From NCBI GenBank assembly GCA_022758925.1, contig JAEMQF010000269.1, positions 1 through 45,456 on the forward strand: 45,456 nucleotides of DNA, given 5' to 3'. The notes under the pieces are model-generated. The model saw only the letters and a list, made by a program, of their open reading frames with translations, was not told the DNA's origin and did not search any database. This document shows, piece by piece, positions 1 to 45,456 of the stretch; the first letter of the stretch is position 1; each line of letters opens with the position of its first letter. The DNA comes from Burkholderiales bacterium. Lineage in GTDB: Bacteria > Pseudomonadota > Gammaproteobacteria > Burkholderiales > Burkholderiaceae_C. Both the position numbers and the translations under genes were made by a program.

Positions 1-2
1 CC

Positions 3-156
3 CTGGCCGAGCGCATCGAGCAACTCCATGCTTCGAGTCGAGGCGTTTTTGCCGCCGTCGGCAGCCTGCACATGACGGGACCGGCATCGCTGCCGACGCT
101 GCTGCGCGAGCGCGGATTCCACGTCGAGCGCATCGAACTGCGGCGCCGGGATTGAG
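3..156 (+). CDS. C-terminal end of a TraB/GumN-like protein (truncated by window start)
   Basis: Frame 3 reads LAERIEQLHASSRGVFAAVGSLHMTGPASLPTLLRERGFHVERIELRRRD*; VGSLHMTGPxSLPxLLxxxGF resembles the TraB/GumN C-terminus. Confidence 0.6.
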
Positions 157-226
157 CGCGCAGCGCGCGCGCACTGATGTGTCGCGCGCTGCACGCACTG
201 CGCGTTTGTTCAGGCGAGCGCCACTC

Positions 227-1939
227 TCAACGCGCCTGCGCCCTCGCCTGCTCCTGCAAGCGCAAAATGCGCCGCTGCACCTTTCCCGTGGTCGTCATCG
301 GCAGAACGTCGATGAACTCGATCTCCTTCGGGTATTCGTAGGGCGCGAGTTTGCCGCGCACGTGGCGCTGCAGTTCGTCGATCAACGCGTCCGACGCCAC
401 ATGGCCGGGAGCCAGAACGACGTAGGCCTTGACGAGCGCGCCGCGCTCGGCATCGGGCTTGGGAACGACCGCGGCATTCGCCACCGCGGGGTGCTTGACG
501 AGGCAGTTCTCGACCTCGCTCGGCCCGATGCGGTAGCCGGCGGCCTTGAACATGTCGTCGGCGCGGCCCTGGTACCAGAGATAGCCGTCCAGGTCCATCA
601 CCGCCATGTCGCCGGTGCGGCACCAACTGTCCTTGGGGTCGCCGCTGTACTTGGCGCGCGTTGCCTCGTTGTTCTTCCAGTAGCCGAGAAAGAACACCGG
701 GTCGGGCGCGCCATGCACATCGCGGCGATGTGCTGCCACATCGCCGGCCACGCCGCGCGCGCACTCGCGGCCTGCTTCGTCGAGCACGGCAATGCGGTGC
801 CCCGGGTAGGCCCGGCCCATGCTGCCCGGGCGCGCCGGCCAGCCGGGGTGACGGCGCCCTTGGTCATCGAGAAACGTTGCGCAGTTGCCGACGATGTAGT
901 TGATCTCGGTCTGGCCGAACATCTCATTCACGCTGACGCCGAGTTGCTCGCGGCAGTAGGCGAACACGGTGTCGCCCACCGCCTCGCCCGCGCTCATGAT
1001 GGCGCGCAGCTTCAGCTTGTAGCGCGAGCGCGGGTGCGGTACGGCCTTGAGCATCGCCTTCAGCGCGGTCGGGAACAGAAAGCTGTGCGTCACGCCGTGG
1101 CGCTGCATGAGCTCGAATGCGCGCTCGGGCGTGAAGCGGCCCTGGTAGGCGACGATGGCGCGGCCGAAATACAACGTCGGCAACAGCGCGTCCAGCAGGC
1201 CGCCGGCCCAGGCCCAGTCGGCCGGCGACCAGAACGCATTGGCGCGGTCAGGAAACCAGTTCTGACTGCAGACGAAGCCGCTGAGGTTGCCGATCAGTGC
1301 CCGGTGCGCGAGCAATGCGCCCTTCGGCGGGCCGGTCGTGCCGCTGGTGTAGATGAGCACTGCGGGGTCGTCGGCCCGGGTCTGCAGCGCAGTGAACTCC
1401 GGACTCGCGCGCAGCAGCAGCTCGCTCCAGTCGGCGTCGCCCCGGCCCTGCGCATCGCCCACCGCAATCACGTGGCGCAACGCCGGGCCCAGGGCGCGCA
1501 CCGCCAGCAGATTCTCGATGCCGGCTTCGTCGGCGATCGCGACCACGCAGTCGCTGTGGTTCAGCCGGTATTCCAGCGCCTCGGGGCCGAAGAGCACGGT
1601 GAGCGGTGTCGCCACCGCGCCGATGCTGTAGATCGCCATGTGCGCAACCGCGGTTTCGAAGCGCTGCGGCATCAGAACCGCGACCCGGTCGCCGCACCCC
1701 ACGCCCAGGCCGCGCAGCGCATTCGCGAGCCGATTCGCGTTGTGCTGCAGATCGGCGAACGTGAAGCGCCCGGCGCGGCCGTCTTCGTGTTCGTAGTGGA
1801 TCGCCGTTGCCTGTGGCGTCTGCTGCGCCCAGCGCGCGCAGCAGGCCTGCGCGATATTGAAGTTGGCCGGAACCTGCCAGCGAAAACCGGCGTGAAGATT
1901 GGCGTGGGCGTCGGTGGCAGCGGCAGCGTCATGCGTCAT
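227..1939 (-). CDS. AMP-binding acyl-CoA (acetyl/propionyl-type) synthetase
   Basis: 570 aa ORF with LIYTSGTTGPPKGALL, GDMAVMDLDGYLWYQGRADDMFKAAGYRIGPSEVE, TTTGKVQRR motifs. Confidence 0.9.
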   Translation of the reverse strand: MTHDAAAATDAHANLHAGFRWQVPANFNIAQACCARWAQQTPQATAIHYEHEDGRAGRFTFADLQHNANRLANALRGLGVGCGDRVAVLMPQRFETAVAHMAIYSIGAVATPLTVLFGPEALEYRLNHSDCVVAIADEAGIENLLAVRALGPALRHVIAVGDAQGRGDADWSELLLRASPEFTALQTRADDPAVLIYTSGTTGPPKGALLAHRALIGNLSGFVCSQNWFPDRANAFWSPADWAWAGGLLDALLPTLYFGRAIVAYQGRFTPERAFELMQRHGVTHSFLFPTALKAMLKAVPHPRSRYKLKLRAIMSAGEAVGDTVFAYCREQLGVSVNEMFGQTEINYIVGNCATFLDDQGRRHPGWPARPGSMGRAYPGHRIAVLDEAGRECARGVAGDVAAHRRDVHGAPDPVFFLGYWKNNEATRAKYSGDPKDSWCRTGDMAVMDLDGYLWYQGRADDMFKAAGYRIGPSEVENCLVKHPAVANAAVVPKPDAERGALVKAYVVLAPGHVASDALIDELQRHVRGKLAPYEYPKEIEFIDVLPMTTTGKVQRRILRLQEQARAQAR

Positions 1940-1979
1940 ACGCGCAGCCTAATCGCCGCCGTGGCGCGCGGCTATCGGG

Positions 1980-2537
1980 TCAAGCGCGCAGTCTGGAAAC
2001 GTTGTCCGCAGCCATGCCCCCCGTGCCGAACGCCTGCAACGCGTCGCCCGTGACGCGGCAAATGCGCCAGTCGGGCATCATGCTGGCGCCCATGCGCTGG
2101 TAGAAACGGATCGCGTTTTCATTCCAGTCGAGCACGCTCCACTCGAAGCGGCCGTACTTGCGCTCCAGCGCCAGGCGCGCCAGGCGTGTCAGCAAGGCTT
2201 CGCCGATGCCCTGGCCACGCATTGCCGGTTTCACGTACAGGTCTTCGAGGTACAGGCCGGGTTGCGCGAGGAAGGTCGAGAAGTTGGTGAAGAACAGCGC
2301 GAAACCCACGACACTGCCGCTGCGTGGTGCGTGCGCATCGGCCCCCGGTGTGGTTTCGGCCACCAGGCACTCGGCGGCCGGCCTTTCGCCGAACAGATGC
2401 GGGCGCAGCTTTTCAGGGGTTACCTGCAGCAGGTGTGTCAGGTGCTCGAACTCCGCCAGTTCGCGAATCAAATCGACGATCGCCGACACGTCGCGCAACT
2501 CAGCAGGGCGCAGCGTGAACGCGGGGGTGAAAGTCAT
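1980..2537 (-). CDS. GNAT family N-acetyltransferase
   Basis: MTFTPAFTLRPAELRDVSAIVDLIRELAEFE...LYLEDLYVKPAMRGQGIGEALLTRLA...WNENAIRFYQRMGA; internal start chosen because the upstream ORF extension lacks domain similarity. Confidence 0.85.
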   Translation of the reverse strand: MTFTPAFTLRPAELRDVSAIVDLIRELAEFEHLTHLLQVTPEKLRPHLFGERPAAECLVAETTPGADAHAPRSGSVVGFALFFTNFSTFLAQPGLYLEDLYVKPAMRGQGIGEALLTRLARLALERKYGRFEWSVLDWNENAIRFYQRMGASMMPDWRICRVTGDALQAFGTGGMAADNVSRLRA

Positions 2538-2794
2538 GCGCAGATTGTGCCAGGAGGCGCCTGCGGGACTCATGAAACAGGACTTCATCGACACCTCCAA
2601 GACAAACCTGCGGGAGTCGCCGCGATCCCGACGCGGTCCTCGCGGCACCCCAAACCCGTCCGCTCGTTGCGGGCTCAATGCCGACGCGAGATTCTCATCA
2701 CGACGTAGACTCGTGTGGGTTATATCTTTGGGCACAGCCTGCGAGCTGCCATTCGCGGATTGCGTCTCATCAGAATTGATGAGAAACCACGAGT

Positions 2795-5506
2795 TCAATC
2801 GTTGGGCCGCCACCTGGCCAGCAGCGTTTCGAGGCTCGCGCTTTCGCGCTGTTTGATCTGCGCCAGCAAGGCAATGCGTGCGGCAACGGTCGCCGCGCGG
2901 GCATCGCCCTGGACGCCGGCTGCGCGGCGTTGGTCTTCGAGCAATCTCGCTCCAAGTTCAGCGTCATTGAAGCTTTCGGCGGCGCCGGGCAGCAGCCGGG
3001 CCCGACCGGACTGCCCAGCGAGTTCGGCCAGTGCCGGCCAATGGTCGCGGGTGTAGCGGTAGGCCAGTTCGCCGAACGGCGAATCGCGCGCCACCATGCC
3101 CGGAATTGCGCTGGCGACGTTCGGTGGCAACAGCTTGGTCAACGCCAACTCGAGCAACTCGGCGGCGCGCGATGCGTCGCGCCCACGCGCCAGCGCCGAG
3201 GCGAACAGCCAACGCTCTTCTTCACCACCTGCGCGTTGCAGTTGCAGCAGCAACGCATCGAAGCGGCGCCGGTCCGCGTGCATGCCCGCCGCGCGCACCA
3301 CGGCCTCACGCGTCGCGGCGGGGAGTTTCTCGGCACCGCTGGCATCGAGGTCGAACCGGCGCAGCACCCCCTGAATCGTCGGCGCATCGTCGAAGCGCGC
3401 CAGGAGCTCGATCAACGTGGCGCGCAAGGCCAACGCTTGCGCATCATCGCCCGCACGCGGCAGCCAGCCCAGGCGCGCCAGCTCCGGCGCCAGCAGCGCG
3501 CTGCCGGCCGCGCGCAACACAGCTTGGGCGCTGCTGCCCGCCAGCGCCGTGTCGAGCAGCAACAGCGCATCGCCGGCCTGCGTGGCGAGCATCGCCCGGC
3601 CCGGGCCGCGGATCCGCGGCAACTGCGCCAGCAGCGCAAAGCTGTCTTGCAGGTTCGCCCTGCCGGCCTGCGCGAGCGCGAAGCTGTCGCTGAGCAGCGT
3701 CACCTGGTCCGGCGCGCTCAAGTCGGCGAAGGCGCGCTGCAGCGCCGCGAGGTGCGTCGGTTCATAGGCGACTCGGTAGAAGCCGGCACCGCCCGCGTTC
3801 ACCAGCAAGGGTTCGGTGCGGCAACCGGTCAGGCGATGCGTCTGCTGCAGTTGCGTCTGCAGCACCGTATCGAAGCGAGCGCCGCGTGCCACGCGAACCG
3901 GAATTTGCCAGCGCTGACCGGAATCCGCCGCGCCCGGATCGAGACCGAAGCGGCGCTGCGCGATGTGCAACAGCGTCATCCCCGACTCGCATTCGACTCG
4001 CACCTGCAGCAGCGGAAATCCTTCCTGGTCGGTCCAACTCGCGGCAACGCCGGCGACATCGCGCCCGGCGGCAGCGCCAACGTGAAACCACAGATCGCCG
4101 GCGGTGGCATTCGAGAACTTGCGCTGCGCAATGTAGGCCGCCAGGCCACGCTGAAACGTTTCCGGGCCAAGCCATTCCTCGAGCATGCTCAGCACCGCGC
4201 CGCCCTTGGCGTAAGTGATGTTGTCGAAGACATCGAAGACCCGCGCCTCGTCAACCGGGCCGGAGCGGATGGCGCGCGTCGCGGCACCGGCGTCGCGCTG
4301 CATCGTGCGGTCGAGATCGGCGCGCCGCTGCAGCGGCAGGTACCAGTCCGGATTCAGATCGTCGGTGGCTTTTCCGGATATCCAGGTGGCGAAGGCCTCG
4401 TTCAGCCAGATTTCGCTCCACGAGGCGGCGGTGACGAGGTTGCCGAACCATTGGTGCGCGATCTCGTGGGCGACGATTTCGAACACCTTGCGTTGCGTGT
4501 GCGGGCTGCTGCGCTGCGGGTCGACCAACAGGTTGTTTTCGGCGTAGGAGATCAGGCCCCAGTCTTCCATCGCGCCCCAACGCGTGCTCGGCACCGCGAG
4601 TTGATCCAGGCGCGGCAGCGTGTATGGCTGGTTGAAGTAGCGCGTGTAGAACGGCAACAGGCGTTGGCTGGCATCGAGCGCGTAGCGAGCGAGTTCGCGC
4701 TTGCCGGGCACCGTGAGCACGCGCAACGGCACGCCCGCGGCCCGGCCTTCGAGCGCATCGAATTCACCCACCGCCACGCTCACCAGGTAACTCGGCATCG
4801 GCGGCGTGGGAGCGAACTGGTGCAGCACTGCGAAGTCGGTGCCGCTTCGGCCCAGCGCGCCAGCCTTGCGCGGCATGTTGGACAGCACCTCGTACAGCGC
4901 CGGTGCGCGCACCGCGATCTCGAACACGGCGCGAAACGCCGGTTCGTCGAAACCCGGGAACAGGGTGCGCGCAAAGATCGATTCGAGCTGCGTCGCCAGC
5001 ATCGGCCGCGGCTGGCCGGCGCTTCCATACTCGGCGCGATACAGACCCTCGCCGCTGCGATGCACGACGCCGCGGTATGCGATCTCGAGCCGGTACTGCC
5101 CGGGCTGGATGGTCCCGGCGTCAGCCGGCACGAGGCGCCAGGTCTGGCTCGCCGCAATCGGGCTGACGCGCATCGCGCGCGCCTGCCCGGAGCGCACAAG
5201 GCGCACCGAATCGGCTTCTAGCTCATGCGCGTGCAGCTCGATCTCGGGCGTGCTGCGCAGCACGCGCAGCGTGATGCTGGCGGTGCCCTTGAACGTGTCG
5301 AGCTGCGGGTCGAGATCAAGCTGCAAGCGGTAATGCGACGGCCGCACGTCTTTCGACAGATGACCCGGCGTGGCACGAAAATCGAAGCGCGCCTGCGCCT
5401 GCGCCGGTGCCTGCGCCAGTGCCGACCCGGCCAGAACCCACAGCGCGAGCAGCGCCAGGCGCAGAAGGAAGCTTGTGGTGTTGGTTCGCATCATGGAGGT
5501 AAGCAT
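2795..5506 (-). CDS. M1 family metallopeptidase (ERAP/aminopeptidase-like), secreted
   Basis: HEIAHQWFGNLVT zinc motif, GAMEDWGLISY exopeptidase motif, N-terminal signal-like segment LLRLALLALWVLAGSALAQA; exact start uncertain (5494 or 5506). Confidence 0.9.
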   Translation of the reverse strand: MLTSMMRTNTTSFLLRLALLALWVLAGSALAQAPAQAQARFDFRATPGHLSKDVRPSHYRLQLDLDPQLDTFKGTASITLRVLRSTPEIELHAHELEADSVRLVRSGQARAMRVSPIAASQTWRLVPADAGTIQPGQYRLEIAYRGVVHRSGEGLYRAEYGSAGQPRPMLATQLESIFARTLFPGFDEPAFRAVFEIAVRAPALYEVLSNMPRKAGALGRSGTDFAVLHQFAPTPPMPSYLVSVAVGEFDALEGRAAGVPLRVLTVPGKRELARYALDASQRLLPFYTRYFNQPYTLPRLDQLAVPSTRWGAMEDWGLISYAENNLLVDPQRSSPHTQRKVFEIVAHEIAHQWFGNLVTAASWSEIWLNEAFATWISGKATDDLNPDWYLPLQRRADLDRTMQRDAGAATRAIRSGPVDEARVFDVFDNITYAKGGAVLSMLEEWLGPETFQRGLAAYIAQRKFSNATAGDLWFHVGAAAGRDVAGVAASWTDQEGFPLLQVRVECESGMTLLHIAQRRFGLDPGAADSGQRWQIPVRVARGARFDTVLQTQLQQTHRLTGCRTEPLLVNAGGAGFYRVAYEPTHLAALQRAFADLSAPDQVTLLSDSFALAQAGRANLQDSFALLAQLPRIRGPGRAMLATQAGDALLLLDTALAGSSAQAVLRAAGSALLAPELARLGWLPRAGDDAQALALRATLIELLARFDDAPTIQGVLRRFDLDASGAEKLPAATREAVVRAAGMHADRRRFDALLLQLQRAGGEEERWLFASALARGRDASRAAELLELALTKLLPPNVASAIPGMVARDSPFGELAYRYTRDHWPALAELAGQSGRARLLPGAAESFNDAELGARLLEDQRRAAGVQGDARAATVAARIALLAQIKQRESASLETLLARWRPND

Positions 5507-5677
5507 ATCGCGCCCAGCGCTGCCCTGACCTTGAACCTGGAAACCGCAATTGACCGCTTCCATGCCCGGGCTACCGCGCATGAACACTGAGGTCTCTACA
5601 CACGACCAGCGTCACCATTTTGGTAAGAGCGCTACGCGCCCTGGGCCCGACCCGCGATTGCCATCTACAGTGCGGGC

Positions 5678-6601
5678 ATGGAAACCAGCTACCAGCCGTT
5701 GCGCGAGCCGAGATCGCGCTTCATGCAGATTCGCGGCCTGCGCTACCACGCCCTGCACTGGGGCGATGCGAGCCTGGCGACACCGGCGCGCCCGCCGCTG
5801 CTGTTGCTGCACGGCTGGATGGACGTTGCGGCGTCGTTCCAGTTCGTCGTCGATGCGCTGGCAGCTCTCGAGGGCCCGACGCGTTGGGTGATCGCGCTCG
5901 ACTGGCGCGGCTTCGGCCTGACGCAGGCGCCCGACGCCGACTGCTACTGGTTCCCCGACTACCTGGGCGATCTCGACGCAGTGCTCGACAGCGTCTGGCC
6001 GGACCAGGCCGTTGACCTGCTCGGCCACAGCATGGGCGGCAACATCGTCATGACCTACGCCGGCGTGCGCCCGCAACGGATTCGCAGACTCATCAACCTC
6101 GAAGGTTTCGGTGTGCCGCGCACCGAGCCGTCGATGGCGCCGAAGCGCTATGCGAAATGGCTCGACGAACTGCGCGCGCCGGTCGAGCTGCGCAGCTACG
6201 CCGATCTGGACGCGGTCGCGATGCGCCTGCGCAAGAACAATCCCTTGCTCAGCAAGCAGCGTGCCGCCTGGCTCGCGCCTCATTGGTCGCGCCGGCGCGC
6301 CGACGGCGCGTGGGAGATCCTGGGCGACCCGGCGCACAAACGCAGCAACCCGGTGTTGCACCAGGTCGACGAGACGTTGGCGTGCTGGAAGCTCATCACG
6401 GCGCCGCTGCTGTGGGTCGAGGGCGAGCACACCGACATCACGAAGTGGTGGGGCGGCCGCTACTCGCATCAAGAGTTCGAGGCGCGCCTGGGCCTGGTGC
6501 CGAATCTGCGCAAGGAGCGGCTGGCGAATGCAGGCCACATGCTGCACCATGACCAGCCGCACGAGCTGGCACAGTGCCTGGCACCCTTTCTCGGCACCTG
6601 A
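5678..6601 (+). CDS. alpha/beta hydrolase
   Basis: LLLLHGWMDVAASFQFVVD, DLLGHSMGGNIVMTYAG nucleophile elbow, C-terminal NAGHMLHHDQP. Confidence 0.88.
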   Translation: METSYQPLREPRSRFMQIRGLRYHALHWGDASLATPARPPLLLLHGWMDVAASFQFVVDALAALEGPTRWVIALDWRGFGLTQAPDADCYWFPDYLGDLDAVLDSVWPDQAVDLLGHSMGGNIVMTYAGVRPQRIRRLINLEGFGVPRTEPSMAPKRYAKWLDELRAPVELRSYADLDAVAMRLRKNNPLLSKQRAAWLAPHWSRRRADGAWEILGDPAHKRSNPVLHQVDETLACWKLITAPLLWVEGEHTDITKWWGGRYSHQEFEARLGLVPNLRKERLANAGHMLHHDQPHELAQCLAPFLGT

Positions 6602-6736
6602 GCAGTACCAGCAGCCTGGGCGGCAGACAGCCGCCGGCTGTGGCGCCGGCCCGGACCAAACCGGACCGGCGCAGCGAAGCTGAGTCAAGCGCGTGTCAAA
6701 ATCGCCGCCTTCGCTCTTACCGAATCGGCCCGCCCC

Positions 6737-7841
6737 ATGGACATCGAACACGTCAATGCCATCGCCAACTCGCTGTCCGACCTGACGCAACGCACGCTCG
6801 CTCTCCGGGGGTATCTTTGACTACGACCGCAAAGCACTGCGCCTGAACGAAGTCAACGCCGCGCTGGAGAACCCCAAGGTCTGGGACGAACCGAAGCGTG
6901 CGCAGGACCTCGGGCGCGAGAAGCGTGTGCTCGAGACCGTGGTGCAGACGATCGACCACCTGACGAGCAACCTGGCCGACAACACCGAGCTGTTCGAGAT
7001 GTCGAAGGCCGACGCCGATTTCACGGGCATTCAGAGCATCGAGAAAGAAGCTGCCAAGCTCGAAGCGGCGGTGGCCGATCTCGAGTTCCGGCGCATGTTC
7101 AACAACCCGGCCGACCCGAGCAATTGTTTTCTCGACCTGCAAGCGGGTGCCGGCGGCACCGAGGCCTGCGACTGGGCGCAGATGTTGCTCCGCCAATACC
7201 TGCGCTATTGCGAGCGCAAGGGTTTCAAGGCCGAAGTCATGGAAATGAGCGACGGCGATGTGGCCGGCATCCGAAGCGCGACGATCAAGATCGAAGGCGA
7301 CTATGCGTTCGGCTTGTTGCGCACCGAGACCGGCGTCCACCGCCTGGTGCGCAAGAGCCCGTTCGACTCGGCGGGCGGGCGCCATACGTCGTTCGCTTCC
7401 GTCTTCGTGTACCCGGAAGTCGACGACTCGATCGAGATCGACATCAACCCCGCCGACGTGCGCACCGACACCTTTCGCGCCAGCGGTGCAGGCGGCCAGC
7501 ACATCAACAAGACCGATTCCGCAGTGCGCCTGACGCATCTTCCCACCGGCATCGTGGTGCAATGCCAGAATGACCGCAGCCAGCACCGCAACCGCGACGA
7601 AGCCTGGCAGATGTTGCGCTCGCGCCTGTACGAGCATGAAATGCGGATCCAGAAGGCGGCACAGCAAAAACTCGAAGACAGCAAGACCGACGTCGGCTGG
7701 GGGCACCAGATCCGCTCCTACGTGCTCGACCAGAGCCGGATCAAGGACTTGCGCACGAACGTCGAGATCAGCAATACGCAGAAGGTGCTCGACGGTGACC
7801 TGGACCAGCTCATCGAAGCGAGCTTGAAGCAAGGGGTGTGA
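6737..7841 (+). CDS. prfB: peptide chain release factor 2 with programmed +1 frameshift
   Basis: ATG at 6737, 27 codons then CTT TGA C at 6815-6821 preceded by GGGGGTAT; the +1 frame continues as [16 protein letters not shown]...[20 protein letters not shown] to 7841. Confidence 0.95.
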
Positions 7842-7842
7842 C

Positions 7843-8604
7843 GTGAGGCGCGCGCAGGCTCTTTTGTTCGACCTCGACGGCACGCTCCTGGACAGCATGC
7901 CGCACCACCATGACGCATGGGTCGAGTGGTACGCAAGGCGCGGCATGGCGATTGACGTGGCAGGTTTTTTTGCGAGCACGGCGGGTCGCTCGAACCCGGA
8001 AATCCTGGCCGACCTGTTCCCGGCGTTGAGCAGCGCCGAACACCTGGCAATCGCCAACGAGAAAGAAGCCATCTATCGCCAGCGTGCCGCGCGCTCGCTC
8101 GGCTTGATCCCGGGCGCACAGCGCTTCGTCAGCGCCGCGCGCGACGCCGGCTTCGGCCTGGCGATCTGCACCGCGTCGACACCGGAAAACCTGGCGCTCG
8201 CTTGTGCCATGCACGGCATCGACACCTGGGTGCAGACCGTGGTCAGCGCATCGGACCGAGCGTGCGCGCCTGCGCCAGGCACCGACCCTGCGTTGGGACG
8301 GTCGGAGCCCGGGATCAGCCCGGCGCAGGGCCTGCGCGGCAAACCCCACCCCGACATCTTCATCGAAGCCGCGCGCCGCCTGGGCGTCGCGCCTGCCGAG
8401 TGCATCGTGTTCGAAGATGCGCCGCTGGGTGTCGAGGCAGCGCGTCGCGCCGGCATGCGCGCCGTGGCGTTGACGACAACCTTGCCCGCAAGCGCCTTCG
8501 CACCCTATTCCAACGTGATCGCGGTGCACGCCGATTTCACCCGGCTCGACCCCAACAACGTGACTGCACTGTCTGCCCCGACGAAAGAAGAAAATCATGC
8601 GTGA
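7843..8604 (+). CDS. HAD superfamily phosphatase (beta-phosphoglucomutase/phosphoglycolate phosphatase-like)
   Basis: LLFDLDGTLLDSMPHHHDAW, ICTASTPENLALA, GKPHPDIFIEAARRLGVAPAECIVFEDAPLGVEAARRAGM; GTG start. Confidence 0.88.
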   Translation: MRRAQALLFDLDGTLLDSMPHHHDAWVEWYARRGMAIDVAGFFASTAGRSNPEILADLFPALSSAEHLAIANEKEAIYRQRAARSLGLIPGAQRFVSAARDAGFGLAICTASTPENLALACAMHGIDTWVQTVVSASDRACAPAPGTDPALGRSEPGISPAQGLRGKPHPDIFIEAARRLGVAPAECIVFEDAPLGVEAARRAGMRAVALTTTLPASAFAPYSNVIAVHADFTRLDPNNVTALSAPTKEENHA

Positions 8605-11281
8605 AGGCAATCCGCCCCTGGTCCGCCGCGAGGACTACACCGCGCCGGCCTACTGGATTCGCAGCGTCGACCTGAGTTTCGACCTCGACCCGGGCAAGAC
8701 GCTCGTCATCAACCGCATGCGCATCGAGCGCAATCCGAAGCAGCCGGCGCAGCCGCTGCGTTTGCATGGCGAGGAGCTGAATCTGTCGCGCGTGCTCGCG
8801 AACGGCGAATCGGTGTCGTTCCGCCACGAGGGCGGCATGCTCGTCATCGACAACCTGCCCGACACCGAGTTCACGCTCGAGATCCGCAACACCTGCGCTC
8901 CCGAGAAGAACACGCAATTGAGCGGCTTGTACAGCTCGGGCGGGGGTTTGTTCACGCAATGCGAGGCCGAGGGCTTTCGCCGCATCACGTACTTCCTGGA
9001 CCGCCCCGACGTGATGGCGGTCTACAGCGTGAGCCTGCGCGCCGACAAGAGCCGCTACCCGGTGCTGCTCAGCAACGGCAACCTGGTCGAGGCCGGTGAC
9101 CTCGACGGCGGGCGCCACTTCGCGAAGTGGCACGACCCGTTTCCGAAGCCGAGTTACCTGTTCGCATTGGTCGCCGCCGACCTCGTGGCGCGCGAGCAGC
9201 GCGTGCGCAGCCACTCGGGCAAGGATCACCTGCTGCAGGTCTACGTGCGCCGCGGCGACCTGGAGAAGACGCAGCACGCGATGAGCTCGCTCGTCGCGTC
9301 GCTCGCGTGGGACGAAGCACGCTTCAAGCTGGCGCTCGACCTGGAGCGCTTCATGATCGTCGCCGTCAGCGACTTCAATGGCGGCGCGATGGAAAACAAG
9401 GGCCTGAACATCTTCAACACCCGATGCGTCCTGGCCAGCCCGGCGACCGCGACCGATGCCGACTTCGCGGCGGTCGAGTCGGTGATCGGCCATGAGTATT
9501 TCCACAACTGGACGGGAAACCGCGTCACCTGCCGCGACTGGTTCCAGCTGAGCCTGAAAGAAGGCCTGACGGTGTTCCGCGACCAGGAATTCAGCATGGA
9601 CATGGCGGGCTCGGCAAGCGCGCGCGCCGTGAAGCGCATTGCCGACGTGAGCCTGCTGCGCGAGCAGCAGTTCCCCGAAGACGCCGGCCCGATGTCGCAC
9701 CCGGTGCGCCCCGACAGCTATGTCTCGATCAACAACTTCTACACCCGGACCGTGTATGAGAAAGGCGCCGAAGTCGTGCGCATGATGTACACGCTGGTCG
9801 GACGCGAAGGTTTCGCCGCGGGAATGAAACTGTACTTCGAGCGCTTCGACGGCCAGGCCGTGACCTGCGACGACTTCGCGCAAGCGATTGCCGATGCGAA
9901 CCCGGGCAGCGCTCTGACGACCCGACTCGAAGCGTTCAAACGCTGGTACTCGCAAAGCGGCACGCCCAAGGTCAAGGCACGTGGCAGCTTCGATGCAGCG
10001 GCACGCAGCTACACGCTCGAGATCGAGCAGGAGCTTGTGACTTCGGGTGCGCCCGCGCTGCCCCAGGTGATTCCGATCGAGATCGGTTTGCTTGGCGGCG
10101 ACGGCCGGGACCTGCCGTTGCGACTGGCGGGCAGCGACAGCGCGGCGCCGACACAGCGCCTGCTGGTGCTGGACCAGGCGCGCGCGAGTTTCACGTTCAG
10201 CGAGATCGACGCCGAGCCGGTGCCTTCGCTGCTGCGCGGGTTTTCCGCGCCGGTGATGCTTGACGACGCTCTGGACGACGCGGCGCTGCTGCTGCGGCTG
10301 GAACACGACAGCGACCCGTTCAACCGCTGGGAGGCCGGCCAGCGCCTGGCGCTGCGGCGTTTGCTCGCCGCGATCGAAGCCGGCGCTCGCGGCGCCGCCG
10401 CCGCGCCGCTCGACACCGCCTATACGAACGCGATGCGCGCGGTGCTGCGCCATGCCACGCTCGATGCGGCGTTCAAACAACGCGTGCTCATGCCCCCGGC
10501 CGAATCGTATATTGCCGAGCAGCTCGAAAGCGTTGACCCACCGCGCGTGCATGCGGCGCGCCAGGCGTACAAGCTGCAGCTCGCGCAGGCGTTGCGCGAC
10601 GACTGGGCCTGGGCCTTCGAGACACACCAGGTTCAAGGTGGCTACTCGCCCGACGCCTACAGCGCCGGCCGGCGCGCGCTGGCGAACCTGGCGCTGGCCC
10701 TGCTGTGCCTGGACGCGCATGCCCGCAGCGATGACCTGTGGCCTGGGCGCGCCCTGCAGCGCTTCCAGCAGGCGAGCCACATGACGGATTGCCAAGGTTC
10801 GCTCGCGGCATTGATCGACGGCTACAGCCCGCACGCCGGGCCCGCGCTGCGCGAGTTCCACGCGCGTTTTCGGCACGAGGCACTGGTGCTCGACAAGTGG
10901 TTTACGCTGCAGGCCCTGGCACCGGAGGCAAACGGCGAAGTGTTCGCGCGCGTGCGCGCGCTGTTGCAGCACCCCGACTTTTCCTTGCTCAACCCGAACC
11001 GGGTGCGCGCCCTCGTCTCGGCGTTCTGCTCCTCCAACCCGGCGGCGTTTCACCGCGCCGACGCCGCGGGCTACGTGTTCTGGTGCGAGCAGGTGCTGGC
11101 GCTCGACGCCGTCAACCCGCAGATCGCGGCGCGCCTGGCGCGCGTGCTGGACCGCTGGAGCCGCCTCACCGAGCCCTACCGCAGTGCCGCACGCGAAGCC
11201 ATCGGCCGGATCGCGGCGCGCAGCGAACTCTCGGCCGACGTGCGCGAAATCGTGACCCACGCATTGCAAGACAGGCCCTAG
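8597..11281 (+). CDS. pepN: aminopeptidase N
   Basis: 894 aa; GGAMENKGLNIFN, VIGHEYFHNWTGNRVTCRDWFQLSLKEGLTVFRDQEFS. Confidence 0.95.
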   Translation: MREGNPPLVRREDYTAPAYWIRSVDLSFDLDPGKTLVINRMRIERNPKQPAQPLRLHGEELNLSRVLANGESVSFRHEGGMLVIDNLPDTEFTLEIRNTCAPEKNTQLSGLYSSGGGLFTQCEAEGFRRITYFLDRPDVMAVYSVSLRADKSRYPVLLSNGNLVEAGDLDGGRHFAKWHDPFPKPSYLFALVAADLVAREQRVRSHSGKDHLLQVYVRRGDLEKTQHAMSSLVASLAWDEARFKLALDLERFMIVAVSDFNGGAMENKGLNIFNTRCVLASPATATDADFAAVESVIGHEYFHNWTGNRVTCRDWFQLSLKEGLTVFRDQEFSMDMAGSASARAVKRIADVSLLREQQFPEDAGPMSHPVRPDSYVSINNFYTRTVYEKGAEVVRMMYTLVGREGFAAGMKLYFERFDGQAVTCDDFAQAIADANPGSALTTRLEAFKRWYSQSGTPKVKARGSFDAAARSYTLEIEQELVTSGAPALPQVIPIEIGLLGGDGRDLPLRLAGSDSAAPTQRLLVLDQARASFTFSEIDAEPVPSLLRGFSAPVMLDDALDDAALLLRLEHDSDPFNRWEAGQRLALRRLLAAIEAGARGAAAAPLDTAYTNAMRAVLRHATLDAAFKQRVLMPPAESYIAEQLESVDPPRVHAARQAYKLQLAQALRDDWAWAFETHQVQGGYSPDAYSAGRRALANLALALLCLDAHARSDDLWPGRALQRFQQASHMTDCQGSLAALIDGYSPHAGPALREFHARFRHEALVLDKWFTLQALAPEANGEVFARVRALLQHPDFSLLNPNRVRALVSAFCSSNPAAFHRADAAGYVFWCEQVLALDAVNPQIAARLARVLDRWSRLTEPYRSAAREAIGRIAARSELSADVREIVTHALQDRP

Positions 11282-11298
11282 AGGACAGGAGATCACCC

Positions 11299-12555
11299 AT
11301 GGTCAAGACGAATGCCTTCTACGCCCAAAGCGGCGGTGTCACCGCCGTCATCAACGCCTCGGCCTGCGGCGTGATCCAGACCGCACGCGCGCACAAAGAC
11401 CGCATCGGCAAGGTCTTCGCCGGGCGCAACGGCATCATCGGTGCGCTCACCGAAGACCTGATCGACACCGGCAAAGAAAGCGCCGCGGCGATCGAGGGTC
11501 TGCGCTTCACACCGTCGGGTGCGTTCGGCTCTTGCCGCTACAAGCTCAAGTCGCTGGAGGCGAACCCGCGCGAATATCAGCGCCTGATCGATGTCTTCAA
11601 GGCGCATGGCATCGGCTACTTCTTCTACAACGGCGGCGGTGATTCGGCCGACACCTGTTTCAAGATGAGCCAGCTCTCGCAGACGCTGGGTTACCCGCTG
11701 CAGGCGATCCATCTGCCGAAGACGGTCGACAACGACCTGCCCATCACCGACTGCTGCCCCGGCTTCGGCTCGGTGGCCAAGTACGTGGCCGTGTCAACGC
11801 TCGAGGCGTCGTTCGACGTGCGCTCGATGTGCAAGACCTCGACCAAGGTGTTCGTGCTCGAAGTCATGGGGCGTCACGCAGGCTGGATCGCCGCTGCCGG
11901 CGGGCTGGTCGAAGACCACGGCATTCCGGTCGTGATCCTGTTCCCCGAAATCGTGTTCGACCAGGCGAAGTTCATCGCGCGCGTGGACACACTGGTGAAG
12001 CAGCACGGCTACTGCAGCGTCGTCGTCTCGGAGGGCTGCCACCATGCGGATGGCACATTCCTGGCCGAACAAGGCACGCGCGACGCCTTTGGCCACGCCC
12101 AGCTCGGAGGCGCCGCGCCGGTGGTCGCAGGCATCGTCAAAGACGCGCTCGGCGTCAAATTCCACTGGGCCGTGGCTGACTACCTGCAGCGCGCGGCGCG
12201 CCACATTGCGTCCAAGACCGACGTGAAGCAGGCGTACGAACTCGGCAAACGCGGCGTTGAACTCGCGTTGAAGGGCCACAACGCCGTGATGCCGACGATC
12301 GAGCGCACTTCCGACACCCCCTACAAATACCGCATCGGCATGGCGCCGCTGGCGAAGGTGGCGAACGTCGAGAAGTTCATGCCGCGCGATTTCATCAGCG
12401 CCGACGGCTTCGGCATCACGCACCGATGCAAGCTCTACCTCAGGCCGCTGATCGAGGGCGAAGACCCACCCAGGTACAGGGGCGGCCTGCCGCTGTACAC
12501 GACGCTGAAGAATTTCGCGGTGGCGAAGAAGTTGCCTGCTTTCGAGATGAAATAG
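11299..12555 (+). CDS. 6-phosphofructokinase, probably pyrophosphate-dependent
   Basis: MVKTNAFYAQSGGVTAVINAS, YNGGGDSADTCFKMSQ, HLPKTVDNDLPITDCCPGFGSVAKY; the Lys in PKTVDND is typical of PPi-PFKs. Confidence 0.85.
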   Translation: MVKTNAFYAQSGGVTAVINASACGVIQTARAHKDRIGKVFAGRNGIIGALTEDLIDTGKESAAAIEGLRFTPSGAFGSCRYKLKSLEANPREYQRLIDVFKAHGIGYFFYNGGGDSADTCFKMSQLSQTLGYPLQAIHLPKTVDNDLPITDCCPGFGSVAKYVAVSTLEASFDVRSMCKTSTKVFVLEVMGRHAGWIAAAGGLVEDHGIPVVILFPEIVFDQAKFIARVDTLVKQHGYCSVVVSEGCHHADGTFLAEQGTRDAFGHAQLGGAAPVVAGIVKDALGVKFHWAVADYLQRAARHIASKTDVKQAYELGKRGVELALKGHNAVMPTIERTSDTPYKYRIGMAPLAKVANVEKFMPRDFISADGFGITHRCKLYLRPLIEGEDPPRYRGGLPLYTTLKNFAVAKKLPAFEMK

Positions 12556-12592
12556 GCCCGGGTCGGCCGACGGCAGCGGGCGACACCCTCGC

Positions 12593-12598
12593 TATAAT
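12593..12598 (+). promoter_or_regulatory. Putative -10 box (TATAAT) for the tRNA-Thr gene
   Basis: TATAAT 18 nt upstream of the tRNA 5' end. Confidence 0.5.
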
Positions 12599-12615
12599 TT
12601 GCGCTTTTCTGCAAG

Positions 12616-12691
12616 GCCGGCGTAGCTCAGTTGGTAGAGCAGCGCATTCGTAATGCGAAGGTCGGGAGTTCGACTCTTCTCGCCGGCACCA
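12616..12691 (+). tRNA. tRNA-Thr (anticodon CGT), CCA encoded
   Basis: GCCGGCG acceptor pairs with CGCCGGC; D-loop AGTTGGTA; anticodon loop TTCGTAA; T-loop TTCGACT; 3' ACCA. Confidence 0.93.
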
Positions 12692-12712
12692 AGGCAGACA
12701 AGCACCTGGCCC

Positions 12713-12739
12713 AGCCCCTGAGGATGGGCTTTGTTGTTT
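12713..12739 (+). terminator. Possible intrinsic terminator downstream of tRNA-Thr
   Basis: AGCCC-CTGAGGAT-GGGCT followed by TTGTTGTTT. Confidence 0.5.
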
Positions 12740-12814
12740 CCGGGGAAGCTGTCGGCGAGTTGCAGGCAGGCTTCACAATCCGCCTCGACACGAGCGCCAA
12801 ACCCGGCACATTCA

Positions 12815-13234
12815 ATGGCCCACAAATCACCTCTCGTGCAGCGACTCGCGCGCGCGCTGACTGCAATCGCGACGGCAAAGCAGGTTTGGCGAATTCTCTT
12901 GCTGTTGTTCATCGTGGCGGTGGGCTACCTCGCGCTCACGCCGATACCGCCGCCGAGCATCGATTTCGGCTGGGACAAGTTGAACCACCTGGTGGCGTTC
13001 AGCACGCTTGCCTTTTCGGCGTCGCTGAGCTGGCCGGCGTCGCGCCGCGTGCGCCTGCTCATGTACTTCATGCTGTTCGCGTACGGCGGCCTGATTGAAG
13101 TCTTGCAGCAGTTCGTTCCTGGCCGCGCCTGCGAGTGGGCCGACCTGTTTGCCGATTCGGTGGGCATCGTCCTCGGTGCAGGCATGGCCGCCGGCCTGGT
13201 TCGAAGGGCATCAAGCAAGGCGCCTCCGATCTGA
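12815..13234 (+). CDS. VanZ-like family membrane protein
   Basis: WRILLLLFIVAVGYLALTPIPPPSIDFGWDKLNHLVAFSTLAFSASL...YGGLIEVLQQFVPGRACEWADLFADSVGIVLG. Confidence 0.8.
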   Translation: MAHKSPLVQRLARALTAIATAKQVWRILLLLFIVAVGYLALTPIPPPSIDFGWDKLNHLVAFSTLAFSASLSWPASRRVRLLMYFMLFAYGGLIEVLQQFVPGRACEWADLFADSVGIVLGAGMAAGLVRRASSKAPPI

Positions 13235-13264
13235 GCCTGTTCGCTCGCCTGTAAAGTCGCACGC

Positions 13265-13924
13265 ATGTGCAACCGCTACGTCTCACCCCAGGCCGGCGAC
13301 ATAGAGCGCTACTGGCATGCAGGCGGTCGAACGCCATGGCGCGGCGCTGAAGTCTTTCCGCGCGCTGCAGGTCCATTCATCAGGCGCGCCGCCGACGCGA
13401 CGCAATCGCAGCGCGAACTCGTCATCGGCCAATGGGGCCTGGTGCCGTGGTTCGCCAAGACGTCGAAGCTGACCTACTCGACGAACAACGCGCGTTTCGA
13501 AGAGATCGAGACCAAGGCTTCCTTCAAGCACCCGTGGCAATACGGCAAGCGCTGCATCATCCCTGCGCTGTCGTTCGATGAGCCGAACTGGGAGAGCGGG
13601 AAGAACGTCTGGTGGCAATTTCGCCGTGCTGACGGTGCGCCCTGGGGATTGGCCGGGCTGTGGAGCACATGGACCGACAAGGCCTCGGGCGAGATCGTCG
13701 AGAGCTACACGATACTCACGTTGAACGCCGACGAGCACCCGCTGATGAAACGCATGCACAAGCCCGACCCGAAGCTGGCCGCGCACCAGCAGGACAAACG
13801 TTCAGTGGTGCCGATAGAGTTCGAGGATGTCGACCCTTGGCTGTTTGGAACGCTCGACGACGCCAGGCAATTGGTTCGGTTGGCGCCGGTGCACTTGTTC
13901 GATGCCGGACCACTCGGCCGCTGA
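13265..13924 (+). CDS. SOS response-associated peptidase (SRAP/HMCES/YedK family)
   Basis: MCNRYVSP with catalytic Cys2, WGLVPWFAK, NARFEEIETKASFKHPWQYGKRCIIPALSFDEP. Confidence 0.92.
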   Translation: MCNRYVSPQAGDIERYWHAGGRTPWRGAEVFPRAAGPFIRRAADATQSQRELVIGQWGLVPWFAKTSKLTYSTNNARFEEIETKASFKHPWQYGKRCIIPALSFDEPNWESGKNVWWQFRRADGAPWGLAGLWSTWTDKASGEIVESYTILTLNADEHPLMKRMHKPDPKLAAHQQDKRSVVPIEFEDVDPWLFGTLDDARQLVRLAPVHLFDAGPLGR

Positions 13925-13932
13925 GGTCTCCC

Positions 13933-14433
13933 GTGCCGCGACACCCACCCAAACCTGACCCTTGGTACGCGATCCGTAGGCGGCAAGGGCCCTGGGGCAT
14001 CGTCTATCGCGTCAGTTTCACACGCGCCGGAACGAATGTGGCTTCGATGTTTCGAGCGCGTGACTATGGCAATGCGAAGGCGGCGTTGCGAGCCGCACGC
14101 GCGTGGCGGGACCGGATGGCAAGCGAACTCAAGCTCAAGACGAAACAGGAATACAGCCGTATCTTGCGGCCCGACAACACGAGCGGTTGCGCGGGCGTGT
14201 ATCTCAAGCACCAGATCATTCGCCGCGGAGCCTGGAGCGGTGAGTACGTGCACTGGCAGGCGCAAACGCCGCAAGGGCTGATTCCGTTCAGGTCACGCTC
14301 GTTCTCCGTCGCTCGATACGGTTTCGACGATGCCTATGCGTTGGCCGTCAAGGCGCGCGAGGAGTTCGTCGCAGAGGTCGAGGGTTACGTCGGCCTCACA
14401 CTCATTCCCGAGCGCTTTCGGCCCGCCGAGTAG
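13933..14433 (+). CDS. Stand-alone protein with two AP2-like segments
   Basis: GTG start; first segment WGIVYRVSFTRAGTNVASMFRARDYGNAKAALRAARAWRD; second NTSGCAGVYLKHQIIRRGAWSGEYVHWQAQTPQGLIPFRSRSFSVARYGFDDAYALAVKARE. Confidence 0.65.
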   Translation: MPRHPPKPDPWYAIRRRQGPWGIVYRVSFTRAGTNVASMFRARDYGNAKAALRAARAWRDRMASELKLKTKQEYSRILRPDNTSGCAGVYLKHQIIRRGAWSGEYVHWQAQTPQGLIPFRSRSFSVARYGFDDAYALAVKAREEFVAEVEGYVGLTLIPERFRPAE

Positions 14434-14548
14434 CCCCGCAGGCAGCCGGCATTCGCACCATCGCGACGCCCGCAATGCCGGGACTTCGCCGCGAGCGTTG
14501 TGCCGGCAGCGCCGCGCGCGCCGGCCCCGACGCGCGCGCTTCAAATCG

Positions 14549-16246
14549 TCACGCCGGCTGGCCGGCTTGCGACTTGAGCAATTCGTCGCGCAGCTGGCGC
14601 CGCAGGATCTTGCCGAGGTTGGTCTTGGGCAGCGGCTCGCTGCGGAACTCGACCAGCTTGGGCATCTTGTAGTCGGTCAGGTGCTTGCGGCAATGCTCGA
14701 GCAGTGCCTGTTCGGTCAGGGCAGGGTCGCTCCTGACGACGACGATCTTCACGGCCTCGCCCGATCTCGCGTCGGGCACACCGATCGCCGCGACTTCAGC
14801 GACGCCCGGGTGCAGCGCGACGGCGTCTTCGATCTGGTTCGGGAACACCTTGAACCCCGAGACGATGATCATGTCCTTCTTGCGGTCGGTGATCTTGAAG
14901 TAGCCGCGCTCGTCGACGAAACCCATGTCGCCGGTGCGCAGCCAACCGTCGCTGGTGAAGACCTTCGCGGTCTCGTCCGGGTGGTTCCAGTAGCCTGCCA
15001 TGACCTGCGGTCCGCGCACCACGATTTCGCCGACTTCGCCGACTGCAAGCTCGTTGCCGTCGTCGTCCAGCACCGCAGCCTGGGTCGACGGAATCGGCAT
15101 GCCGATGGTTCCGGTCCAGTCGTCGATGTTGAGCGGGTTGGAGATCGCGCCCGGCGACGTTTCGGTCAGGCCGTAGGCTTCGATGATCGGCACCCCGGTC
15201 GCCTTCTTCCAGCGCTCGGCGACGATGCGCTGCACCGCCATGCCGCCGGCATTCGTGACCTTCAGGCTGCGCGTATCGACGTCGATGAAGCCGGGCGCGT
15301 CGAGCAGCGCGCGGTACAGCGTGTTGACGCCGATGATCGCGGTGAACGGGTAGCGCTTGAGGTCCCGAATGAAGGCGGGCATGTCCCTCGGGTTCGTGAC
15401 CAGCACGTTGTGCGCGCCGATCTTCATGAAGACGAGGTTGCACGTCAGCGCATAGACGTGGTACATCGGCAGCGGGCAGACCAGGATCTCTTTGCCGTCG
15501 AGCAGATCGTGCGCGATCCAGGCCGATAGCTGCTGCACGTTGGCCGCCATGTTGCCGTGCGTCAGCACGGCTCCCTTGGCGACACCGGTCGTCCCGCCCG
15601 TGTACTGCAGGAACGCGGTGTCGGCGTGGGTCAGCACGACATCGGCCAGCGGCTGAGACTGCCCGGCGCGCAGCGCCGCGTTGAACTCGGTTGCGCCGGG
15701 AATCTGCCACTGCGGCACCATCTTCTTCACGTACTTGACGACGACGTTGGTCAGCACTTCCTTGAGCAGCGAGAACATGTCGCCGACCTCGGTCGTGATG
15801 ACGTGCAGTTTTAGCGTCGGGTTCTTTGCCAGCACCGCTTGCAGCGTGTGCGCGAAGTTCTCGAGCACCACGATCGCCGCGGCGCCCGAGTCCTTCAACT
15901 GGTGCTCGAGTTCGGGCACGGTGTACTGCGGATTCACGTTGACCACCACCAGGCCGGCGCGCAGCACGCCGAACAGCGCCACCGGATACTGCAGCAGGTT
16001 GGGCATCATGATCGCAACGCGCTCGCCCTTGCGCAGCGCGAGCGTGTTCTGCAGGTAGGCCGCGAAGTCGCGGCTGTTGCGGTCGAGCTCGGCGTAGCTC
16101 ATCGACGCCCCCATGTTCGCGTACGCAGGCAGGCCGGCGAAACGTTGGCAGCTGCGCTGCAGCACGTCTTTCAGCGATGCGAATTCATTGATATCGACTT
16201 CATGCGGAATTCCCGCAGGGTAGTTGCGCAACCAGATCTTTTCCAT
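14549..16246 (-). CDS. fadD: Long-chain fatty acid--CoA ligase (FadD-like)
   Basis: 565 aa; MEKIWLRNYPAGIPHEVDIN, LQYTGGTTGVAKGAVLTHGN, GWLRTGDMGFVDERGYFKITDRKKDMIIVSGFKVFPNQIED. Confidence 0.92.
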   Translation of the reverse strand: MEKIWLRNYPAGIPHEVDINEFASLKDVLQRSCQRFAGLPAYANMGASMSYAELDRNSRDFAAYLQNTLALRKGERVAIMMPNLLQYPVALFGVLRAGLVVVNVNPQYTVPELEHQLKDSGAAAIVVLENFAHTLQAVLAKNPTLKLHVITTEVGDMFSLLKEVLTNVVVKYVKKMVPQWQIPGATEFNAALRAGQSQPLADVVLTHADTAFLQYTGGTTGVAKGAVLTHGNMAANVQQLSAWIAHDLLDGKEILVCPLPMYHVYALTCNLVFMKIGAHNVLVTNPRDMPAFIRDLKRYPFTAIIGVNTLYRALLDAPGFIDVDTRSLKVTNAGGMAVQRIVAERWKKATGVPIIEAYGLTETSPGAISNPLNIDDWTGTIGMPIPSTQAAVLDDDGNELAVGEVGEIVVRGPQVMAGYWNHPDETAKVFTSDGWLRTGDMGFVDERGYFKITDRKKDMIIVSGFKVFPNQIEDAVALHPGVAEVAAIGVPDARSGEAVKIVVVRSDPALTEQALLEHCRKHLTDYKMPKLVEFRSEPLPKTNLGKILRRQLRDELLKSQAGQPA

Positions 16247-16495
16247 GATGGTTCCTCGCTGTTTCGTTTGCTGGTCAAAGGGACCTCACCTGCCCCGGGG
16301 TCCGAGCCGCTGCCGCACCGCAATCGCGAGCGCTGCGCGAGATGGCCCAACGATAGGGCGTGACCGCGTCGACCATTTGCTTTGCATCAACCGCCCGCGC
16401 TGCTGCGCGAAATCGCTTCGAACTTGCGCGCGATCAATGGCTCCAGCGTCAACAGCGCCAAAGATTGAGCCCTCGGCTCGAATGGAGTGCGCAAG

Positions 16496-18130
16496 ATGGC
16501 CGCCAAACAACTCATCTTTCACGAAGCCGCGCGCGACAAGATCCGCCGCGGCGTCGACATCCTGGCCGACGCCGTCAAGGTCACGCTCGGGCCGCGCGGC
16601 CGCACCGTGATCCTGGAGCGCGACTTCGGCGCGCCGCAGATCGTCAACTCCGGCGTGCTGGTGGCCAAGTCGGTCGAACTCGAAGACCGCTTCGAGAACA
16701 TGGGCGCGCAATTGCTGCGCGAGGTCGCCTCGCGCACCAGCGAAAAAGCGGGCGACGGCACAACCACCGCCACCGTGCTCGCGCACCGCATGATTCACGA
16801 AGGGCTGCGCTATCTCGCCGGCGGCATGAACCCGATGGAGCTCAAGCGCGGCATGGAACGTGCGATCGAGGCCGTGGTCGCACAAATCAAACAGATCGCG
16901 CGGCCTTGCGAAAGCTCGCAAGAGATCTCGCATGTGGCAGCGATCTCGGCGAACAACGACGCGTCGATCGGCGAGTTGCTCGCCGGCGCGATCGACAAGG
17001 TCGGACGCGAGGGCGCGATCTCGATCGAAGACGGCTCGGGCCTGGCGAGCGAGCTTGAAGTCGTCGAGGGTCTGCAGTTCGATCGTGGTTACCTGTCGCC
17101 CTACTTCGTCAACAACGCCGAGCGCCAGAGCGCCGTGCTGGAAGACGTCTTGATCCTGCTCTGCGACAAGAAACTGGGGTCGCTGAAAGACCTGCTGCCA
17201 CTGCTCGAAGAAGTGGTGAAGGCGGGCCGGCCGCTGCTCGTGATCGCCGAAGACATCGAGAGCGACGCGCTCGCCACGCTCGTCATCAACACGATCCGGG
17301 GCACGTTCAAGACCTGCGCCGTGAAGGCACCTGGCTTCGGCGACCGGCGCAAGGCGATGCTGCACGACATCGCGGTGCTGACCGGCGGCACGGTCGTGAG
17401 CGATGAAGTCGGCCGCACCTTGGAAAAGGCCCAATTGGCCGACCTTGGGCGTGCCAAGCGCGTCGAAGTGGGCAAGGAAGAGACGACGCTGATCGGCGGC
17501 GCCGGCAGCAGCGAGGCGATCAAGGCGCGGGTCGCCGCGATCCGCAAGGAGCGCGACGCCGCGACCAGCGACTACGACCGCGAGAAGCTCGACGAGCGCA
17601 TCTCCAAGCTGTCGGGTGGCGTCGCGCTGATCAAGGTCGGCGCCGCGACCGAAGCCGAGCTGAAGGAGCGCAAGATCCGCGTCGAAGACGCGCTCCACGC
17701 CACGCGCGCCGCGGTCGAAGAAGGCATCGTTCCGGGCGGCGGCGTCGCGCTGCTGCGTGCGCGCCGCGTACTCGCCACACTGAAGGGCGCGACGCTCGAC
17801 GAAGACTCGGGAATTCGCCTCGTCGAGCGCGCGCTCGAAGAGCCGCTGCGCTGCATTGTCGCGAATGCCGGCGTCGAGCCCTCGGTCGTGCTGAGCAAGG
17901 TCGACGAGGCTATCGACCGCGCGTTCGGCTACAACGCCGCCACCCGCACCTACGGCGACCTGCTGCTGATGGGCGTCATCGACCCGGCCAAGGTGACGCG
18001 CCTGGCGCTGCAGAACGCCGGCTCGATCGCGGGCCTGATTCTCAGCGTCGACTGCCTGATCGCGAACGCACCGAAGCCCAAACAGGGCGCCGAAGGCGCG
18101 CTGTCGGGCACCGAACCGCCGGAGTTCTAG
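16496..18130 (+). CDS. groEL: 60-kDa chaperonin GroEL paralogue (no adjacent groES)
   Basis: [41 protein letters not shown]...[11 protein letters not shown]...[15 protein letters not shown]; tail [19 protein letters not shown] lacks the GGM repeat. Confidence 0.95.
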
Positions 18131-18134
18131 CGCC

Positions 18135-19079
18135 GTGACCACGGCGGCGTTGGCCGATGTCGCAAACCTGGCCGCTGTCCAGGCTCGAAGCAGCACGGCT
18201 GCGCCTCAGCCCACGCCGGCGCTCAGCACCAATGCGTGGGTTGCCGCACAGCTCGAACAGATGGCCACGCTGCTCGACGCGCAGGGCGCCAACCCGTACC
18301 GCGCGGGCGCGTACCGCCGGGCAGCAGGCACCGTCGCCGAGTTGAAGCAGGACCTGCGCGGCGTCTTCGAACGCGAGGGCAGCGCCGGGCTCGACGCGCT
18401 GCCGGCGATCGGCAGCAGCATCGCGTCGGCGATCGCCGAGATGCTCGTCAGTGGCCGCTGGAACCGGCTCGAACGGCTGTGCGGCGAAGCCGAACCCGAA
18501 GCGTTGTTCCGCACCGTTCCGGGGGTCGGCCCGCGCCTCGCGCGGCGCCTGCACGAGGCGCTCGGGGTGCACAGCCTCGAGGCGCTCGAAGTCGCCGCGT
18601 TTGACGGCAGGCTCGCGCGCGTGCCGCGTCTCGGCGAGCGCCGCGCCGCGGCGATTCGAGCCGCACTGTCTCAGTTGCTGAACCGCCGGCGTGCGCCGCG
18701 CCGCACGCCGCCGGCGACGCTCGGTGCCAACGAACCGCCGGTGGACTGGGTGCTCGACGTCGACCGCGAGTACCGCGCCGCCGCCGCGGCCGACAAACTG
18801 CCGAAGATCGCGCCGCGCCGCTTCAACCCCGAGGCAAAGGCATGGCTGCCGGTACTGCACACGACGCGCGGCGACTGGCACTTCACTGCCCTGTACTCCA
18901 ACACCGCGCGCGCGCATGAACTCGGCCACGTGCGCGACTGGGTCGTGGTCTACGTCGAAGACGGCAATCACGACGAACATCAGTACACGGTCGTCACTCC
19001 GGCCGGTGGGCCGCTCGCGGGGCGGCGCACCGTGCGCGGCCGCGAAGCCGAGTGCAGCGCCTGGTATCGGCGCCAATGA
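18135..19079 (+). CDS. PolX-type N-terminal helix-hairpin-helix protein lacking a polymerase palm
   Basis: LEQMATLLDAQGANPYRAGAYRRAA, LPAIGSSIASAIAEML, VPGVGPRLARRLHE, VPRLGERRAAAIRAAL; no NTase or PHP motifs. Confidence 0.7.
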   Translation: MTTAALADVANLAAVQARSSTAAPQPTPALSTNAWVAAQLEQMATLLDAQGANPYRAGAYRRAAGTVAELKQDLRGVFEREGSAGLDALPAIGSSIASAIAEMLVSGRWNRLERLCGEAEPEALFRTVPGVGPRLARRLHEALGVHSLEALEVAAFDGRLARVPRLGERRAAAIRAALSQLLNRRRAPRRTPPATLGANEPPVDWVLDVDREYRAAAAADKLPKIAPRRFNPEAKAWLPVLHTTRGDWHFTALYSNTARAHELGHVRDWVVVYVEDGNHDEHQYTVVTPAGGPLAGRRTVRGREAECSAWYRRQ

Positions 19080-19092
19080 CGCAAATTGCCTG

Positions 19093-19272
19093 GTGATCGA
19101 CACCCGCACGCGATCGACCCCCGGTCCCGATCAACTGCCGCTGCGCGCGATCACCTGGGGAGACCTGCCCGGCGAGCGCGAAGCATGGGGCATGCTGATC
19201 TGCTTCACGTTTGCGCTGACGCTGGCCCACGGTCTGCGCGGGGCCGGCTGCGTCGATTGGCCTGCGCGCTGA
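19093..19272 (+). CDS. Possible small ORF (59 aa) with one hydrophobic segment
   Basis: VIDTRTRSTPGPDQLPLRAITWGDLPGEREAWGMLICFTFALTLAHGLRGAGCVDWPAR*; only ORF support. Confidence 0.25.
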   Translation: MIDTRTRSTPGPDQLPLRAITWGDLPGEREAWGMLICFTFALTLAHGLRGAGCVDWPAR

Positions 19273-19315
19273 ACTGCAGCGCGCTCCGCGCCTGCGGCTC
19301 AGCGCAATGGAGTTG

Positions 19316-21940
19316 TCAAGGCTTCACGCGCCGCCGCTGGGTTCGCGGATGCCTGCGCCTGCTGCGCCGCTTGGGCGCAAAGTACCAGCGCTTGGCGAAC
19401 TCGGTCGCGGCGACGTAGCCCAGGACCACCAGCAGCATGCTGCCCAGCAGCCCCGGGGGCAGTGCGACCAGGCTGAAGGGAGCTGCCAGCACGGGAATGA
19501 ACGGCAGCGCAAGCGCAACCGCGACCACGAGCAGGGTCGTGATCCACAACCAGGTTCCGGGCCGACTCTTCCACAGCGGCAGGTGCGTTCGCAGCACGAG
19601 CAGGACCGCGAGTTCGGTGAGCAGCGAGACGACAAACCAGGACGTCTGGAACAGCGATTCGGAGGCATCGAACACTTTCAGCAAGAGCCAGAACGTCAGC
19701 AAGTCGAACAGCGTGCTCGTGAGGCCGAATACCAGCATGAAGCGTCGCAGGTCGTGCACGTCCCAGTGTTGTGCGCTGGCGAGCCGGTCGGCGTCGACCC
19801 GGTCGGACGAGATCGCCATCGACGGCAGGTCGGAGAGGAAGTTGTTGAGCAGAATCTGCTTCGCGGCCAGCGGCAGGAACGGCAACAGCGGTGCGGCCAG
19901 CGCCATGCTGACCATATTGCCGAAGTTGGCACTGGTCGTGATGCTGACGTACTTGAGCGTGTTGGCGAAGGTGCGGCGGCCTTCCTCGACGCCCTGGCAC
20001 AGCACCTCGAGGTCAGGGCGCAGCATCACCACGTCGGCGCTGTCGCGGGCGACGTCCACGGCGCTGTCGACCGAGATGCCGACATCGGCGGCGTGCAGCG
20101 CCGGCGCATCGTTGATGCCGTCGCCGAGATAGCCCACCGCCCGGCCGCGGTGTTGCAGCGCACGCACGATCCGTTCCTTGTGCTGCGGATCGACTTCGAC
20201 GAAGAGCACGGTGTTCTCGGCGCGATGCCAAAGCGCCTCGTCCTTCATGGTGTCGATCTGCTCGCCGGTCAACATTGCCTCGTGGTCCAGGCCGACGCTC
20301 TGCGCGACATAGGCCGCGACGTGGCGGTTGTCGCCGGTGACGATCTTGATTTCGATGCCGCGCGCGGCGAGCGCATCCAGCGTGCGTCGGGCGCCGGCTT
20401 TCGGCGGGTCGACGAACAGCAGGAAGCCCACGAAGCACATTCCCGCCTCGTCGTCGTGGGTGTAGGCAGCGCGCGGCTCGACGCTGCGCGTGGCCAACCC
20501 GAGCACGCGCAGGCCCCTGGCGCCCTGCTCGCGGAACCAGCGCTCCAGGCGCGCGCGTTCCTCAGCATCGAGCGCGGCCGATGCCTGCCCGCGCGCGACC
20601 TGCGTGCACACTGCCAGCACGTTGGCAAACGCGCCCTTCGTGATCATCAGGTGCGGGCCGCCGGTCTCGGGGGCGACCACGATCGTGAGCCGCTTGCGCA
20701 GGAAATCGTAAGGGATCTCGTCGACCTTGCGTTGCCCTTGGGTGCTCAGGCCGGCCTTCTGGCCGGCGCTCACGACAGCCTCATCAAGCGGGTTTTCGAT
20801 GCCGGTCTCGAACGCGGCGTTGAGGTAGGCCAGGCGCATCGCCTCGGGGGACTCGGTGGCGTCTGGGGTGGTGGCGGCTTGGAGTGTCATCACGCCTTCG
20901 GTCAAGGTGCCGGTCTTGTCGGTGCACAGGACGTCCATGCTGCCGAGGTTCTCAATCGCCTCGAGGTGGCGCACGATGACGCCGCGCTGCGCCATCCTGC
21001 GAGCGCCTGCCGACAGCGTGACGCTGACGATGGCCGGCAGCAGTTCGGGCGAGAGCCCGACCGCCAGCGCCACGGCGAACAGCATCGACTCGATCCAGGC
21101 GCGCCCGAGCCAGAGATTGACGATCAGGACGAACAGCACCATCAGCACCATGACCCGAACCAGCAGCACACCGAACTGCTGCACGCCGCGCGCAAATTCG
21201 GTCTCGGGCGCCGCACTGCGCAGCCGCTGCGCCACGGCGCCGAAGGCGGTGCGCTCGCCGGTGTGCACCACGAGTACCGTGGCGGTGCCGCTGCGCACCG
21301 ACGTGCCGAGGTAGACCGCATTCGTGCGGCGCGCGATGGGCGTGGCGGCGGGCAGCACCCCGGGCTGCTTCTCGACCGGGAATGACTCGCCGGTGAGGCT
21401 GGCCTCGGTCACCAGGAAGTCGCGCGCTTCGAGCACGATCGCGTCGGCAGGAACCAGGTTGCCGGCGCTCAGTTCGACGCGGTCGCCGGGCACCAGTTCG
21501 CGCGTCGGCAGCAATCGCCGTATGCCGTCGCGCACCACCTTCGCCGCCAGTGCCAGCCGGCCTCGAAGCTGGGCGACGGCGTTCGACGCGCGGTATTCCT
21601 GCATGAAACCCAGGCCGCAGCTGCCCAGCACCACGCTGAGGATGATCGCGGCGTCGAGCCAGTCGCGCAGGACCGCCGACACGACGCCGCCGAAGACCAG
21701 GATCAGCACCAACGGGCTCTCGAACTGCCGCAGCGCGAGCCGCGCGACGCCGAGGGCTGGTTCCTCGTCGATCGTGTTCGGACCCTGCGTCTTCAGGCGT
21801 CTGGCCGCCTCGGGCGTCGACAAGCCTTGGACGCCGCTGCGCAGCTCATCCAGCAACTCCTGGGGGTCGCGGCTCCAATACGCCGCCTCGTGCTGGACGG
21901 CGGGCTCTATGACAGTGGGCAGGGTCGGCTGAGCAGGCAT
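19316..21940 (-). CDS. mgtA: Magnesium-translocating P-type ATPase (MgtA-like)
   Basis: VLCTDKTGTLTEGVMTL, TGDNRHVAAYVAQ, GYLGDGINDAPALHAADVGISVDSAVDVARDSADVVML. Confidence 0.9.
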   Translation of the reverse strand: MPAQPTLPTVIEPAVQHEAAYWSRDPQELLDELRSGVQGLSTPEAARRLKTQGPNTIDEEPALGVARLALRQFESPLVLILVFGGVVSAVLRDWLDAAIILSVVLGSCGLGFMQEYRASNAVAQLRGRLALAAKVVRDGIRRLLPTRELVPGDRVELSAGNLVPADAIVLEARDFLVTEASLTGESFPVEKQPGVLPAATPIARRTNAVYLGTSVRSGTATVLVVHTGERTAFGAVAQRLRSAAPETEFARGVQQFGVLLVRVMVLMVLFVLIVNLWLGRAWIESMLFAVALAVGLSPELLPAIVSVTLSAGARRMAQRGVIVRHLEAIENLGSMDVLCTDKTGTLTEGVMTLQAATTPDATESPEAMRLAYLNAAFETGIENPLDEAVVSAGQKAGLSTQGQRKVDEIPYDFLRKRLTIVVAPETGGPHLMITKGAFANVLAVCTQVARGQASAALDAEERARLERWFREQGARGLRVLGLATRSVEPRAAYTHDDEAGMCFVGFLLFVDPPKAGARRTLDALAARGIEIKIVTGDNRHVAAYVAQSVGLDHEAMLTGEQIDTMKDEALWHRAENTVLFVEVDPQHKERIVRALQHRGRAVGYLGDGINDAPALHAADVGISVDSAVDVARDSADVVMLRPDLEVLCQGVEEGRRTFANTLKYVSITTSANFGNMVSMALAAPLLPFLPLAAKQILLNNFLSDLPSMAISSDRVDADRLASAQHWDVHDLRRFMLVFGLTSTLFDLLTFWLLLKVFDASESLFQTSWFVVSLLTELAVLLVLRTHLPLWKSRPGTWLWITTLLVVAVALALPFIPVLAAPFSLVALPPGLLGSMLLVVLGYVAATEFAKRWYFAPKRRSRRRHPRTQRRRVKP

Positions 21941-22072
21941 GGGCGTCGCTCACGGAAAAGCCTCGCATTGATTGTCTGCACGAGGTACGAGTGCACGAGC
22001 CACGAGTCTATGGCCCACCTGCCGTGATGCGGTGTCGGTGGCTCTCGGGCCACAAGCGATGCCCGCGTGGCG

Positions 22073-22570
22073 CTACTTCATCCCGAGCGCTGCGCGTGCG
22101 ATGCCGTCGAGCAGCGTCTCGACTTCCTTGAGTGCCGCCTTCGAGGCAGCAGAGCCATCGGGGCGCCATGGGCGGCGGTACGCGACATAGACCTTGTCGG
22201 GCTCTTGCGCGGCCGCGTACACCGTGATCGAGTAGGGGCACATCGACGCATTCGCCGGATCGGCCTCCATCATCTTGCGCGACAGCGCCGCGCTGCAGAA
22301 GACGAACGCCTGCGCGTCGACGTAGACCTTGCGCGTCGAGCCGAGGTCCTTGCCGGTGCGCTCGATCATCTTGTTGACGAACGAGTGGTAGTCGATGACC
22401 AGGCCCTTGCCCTCGATCGCCAGCTTCAGGTCGTCACGAACCTCCTCGAACGTGGCCTTCTTCGAGTAAGTGACGACCGGGTACGGATCGGCTGCCAGGG
22501 CGACCGAGCACAGCACCGTGAACAGGGCGAGCAGCAAATTGCGAAGCAGGGTCATCATCATCTCCATCAA
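22073..22570 (-). CDS. DUF302 domain protein, secreted
   Basis: Signal-like LLLALFTVLCSVALAADPYP; VVTYSKKATFEEVRDDLKLAIEGKGLVIDYHSFVNKM; PCPYSITVYAAAQEP-type C-terminal pattern. Confidence 0.75.
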   Translation of the reverse strand: MMEMMMTLLRNLLLALFTVLCSVALAADPYPVVTYSKKATFEEVRDDLKLAIEGKGLVIDYHSFVNKMIERTGKDLGSTRKVYVDAQAFVFCSAALSRKMMEADPANASMCPYSITVYAAAQEPDKVYVAYRRPWRPDGSAASKAALKEVETLLDGIARAALGMK

Positions 22571-22585
22571 TCGAGCCGAGGATGA

Positions 22586-23170
22586 TCAGGCGCTGTCACT
22601 CGACCCGGCCGACGCAGACTTGGCGCCGCGTTGGGCCCGGCGCCGCGCCGCCATTTCGCGCCCCATCTCGCGCCTCTCACCGACACGCAATCGCGCGCGT
22701 GCCTGCGGGTAGATGAGCGACTCCTCCAGTTCCACGTGGTCACGCGACAGCGCGGTGAATATTTCCACACCCTCGCGCAAGACGTCCAGGTCGAACCAGT
22801 TCAGGCCGCAGGCCACGGCATCGACCTGCGGCGAGATCTCCATCCAGTCTTCTTCGAGCCAGTTGTGATCCTCCTGCAGCCTGAGCACGGCCTGCACGAC
22901 TTTCGGGTCGTCACTGATCGCCAAATTCGGGAACACATGCCGCTCCTCGTCTTCGTGGTGCTGGCGCGCCGTGGTCGAGAAGAAGTGGACGATTTCCGCA
23001 GCCATCGCGCGCGCCTGCGTGTCGGCAGCGCCATTCGTCAACCTTGTGACCAGGTCGGTGAGCTTGTCCAGCGTATGCAAGGTCTGCCGATGACACGCGT
23101 CGAGCACGTCGAAACCATCGGTGGATGCTGCAGGTGTGGCGGGGTCAGGTGAGGCGTGGGTCGAATTCAT
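22586..23170 (-). CDS. Hemerythrin HHE-domain protein
   Basis: DACHRQTLHTLDKL, HFFSTTARQHHEDEERHVFPNL, LQEDHNWLEEDW, LSRDHVELEESLIYP; start at MNSTHAS with AGGA upstream. Confidence 0.85.
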   Translation of the reverse strand: MNSTHASPDPATPAASTDGFDVLDACHRQTLHTLDKLTDLVTRLTNGAADTQARAMAAEIVHFFSTTARQHHEDEERHVFPNLAISDDPKVVQAVLRLQEDHNWLEEDWMEISPQVDAVACGLNWFDLDVLREGVEIFTALSRDHVELEESLIYPQARARLRVGERREMGREMAARRRAQRGAKSASAGSSDSA

Positions 23171-23384
23171 GGGAGTTCCTTTGATGTCGAGAATAGGCAT
23201 CGAACCCTTGCACGGCTTTGACTTGGAACAATGGCGGCGCAGCCGCGCGTTGCGAACGAGACGGGAGTCGCAGAATTGCCGGTTCGCGCCGAACCGTTTC
23301 GCTGATGCCGGGCACGCCTCGCGGGCCGGACTCGGTGGCCAGCGCAGCAGCGGTTGGCGCTTCGACGCGGATCGCTTGCCGCGC

Positions 23385-24791
23385 CTACTCGACGAAGAGC
23401 GTCGCCGGGTGCTCGAGATGCTGGCGCAGGCTCTGCACGAAGGCGGCGCCGATCGCGCCGTCGACCACCCGGTGGTCGAACGACGACGAGAGATTCATCA
23501 TCTGGCGCGCGACGACGGCGCCGCCCACAAACACCGGCCGCATCACGATCGCGTTGACGCCGACGATCGCAACCTCGGGCGGGTTGATCACCGGCGTCGA
23601 CATGACGCCGCCCAGGGCCCCCAGGCTGCTGAGCGTGATCGTCGAGCCCGACAACTCGTTGCGCACGACCTTGCCGCTGCGCGTGGCGCGCGCCAGCCGC
23701 AGCACTTCGGCCGCCGTGCCCCACAGGTCGCGCAGGTGCGCGTCGCGCAGCACCGGCACCATCAGGCCGCCGTCGGTCTGGGTCGCGATGCCCACGTGCA
23801 CCGCGTCGTGGTGCGTGAGCACGCCGGCCTCGTCGTCGAAGTGCGAATTGACTTGCGGAAATTCGCGCACCGCGCGGGCGATGGCGCGGGTCAGGAACGG
23901 CAGCAGCGTGAGGTGCCCGCGCTCTGCACCCCACTTCGCGTTGAGCCGCTCGCGCAGGGCCTCGAGTTCGCTCACGTCGACTTCCTCGACGTAGGTGAAA
24001 TGCGGAATGCGTCGCTTCGAATCCTGCATGCGCTGCGCGATTCGGCGCCGCAGGCCGACGATCTTCACCGCATGCGTCGTGTCCGATGCTGCTCCGGGGC
24101 GCGGCAGCGGCGCTTGGGGCGTGGCGGGTGGCGCCGCGAGGCGCGGCAGCGGCGCTAGCGGCCTGGCGTGCGCTGCGCCGCGCGCCGCGAAGGCGTCGAG
24201 ATCGGCGTGCACGATGCGCCCGGCCATGCCGCTGGCCGACACGTCGTTCAGGTCGATTCCGAGGTCCCAGGCTCGTGCGCGCACTGCCGGTGAGGCGATC
24301 GGCCGGCGCTGCTGCAGCGGCGGCGTCGCTTCGCTGCCGCGTGGAGTCTGCACGGGCAAGGCCGGGCTGGGCGCAGCGCCGCGTTGCGCCCCGGGGGGGC
24401 TTGCCGGTGCCATGCGCGCCGGCGCAGCGTGGCCTGAGGCCGCGCCCGCCAGCGTCGCGCCGGCAGGGGGCGCGCTGGCTGTGGTCGCGCTGGCTGTGCC
24501 CGCGCTGCCTGGTGCCTCGCTGGCAGGCAGCTTGGCCGTGGCGTCGGCGTCGCCGACATCGATTCGAATCAACTCGGCGCCCACCGCGAGCAACTGCCCG
24601 ACCTCGCCGCCCAGCGCCAGCACGCGCCCCGCCACCGGCGAAGGAACCTCGACCGTGGCCTTGTCCGTCAACAGGTCGGCCAAGGCCTGGTCCTCGGCGA
24701 CGCTTTCGCCGGCTGTGACGTGCCACGCGACGAGTTCGACTTCGGCGACGCCTTCACCGATGTCGGGCACCTTGATCGTGCGAATCGTCAT
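23385..24791 (-). CDS. 2-oxoacid (branched-chain-type) dehydrogenase E2, dihydrolipoamide acyltransferase
   Basis: Lipoyl domain DLLTDKATVEVPSPVAGRV; catalytic SSSFDHRVVDGAIGAAFVQ. Confidence 0.93.
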   Translation of the reverse strand: MTIRTIKVPDIGEGVAEVELVAWHVTAGESVAEDQALADLLTDKATVEVPSPVAGRVLALGGEVGQLLAVGAELIRIDVGDADATAKLPASEAPGSAGTASATTASAPPAGATLAGAASGHAAPARMAPASPPGAQRGAAPSPALPVQTPRGSEATPPLQQRRPIASPAVRARAWDLGIDLNDVSASGMAGRIVHADLDAFAARGAAHARPLAPLPRLAAPPATPQAPLPRPGAASDTTHAVKIVGLRRRIAQRMQDSKRRIPHFTYVEEVDVSELEALRERLNAKWGAERGHLTLLPFLTRAIARAVREFPQVNSHFDDEAGVLTHHDAVHVGIATQTDGGLMVPVLRDAHLRDLWGTAAEVLRLARATRSGKVVRNELSGSTITLSSLGALGGVMSTPVINPPEVAIVGVNAIVMRPVFVGGAVVARQMMNLSSSFDHRVVDGAIGAAFVQSLRQHLEHPATLFVE

Positions 24792-24792
24792 T

Positions 24793-25812
24793 TCAGGGCT
24801 CCATGACGCGCCGCAGCGCGGCGGCGACGCGTGCCGGGCCGGGGAAGTAGGCCCATTCCTGTGCGTGCGGGTAGGGCGTGTCCCAGCCGGTCACACGCTC
24901 GATCGGCGCCTCGAGGTGATAAAAACAATGCTCCTGCACCAGAGCCGCGAGCTCGGCGCCGAAGCCGCTGGTGCGCGTGGCCTCGTGCACGATGACGCAG
25001 CGGCCGGTCTTCTTCACCGAGGCCACGATGGCGGCCAGGTCAAGCGGCCAGAGGCATCGCAGGTCGATGATTTCGGCATCGATTTCGCTTTCGCGCGCGG
25101 CCGCCTCGCAGACGAAGACCATCGTGCCGTAGGTCAACAGCGTGACGTCGGCGCCGGGGCGAACCAGCGTCGCCGTGTCCAGCGGCACCGTGTAATGCCC
25201 TTCGGGCACGGCGCTGGCCGGATGTGCCGACCAGGGAACGACCGGCCGGTCGTGATGGCCGTCGAAGGGCCCGTTGTACAGACGCTTGGGCTCGAGAAAG
25301 ATGACCGGGTCGTCGCACTCGATGGCCGCGATCAGCAGCCCCTTGGCGTCGTAGGGGTTGCTCGGCATCACGGTGCGCAGCCCGCAGACGTGGGTGAACA
25401 GCGCCTCCGGGCTCTGGCTGTGCGTCTGGCCGCCGTAGATGCCGCCACCGCAGGGCATGCGGATCGTGATCGGCGCCGTGAAGTCCGCGGCCGAGCGATA
25501 ACGCAAGCGCGCCGCTTCGGAGACGATCTGGTCCGACGCCGGATAGAAATAGTCGGCGAACTGGACCTCGACCACCGGGCGCAGGCCGTAGGCCGCCATG
25601 CCGATCGCCGAACCGACGATGCCGCCCTCGGAGATCGGCGCGTCGAACACACGCGACTTGCCGTACTTGGCTTGCAAGCCTTCGGTGCAGCGGAACACGC
25701 CGCCGAAATAGCCGACATCCTGCCCATACACGATCACGTTCGGATCGCGCTCGAGCATCACGTCCATCGCCGATCGCAGCGCCTGGATCATCGTCATCGT
25801 GGCCATGGTCAA
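24793..25812 (-). CDS. 2-oxoacid (branched-chain-type) dehydrogenase E1 beta
   Basis: MIQALRSAMDVMLERDPNVIVYGQDVGYFGGVFRCTEGLQAKYGKSRVFDAPISEGGIVGSAIGMA. Confidence 0.93.
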   Translation of the reverse strand: MTMATMTMIQALRSAMDVMLERDPNVIVYGQDVGYFGGVFRCTEGLQAKYGKSRVFDAPISEGGIVGSAIGMAAYGLRPVVEVQFADYFYPASDQIVSEAARLRYRSAADFTAPITIRMPCGGGIYGGQTHSQSPEALFTHVCGLRTVMPSNPYDAKGLLIAAIECDDPVIFLEPKRLYNGPFDGHHDRPVVPWSAHPASAVPEGHYTVPLDTATLVRPGADVTLLTYGTMVFVCEAAARESEIDAEIIDLRCLWPLDLAAIVASVKKTGRCVIVHEATRTSGFGAELAALVQEHCFYHLEAPIERVTGWDTPYPHAQEWAYFPGPARVAAALRRVMEP

Positions 25813-25840
25813 GCCTCGCGCCGGGTCGCCCGACAGTCGC

Positions 25841-27223
<1,383 letters not shown>

Positions 27224-27325
27224 TCAGATGTCGGCTTGCGGGCGGCCTGCAGGGCGGTGCGTCGCGGCGGTTTGAACGCGCTGCGTCAGTGCGGGTTTCC
27301 GGGGCGGGAGTGCAACCCCGATGCG

Positions 27326-28465
27326 CTATCCGGGCCGTCGCCGTCCACGCCAGACGGCGAATGCGCTGCCGATGACGAACGCACCAAGGGCGAGCGCGTT
27401 CAGCGCAGCGCCGAGACGCAGCACCTCGGACGATCCGAAGCCATCGCCGCCGAGGCGCACCAGCAGCGATGCGTGCAGCAGCGCCAGTGGCGCGTAGAAG
27501 GCGGGGTGATACGGCAACTTCACGTGCAGCACCGCGGGCAGGATGATCGGCGCGTGGCCGAATACCATCGAAAACACGAAACCGAGCAGCAGTGCGTGCA
27601 GCGCGGCGTCGTAGGCGGCGTTGCCGGGCTGGAAGCCGCCGTTGGCGAGCGCCAGCGACGCGGCCACGGCGAGCCAGAAGTAGCCCGCCAGCAGTGCCAC
27701 CGCGATGTAGCGCGTCAGCCCCTTGGCGCGCACGGTGCGCCACGCGACGTCCTGGCGCAGCAGCCACAGCGCCAGGCCGAGCAGCGCCAGCGCGAACAGC
27801 AGCCCGCCCCAACGCAGGCCTTGCGTGGCGTCCGCCTCACCAGCCAGGCCAGCCAGGCCGGCCACGGTGGCCACGAGCAGGCCGGCAAAGACGCGCGACG
27901 CGAGCGCCGACGGCGGCAGAAAGCGTGACAGTTCGAGCCTCTCGCCGGCGATCGTCAGCACCAGGAAGGCGAGCCACCAAGGCACGACTTCGTGCACCGC
28001 AACGCCCAACGCCCAGCGCACGCTGCCGGCGAGCCAGGCGCAGGCAGCGAGCGCCAGCGTGAACGTGAACAACGCGCGCTGGCGCCGCCACAGATCGGCC
28101 GACGCCGCGACCAGCACCACGCCGCCGGCAACGGTGAACCAGGGCGCGGCGCGCTGCAGCCCGGCGAGCAGCGCCAGCGTGCCCAGGCCCGCGGCGAGCG
28201 GCGCCGTGTAGGCCCACAGGCGCCCAAGTGCTACCGCACGTTCAAGCGAAATCACGACGCCGAAGAAGCCGCAGATCATGAGCGGGCCGTGCAGCGTGCT
28301 GAGCGCGCTCGCGGCGTCGGGCATGGCCCAGCCCAGGCGCGCCAGGCCGGCAAGCGTGCCGCTGAGCAGCGCCACGAAGCCGAGCGCGAGCAGGGGTACG
28401 CGCTGCCACGGCGCGAGGTTCAGGTTCGTGCGCCGGGCGTTCAACGTGGACGCCTTGTGAAGCAC
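27326..28465 (-). CDS. Polytopic membrane protein (NnrS-like / denitrification-associated)
   Basis: 379 aa with many hydrophobic helices; ALSTLHGPLMICGFFGVVISLERAVALGR; GTG start. Confidence 0.6.
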   Translation of the reverse strand: MLHKASTLNARRTNLNLAPWQRVPLLALGFVALLSGTLAGLARLGWAMPDAASALSTLHGPLMICGFFGVVISLERAVALGRLWAYTAPLAAGLGTLALLAGLQRAAPWFTVAGGVVLVAASADLWRRQRALFTFTLALAACAWLAGSVRWALGVAVHEVVPWWLAFLVLTIAGERLELSRFLPPSALASRVFAGLLVATVAGLAGLAGEADATQGLRWGGLLFALALLGLALWLLRQDVAWRTVRAKGLTRYIAVALLAGYFWLAVAASLALANGGFQPGNAAYDAALHALLLGFVFSMVFGHAPIILPAVLHVKLPYHPAFYAPLALLHASLLVRLGGDGFGSSEVLRLGAALNALALGAFVIGSAFAVWRGRRRPG

Positions 28466-28641
28466 TGGGCTTCACCCGGTGTCAAACACGGCGTGACACG
28501 TGGCGTCACGCACGCGGCGACACCCGGTGTCGAGCACGTCGCGACACCCGGTGTCACGCACGCGGCGACACCCGGTGTCAAGCACGGGTGACACCCGGAG
28601 TCAAGCACGCGGCGACAGGAGCTTGCGGCCCGCGCGATCAC
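28441..28641 (-). CDS. Possible 66-aa cysteine-repeat small protein
   Basis: GTG start overlaps the DUF59 stop (GTGA); SSCRRVLDSGCHPCLTPGVAACVTPGVATCSTPGVAACVTPRVTPCLTPGEAQCFTRRPR with Cys every 8 residues. Confidence 0.35.
   Translation of the reverse strand: MIARAASSCRRVLDSGCHPCLTPGVAACVTPGVATCSTPGVAACVTPRVTPCLTPGEAQCFTRRPR
28470..28620. repeat. Degenerate 24-bp tandem repeat array, ~5-6 units
   Basis: Units 28510-28533, 28534-28557, 28558-28581, 28582-28604 (23 bp); consensus GCACGCGGCGACACCCGGTGTCAA with near-palindrome GACACC-C-GGTGTC. Confidence 0.9.
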
Positions 28642-28961
28642 TGCTGCGAGCCCGGCCAGCCGAAAAACTCGCGTGCCGTGCCACTCATCATCGACGGGTT
28701 CCAGATCGGCTCCCAGACGAGCTGCAAACGCACTTCGGTGGCTGCGGGGCAGGCGCGCTGCACGGCAAGCCGGGCCTGTTCGACGAGCATGTCCGCGACC
28801 GGGCAGGCGGGTGTGGTCATCGTCATGTCGACCTCGACCCGGCCGTCGACGACCTCGACGCGGTAGACCAGCCCGAGCTCGACGATGTTCATGCCGGCCT
28901 CGGGATCGTCGACCTCGCGCAGCGCGTCGTACACCGCGCTCGCATCGGGAGCGGGGGTCAC
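28638..28961 (-). CDS. DUF59 / MIP18-family metal-sulfur cluster assembly factor
   Basis: VTPAPDASAVYDALREVDDPEAGMNIVELGLVYRVEVVDGRVEVDMTMTTPACPVADMLVEQA; GTG start. Confidence 0.85.
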   Translation of the reverse strand: MTPAPDASAVYDALREVDDPEAGMNIVELGLVYRVEVVDGRVEVDMTMTTPACPVADMLVEQARLAVQRACPAATEVRLQLVWEPIWNPSMMSGTAREFFGWPGSQQ

Positions 28962-29026
28962 TGCGTAACCTCCGTGCTTCGCACTGCGGTGCGAGCCCCC
29001 TTCGGAACGGCCGGGCGGGGGCTCAT
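28958..29026 (-). repeat. Single copy of the ~65-bp stop-start coupling repeat (mini-ORF MSPRPAVPKGARTAVRSTEVTQ)
   Basis: Same sequence as the terminal array; its ATG overlaps the GNAT stop (ATGA) and its TGA overlaps the DUF59 GTG start (GTGA); internal GGAGG. Confidence 0.9.
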
Positions 29027-30036
29027 GCCACCGGGCGCACGAACGCCAACCGCTGCGACGGCTTGAAGCCGGCGTCGAAGAGGAAGCCCAGCAGCGCGAG
29101 TTGGGTGGTGGGCTCGACCACGGTCTCGACGCGATCGACATGCAGCGCGTCCAGGCTCGCGAACAGCTGCGACAACAGCGCGTGGCCGATGCCGCGGTGT
29201 TCGTAGCCGGGGTCGACACCGATCGTGTCGAGCACGGCCACCGGCTCGGCGCGCCCGAAGTCGCCCAGGTCGGCACGCGCCATCAGGTAACCGACGATCG
29301 CACCCTCCAGGCGCGCGCTGAGCGAGACGCGGATCGCCGACTCGTCCATCGCCTCGCCGAGCTTGGCGGCGATATAGGCCTCGCGGTTGCGGCCGGTGAG
29401 CACGGAGTCGATGCGCACGATCTGCGGCAGGTCCGCAGGTGCCATCGCGCGCACGTCGCAGCGCAGCGTCGCGATGCGCTCGAAATCATTGCCTGCGGGC
29501 GCGCCGTAGTCGATCTCGTGGCTCGTGCCAAAGCCTTCGGGCAACTCCAGCGCGTCGTCACGCTCGGCCTGATAGCCGTCGCCGACGGCGCAGTCGACCA
29601 CCAGGTTCGGCGCCAGCGTGAAGCCCATCGCATCGAGCCAGTGCAACATGGTGTGCTCGCTCCACCGGGCGCCGGTGCGCAGATCGGCCACCCCATGCTG
29701 GCGCGCATGCTGCACCAGCGCGTCCAGCAGCAGCTTGCCCACGCCGTGCCCGCGCTGCGCGGGGCGCACGCCGATCACCTCGAGCCGCAGGCCGGGAAGC
29801 TGGCGGCCGAATTCGCCCTCGATGCGCCGCGCCAGGATGTAGCCGACGAGGCCGTCGGCGTCGGCCGCGGCGAGCTGCACGTGCAGGCGCGGCTCCTTCA
29901 CCGCGCTCGCCAGCCGGCGCTGGAAGTAGGCGCGGCGCTGGCGGCCTTCGAGGGCGGCGTCGATCGCGACCACCGCATCGAGGTCTTGCTTCGTCATCGC
30001 GCGCACCGTCACCGCCGGGGTCAGGTCGTGTTCCAT
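29023..30036 (-). CDS. Tandem-GNAT acetyltransferase
   Basis: Two GNAT domains: LEVIGVRPAQRGHGVGKLLLDALV and LDTIGVDPGYEHRGIGHALLSQLF. Confidence 0.85.
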   Translation of the reverse strand: MEHDLTPAVTVRAMTKQDLDAVVAIDAALEGRQRRAYFQRRLASAVKEPRLHVQLAAADADGLVGYILARRIEGEFGRQLPGLRLEVIGVRPAQRGHGVGKLLLDALVQHARQHGVADLRTGARWSEHTMLHWLDAMGFTLAPNLVVDCAVGDGYQAERDDALELPEGFGTSHEIDYGAPAGNDFERIATLRCDVRAMAPADLPQIVRIDSVLTGRNREAYIAAKLGEAMDESAIRVSLSARLEGAIVGYLMARADLGDFGRAEPVAVLDTIGVDPGYEHRGIGHALLSQLFASLDALHVDRVETVVEPTTQLALLGFLFDAGFKPSQRLAFVRPVA

Positions 30037-30052
30037 GCTGTGGGTCCTTGTT

Positions 30053-30157
30053 GCGGGTTCGGTGTCAGCGGGTGCGATGTCAGCGGGCGCGGTGTCAGCG
30101 GGTGCGGTGTCAGCGGATTCGGTGTCAGCGGGCGCGGTGCCAGCGGGTACGGTGACA
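30053..30157. repeat. 15-bp tandem repeat, 7 units
   Basis: Consensus GCGGGTGCGGTGTCA, e.g. gcgggttcggtgtca gcgggtgcgatgtca gcgggcgcggtgtca gcgggtgcggtgtca gcggattcggtgtca gcgggcgcggtgcca gcgggtacggtgaca. Confidence 0.92.
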
Positions 30158-30257
30158 CGCCGCGCTCGGCCGCGCGCAGAGGTCCGGCGCAACGGGCCAG
30201 GAAGGCGCCATTTTCGGGCCCTGCGGGCGACGCAGTACGAGTCTGGGGCTCGGCATC

Positions 30258-30737
30258 TTAGTTCGACGCGTAGGCAAAACCCAGCTCGCGGTCGGAGTCG
30301 TCGTCGAGCAGGTCGTCCAGCAGCGGCAACAGCGCCATGGTTTCTTTCTGGATATGCGCCACCTGGCGCTCGACCATCTCCAGCGCGCCGCGCTTGAGCG
30401 CAGCGAAGCCGCTCGGATCGAGGTTTCCGGCTGCGGCGGCTTGCGCCAGCGGCAGGATCTCGTCGGCCACCGCGCGTATCGCGTCGTGTTCTTCCTTCAG
30501 CAACTCGGCGATGTCGCCCTCGCCGGCCTGCGCCATGCGCGGGAACAGTTCCGATTCCTCGAAAGCGAAGTGGCGTCCGATGTCGTGTTCGACAAGGCGC
30601 GTGAACGCTGCAGCGAGCGTTTTGAACCCGGGGTCAAGCGCAGCGCCCTGCCCTCGCGCGAATGCCTGCTCGACGCGGCCGAGCAGCTCGAGGCTCTGCC
30701 GATGTTCGGTGTCGAGGGCGTGGCTGATTTGACGCAT
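30258..30737 (-). CDS. Hemerythrin HHE-domain protein
   Basis: ALDTEHRQSLELLGRVE, VEHDIGRHFAFEESELFPRM, LKEEHDAIRAVADEI, HIQKETMALLPLLD. Confidence 0.8.
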   Translation of the reverse strand: MRQISHALDTEHRQSLELLGRVEQAFARGQGAALDPGFKTLAAAFTRLVEHDIGRHFAFEESELFPRMAQAGEGDIAELLKEEHDAIRAVADEILPLAQAAAAGNLDPSGFAALKRGALEMVERQVAHIQKETMALLPLLDDLLDDDSDRELGFAYASN

Positions 30738-30812
30738 GAATCCTTCTGGCCATCGAATATTGGTAGCCGGGTACCAGAATAGCGCCGGCGGCGCCCCCGC
30801 CCTTGACGCAAC

Positions 30813-32135
30813 TCAAGCCGACGGCGTGGTCCGTGGGCGCGCCGCCGCTCCAGCGTTCATGCGGCGCAGCAGGATGACGAAGAACGCACCGAACGCCGTG
30901 GCGCCAAGCGCACCGGCGCCGGCCGCGAGCGCAGCCATGCTTGCGCTGTCGGCGATCACCGCCAGCGCGAGCCCGGCGAGCGCCGCGAGGTGACACGCGA
31001 AGTGCAGCGCGAGCGCGGCATCGAAGCTCAGCGACGATGGCGTGGCCGGGCGCTGCCGGCCACGCGCCACGTGCATCGACGCCAGGAACGGCAGGATGCG
31101 CTGCAGGATGCCGAGCAGAAAAGTCAGCAGCCAGCCGACGATCAGCATCAGGCCGAACAGGGTGGGCAGGTTGAAACGCGCGGCGAACTGTGCATCAAGC
31201 TGAACCGCGAGCGCGATGCAAAGGCTCGCCACCAGCGCGACCCAACCGATGCGCACCAGCGTCAACGAGCGTCCGAGGTTGCGCCGCATGCCGGTTCGCA
31301 ATGCGCCGAGCATCAGGTGCAGATGGATCGCGACCGCGGCGGCGCCCAGGCCAATCGCGCCCAGGCGCAGCAGCGGCGCAGCGATGCCGAGAGCGCCGAG
31401 TGCGGCCAGCACCAGCGCCGCCACGGCGAGCCCGCATGCGGCGATGCTCTGCCGTTCGTCGGGCGCGGCTGAGAGCGCGAACATCGGCACCAGGATCGAC
31501 GACAGGCCGAAGGCAAGCAGGCCCATGAAACCGTAGCTCGCGAACATGAGGTGCAACACCAGCGCGGTCGCGCGCTCGAGCAGCGGCAGGCCCAGATAGG
31601 AAAGCGCGAGCGCGAGCGCCGTTGCCAGCACGACCAGCAGGCAAGCCAGCGCCGCCCAACCATGCGCCACCACCGCGCGCATGCCGCGCGCCCGGAGCAG
31701 GTTGTTTGCCAACAGCGCCGCGAAGGCGAGCAGCGCCAGCAGCACCGCCAACGCGCCGAGCCCCAACAGCGGCGGCGTGGCGCTGCCGATGCCGAGGGCG
31801 ACGCCGGCCACGCCGGGCGTGTACAACCACCAGATCGCCGCCGCCCAGCGCACCGATCGCAGCGGCTGGCGCGTCGCCACCGGCAGCAGTTGCAGGCTGG
31901 CGCCGATGGCAGTCATCACCAGCACGCCGAGCGTGACCAGATGCAGCGCGGCAAGCGGCCAGCCCAGACCGCCCGCGAAACGCGGCACGCCCGCCGACCC
32001 CGCGAGCAGCGCGAGCCACGCCAGCAGGTGGTAGACAAGCGCCGCGCCGAAGAAGCGAAACGGGATCGACACCGGCAGCAAGCGGCTCGTCGCATCCGCG
32101 AGAAAGACGCCGGCAACAGTTTTCGCGCGGGTCAC
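30813..32135 (-). CDS. Polytopic membrane protein (~12 TM, denitrification / NnrS- or NorB-like)
   Basis: 440 aa strongly hydrophobic; HLVTLGVLVMTAIGASLQLLPVATRQP, LVLHLMFASYGFMGLLAFGLSSILVPMFALS; GTG start overlaps DUF2249 stop. Confidence 0.6.
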   Translation of the reverse strand: MTRAKTVAGVFLADATSRLLPVSIPFRFFGAALVYHLLAWLALLAGSAGVPRFAGGLGWPLAALHLVTLGVLVMTAIGASLQLLPVATRQPLRSVRWAAAIWWLYTPGVAGVALGIGSATPPLLGLGALAVLLALLAFAALLANNLLRARGMRAVVAHGWAALACLLVVLATALALALSYLGLPLLERATALVLHLMFASYGFMGLLAFGLSSILVPMFALSAAPDERQSIAACGLAVAALVLAALGALGIAAPLLRLGAIGLGAAAVAIHLHLMLGALRTGMRRNLGRSLTLVRIGWVALVASLCIALAVQLDAQFAARFNLPTLFGLMLIVGWLLTFLLGILQRILPFLASMHVARGRQRPATPSSLSFDAALALHFACHLAALAGLALAVIADSASMAALAAGAGALGATAFGAFFVILLRRMNAGAAARPRTTPSA

Positions 32136-32410
32136 GCTGTTCCCGCTGCACGTTCGAGCCGCAGCACCACTTCGCCCGGCTCACCGGCAATGCGCTCGGC
32201 GCACCAGCCGATCTGCGCCAGTTCAGCGTAGAGCAACAGCGGGTCGCGATCGTGGTGCACGATCAGCGCCGCCCCGGCGTCGCCTTGCTCGCGCACCAGG
32301 CGCAGGATCGCCACCAGCGGCTGCGGCGGCGGCAGGCCGCGCACGTCGATGTGCACGCCTGCGGCATCGTGCCAGCGTTTGCCGAAGGCGGAGTGGGCGT
32401 CATTGCTCAT
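32132..32410 (-). CDS. DUF2249 domain protein
   Basis: VHIDVRGLPPPQPLVAILRLVREQGDAGAALIVHHDRDPLLLYAEL. Confidence 0.8.
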   Translation of the reverse strand: MSNDAHSAFGKRWHDAAGVHIDVRGLPPPQPLVAILRLVREQGDAGAALIVHHDRDPLLLYAELAQIGWCAERIAGEPGEVVLRLERAAGTA

Positions 32411-32586
32411 CGCGCTGATCCTCGCCCGTAGCCTTGTTGCGTGAATGTGCGGGCGACATCAGCGCTTCTCCGAGTCGGAGCGGTGCACATCAGTCCGTGC
32501 TGATTCGCGCATTCGCCAATGGAGCCAGCACGAGCCATCGGGTCCTCGACGTGCATCAGCAAGCGAAGCGCCACTCTGGGCTAACT

Positions 32587-33249
32587 CTACAGCCTTCCTG
32601 CTTCCAGAAAACTGAAGTATCCGGTCCTGTTGAAGATGATGTGATCCAGCAGCTCGATGCCTACGATCTCGCCCGCCGCTTTGAGCTGGGCGGTGATGTT
32701 GATGTCGCTCTGCGACGGCTCGACACCACCGCTCGGATGATTGTGGGCAACGATGACGGCGGCAGCCCGGTCGGACAGCGCATCCGCGAAGACTTCGCGC
32801 GGATGAACCGGGCTGCGGTCAATCAGGCCGATCGAAACGACGCGAATGTTCAGGATCTCATTCGCGCCGTTGATGCTGCCGCATAGAAAGTGCTCCTGCT
32901 TCCGGTCGGCATAGTGCCGGATGTGCGGCAACAAGTCGGCCGGGGTTTCGATCTTCACACCCTCCGGCTTGATGCGGCGGCGGGCGAACTCAATCGCCGC
33001 GAGAACCAAAGTGGCCTTCGCGTCGCCCACGCCTTCGAACTGCGTCAGGTCTTCGGCCTTCACTTGCAGGCCCCTCTCGTCAATGAGCCGCGCCAGCTTC
33101 CCGGCAAGGGTCATGACATCCATCCCGGGCGTGCCCTTGCCAAGCAGCACCGCCAGCAGCTCCCGATCGCTCAACGCAGCCGCGCCCTTGCGCAACAGCT
33201 TCTCGCGCGGGCGGTCGGCTTCGGGCATCTGGTGGATGGTCTTGCTCAC
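32587..33249 (-). CDS. radC: RadC family JAB-domain protein
   Basis: REKLLRKGAAALSDRELLAVLLGKG, VIVAHNHPSGGVEPSQSDINITAQLKAAGEIVGIELLDHIIF; GTG start. Confidence 0.93.
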   Translation of the reverse strand: MSKTIHQMPEADRPREKLLRKGAAALSDRELLAVLLGKGTPGMDVMTLAGKLARLIDERGLQVKAEDLTQFEGVGDAKATLVLAAIEFARRRIKPEGVKIETPADLLPHIRHYADRKQEHFLCGSINGANEILNIRVVSIGLIDRSPVHPREVFADALSDRAAAVIVAHNHPSGGVEPSQSDINITAQLKAAGEIVGIELLDHIIFNRTGYFSFLEAGRL

Positions 33250-33323
33250 TTGGCCCCCTTGGCCCTGCGGCCCGTCCCCCCAATGGGGAGCGAGCACCTT
33301 CGGAACGGCCGTGCGGTGCTCAT
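33246..33323 (-). repeat. Divergent copy of the coupling repeat (mini-ORF MSTARPFRRCSLPIGGTGRRAKGAK)
   Basis: ATGAGC start, hairpin GAGCACC-GCACGGCCGTTCCGAA-GGTGCTC, second hairpin TCCCC-ATTG-GGGGA, stop TGA overlapping the radC GTG. Confidence 0.7.
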
Positions 33324-33327
33324 CGCC

Positions 33328-36252
33328 TCATGCCGCGAGTGACAGGTGGTGCTGGATCACGGTGAACGCCATGATGTCGAAGATGCCGCTTGGGTCCATG
33401 TACTTCGGATCCGACAGCTCCTCGTAGCGTCCTCGCGCGTCGTAGGCGGTCTGTATCACGGCGTTCACCTGCCCGCGATAAGCGCCTTCGAGGTAAATGC
33501 CGTCGTCGCGGTGGGCGGTAACGGTGCTGCGAATCGCCGGGTCGGCGGACTTCTCCTCCGTGACCTGCCTGATGTAAAGGGCCTCCTCGTCGGTGATGTC
33601 GAACCTGGCCTGGATTTCCGCGATCATGTCTTGAACGGACACTTTCTTCGGCGGTGGGCCGGAGCCCTTCTTGCCACCGCCCGGTCTGAGTTTGACCGTC
33701 CCACCGCCGGTCTCTACGCCCTGATATGCAACAGCGGCCTTGATGACTTGCGTCTGCCGAATCTGCTTCATCAGCTCGGACACGCTGCCTGCCTTGATGA
33801 GCTGCGGGCCGACCTATTCGGCAAACGTGGCGAGTTGCTTTATCTCCGGCGCAAAGGTGAAGAAGCAAGTGAGGAAGTGAAAGCACTTCACGAAGCGGGC
33901 GAGCAGGTAGACGAATTCCTTGCGCGCTTCCAGATCGGTGAGTCTCGCCTGAAAGCGAACCCGCAGCGCGTTGACCGAAAACTGCACCCGGGAGTCCGTG
34001 CCGGTCGCGAGCAGCGTTTCGAGATCAGCCGCATCCTTCTGCGTGAAGACCCCCACAGCCAGAATCTCGGCGTGCAATTTCAGGCAAAGCGCCTGGTCCG
34101 GCTCTTCCGGCTCGAAGGGCGTGCCTTTTCTGTATTTGACGAATGCCTTGAGGATCGCCTTGGCGTTGTTGGTGAAGTCCACCACCACGACACGATCCTT
34201 GCCTTCGTGGCAGCGGTTCAGCCGTGACAGCGTCTGCACGGCGTTGCGGTCGACGACGGGCTTGTCGAGGAACATGCCGGCCAGCAGAGGTTGATCGAAA
34301 CCTGTCTGGAATTTGTTGGCCACGATCATCACGCGGTAGTCGTCGCCCTCGAACCGCTGCTCGATCAACTCGCCGTCCTTCAGCTCGTTGACCGCGTGCT
34401 CGCTGATCGCCGCGTTGGTTTCGGGATGCGTGAAATCCGAGAACGCATAGAGCGCCTTGTAGGCCGCGCTGCGCTCCTTGAGCTTCTCCGTGACGATCTG
34501 GAAGTAGCGCAACCCCGCGACGCGGGAGCTGGTCACGATCATCGCCTTGGCGCGTCCGCCAATGAGCGGCATCACATCCGCCTCGAAGATGCGCAGCATC
34601 ACCTCGGCCTTGTACTGAATCAGGCCGTCATCCTGAAAGGCCACGTTCTGCAATGCCTTGGAAACGACCCCTTTCGGATAGAGCTTTTCCTCGTCCAGTT
34701 TGGGCACGACCGGGCAATGCAGGTTGTAAAGCGTCTTGTAGGAAATGATGCTGGCCGCCACATCGACGATGTAGCCTTCGGCAATGGCCTCGGCCTCGGA
34801 GTAGGTGTCGAACGGTTCGCCGAACAGGCTGACAGTGGCCGGCGCAGGTGTGGCGGTGAACGCAACGATCATCTGGTTGAGGTCATGCTCGCGGATGATC
34901 TTGGCGAGTTGCTCCTGCGGGTCCGGCTCGGAGGCCTCGGCATCGGGCTCGTCCTTCTTGCGGAACGGCAACCGGATGGCCGCGCCCATCTGGCCTTCCT
35001 GCGAGCGGTGGGCTTCGTCAATCAGAAAGGCGACGCGGAGTTTCTTCAGCTCGGGGTTGTTCTCGATCTCGTCCAGCACCCAGGCGAACTTCTGCTGCGT
35101 CGTGACGATGATCGGCTTGCGCCCCTTGAGAAACCGCGGCAGGTCCTCAGCCTTGCGCGCCAGGCCGACGACATCCGTCAAGTGCGTGAAGTTCTCGATG
35201 TCGTCCTTGATGTTCGTATCGAGCGCTTTCCGGTCCGTGAGGATGAACACCAGGTCCACCAGCTTCTCGCTCGTGCCGGGCTTGAACAGGCTGTGCAGGC
35301 GATCCGCCAGCCAACAGATGGTGAGAGTCTTGCCACTGCCCGCCGAGTGCTCGACCAGGTACTTGCGCCCGATGTCGCCTTTCGCGGCGAATTGCGCCAA
35401 GATGTCGTCGGCCACCTTGCGCACCGTGCGGCTCTGGTGGTAGCGCGGGAACATGGTATAGGCCGGACGCTCCGGCCTGTCGTCCTGCGCGTCGCGCTGG
35501 GGCACTCGGACGAGGAAGAAAGCGAGCGCTTCGAGCAACTGGTCACCCGCCAACACCTCGCGATAGAGAAACTCCACTGCGTATTCGCTGCCATCTTGGG
35601 CAACGGCTTGGTTCGTCAGGCCCGTGTTGTGCCAGCGAAAGTTATCTTCACGGCGCGGGTCGGTGGCGGCCATCACATCGCTCGTGTCGGCGGCGAGGTA
35701 GAGGAATGGATGCTGGAAGATCTTGCGGGCGTGGTCGCGTGCCGCGAACTGCGCGACGGCGTCATGCACGGTCTGGTTCTTCTCGTGCTTCAACTCCAGC
35801 GCCACGATGGGCAGGCCGTTGAGGAAGAAGACGAAATCGATCTCCTGGTTGGTCTCGCCGAAGTAGAAATGTGGGCGGAACGTGATGCGGTTCTCGCCGT
35901 GTTTTGTGGTGGCGGCGCTTTCGGTGGAACGCGGTTTGGGGTAGTAGAGCCGCAACTCCAGCCCACGCACCTTCAGCCCGTGGCGCAGCAGCATCCACAA
36001 CGGCGTGTGCTCAAGCTCCTTGCGCAGCGCCTTGAATACCTCGTCCCGCGCGTCCGTTCCGTAGTCGTGGGTGAGCTTCTTGAGCGTGTCGGCCTGCGTG
36101 GCCGTGAGAAAGGCCCAGAGCAGGTCCTCGGCAATGCAGTGTTCGGTGTCCGTGATGTCGGACTGTTCGAGCACGCCATAGCGGTGCTCGCGGACTAGGA
36201 AGTCCGCGATGTGCTGCTGAAAGCTGAGTTCGGGCGGCTTCTTGCGAGCCAT
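33328..36252 (-). pseudogene. hsdR: Type I restriction endonuclease subunit R, interrupted by an in-frame TAG at 33814-33816
   Basis: N-terminal part to ...KQLATFAE*; same frame continues VGPQLIKAGSVSELMKQIRQTQVIKAAVAYQG; helicase motifs HSAGSGKTLTICWLADRL, LIDEAHRSQ, QTLSRLNRCHEGKDRVVVVDF. Confidence 0.88.
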
Positions 36253-36254
36253 GG

Positions 36255-36713
36255 TCAGGTCTTCGCCGATTCGAGCCGGCACATCTCGGCATAGAAATCG
36301 CGCTTCAGCGTGTCTTCGATGTAGACCAAAGACTTGAAGTGGGTCCAGGTCAATTGTCTCCGCAACCGGGAGACAATTTCTTCGTCAGGAAACGCCTTCG
36401 CGAACCGGATCATGCGTGGCAACGATTTCCCGGAAAACCCGGGCCCGAATTCCTGCTCCAATTGTCTCCCCAGCGCGGAGACAATCTCCTCGCCATAGCC
36501 TGCACGTTTCTCCTTCAGCACATCCTGAACGATGCGGCGGCCGATGTGCCAGTACAGCGTCGTCAGCGCGGAGTCCACGGCCCGGGCGACCCCCTCGCGG
36601 GCTTGCAGGATCAGCTCCCGCACATCCGCGATTGGCGCGATGGGCTTTGCCGCTGGCACGACCGCGGCCGTTTGCTGGGTCGGCTTGCGGGCTGTCATCC
36701 CGGGCGAACGCAT
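36255..36713 (-). CDS. DUF1016 (YhcG-like) N-terminal domain only; nuclease domain missing
   Basis: LYWHIGRRIVQDVLKEKRAGYGEEIVSALGRQLEQEFGPGFSGKSLPRMIRFAKAFPDEEIVSRLRRQLTWTHFKSLVYIEDTLKRDFYAEMCRLESAKT*. Confidence 0.8.
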   Translation of the reverse strand: MRSPGMTARKPTQQTAAVVPAAKPIAPIADVRELILQAREGVARAVDSALTTLYWHIGRRIVQDVLKEKRAGYGEEIVSALGRQLEQEFGPGFSGKSLPRMIRFAKAFPDEEIVSRLRRQLTWTHFKSLVYIEDTLKRDFYAEMCRLESAKT

Positions 36714-36728
36714 GCGCGCGCCTCGGCA

Positions 36729-37145
36729 CTATTCAAGCAACAGGTTGCGGAAGGGATGCTGGTTTTTCCAGCGGTAGGCCTGAAAGTCGCGCTCGTCGGT
36801 GCTGACGATGCGCCCCTCGCCGTTCTGCTCCGCCAACAGCACGAGCGACGCATCCGCCAGGTCCATCGGCAAATTGTCGTAATGGCGCATCAGGGCAGTG
36901 AGCCGGGGCAGATGATCCGCCCCCATTGCAAGGACGCCCACGCCCTGCGCCGCCAGCGTTTCCAGCCAGGCCAGCGTCTTCGCTACCCCTATTCGGCTGA
37001 ACATCAGATGCACGCACTCCACCAGCACCGGGTACGTGGTCATCAGCGGCTCGCGATTGCGCCGGAAAAATTCGCGGCAGCGCGCGTGGTATGCGTCACC
37101 GCGATCGGCCAAGGCCAGCCATGCGCCCGTATCCACCAGAATCAT
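36729..37145 (-). CDS. PIN-domain toxin (VapC-like)
   Basis: MILVDTGAWLALADRGDAYH..., DLADASLVLLAE, IVSTDERDFQAY. Confidence 0.88.
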   Translation of the reverse strand: MILVDTGAWLALADRGDAYHARCREFFRRNREPLMTTYPVLVECVHLMFSRIGVAKTLAWLETLAAQGVGVLAMGADHLPRLTALMRHYDNLPMDLADASLVLLAEQNGEGRIVSTDERDFQAYRWKNQHPFRNLLLE

Positions 37146-37417
37146 GGCTCGACCCCGCTCTTGGCCGAAAAGTCGAGCCGGTTCTTGTACGTGGTGGAAA
37201 GCTGCTCATCGGTCTCGATAGCGCCGACGAAGCCCGCTGCCTCCAGCGCCTGAAAGAAGGCCGAATCGCCCTTGTCGGGTGCGGACGCAACGGGCGCAAG
37301 CGCGGCCGGCAAGCCATGCCGCTGCTTCACGAACCGCACGAAATCCAGCACCTCGGCGCGCAGATTGGGCGGCAGCGCGGCAATCTCGGATTGAATGTCG
37401 TTCAGTTTGGTCATCAA
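37142..37417 (-). CDS. DUF2281/VapB-like antitoxin
   Basis: MMTKLNDIQSEIAALPPNLRAEVLDFVRFVKQRHG; overlaps the PIN gene by ATGA. Confidence 0.75.
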   Translation of the reverse strand: MMTKLNDIQSEIAALPPNLRAEVLDFVRFVKQRHGLPAALAPVASAPDKGDSAFFQALEAAGFVGAIETDEQLSTTYKNRLDFSAKSGVEP

Positions 37418-37426
37418 TTGCTCCGG

Positions 37427-38782
37427 TCAGGGTGAAGACTTGGGCGGTGCGTCGTCGGGCGCCAATGCTTGCTCGATATTCTCTGCGCGAAAGTCGGCGC
37501 CGACGAGACGCCGCTGGCCGGTGACCCATTCGTGAATCAGCGACTTGCGGTAGGCGGTAAGGGTGGCGATCTGGGCTTCGATGCCGGCAACGATCCGTTT
37601 GACTTCACCAAGTTTCGCATCGAGGTGGATGCAGATGGTTTCCTGTTCCGGCAGCGGAGGCAACGGAATGGGGAACTCGCCAACCTTGGTCGCATTAGTG
37701 CAGGCAAGGTTCGTGGTTTGCTTGCCCGTGGCCTCGAAGTAATCGCGCCCGTATTGGGAGGTAGTGACATGGGCGAGGAACATGGGCTTCAGCTTGTGGC
37801 GCAAGCAGCGCAACGCGAAGATGTGATTCTGGTGAAGGCATCCCGGGATCTCCCCCTTCCACAAATGTCCGCGTCCGAGCTTGTCGAGATCGCCACCCTC
37901 GGTCATCAGCACGTCGTCGGGGCGAAGTTGAACTCCTGCGGCCACGCTGGCCGGGAGTTCGATCACGGAAACGTCAGCCAAGTCGAGGTGACCATCCTGG
38001 ACGTTCCCGACGCGCAAATAGGGGCACTCGATGAGTGACCCTTCGTATTGCTTGCCGAGCGTGAGGCCGCCCTGAACTTCAGCGATTCGCTTCAGGCAGA
38101 CCAGTCGCCAACCACGCGGAATGTTCGCCATCCACGCGTTGCCGGTCGATTCCAAAACAACGTCATCTGAGATGCCGCGCGTGACTGCACGTTGAATGAT
38201 GGTTTTGCGAAGGGCGTCGAGGGTGCCGAGCTGCCAGCGTTTGGCGGCCACCGCAGAATCAATCGTAGCGCAGCTTGCATCGAGATACGCCGCGATGCGT
38301 TGTTGCTCTGGAAACGGCGGGAGCGGGATGGCTATGGCGTTGAAGTCCTTGTCCCCAACCGCAGGGTAGCCAACACCAGTTGCGGCCGCCTCGAAATGCT
38401 GTCGCGCGTTTTCGGAAATGAGGTGGTAGTAAGCGAACTGCGGTGCCAGCATGCTCGGTCTTGGCTCCACGACATTGAAGCCGGTTGAACATACAAAGTG
38501 CGCCGGCACATCCGCAAAGAAAGCAACAGCCTGAAGGTTGGGTCTCACCGATGAAATCACAGTGCTCCCGGCAGCCACCCGACGCCGAGCCCGAGACGGC
38601 GCATCTTCGAATCGAAGACGTTCGATGGCATTCGGATCGACCACGCCGTGATAGTCGACGTTGGATACCTCGAGGTAGTCGAACTCGTAGTCTGGGTCTG
38701 TCGCAGCGGAGAGCGCGACCGCGTTGATTGCAGCCACGTCCTTGAGACGATCACTTGCCCACCCAGTCGGGACCCCACTCAT
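37427..38782 (-). CDS. hsdS: Type I restriction specificity subunit
   Basis: Two TRD-CR repeats with FPEQQRIAAYLDASCATIDSAVAAKRWQLGTLDALRKTIIQRAVTRG and LPEQETICIHLDAKLGEVKRIVAGIEAQIATLTAYRKSLIHEWVTGQ. Confidence 0.93.
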   Translation of the reverse strand: MSGVPTGWASDRLKDVAAINAVALSAATDPDYEFDYLEVSNVDYHGVVDPNAIERLRFEDAPSRARRRVAAGSTVISSVRPNLQAVAFFADVPAHFVCSTGFNVVEPRPSMLAPQFAYYHLISENARQHFEAAATGVGYPAVGDKDFNAIAIPLPPFPEQQRIAAYLDASCATIDSAVAAKRWQLGTLDALRKTIIQRAVTRGISDDVVLESTGNAWMANIPRGWRLVCLKRIAEVQGGLTLGKQYEGSLIECPYLRVGNVQDGHLDLADVSVIELPASVAAGVQLRPDDVLMTEGGDLDKLGRGHLWKGEIPGCLHQNHIFALRCLRHKLKPMFLAHVTTSQYGRDYFEATGKQTTNLACTNATKVGEFPIPLPPLPEQETICIHLDAKLGEVKRIVAGIEAQIATLTAYRKSLIHEWVTGQRRLVGADFRAENIEQALAPDDAPPKSSP

Positions 38783-40761
38783 TTCGCCAACCCCTCCAAC
38801 ATCTTCTCTGCCTCCTTCTCCAGCCGCCAGAACTCCGCGAGCAATTCCTTCGCAGGCCTGGGCGGCTGGTAGCGGTAGAAGTATTTGTTCGGCAGGATTT
38901 CGTAGCCGAGTTGCGGGCCGTCTTCCCAGCGGATGATCGGCTTGCCGATTTCCCGTTTCAGGAAGGCAGCGATGTCCTCGCCATGCAGAATGTATTCGTC
39001 GTCCTGCACATAGTGCCGGTGCGTCCATTCCACGGACACGATTTCAGGCTTGTCCCCAAGCGCCGCCTTGAGCGTCTTCGCGGCGCTGTCCGTCGGCTTC
39101 AGGGCGAACGCCACAGTCTTCTCTTCCTTGTCCAGTTTCACGCGCACGCGGAAGTTGAGATCGCTGTCGTGGAACGCCTGCTCCTTGGCGAGGTTGGCGG
39201 CGGTGAACGCTTTCTCATAGGCCCCGGTAACGGTTGCCGGCTGGTCGTGCTCGTCGGTCTGCCAGAACACCACCTTGACTTTGTGGAACGCGAAGTCCTT
39301 CTCGCGGAAGAGCTTCACGTGCTCATCGTCGAAGCCAGGTACCCAGCCCTTCTGGTAGCGCTCTTCGATCCATTGCCGGTGCGCGTCGGTCATGCGGTTG
39401 CGTTTGTTGCCGAAGGCCTTGGGCTCTTTCTCGAACTGCTGGCGCGCATCGATCAGCATCACACGCCCGCGATGCGCAGCGGGCTTGTCGTTCCGCAGCA
39501 GCCAGATGTAGGTGAAGATGCCGGTGTTGTAGAAGAGCTGATCGGGCAGCATGACGATGGCGTCGAGCCAGTCGCTTTCCAGAATCCAGCGGCGGATTTC
39601 GCTTTCGCCTGAGCCGCAGTCGCCGTTCGAGAGCGGCGAGCCGTTGAAGATGATGGCGATGCAGCTGCCGCCCTTCTCTGGCGCCTGCATCTTGCCCAGC
39701 ATGGTTTGCAGGAACAGCAGCGCGCCGTCGTTCACGCGCGGCATGCCGGCTCGGTAGCGGGTGGTCTCCAGTTTCCGGGCTTCCGTTTCGTAGCCGTCCT
39801 TGCCACCCCAAGTGACGCCAAAGGGCGGATTGCTCAGCATGAAGTCGAAGCGGAACTTGGTTTCGGGAAGCTGGTCGCCTGGCTCCTTGCCGTGCGCCTC
39901 GTGCGGGATGAGCGAGTTGCCGAGGAAGACCTTGGCCTGCTGGTCGTTCTTGATGAGCAGGTCGGCCTGACAGATGGCGTAGTTCGTCGGCGAAAGTTCC
40001 TGCCCGTGAACGGTGACGAACTTCTCGACGTTGTCTCGCTGTGCGGGATTGGCGGCCCGGTCCAGCAGGTGTTCCTTCGCCACGGACAACATGCCGCCGG
40101 TGCCGCAGGCGGGGTCGTAGATGGAGACGTGGCGGTCGGGGATCGGGATCTCCAACAGTTCGACCATGAGCCGGATGACCTCGCGTAGGGTGAAGTGCTC
40201 GCCGGCCTCCTCGCCGCTTTGTTCCGAGAATCGCCGCAGCAGCTCCTCGTAGATGTAGCCCATCTCCAGGCCGGAAAGCTGGTTCGGGCCAAGTTCCAGT
40301 TCCTTGTACTGATTCAGGATCGGGGCGAGCCGGTTGTTCTTCACCATCGTGCCGATGGTGGCGCGGTAATTGAAGTGCTCGATGATGTCGTCGACGTTCT
40401 TCGAGAAGCCGTTGATGTAGGCGCGGAAGTTCGCCTCCAGCAGCGTGTGATCTTCCTCATAGACTCTGCGCAGCGTCCATTTGGTGTTGTTCGAGAACGG
40501 CGACTGCTGGGGATTCAGTTCGAGTTCCTTGACCAGCTTGGCAAGTTCCTTCTCGGTTAGCTTGGGCCGCTTGGCCAGCACCTCGGCGCTCTTGGCTTCG
40601 CGCCAGGCCAGCAACACGCATTCGAGCCGCCGGATGACGATGATCGGCAGGATGACGCTCTGGTATTCGTAGGCCTTGAACTTGCCGCGCAGGCGTTCGG
40701 CAGACTTCCAGATGTCGCCTGCAAGGTTGTCGAGCTTCGGCTTGTTGAGCGAGAGAGCCAC
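38779..40761 (-). CDS. hsdM: Type I restriction-modification DNA methyltransferase subunit
   Basis: VSIYDPACGTGGMLSVAKEHLL, FDFMLSNPPFGVTWGG; GTG start VALSLNKPKLDNLAGDIWKSAERLRGKFK preferred, with AGGA upstream. Confidence 0.93.
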   Translation of the reverse strand: MALSLNKPKLDNLAGDIWKSAERLRGKFKAYEYQSVILPIIVIRRLECVLLAWREAKSAEVLAKRPKLTEKELAKLVKELELNPQQSPFSNNTKWTLRRVYEEDHTLLEANFRAYINGFSKNVDDIIEHFNYRATIGTMVKNNRLAPILNQYKELELGPNQLSGLEMGYIYEELLRRFSEQSGEEAGEHFTLREVIRLMVELLEIPIPDRHVSIYDPACGTGGMLSVAKEHLLDRAANPAQRDNVEKFVTVHGQELSPTNYAICQADLLIKNDQQAKVFLGNSLIPHEAHGKEPGDQLPETKFRFDFMLSNPPFGVTWGGKDGYETEARKLETTRYRAGMPRVNDGALLFLQTMLGKMQAPEKGGSCIAIIFNGSPLSNGDCGSGESEIRRWILESDWLDAIVMLPDQLFYNTGIFTYIWLLRNDKPAAHRGRVMLIDARQQFEKEPKAFGNKRNRMTDAHRQWIEERYQKGWVPGFDDEHVKLFREKDFAFHKVKVVFWQTDEHDQPATVTGAYEKAFTAANLAKEQAFHDSDLNFRVRVKLDKEEKTVAFALKPTDSAAKTLKAALGDKPEIVSVEWTHRHYVQDDEYILHGEDIAAFLKREIGKPIIRWEDGPQLGYEILPNKYFYRYQPPRPAKELLAEFWRLEKEAEKMLEGLAK

Positions 40762-40787
40762 TGGGAAGTCCTGCCTATCGTTGAAGT

Positions 40788-41086
40788 TCAAACCCGCACG
40801 AGTCTTGCCCTCGGCACGGCAAGTGTCGCTGCGCGGTACTCGAAGCTAATGACGAGATTCTTGCCCTGCACCGCGTCCAATTCGGCGATCAAGTTGCGCC
40901 GCGGTCCGTCGAGAGCCAGGACGCACATGCGATCATTGCCCTCGGCGGTCTTGTTGATAGACCGCGACAGGTCGGAGCTCTCAGCCTGCAGGCCACCACG
41001 TGCAGCAAGCGCCGCGGCTCCGCCAAGCGGGCGGCGAGTACGGCGGCTTGGTCGCGTTGAAAGGAAGGGATGGGCGATGCCCTCAT
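40788..41086 (-). pseudogene. Possible coding remnant upstream of hsdM
   Basis: Open frame QAESSDLSRSINKTAEGNDRMCVLALDGPRRNLIAELDAVQGKNLVISFEYRAATLAVPRARLVRV* has protein-like composition but no clear start or recognised family; upstream boundary approximate. Confidence 0.3.
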
Positions 41087-41379
41087 CGGTGAGCCATTTT
41101 ACTCAGCACGATAAGCAGGGAAAAACCGACTCGCGGTGCCGACTCGCGGATCGTGAACCGGCTCGCCCTCTCGGCCCGCGCTCACCGTCGCCGCTCCTGC
41201 CTCTCCTGCCGCCCCAGTCGCTCCAGCGCCATCGATCCGGTCAGCCTGCGCTCGGCCGGCGATCGGCCATCAGTTGCCCTCGAACATGAACTTCTGCCTG
41301 TCCGCAAATGAGTGACGCGCGCGCTCGAAGTCCTGCTTCTGCAAGCAGATCGTTTGCACGGGTGGCTGTTGCCAACCGA

Positions 41380-42126
41380 TCACCCCGCCATCGTCAACCC
41401 GCCACTCACGCTGAGCACCTGCCCGGTGATGTAGCTCGCCTGGCTGCTGGCGAAGAACACCACCGCCTCCGCCACCTCGGAAGGCTTGGCGAAACGGCGC
41501 ATCGGAATCGCCTTCTTGAATGCATCGAGAATCTTTTCAGGCACGGCAAACAGCAGCGGCGTTTCGGTCGGTCCCGGGCAGACGCAGTTGACGTTGATGC
41601 CGTGGCGCGCGGTCTCGCGTGCGAGCGATTTGGTGAACGCGATCAGCCCGCCCTTCGCGGCCGCGTAGACGGTCTCGCCGAGGCTGCCGACGCGCCCGGC
41701 GTCGCTGGCGATGTTGACGATGCTGCCGCTGCCGCGCTCCATCATCGGCGGCAGCAACTCCTTCACGAGTTGCATCGGCCCGACGAGGTTGAGCGCGATC
41801 AGCTTCGCCCACAGCTGCGGCGTGCCTTCCCAAAAGGGCTTGTTCTGCCCCCAGCCCGCCGCGTTGACCAGGATGTCGACGGCGCCGACCTGCGCCGCAC
41901 AGGCTTGCGCGAAGGCGGCAATTGACGCTGCATCGGTCAGATCCACGCCGAGGAAGACGGCGCGCCAGTTCTGTTCGCGCAGCTCCGCGGCAGCCGCCTC
42001 GCCCTTGTCGCGGTCGATGTCGGCGATCACGACGCTGGCGCCGGCTTGCGAGAGCAGCTGCGCTGTGGCGCGGCCGATTCCCGATGCGGCGCCGGTGACG
42101 ACGGCGATTCTGTGATTCATGTTCAT
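41380..42126 (-). CDS. SDR family oxidoreductase (BadH / 3-hydroxyacyl-CoA dehydrogenase-like)
   Basis: VVTGAASGIGRATAQLL, DILVNAAGWG, ETVYAAAKGGLIAFTKSLARE, GINVNCVCPGPTETPLL. Confidence 0.9.
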   Translation of the reverse strand: MNMNHRIAVVTGAASGIGRATAQLLSQAGASVVIADIDRDKGEAAAAELREQNWRAVFLGVDLTDAASIAAFAQACAAQVGAVDILVNAAGWGQNKPFWEGTPQLWAKLIALNLVGPMQLVKELLPPMMERGSGSIVNIASDAGRVGSLGETVYAAAKGGLIAFTKSLARETARHGINVNCVCPGPTETPLLFAVPEKILDAFKKAIPMRRFAKPSEVAEAVVFFASSQASYITGQVLSVSGGLTMAG

Positions 42127-42914
42127 GCAACTTCCTTTCGCGTGCGCGATCCGCTGCGGGCCAGGAACGCCGACACCCTGAGGCGCGTCTCGGGGTGGTC
42201 GTAGAGCTTTCGGGTTTCGGCAATCTCGTCGGCATAGCCGTCGCGCTGCGGGTCGCTCTGCGCGGCGATGCAGCGTTTGTTCGCGGCCAGCGCGGCCTTT
42301 GGCAGCGTCGCGAGCCGCGCCGCGAGTTCGCGCGACGACGCCGCCAGCTGTTCGCGCGGCAGCGCCCACTGCACGATGCCGAGCTGCAGCGCCTGCTCGC
42401 CGCTGATGACTTCCGCGCCGAGGATCAAGCGTTTCGCCACACCCGGCCCGCACAGCCGCGTCAGGCGCTGCGTGCCGCCGGCGCCGGGCAACAACCCCAG
42501 TCCCGCTTCGGGCAGGCCGAGCTGCGCGTCCAGCGCCGCGGCGCGAAAGTCGCACGCGAGCGCGAGTTCGAGCCCGCCGCCCAGCGCCGCGCCACCGATC
42601 TCGGCCAGCGTGGCGAGCGGTGCCGCCTCGAGGCGCTGGTACAGGCGCTGCATGTGGCGCACGACCTCGGTCATCGCGTCCGGCCCATGCGCCGTGGCGA
42701 AGCAGTCGCGGATGAGCGCGAGGTCGGCGCCGGCAGAGAAGACGCGCTGCTCGCTGCGGATGTGCAACACCGACACGCCGTCGTCGGCCACCGCGCTGTC
42801 GAGCACCGCGTGCAGTTGCACGATGAGTTCGTCGTCGAGCGCGTTCACCGGCGGGCGCGACAGCGTCGCCACGAGGACGCGGCCGCAATGTTGGGTGTGC
42901 ACCAGGGTCGGCAT
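42123..42914 (-). CDS. Enoyl-CoA hydratase/isomerase family protein
   Basis: VFSAGADLALIRD, AEIGGAALGGGLELALACDFRAAALDAQLGLPEAGLGLLPGAGGTQRL. Confidence 0.9.
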   Translation of the reverse strand: MPTLVHTQHCGRVLVATLSRPPVNALDDELIVQLHAVLDSAVADDGVSVLHIRSEQRVFSAGADLALIRDCFATAHGPDAMTEVVRHMQRLYQRLEAAPLATLAEIGGAALGGGLELALACDFRAAALDAQLGLPEAGLGLLPGAGGTQRLTRLCGPGVAKRLILGAEVISGEQALQLGIVQWALPREQLAASSRELAARLATLPKAALAANKRCIAAQSDPQRDGYADEIAETRKLYDHPETRLRVSAFLARSGSRTRKEVA

Positions 42915-42918
42915 CCGA

Positions 42919-45219
42919 TCAACCCAGCGTCGCGTGCAATTCCTGTAGCTTGCGGCGCTGCAGCTTGCCGGTGGGCCCGCGCGGCAGCGCGGCAATCGAG
43001 TGCAGCCAACGCGGCCGTTGGTGGTGTGGCAGGTTCTGCGCGAATTCGCGCAATGCGGTGCCGGCGCCGGCGGCCGCGGTGGCGTCGCCGGTGACGTAAA
43101 AAAGCGCCACCGCGTCGACACCGTCGGCATCGGGAACGCAGACGGCCGCGGCTTCAACGATTGCCGCAGATGCCGATGCGAGTTGCTCTTCGAGTTCGAT
43201 CAGGTTGACCCAGCGCCCGCCGATCTTCACCAGCGAATCCTCGCGACCCGCGAAACGCCAGCCGCCTGGGGTGCCAGCCCCAGGGCTCAGCGCGCCGAGC
43301 CCGCCCGAAAGCGCAGGCGTGGCACCCACTTCGCCGGCGCTCGCGGGCGTGGCCTGCGCGTCGCCGGCGCTCGTGCGCAAGCCGACCTGGGGCGGCACGG
43401 CGCCGACTCTCGGCATGCGCGAGAACAAATCGGCCGGGCAGAACGCACCGTCGCGGAAGGTCTCGGCCTGCGCCAGGGGCCGGTCGAGGTAACCCAGCGC
43501 GAGCGTCGGCGCGCGGATGCGCAGCCGCGTCGGCGCGTTCACGTCGGCCTGCGCCAGCGGCTCGATCTCGACACCCGGTGTGGGCCTGAAGCCCTGCCCG
43601 TCGCCGCGGTCCAGCATCACCAGAACCTGCGTCTCGGAAGCGCCGTAGCCGTCGATGATCGTCAGTCCCGTCTGCTCGCGCCAGGCGTCGCGCAGGCTCG
43701 GCGGCAAGGCCTCGCCGGCCGACACGCACAGCCGCACGCCGGCGCTCGCAATGCGCGGGGCCAGCCCTTCACGCAACAGGTTGCGGTACAGCGTCGGCAC
43801 GCTGAACAGCACCGTCGCGCGCTGCTCCTGAACCGTCGCTGCCACGCTCTGCGCCGTCGGCCACTGCGGATCGAGCAGCACGCTGGCACCGAGCTTCAGG
43901 CCGGCGAACAGGCTGTTCGCCAGCGGGTAGGAAAAGAACAGCTTCGAGCTCGCGAAGAGGCGGTCGTCGGCGCGCACGCCGAGTGCCTCGCGAGACACCT
44001 GTTCGACGCAGCGCGCGCTGCGGTGCGCATGCACCACCGCCTTCGGTTTGCCCGAGGTTCCCGACGAATGGCACCAGAACGCCGGTGCCTCCGGGTGCAT
44101 CGGTTCGGGCCCGAGCGGAAGCGCTCGCGCCACGGCGCGCCGCCAGTCTTCGAGCAGCACGACGCGTTCGCTCCAGGGCGCGGGCGTGTCGTCGCGCGAC
44201 TCGGCGAGGATCGCGTGAAAACCGGCTTCGTCGAGGATGTAGGACCACTCGGCCTGCGCAATTCGCGGATTCACCGCGACCGCGACGCCGCCGGCCCAGA
44301 TCGTCCCCAGGAAAGCGCTGACCCAGTCGTAGCCGTCGGGCAGCCTGATCGCGACGCGTTCGCCGAGCGCGACTCCGCGCGCACGCAACACCGATGCCGC
44401 ACGCGCCACGCCTTCGTGCAGCGCGCCATAGCTGGTGCTCTGCGCGCCGCAGCGCAGCGCGGTGCGCTGCGGGTCCTGATGCGCGAGCAGCACCGCTGCG
44501 GCATTCATCAAACGAACCGGGGTCAGCGTGCGCGGTGTCTCGGGCCGCAGCAGATCGGCGCGCGACACGCCCAGCTTGCCGACGCGCCAGCGTGCGTACT
44601 CGGCGCTCAGCTGTTGCGCGTGCCCGATCTCCTCGGCAGCGAGTTCACGGTACAGCCGCTGCTCGCTCGACCCGGTCCCGGCCTGCGCCGAGCGCTCGGC
44701 AAAGAAATCGGCCGCACGCTGCTCCATCTCGATCGCGATCCGAAACAGGCTCTCCGGGTCTTGCGGCCGGTTCGGCACGGTGCCGAAGATCGCCGCCAAT
44801 TCGGCCTTGAAACCCGGCTCGGGCACCGGCACATCGACGTGGTAGCGGCGCGCCAGGGTTTCCATGTGTTCGCCCTCCATCAGCGCGAAGCGGCTGAAGA
44901 GATCGCGCAGCGCCGAGTCGTCGCTTTCAGCCGCGGCACGCTGGTAGAAAGCGCGCCCGCCGAGCTCGATTTCGAACGCCTTGCGGATCGCCTGGAGCGC
45001 GCTGGCGTGGTCGATGCGGCTCGCCTGCGGCAGCACGAGCTCGCCGCCACAACCCGGGCAGCGGCCATAGGCAAACGCAAATCCCTCGCTGACCTTGGCG
45101 CACTGTGTGCAGCGCCATTGCCGGCTCGCACTGGCGCAGCAGACGCTGCCTTCTTCGGCGTCGGCGGCGAGCGGGCGTTGGCAGTTCGGGCACAGCTTCA
45201 TGTTGACCTGCGTGCTCAT
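42919..45219 (-). CDS. Zn-ribbon + rubrerythrin-like diiron domain fused to an acyl-CoA (benzoate-CoA-like) ligase
   Basis: CPNC/CTQC/CPGC ribbons; EIELGGRAFYQ, EGEHMETL, EMEQRAADF, EEIGHAQQL; then AMP-binding WCHSSGTSGKPKAVVHAH, GYGASETQVL, GREDSLVKIGGRWVN, PTGKLQRR. Confidence 0.88.
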   Translation of the reverse strand: MSTQVNMKLCPNCQRPLAADAEEGSVCCASASRQWRCTQCAKVSEGFAFAYGRCPGCGGELVLPQASRIDHASALQAIRKAFEIELGGRAFYQRAAAESDDSALRDLFSRFALMEGEHMETLARRYHVDVPVPEPGFKAELAAIFGTVPNRPQDPESLFRIAIEMEQRAADFFAERSAQAGTGSSEQRLYRELAAEEIGHAQQLSAEYARWRVGKLGVSRADLLRPETPRTLTPVRLMNAAAVLLAHQDPQRTALRCGAQSTSYGALHEGVARAASVLRARGVALGERVAIRLPDGYDWVSAFLGTIWAGGVAVAVNPRIAQAEWSYILDEAGFHAILAESRDDTPAPWSERVVLLEDWRRAVARALPLGPEPMHPEAPAFWCHSSGTSGKPKAVVHAHRSARCVEQVSREALGVRADDRLFASSKLFFSYPLANSLFAGLKLGASVLLDPQWPTAQSVAATVQEQRATVLFSVPTLYRNLLREGLAPRIASAGVRLCVSAGEALPPSLRDAWREQTGLTIIDGYGASETQVLVMLDRGDGQGFRPTPGVEIEPLAQADVNAPTRLRIRAPTLALGYLDRPLAQAETFRDGAFCPADLFSRMPRVGAVPPQVGLRTSAGDAQATPASAGEVGATPALSGGLGALSPGAGTPGGWRFAGREDSLVKIGGRWVNLIELEEQLASASAAIVEAAAVCVPDADGVDAVALFYVTGDATAAAGAGTALREFAQNLPHHQRPRWLHSIAALPRGPTGKLQRRKLQELHATLG

Positions 45220-45456
45220 TGCGTAACCTCCGTGCTTCGCACTGCGGTGCGAGCCCCCTTCGGAACGGCCGGGCGGGGGCTCATTGGGTAACCTCCGTGC
45301 TTCGCACTGCGGTGCGAGCCCCCTTCGGAACGGCCGGGCGGGGGCTCATTGCGTAACCTCCGTGCTTCGCACTGCGGTGCGAGCCCCCTTCGGAACGGCC
45401 GGGCGGGGGCTCATTGGGTAACCTCCGTGCTTCGCACTGCGGTGCGAGCCCCCTTC
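45216..45456 (-). repeat. Tandem array of the 65-bp stop-start coupling repeat (3 full units plus partial, runs off window)
   Basis: ATG (minus strand) at 45219, 45284, 45349, 45414, spaced exactly 65 bp; each unit encodes MSPRPAVPKGARTAVRSTEVTQ* with TGA overlapping the next ATG. Confidence 0.95.

Follow-up and report, generated by a model that had tools for sequence, protein, structure and literature searches.

A proliferating, structured repeat cassette at stop-start overlaps of Burkholderiales genes

The cassette at the GNAT-DUF59 junction and its copies

The window, i.e., the whole stretch of 45,456 nucleotides that was analyzed (Burkholderiales bacterium, GCA_022758925.1, contig JAEMQF010000269.1), carries on its minus strand a GNAT acetyltransferase gene and a FeS_assembly_P (formerly DUF59) gene, which are joined by a short cassette with the following features.

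29023..30192, minus strand: upstream GNAT acetyltransferase gene, extent of the open frame (Pfam PF00583, 1e-19)
28958..29026, minus strand: coupling cassette ATGA...GTGA with a 22-codon mini-ORF, 69 nt (inserted unit 65 nt)
29023..29026, minus strand: ATGA, GNAT stop overlapping the mini-ORF start
28993..29024, minus strand: hairpin 1, 8-bp stem GAGCCCCC/GGGGGCTC, loop GCCCGGCCGTTCCGAA
28968..28990, minus strand: hairpin 2, ACC GCA [GTGC GAA GCAC] GGA GGT, enclosing the Shine-Dalgarno (SD) motif; supported by covariation
28969..28973, minus strand: SD motif GGAGG, 7 nt before GTG
28958..28961, minus strand: GTGA, DUF59 start overlapping the mini-ORF stop; presumed original target RTGA
28638..28961, minus strand: downstream FeS_assembly_P (formerly DUF59) gene (Pfam PF01883, 1e-21)

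A sequence-only reading had described a repeat between GNAT and DUF59 genes, with a seamless ATGA/GTGA fit at both junctions, a 22-codon ORF and an upstream GGAGG. Its coordinates, its sequence (minus strand, ATGAGCCCCC...GGAGGTTACGCAGTGA), the fit, the ORF and the SD motif were all found as described, and the Pfam matches agreed with both gene assignments. The GNAT frame ends with ...CCGGTGGC[ATGA], its TGA falling within the cassette ATGA. The mini-ORF, which is in phase with both the GNAT stop and the DUF59 start, encodes MSPRPAVPKGARTAVRSTEVTQ followed by a stop, and the cassette ends with ACGCA[GTGA], the GTG of which is the start of the DUF59 gene. Imperfect 24-nt tandem repeats of the GCGACACCCGGTGTCAAGCACG type lie directly downstream of the DUF59 gene (28456-28617), and a 15-nt tandem repeat, GCGGGTGCGGTGTCA, lies at the start of the GNAT region (30038-30172).

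Two further sites were found in the window, including a diverged copy that is absent from the sequence-only reading.

45216..45456, minus strand: tandem array of the cassette, 65-nt period, running off the contig end
42919..45219, minus strand: AMP-binding plus rubrerythrin-like gene downstream of the array; its ATGA start overlaps the stop of the last unit
33246..33323, minus strand: third copy, diverged and 78 nt long, its 25-codon ORF ending AAGTGA, before a radC-like gene
32587..33249, minus strand: RadC (UPF0758) gene; the GTGA of the 78-nt copy provides its start

The 4.6-Mb draft genome to which the window belongs (G000) contained 55 matches (blastn, E<=1e-3), most of them with 93-100% identity. 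From these, 50 units were extracted at about 25-30 sites. Nearly all connect a gene's stop to the start of the following gene, and they have a single orientation relative to the genes. The number and identity of the matches, nearly all of them fitting at both ends, exclude chance. The occupied junctions include nuoJ-nuoK, rsmH-ftsL (five units) and a dapE-prmB-like pair, the last two genes being named by eye from their sequence; further sites lie before dsbB, malate synthase, crcB and ilvD-type genes. A few sites have a clear gene end on one side only. At three loci, where the downstream frame at first looked non-genic, the cassette is followed by a second, non-homologous mini-ORF of 24-34 codons, whose end lies within the ATGA at the start of the real gene. 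About ten contig ends are located inside arrays, and thus the true copy number is probably higher.

Variants of the linker were grouped by neighborhood. Among the 50 units TTACGCA was confined to two sites, both in the window (28958-29026 and 45216-45456), and TTACCGA to two sites on one other contig, which suggests short-range spread or conversion. At five independent loci similar dimers with a 63-nt in-frame junction were found, as if two-unit composites moved together.

A covariance model was built from 66-nt relatives. It matched 159 of 251 genomes and 99 of 141 genera of the same family, and in an order-wide draw of 300 genomes only 17 genomes outside the family had a match. Related genera had 0-20 diverged matches, compared to the 55 near-identical ones in G000. 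Many of the 99 genera with matches also had copies showing the stop-start fit. The distribution by named organism rests on plasmid records: plasmids of Variovorax and Diaphorobacter carry the cassette, and independently annotated genes end and start exactly at its ends. In Variovorax SRS16 and PBL-E5 two sites share hairpin 2, the SD motif and a 98.6% identical downstream gene; the hairpin-1 types differ and the upstream DNA is unrelated, and the cassette may have acted as a recombination point. A phage collection contained no copy, Rfam gave no family match at gathering score, and the beta-proteobacterial repeat element (BRE) was the only hit when the literature was searched for the repeat, its peptide or an element linking stop to start.

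Empty sites and the phase of the mini-ORF

The sequence-only reading had argued for insertion into a stop-start overlap, and this was supported by orthologous junctions devoid of the cassette. In genome G028 the GNAT-DUF59 junction reads ...CCCGGT[ATGA]ACATGCCC, with a DUF59 protein that is 68% identical. At nuoJ-nuoK the cassette was present in none of 29 relatives; 26 of them had a bare RTGA overlap preceded by an open nuoJ frame, and G000 alone in this comparison had the arrangement ...GGAGGGCAGGC[ATGA]-cassette-[ATGA]CCTCGG. The cassette is therefore a derived insertion directly 5′ of a pre-existing RTGA and not ancestral intergenic DNA. Loss of an ancestral sequence in the relatives would have to account for the bare overlap in the 26 nuoJ-nuoK relatives as well as in the one informative GNAT-DUF59 relative, and is hardly conceivable. 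Further empty sites on plasmids (Yoonia, Azospirillum, Shinella) were too distant to decide.

The ends of 87 distinct copies were called by script, and the doubtful ones alone were examined by eye. The 5′ end was ATGA in 84 copies, and the 3′ end was ATGA in 58 and GTGA in 22. This bias fits a unit that comes with an ATGA and enters 5′ of a native RTGA. An inserted copy has an RTGA at each end, and arrays could therefore grow by repeated insertion. In a wider sample of related genomes, open frames of at least 100 codons on both sides and in the right phase were found for 70 of 88 copies, compared to 17 of 518 ordinary RTGA sites in the same DNA; the sampled copies were mainly high-scoring and are kin by descent, and thus probability values are too optimistic.

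The length of the cassette followed a phase rule. It was divisible by three in 65 of the 87 distinct copies, 61 of which stop exactly at the downstream RTGA. In 19 copies the remainder was one, and the mini-ORF runs in frame into the downstream gene. The three remaining script calls turned out, on re-reading, to represent either in-frame arrays or a copy of 99 nt that likewise stops at ATGA, so that after this correction by hand the third phase was not found in any of the 87 copies, across genera. When genome-by-length events were counted instead, all 54 of them, from 46 genomes, had a permitted phase. The rule holds for lengths of 63, 64, 66, 67, 69, 70, 78, 84, 85 and 99 nt, and it is obeyed by plasmid copies (63 and 99 nt) and by the long form of genome G738 (84/85 nt, with array units of 81 nt). 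The exceptions are array-internal 64-nt spacings on two contigs of G000 (C235 and C244). At three loci of G738 arrays of 81-nt units encode in-frame repeat peptides, and at one of them the repeat peptide is fused to the downstream protein (MSAAARPPEGDAPSHGEDVAQRQEGTS...).

What is preserved is the phase of the handover and not the peptide, because other frames are in use and the RTGA stop is kept. Some 69-nt copies contain single-base insertions that sum up to three, two of which form an extra base pair; these copies are read in another frame and retain the RTGA stop. In two genomes (G232 and G201) the mini-ORF uses a different frame of the same RNA, giving MSAARPFRRRSAPQCAARR, and still ends at RTGA. 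It is thus very improbable that the 22-residue peptide is the reason for keeping the repeat: the motif ARTAVRSTEV is recognizable in many genera, but other copies use different frames or are fused to the downstream protein. Peptide conservation was accordingly rejected as the reason for the mini-ORF.

The sequence-only reading had further taken the cassette as a linker that supplies a ribosome binding site. The SD motif is well placed, and empty nuoJ-nuoK junctions often already have a GGAG-type motif before the ATGA. The cassette therefore relays a ribosome binding site and is not its first creator. The expression of DUF59 may depend on the cassette, and the supply of a ribosome binding site might be its purpose.

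Covarying hairpins and the probable mode of persistence

Hairpin 1 occurs in two forms, a 7-bp stem with a 15-nt loop and an 8-bp stem with a 16-nt loop, and it shows compensatory changes (one pair is GC in 41 and CG in 26 cases). Covariation was also observed for hairpin 2, and it holds across genera. In 60 distinct 29-nt segments 97.6% of the cells pair. Double-change cells numbered 36, compared to 6.4 for shuffled segments and no more than 4 for slid controls. For the pair closing on the base that follows the SD motif, the counts were AU 37, GU 5, CG 5, GC 4 and UA 2. In-silico folding in context did not reveal that the SD motif is more masked than in shuffled controls (0.40 versus 0.35 unpaired), and therefore hairpin 2 is treated here as a hypothetical gate.

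These results bear on the possibility that the cassette is a domesticated regulatory RNA, in which hairpin 2 masks the SD motif, the downstream gene is made only upon upstream translation, and the benefit of stricter coupling maintains the copies. The covariation of the inner stem and of the pair just 3′ of the SD motif, the conservation of this motif and its spacing, and the presence of the cassette between functionally linked genes (nuoJ-nuoK and rsmH-ftsL, for example) would agree with such a role. However, SD masking was not in excess in the folding analysis, and hairpins that matter as single-stranded DNA would give the same covariation; that of hairpin 2 could reflect a DNA hairpin used in transposition. 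In addition, near-identical copies are present at unrelated operons of G000 and absent from the orthologous junction of relatives, as expected for recent spread. Taken together, domestication appears unlikely, though it deserves more weight than the other alternatives.

The data are probably best explained by a structured repeat of the BRE superfamily that proliferates without being autonomous and inserts directly 5′ of RTGA, above all at co-directional stop-start overlaps. The inserted unit would comprise ATGA, hairpin 1 and hairpin 2 with the SD motif. After insertion, the upstream gene would still terminate at its TGA, now within the ATGA of the element. The ribosome would reinitiate at this ATGA, translate about 20 codons, cross the SD-containing hairpin 2, and then either stop at the downstream start or continue in frame through it. 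The RTGA left at both ends would allow new copies to insert beside old ones, yielding head-to-tail arrays. Ribosomes thus presumably use the mini-ORF, and hence the cassette would be tolerated: the stop-restart handover would make an insertion nearly harmless, so that the element could persist where other insertions are lost.

A more far-reaching version is put forward tentatively, and it has somewhat less than even chances. The translational stop-start overlap itself would be the target of a mobile element that spreads inside operons, including the essential rsmH-ftsL, and that brings its own start, an SD-gating hairpin and an in-phase stop. If true, the element would be self-coupling, and tightly overlapping gene junctions would become relay stations that can be tuned.

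ATGA-type overlaps are among the commonest bacterial junctions and were expected to be closed to insertions; the cassette family illustrates a way for DNA to get into them with co-translation left intact. The cassettes also explain why genes of Burkholderiales genomes can have unusual N-terminal extensions or mis-called starts, they give a lead on the function of the unexplained BRE, and the natural pairs of filled and empty sites can be used for measuring translational coupling.

Comparison with BRE and other known systems

BRE has been described as a repeat element in Bordetella and Comamonadaceae, with copies counted in the latter (Hot et al., 2011, PMC3110155). No function was proposed, and a stop-start fit was not described, while some BREs were reported to overlap ORF ends by a few bases. 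Both BRE and the cassette are short (about 40-91 bp), GC-rich repeats that are dispersed in betaproteobacterial genomes and occur singly or in head-to-tail arrays of variable number. The same study places two BREs at lexA, and two tandem repeats of about 83 nt were found directly 3′ of lexA in a comparison genome that was taken as B. pertussis because it encodes a protein 100% identical to Bug27. The lexA BRE and the Variovorax cassette have the hairpin-1 core CGCCGGGCCGCCCCAAG in common; 17 nt in this core are identical between one cassette (L077) and the lexA repeat, and model R1 had no match in the B. pertussis genome. In contrast to the cassette, the lexA BRE lacks ATGA/RTGA ends, an SD motif and an in-phase ORF. 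The Bordetella BRE has a length of about 83-91 nt and three hairpins, whereas the middle hairpin is missing from the short form of the cassette, and it lies between genes, mostly intergenically, whereas the cassette occupies stop-start overlaps. G738, which belongs to the same family as Bordetella, contains 84/85-nt long cassettes with ATGA and RTGA ends. These forms bridge BRE and the cassette, which is therefore placed in the BRE superfamily as a distinct, stop-start-targeted variant. At five loci BRE-like three-hairpin elements were found in opposite orientation, ending at or beside a start codon (...TGAC|ATG), and the long form too may favor gene starts.

REP elements (PMC2817692) share with the cassette a high copy number and an imperfect palindrome beside a conserved tetranucleotide, which is of the GTAG type in REPs and ATGA in the cassette. 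The cassette differs in that it is longer, has one orientation relative to genes, resides inside stop-start overlaps and has no RAYT link. Movement by a Y1 tyrosine transposase (RAYT or IS200/IS605 type) that recognizes RTGA and the hairpin would account for the tetranucleotide beside a conserved hairpin and for the high copy number, it would not need a target duplication, and such enzymes were found in 10 of 14 genomes tested. However, four genomes with many copies (G121, G167, G251 and G021) had no PF01797 match, and a convincing cassette was lacking near 17 of 18 Y1 loci, whereas RAYT genes, according to a published description, invariably have their own REPs at their flanks (PMC2817692). 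A RAYT partner is thus not supported, and a Y1-driven origin is rather improbable. As to features of MITEs derived from DDE insertion sequences, no terminal inverted repeats were apparent by eye, and the R of the 5′ RTGA is often a different base from that of the 3′ RTGA, which speaks against a 4-nt target duplication.

Rickettsia palindromic elements are small repeats that insert with reading frames kept, and they are described inside genes. The cassette, in contrast, lies between genes, where it would restart translation or is fused to the downstream frame.

ATGA overlaps conferred strict coupling in 13 of 14 tested gene pairs (Huber et al., 2019, PMC6728339). Termination-reinitiation at these sites involves a 4-nt overlap, usually together with an SD motif, as is present at both ends of the cassette. 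The overlaps of that study join two native genes, whereas the cassette places a repeat and its own mini-ORF in between.

Follow-up and report, generated by a model that had tools for sequence, protein, structure and literature searches.

A short repeat forms a tandem array at one end of the window (the whole 45,456-nt stretch of Burkholderiales bacterium DNA that was analysed), and related copies occur at the start codons of many other genes. The reading that we prefer, with a probability of about 0.7, is that this repeat is a short interspersed element of Burkholderiales which copies itself into the -4 RTGA overlaps of co-directional genes and keeps the translational coupling of these genes. 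The copies in the window and the gene fed by the array are as follows:

45216..45284 (-), unit adjoining the gene, from ATGA to ATGA, 22-codon mini-ORF, 65-nt period
45281..45349 (-), second full unit, mini-ORF MSPRPAVPKGARTAVRSTEVTQ
45346..45414 (-), third full unit
45411..45456 (-), fourth unit, truncated at the contig end
42919..45219 (-), gene starting at the final ATGA of the array, fusion of rubrerythrin and AMP-binding, 766 aa
28958..29026 (-), exact single copy, 65 nt, same 22-codon ORF as in the array
33246..33323 (-), divergent copy, 74 nt (3n+2), 25-codon mini-ORF

The array occupies the minus strand from 45456 to 45216; it has three complete units of 65 nt plus a fourth of which 46 nt are present, all head to tail and differing pairwise by 0-1 nt. 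Each full unit is an ATG followed by 21 codons (MSPRPAVPKGARTAVRSTEVTQ; in letters ATG AGC CCC ... GTT ACS CAA TGA), its TGA stop sits inside the next ATGA, and the next ATG lies 7 nt past the end of GGAGG. The final ATGA of the array is the start codon (45219) of a 766-aa ORF that carries the Pfam domains Rubrerythrin and AMP-binding. The preliminary description had claimed at least three full units, the 22-codon ORF with its GGAGG and ATGA link, and the passage of the last unit into the start of the fusion gene, and all of these could be read again in the sequence. In the window the 37-nt core is found 4 times, as compared to 0 in 100 shuffles. The contig end falls within the array and cuts the fourth unit, so the array may be longer than seen. 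TTACGCA and TTACCCA alternate between the units, i.e. there is a 130-nt super-period, which suggests that the array may have grown by duplication of a dimer. We note that the gene at 42919-45219 (-) is a single ORF in which the Rubrerythrin domain is joined to an AMP-binding domain of the acyl-CoA ligase type.

The copies at 28958-29026 and 33246-33323 are additional to those of the preliminary description. The exact copy (28958-29026, minus strand) separates the TGA stop of a GNAT acetyltransferase gene (ATGA) from a FeS_assembly_P (PF01883) gene that starts with GTG (GTGA). The mini-ORF of the divergent copy (33246-33323, minus strand) stops at the GTGA start of a RadC-family gene, and a TGA stop lies just upstream of its ATG. 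This copy belongs to the same superfamily as the array repeat and differs from it in the second hairpin.

The 28-nt core has 50 matches in this genome at ≤3 mismatches, as compared to 0 for the reversed-pattern control. The copies are single or in arrays with periods of 63, 64, 65 and 66 nt, with 1-5+ units per site that are near-identical in arrays, which is the picture of a short dispersed repeat (about 40-100 bp, many loci, some of them tandem). On several other contigs of the 422-contig assembly array units coincide with the contig ends, and this association of arrays with many contig ends should be kept in mind in annotation. A covariance model made from 29 diverse copies gave 71 matches in this genome. 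The search of the host genome and of other Burkholderiales, which had been proposed in the preliminary description, was extended with this model to good-quality genomes sampled from the same GTDB family, and 209 out of 270 were matched, the per-genome copy numbers of this survey being lower bounds; six genomes given a fuller search (E ≤ 1e-6) contain 7-24 copies each. In the rest of the order the matches are few and weak (9 out of 200 sampled genomes besides same-family members). A phylum-wide draw of 200 genomes gave matches only in G000 and G138, both of the same family, and the repeat was not found in the remaining 198 genomes of this draw from its own phylum. Among the named GTDB hosts that carry the exact core are Variovorax, Acidovorax, Polaromonas, Methylibium, Aquabacterium and Burkholderia, and a single Variovorax record is the only case of plasmid carriage. 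The repeat types are distinguished by their length and by the loop of the first hairpin; a second loop subtype is scarce in this genome (5 exact matches).

The position of the repeat was analysed on 177 distinct copies. The base before the repeat's own TGA is A in 129 out of 140 testable copies (92%), as compared to 132 out of 392 other TGA stops of long ORFs. An SD-like motif lies ahead of the first RTGA in 77 of the 140 copies but only at 52 of the 392 other stops, as one would expect were the mini-ORF now served by the SD that originally belonged to the downstream gene. Good spacing of the internal SD is seen in 123 out of 177 copies (strict 4-mer match). In a test of GC content by codon position, the sense frame from the 3' RTG was the best of six at 132 out of 156 sites, i.e. 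the repeat is oriented in one way with respect to the downstream gene, and the frame that leads into the 5' TGA from upstream was the best at 128 out of 159 sites. In other words, the repeat sits between co-directional genes and runs in the same direction as both, and the start and the stop of its ORF overlap the flanking genes by 4 nt. At about 15-20% of the sites the first TGA is not the stop of a long ORF. Copies equally frequent on both strands and unrelated to start codons had been named at the outset as evidence against a coupling role; the copies are tied to start codons and are sense to the genes.

It is conspicuous that the lengths of the copies follow the reading frame. Both ends are ATGA or GTGA in 139 copies (44 to 92 nt), of which 126 are 3n+2, 12 are 3n and one is 3n+1; owing to the common descent of the copies these are not 126 independent events. 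If each length class is counted once, 10 out of 15 are 3n+2 and one is 3n+1, an excess that chance would still rarely produce (binomial p 0.0085), and the 3n+2 lengths seen are 44, 59, 62, 65, 71, 74, 77, 86, 89 and 92 nt. Most 3n copies continue in frame into the downstream gene or the next unit. In this genome 20 out of 21 fully assembled sites are an unbroken ATGA/GTGA chain from the first ATGA to the downstream ORF, the sole exception (L018) being decayed. Paired units at 63-nt core spacing form one 43-codon ORF, again ending on RTGA, and arrays of 63- to 66-nt units still bring a frame to the next gene. The preliminary description had seen in the 65-nt length the feature that keeps every stop in register with the next start: the frame logic is retained and the stop/start link is preserved across the lengths, but the unit is not always 65 nt. 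The difference between 62 and 65 nt can be explained by structure alone. The 66-nt copies L042, L146, L164, L216 and L244, as well as L287, are 3n and have an upstream ATG in frame with the gene. Copies of the 3n kind deserve a warning in annotation, as gene callers are likely to produce from them a false N-terminal extension of ~20-22 aa; L287, which is from another family, seems to be such a case, with a hisC-like ORF.

Two hairpins are predicted in the repeat. The first, GAGC(N)CC...GG(N)GCTC, begins at the stop codon, and the second, ACC-GCA-GUGC-GAA-GCAC-GGA-GGU, pairs part of the SD region. The folding energy of single sequences is unexceptional (z between -1.8 and +1.2). Covariation was counted on ungapped sets of fixed length, with shuffles that ignore the kinship of the copies; it gave 37 doubly changed pair cells in the 62-nt class (shuffled mean 10.3) and 15 in the 65-nt class (shuffled mean 1.7), and a further covariation count agrees with this result. 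The entropy at the three codon positions is 0.58/0.59/0.60, i.e. they are equally variable. Taken together, the covariation and the equal variability indicate that selection appears to act on the RNA structure and the frame; the peptide of the mini-ORF is probably not its target. In Rfam the array has no match at the gathering score or at E ≤ 10, and the larger variants have none at the repeat. The Betaproteobacteria toxic small RNA RF02278, described as a separate small RNA with its own terminator (PMC4603805), was dropped as a candidate as it has no Rfam match to the repeat, and a CsrA-type GGA site was rejected because it is lost in the GAAGG variants.

Two junctions, nuoJ-nuoK and rsmH-ftsL (the names rsmH and ftsL are from sequence and synteny), were compared with those of relatives. 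The nuoJ-nuoK junction is an RTGA overlap in 25 out of 29 relatives, and in 22 of these the end of nuoJ contains an SD-like motif; in this genome the junction holds one unit between two ATGAs. The rsmH-ftsL junction is an RTGA overlap in most of the 29 relatives, and in this genome the insert comprises five units and an ORF of 101 nt (326+101 nt), so that the chain from rsmH reads 22, 22, 22, 44 and 34 codons, then ftsL. The closest relative has at this place a 140-nt insert of another type, also 3n+2 and with ATGA at both ends, whose ORF carries the superfamily loop motif. At both junctions there is a TGA/RTGA coupling site at either end of the insert, and the empty sites are native -4 overlaps with SD-like motifs. 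Most junctions in the relatives are without the repeat. The near-identical copies at unrelated loci in one genome, together with the empty sites in relatives, support the spread of the repeat. No transposase or other mobility gene was found for the repeat, and the idea that orphan halves flank a transposase was rejected, as a search with the left half turned up no loci beyond those that the core had given.

The following course of events is proposed. Insertion would leave an RTGA at both ends of the element, and the upstream gene would now terminate on the first ATGA. The SD already present near the 3' end of the upstream gene would serve the ATG of a mini-ORF of roughly 20-22 codons, which would cross the two hairpins and the built-in GGAGG/GAAGG and stop at the second RTGA; the RTG of the latter would start the downstream gene, with the element's own GGAGG as its SD. 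By translating, the ribosome would open the hairpin that joins ACC to GGU in the SD region, and it would then reinitiate, i.e. the ribosome of the mini-ORF would be handed to the next start as by a natural bicistronic-design leader, and tandem units would be extra termination-reinitiation steps. In this manner ribosomes can probably traverse the insert and reach the next gene. From the sequences we infer the translation of the mini-ORF, the reinitiation, a still-active mobility and the copying route. A wider version of this proposal seems doubtful to us, namely that the repeat is a Burkholderiales-wide mobile RNA-structured element in which the strategy of the mycobacterial interspersed repetitive units (MIRUs) evolved independently, that it actively targets -4 overlaps, possibly by RNA-based copying, and that the number of tandem units sets the stoichiometry of operons through the count of termination-reinitiation steps.

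The repeat could also be a mobile or decayed structured repeat with a portable SD, whose GGAGG starts the gene de novo and whose mini-ORF is a by-product. A strong internal SD could indeed begin the downstream gene without a mini-ORF, and both its good spacing (123 out of 177 copies, strict 4-mer match) and the equally variable codon positions, which give no sign of peptide selection, agree with such an origin. Nevertheless we find it unlikely, as it leaves unexplained the near absence of 3n+1 lengths (1 out of 139), the A before TGA in 92% of the copies and the in-phase reading of 63/64/66-nt units. A domesticated regulator, in which post-stop hairpins and tandem copy number set the ratio of downstream to upstream protein like a rheostat, is distinctly improbable: the host genes (nuoK, ftsL, dsbB-, ilvD-, crcB- and radC-like, those without Pfam hits being named by reading of the sequence) share no functional theme and the repeat is missing from most junctions in relatives, even though the hairpins are conserved and covarying, the arrays have 1-5+ near-identical units, and, in a synthetic E. 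coli operon, how efficiently ribosomes reinitiate depends on post-stop structures (PMC7518266).

We give very little credence to the reading that the mini-ORFs encode a family of true microproteins of 21-22 aa (consensus MSPRPAVPKGARTAVRSTEVTQ). The peptide is recognisable across types by its ARTAVRST core, but there is no third-position excess in the codon-position entropy (0.58/0.59/0.60) and the sequence variation tracks base pairing. REP/RAYT, ERIC and other MITE-like repeats are palindromic, multicopy and non-autonomous and are not confined to stop/start junctions; our repeat shares the first three properties, but it is restricted to stop/start junctions and no RAYT link was found for it. 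That it is a REP-type palindrome moved by a RAYT (Y1_Tnp) transposase is extremely improbable. One or two Y1_Tnp genes are present in 6 out of 7 genomes tested, which together with the palindromes and the many copies would suit this origin, but there is no convincing copy near any of the seven RAYT loci, G121 has 24 copies yet no Y1_Tnp match, and REPs are unlinked to start codons. In other words, in the genomes tested no convincing copies flank Y1_Tnp genes, nor is such a gene present wherever the repeat is abundant.

The self-copying coupling element that we prefer has counterparts among known systems. In the bicistronic design (BCD) of synthetic biology a short leader ORF contains a second SD, the stop of the leader overlaps the next start, and translation of the leader opens the structure at the second start. 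In the repeat, too, the leader ORF includes an SD, which lies 5-10 nt ahead of the next start, and the stop overlaps this start; unlike BCD, the repeat is natural, dispersed and inside operons, and the first SD is from the upstream gene. MIRUs, which are often tandem, share with the repeat that they are short dispersed repeats at start codons with an ORF in the repeat and coupling by a -4 overlap. MIRUs are apparently mobile and inserted at start codons (Supply et al. 1997, as described in PMC12548453), and a 2025 review, which also mentions BCD leader cistrons, states that the MIRU ORF couples to the gene with -4 spacing and likely minimal effect on gene expression (PMC12548453). The Burkholderiales repeat differs in that it is from another phylum and in its documented built-in GGAGG and two covarying hairpins. 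It has the architectural features of a MIRU, and we liken it to MIRUs by this described architecture, without filing it as a MIRU by descent. The earlier statement that no named element matches the array was thus not quite right, as MIRUs have the same architecture (PMC12548453), whereas the Burkholderiales family itself is apparently unreported.

Ribosome termination structures, which are described as enriched where reinitiation must be prevented, likewise have a stable hairpin beginning at the stop codon (PMC7518266), but in the repeat this hairpin is accompanied by a start codon and a downstream SD. The TAACTGA repeats of marine Beggiatoaceae, for which a translational role was proposed, are also tandem just upstream of starts with no gene theme; they differ in being heptamers with little SD character, stops in all frames and no mini-ORF or hairpins (PMC4679880). 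Exact-sequence and keyword searches of the open-access literature gave no earlier description of the Burkholderiales repeat. It appears that coupling repeats as a kind are known from MIRUs and that the structured, SD-bearing Burkholderiales family is unreported. This is a second lineage with a repeat built around a translational-coupling reading frame, here at the scale of a bacterial family. Moreover, empty, single-unit and multi-unit junctions (e.g. nuoJ-nuoK and rsmH-ftsL) are natural contrasts. With these it can be tested directly how efficiently ribosomes reinitiate at each -4 overlap, whether the hairpins after the stop act as insulators or as couplers, and in what way essential operons can be invaded by a mobile element and stay intact.

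Other examples of sequence variability were seen among the copies. In L051, L065, L185, L188-L190, L193 and L199 the first loop is enlarged by ~30 nt of additional, hairpin-like sequence, and these copies mostly remain 3n+2 (89, 92 and 95 nt; L189 has 91). A match to the SAM_alpha riboswitch that barely reaches the gathering score (36.2 bits) lies on L238 at 2748-2825 (-), apart from the repeat. Kindred post-stop palindromes without the SD module (TTGAGGAAACGC...GTTTCCTCAACCCCC...) occur at L229, L230, L237 and L239 and are possibly terminator-like members of a larger family.
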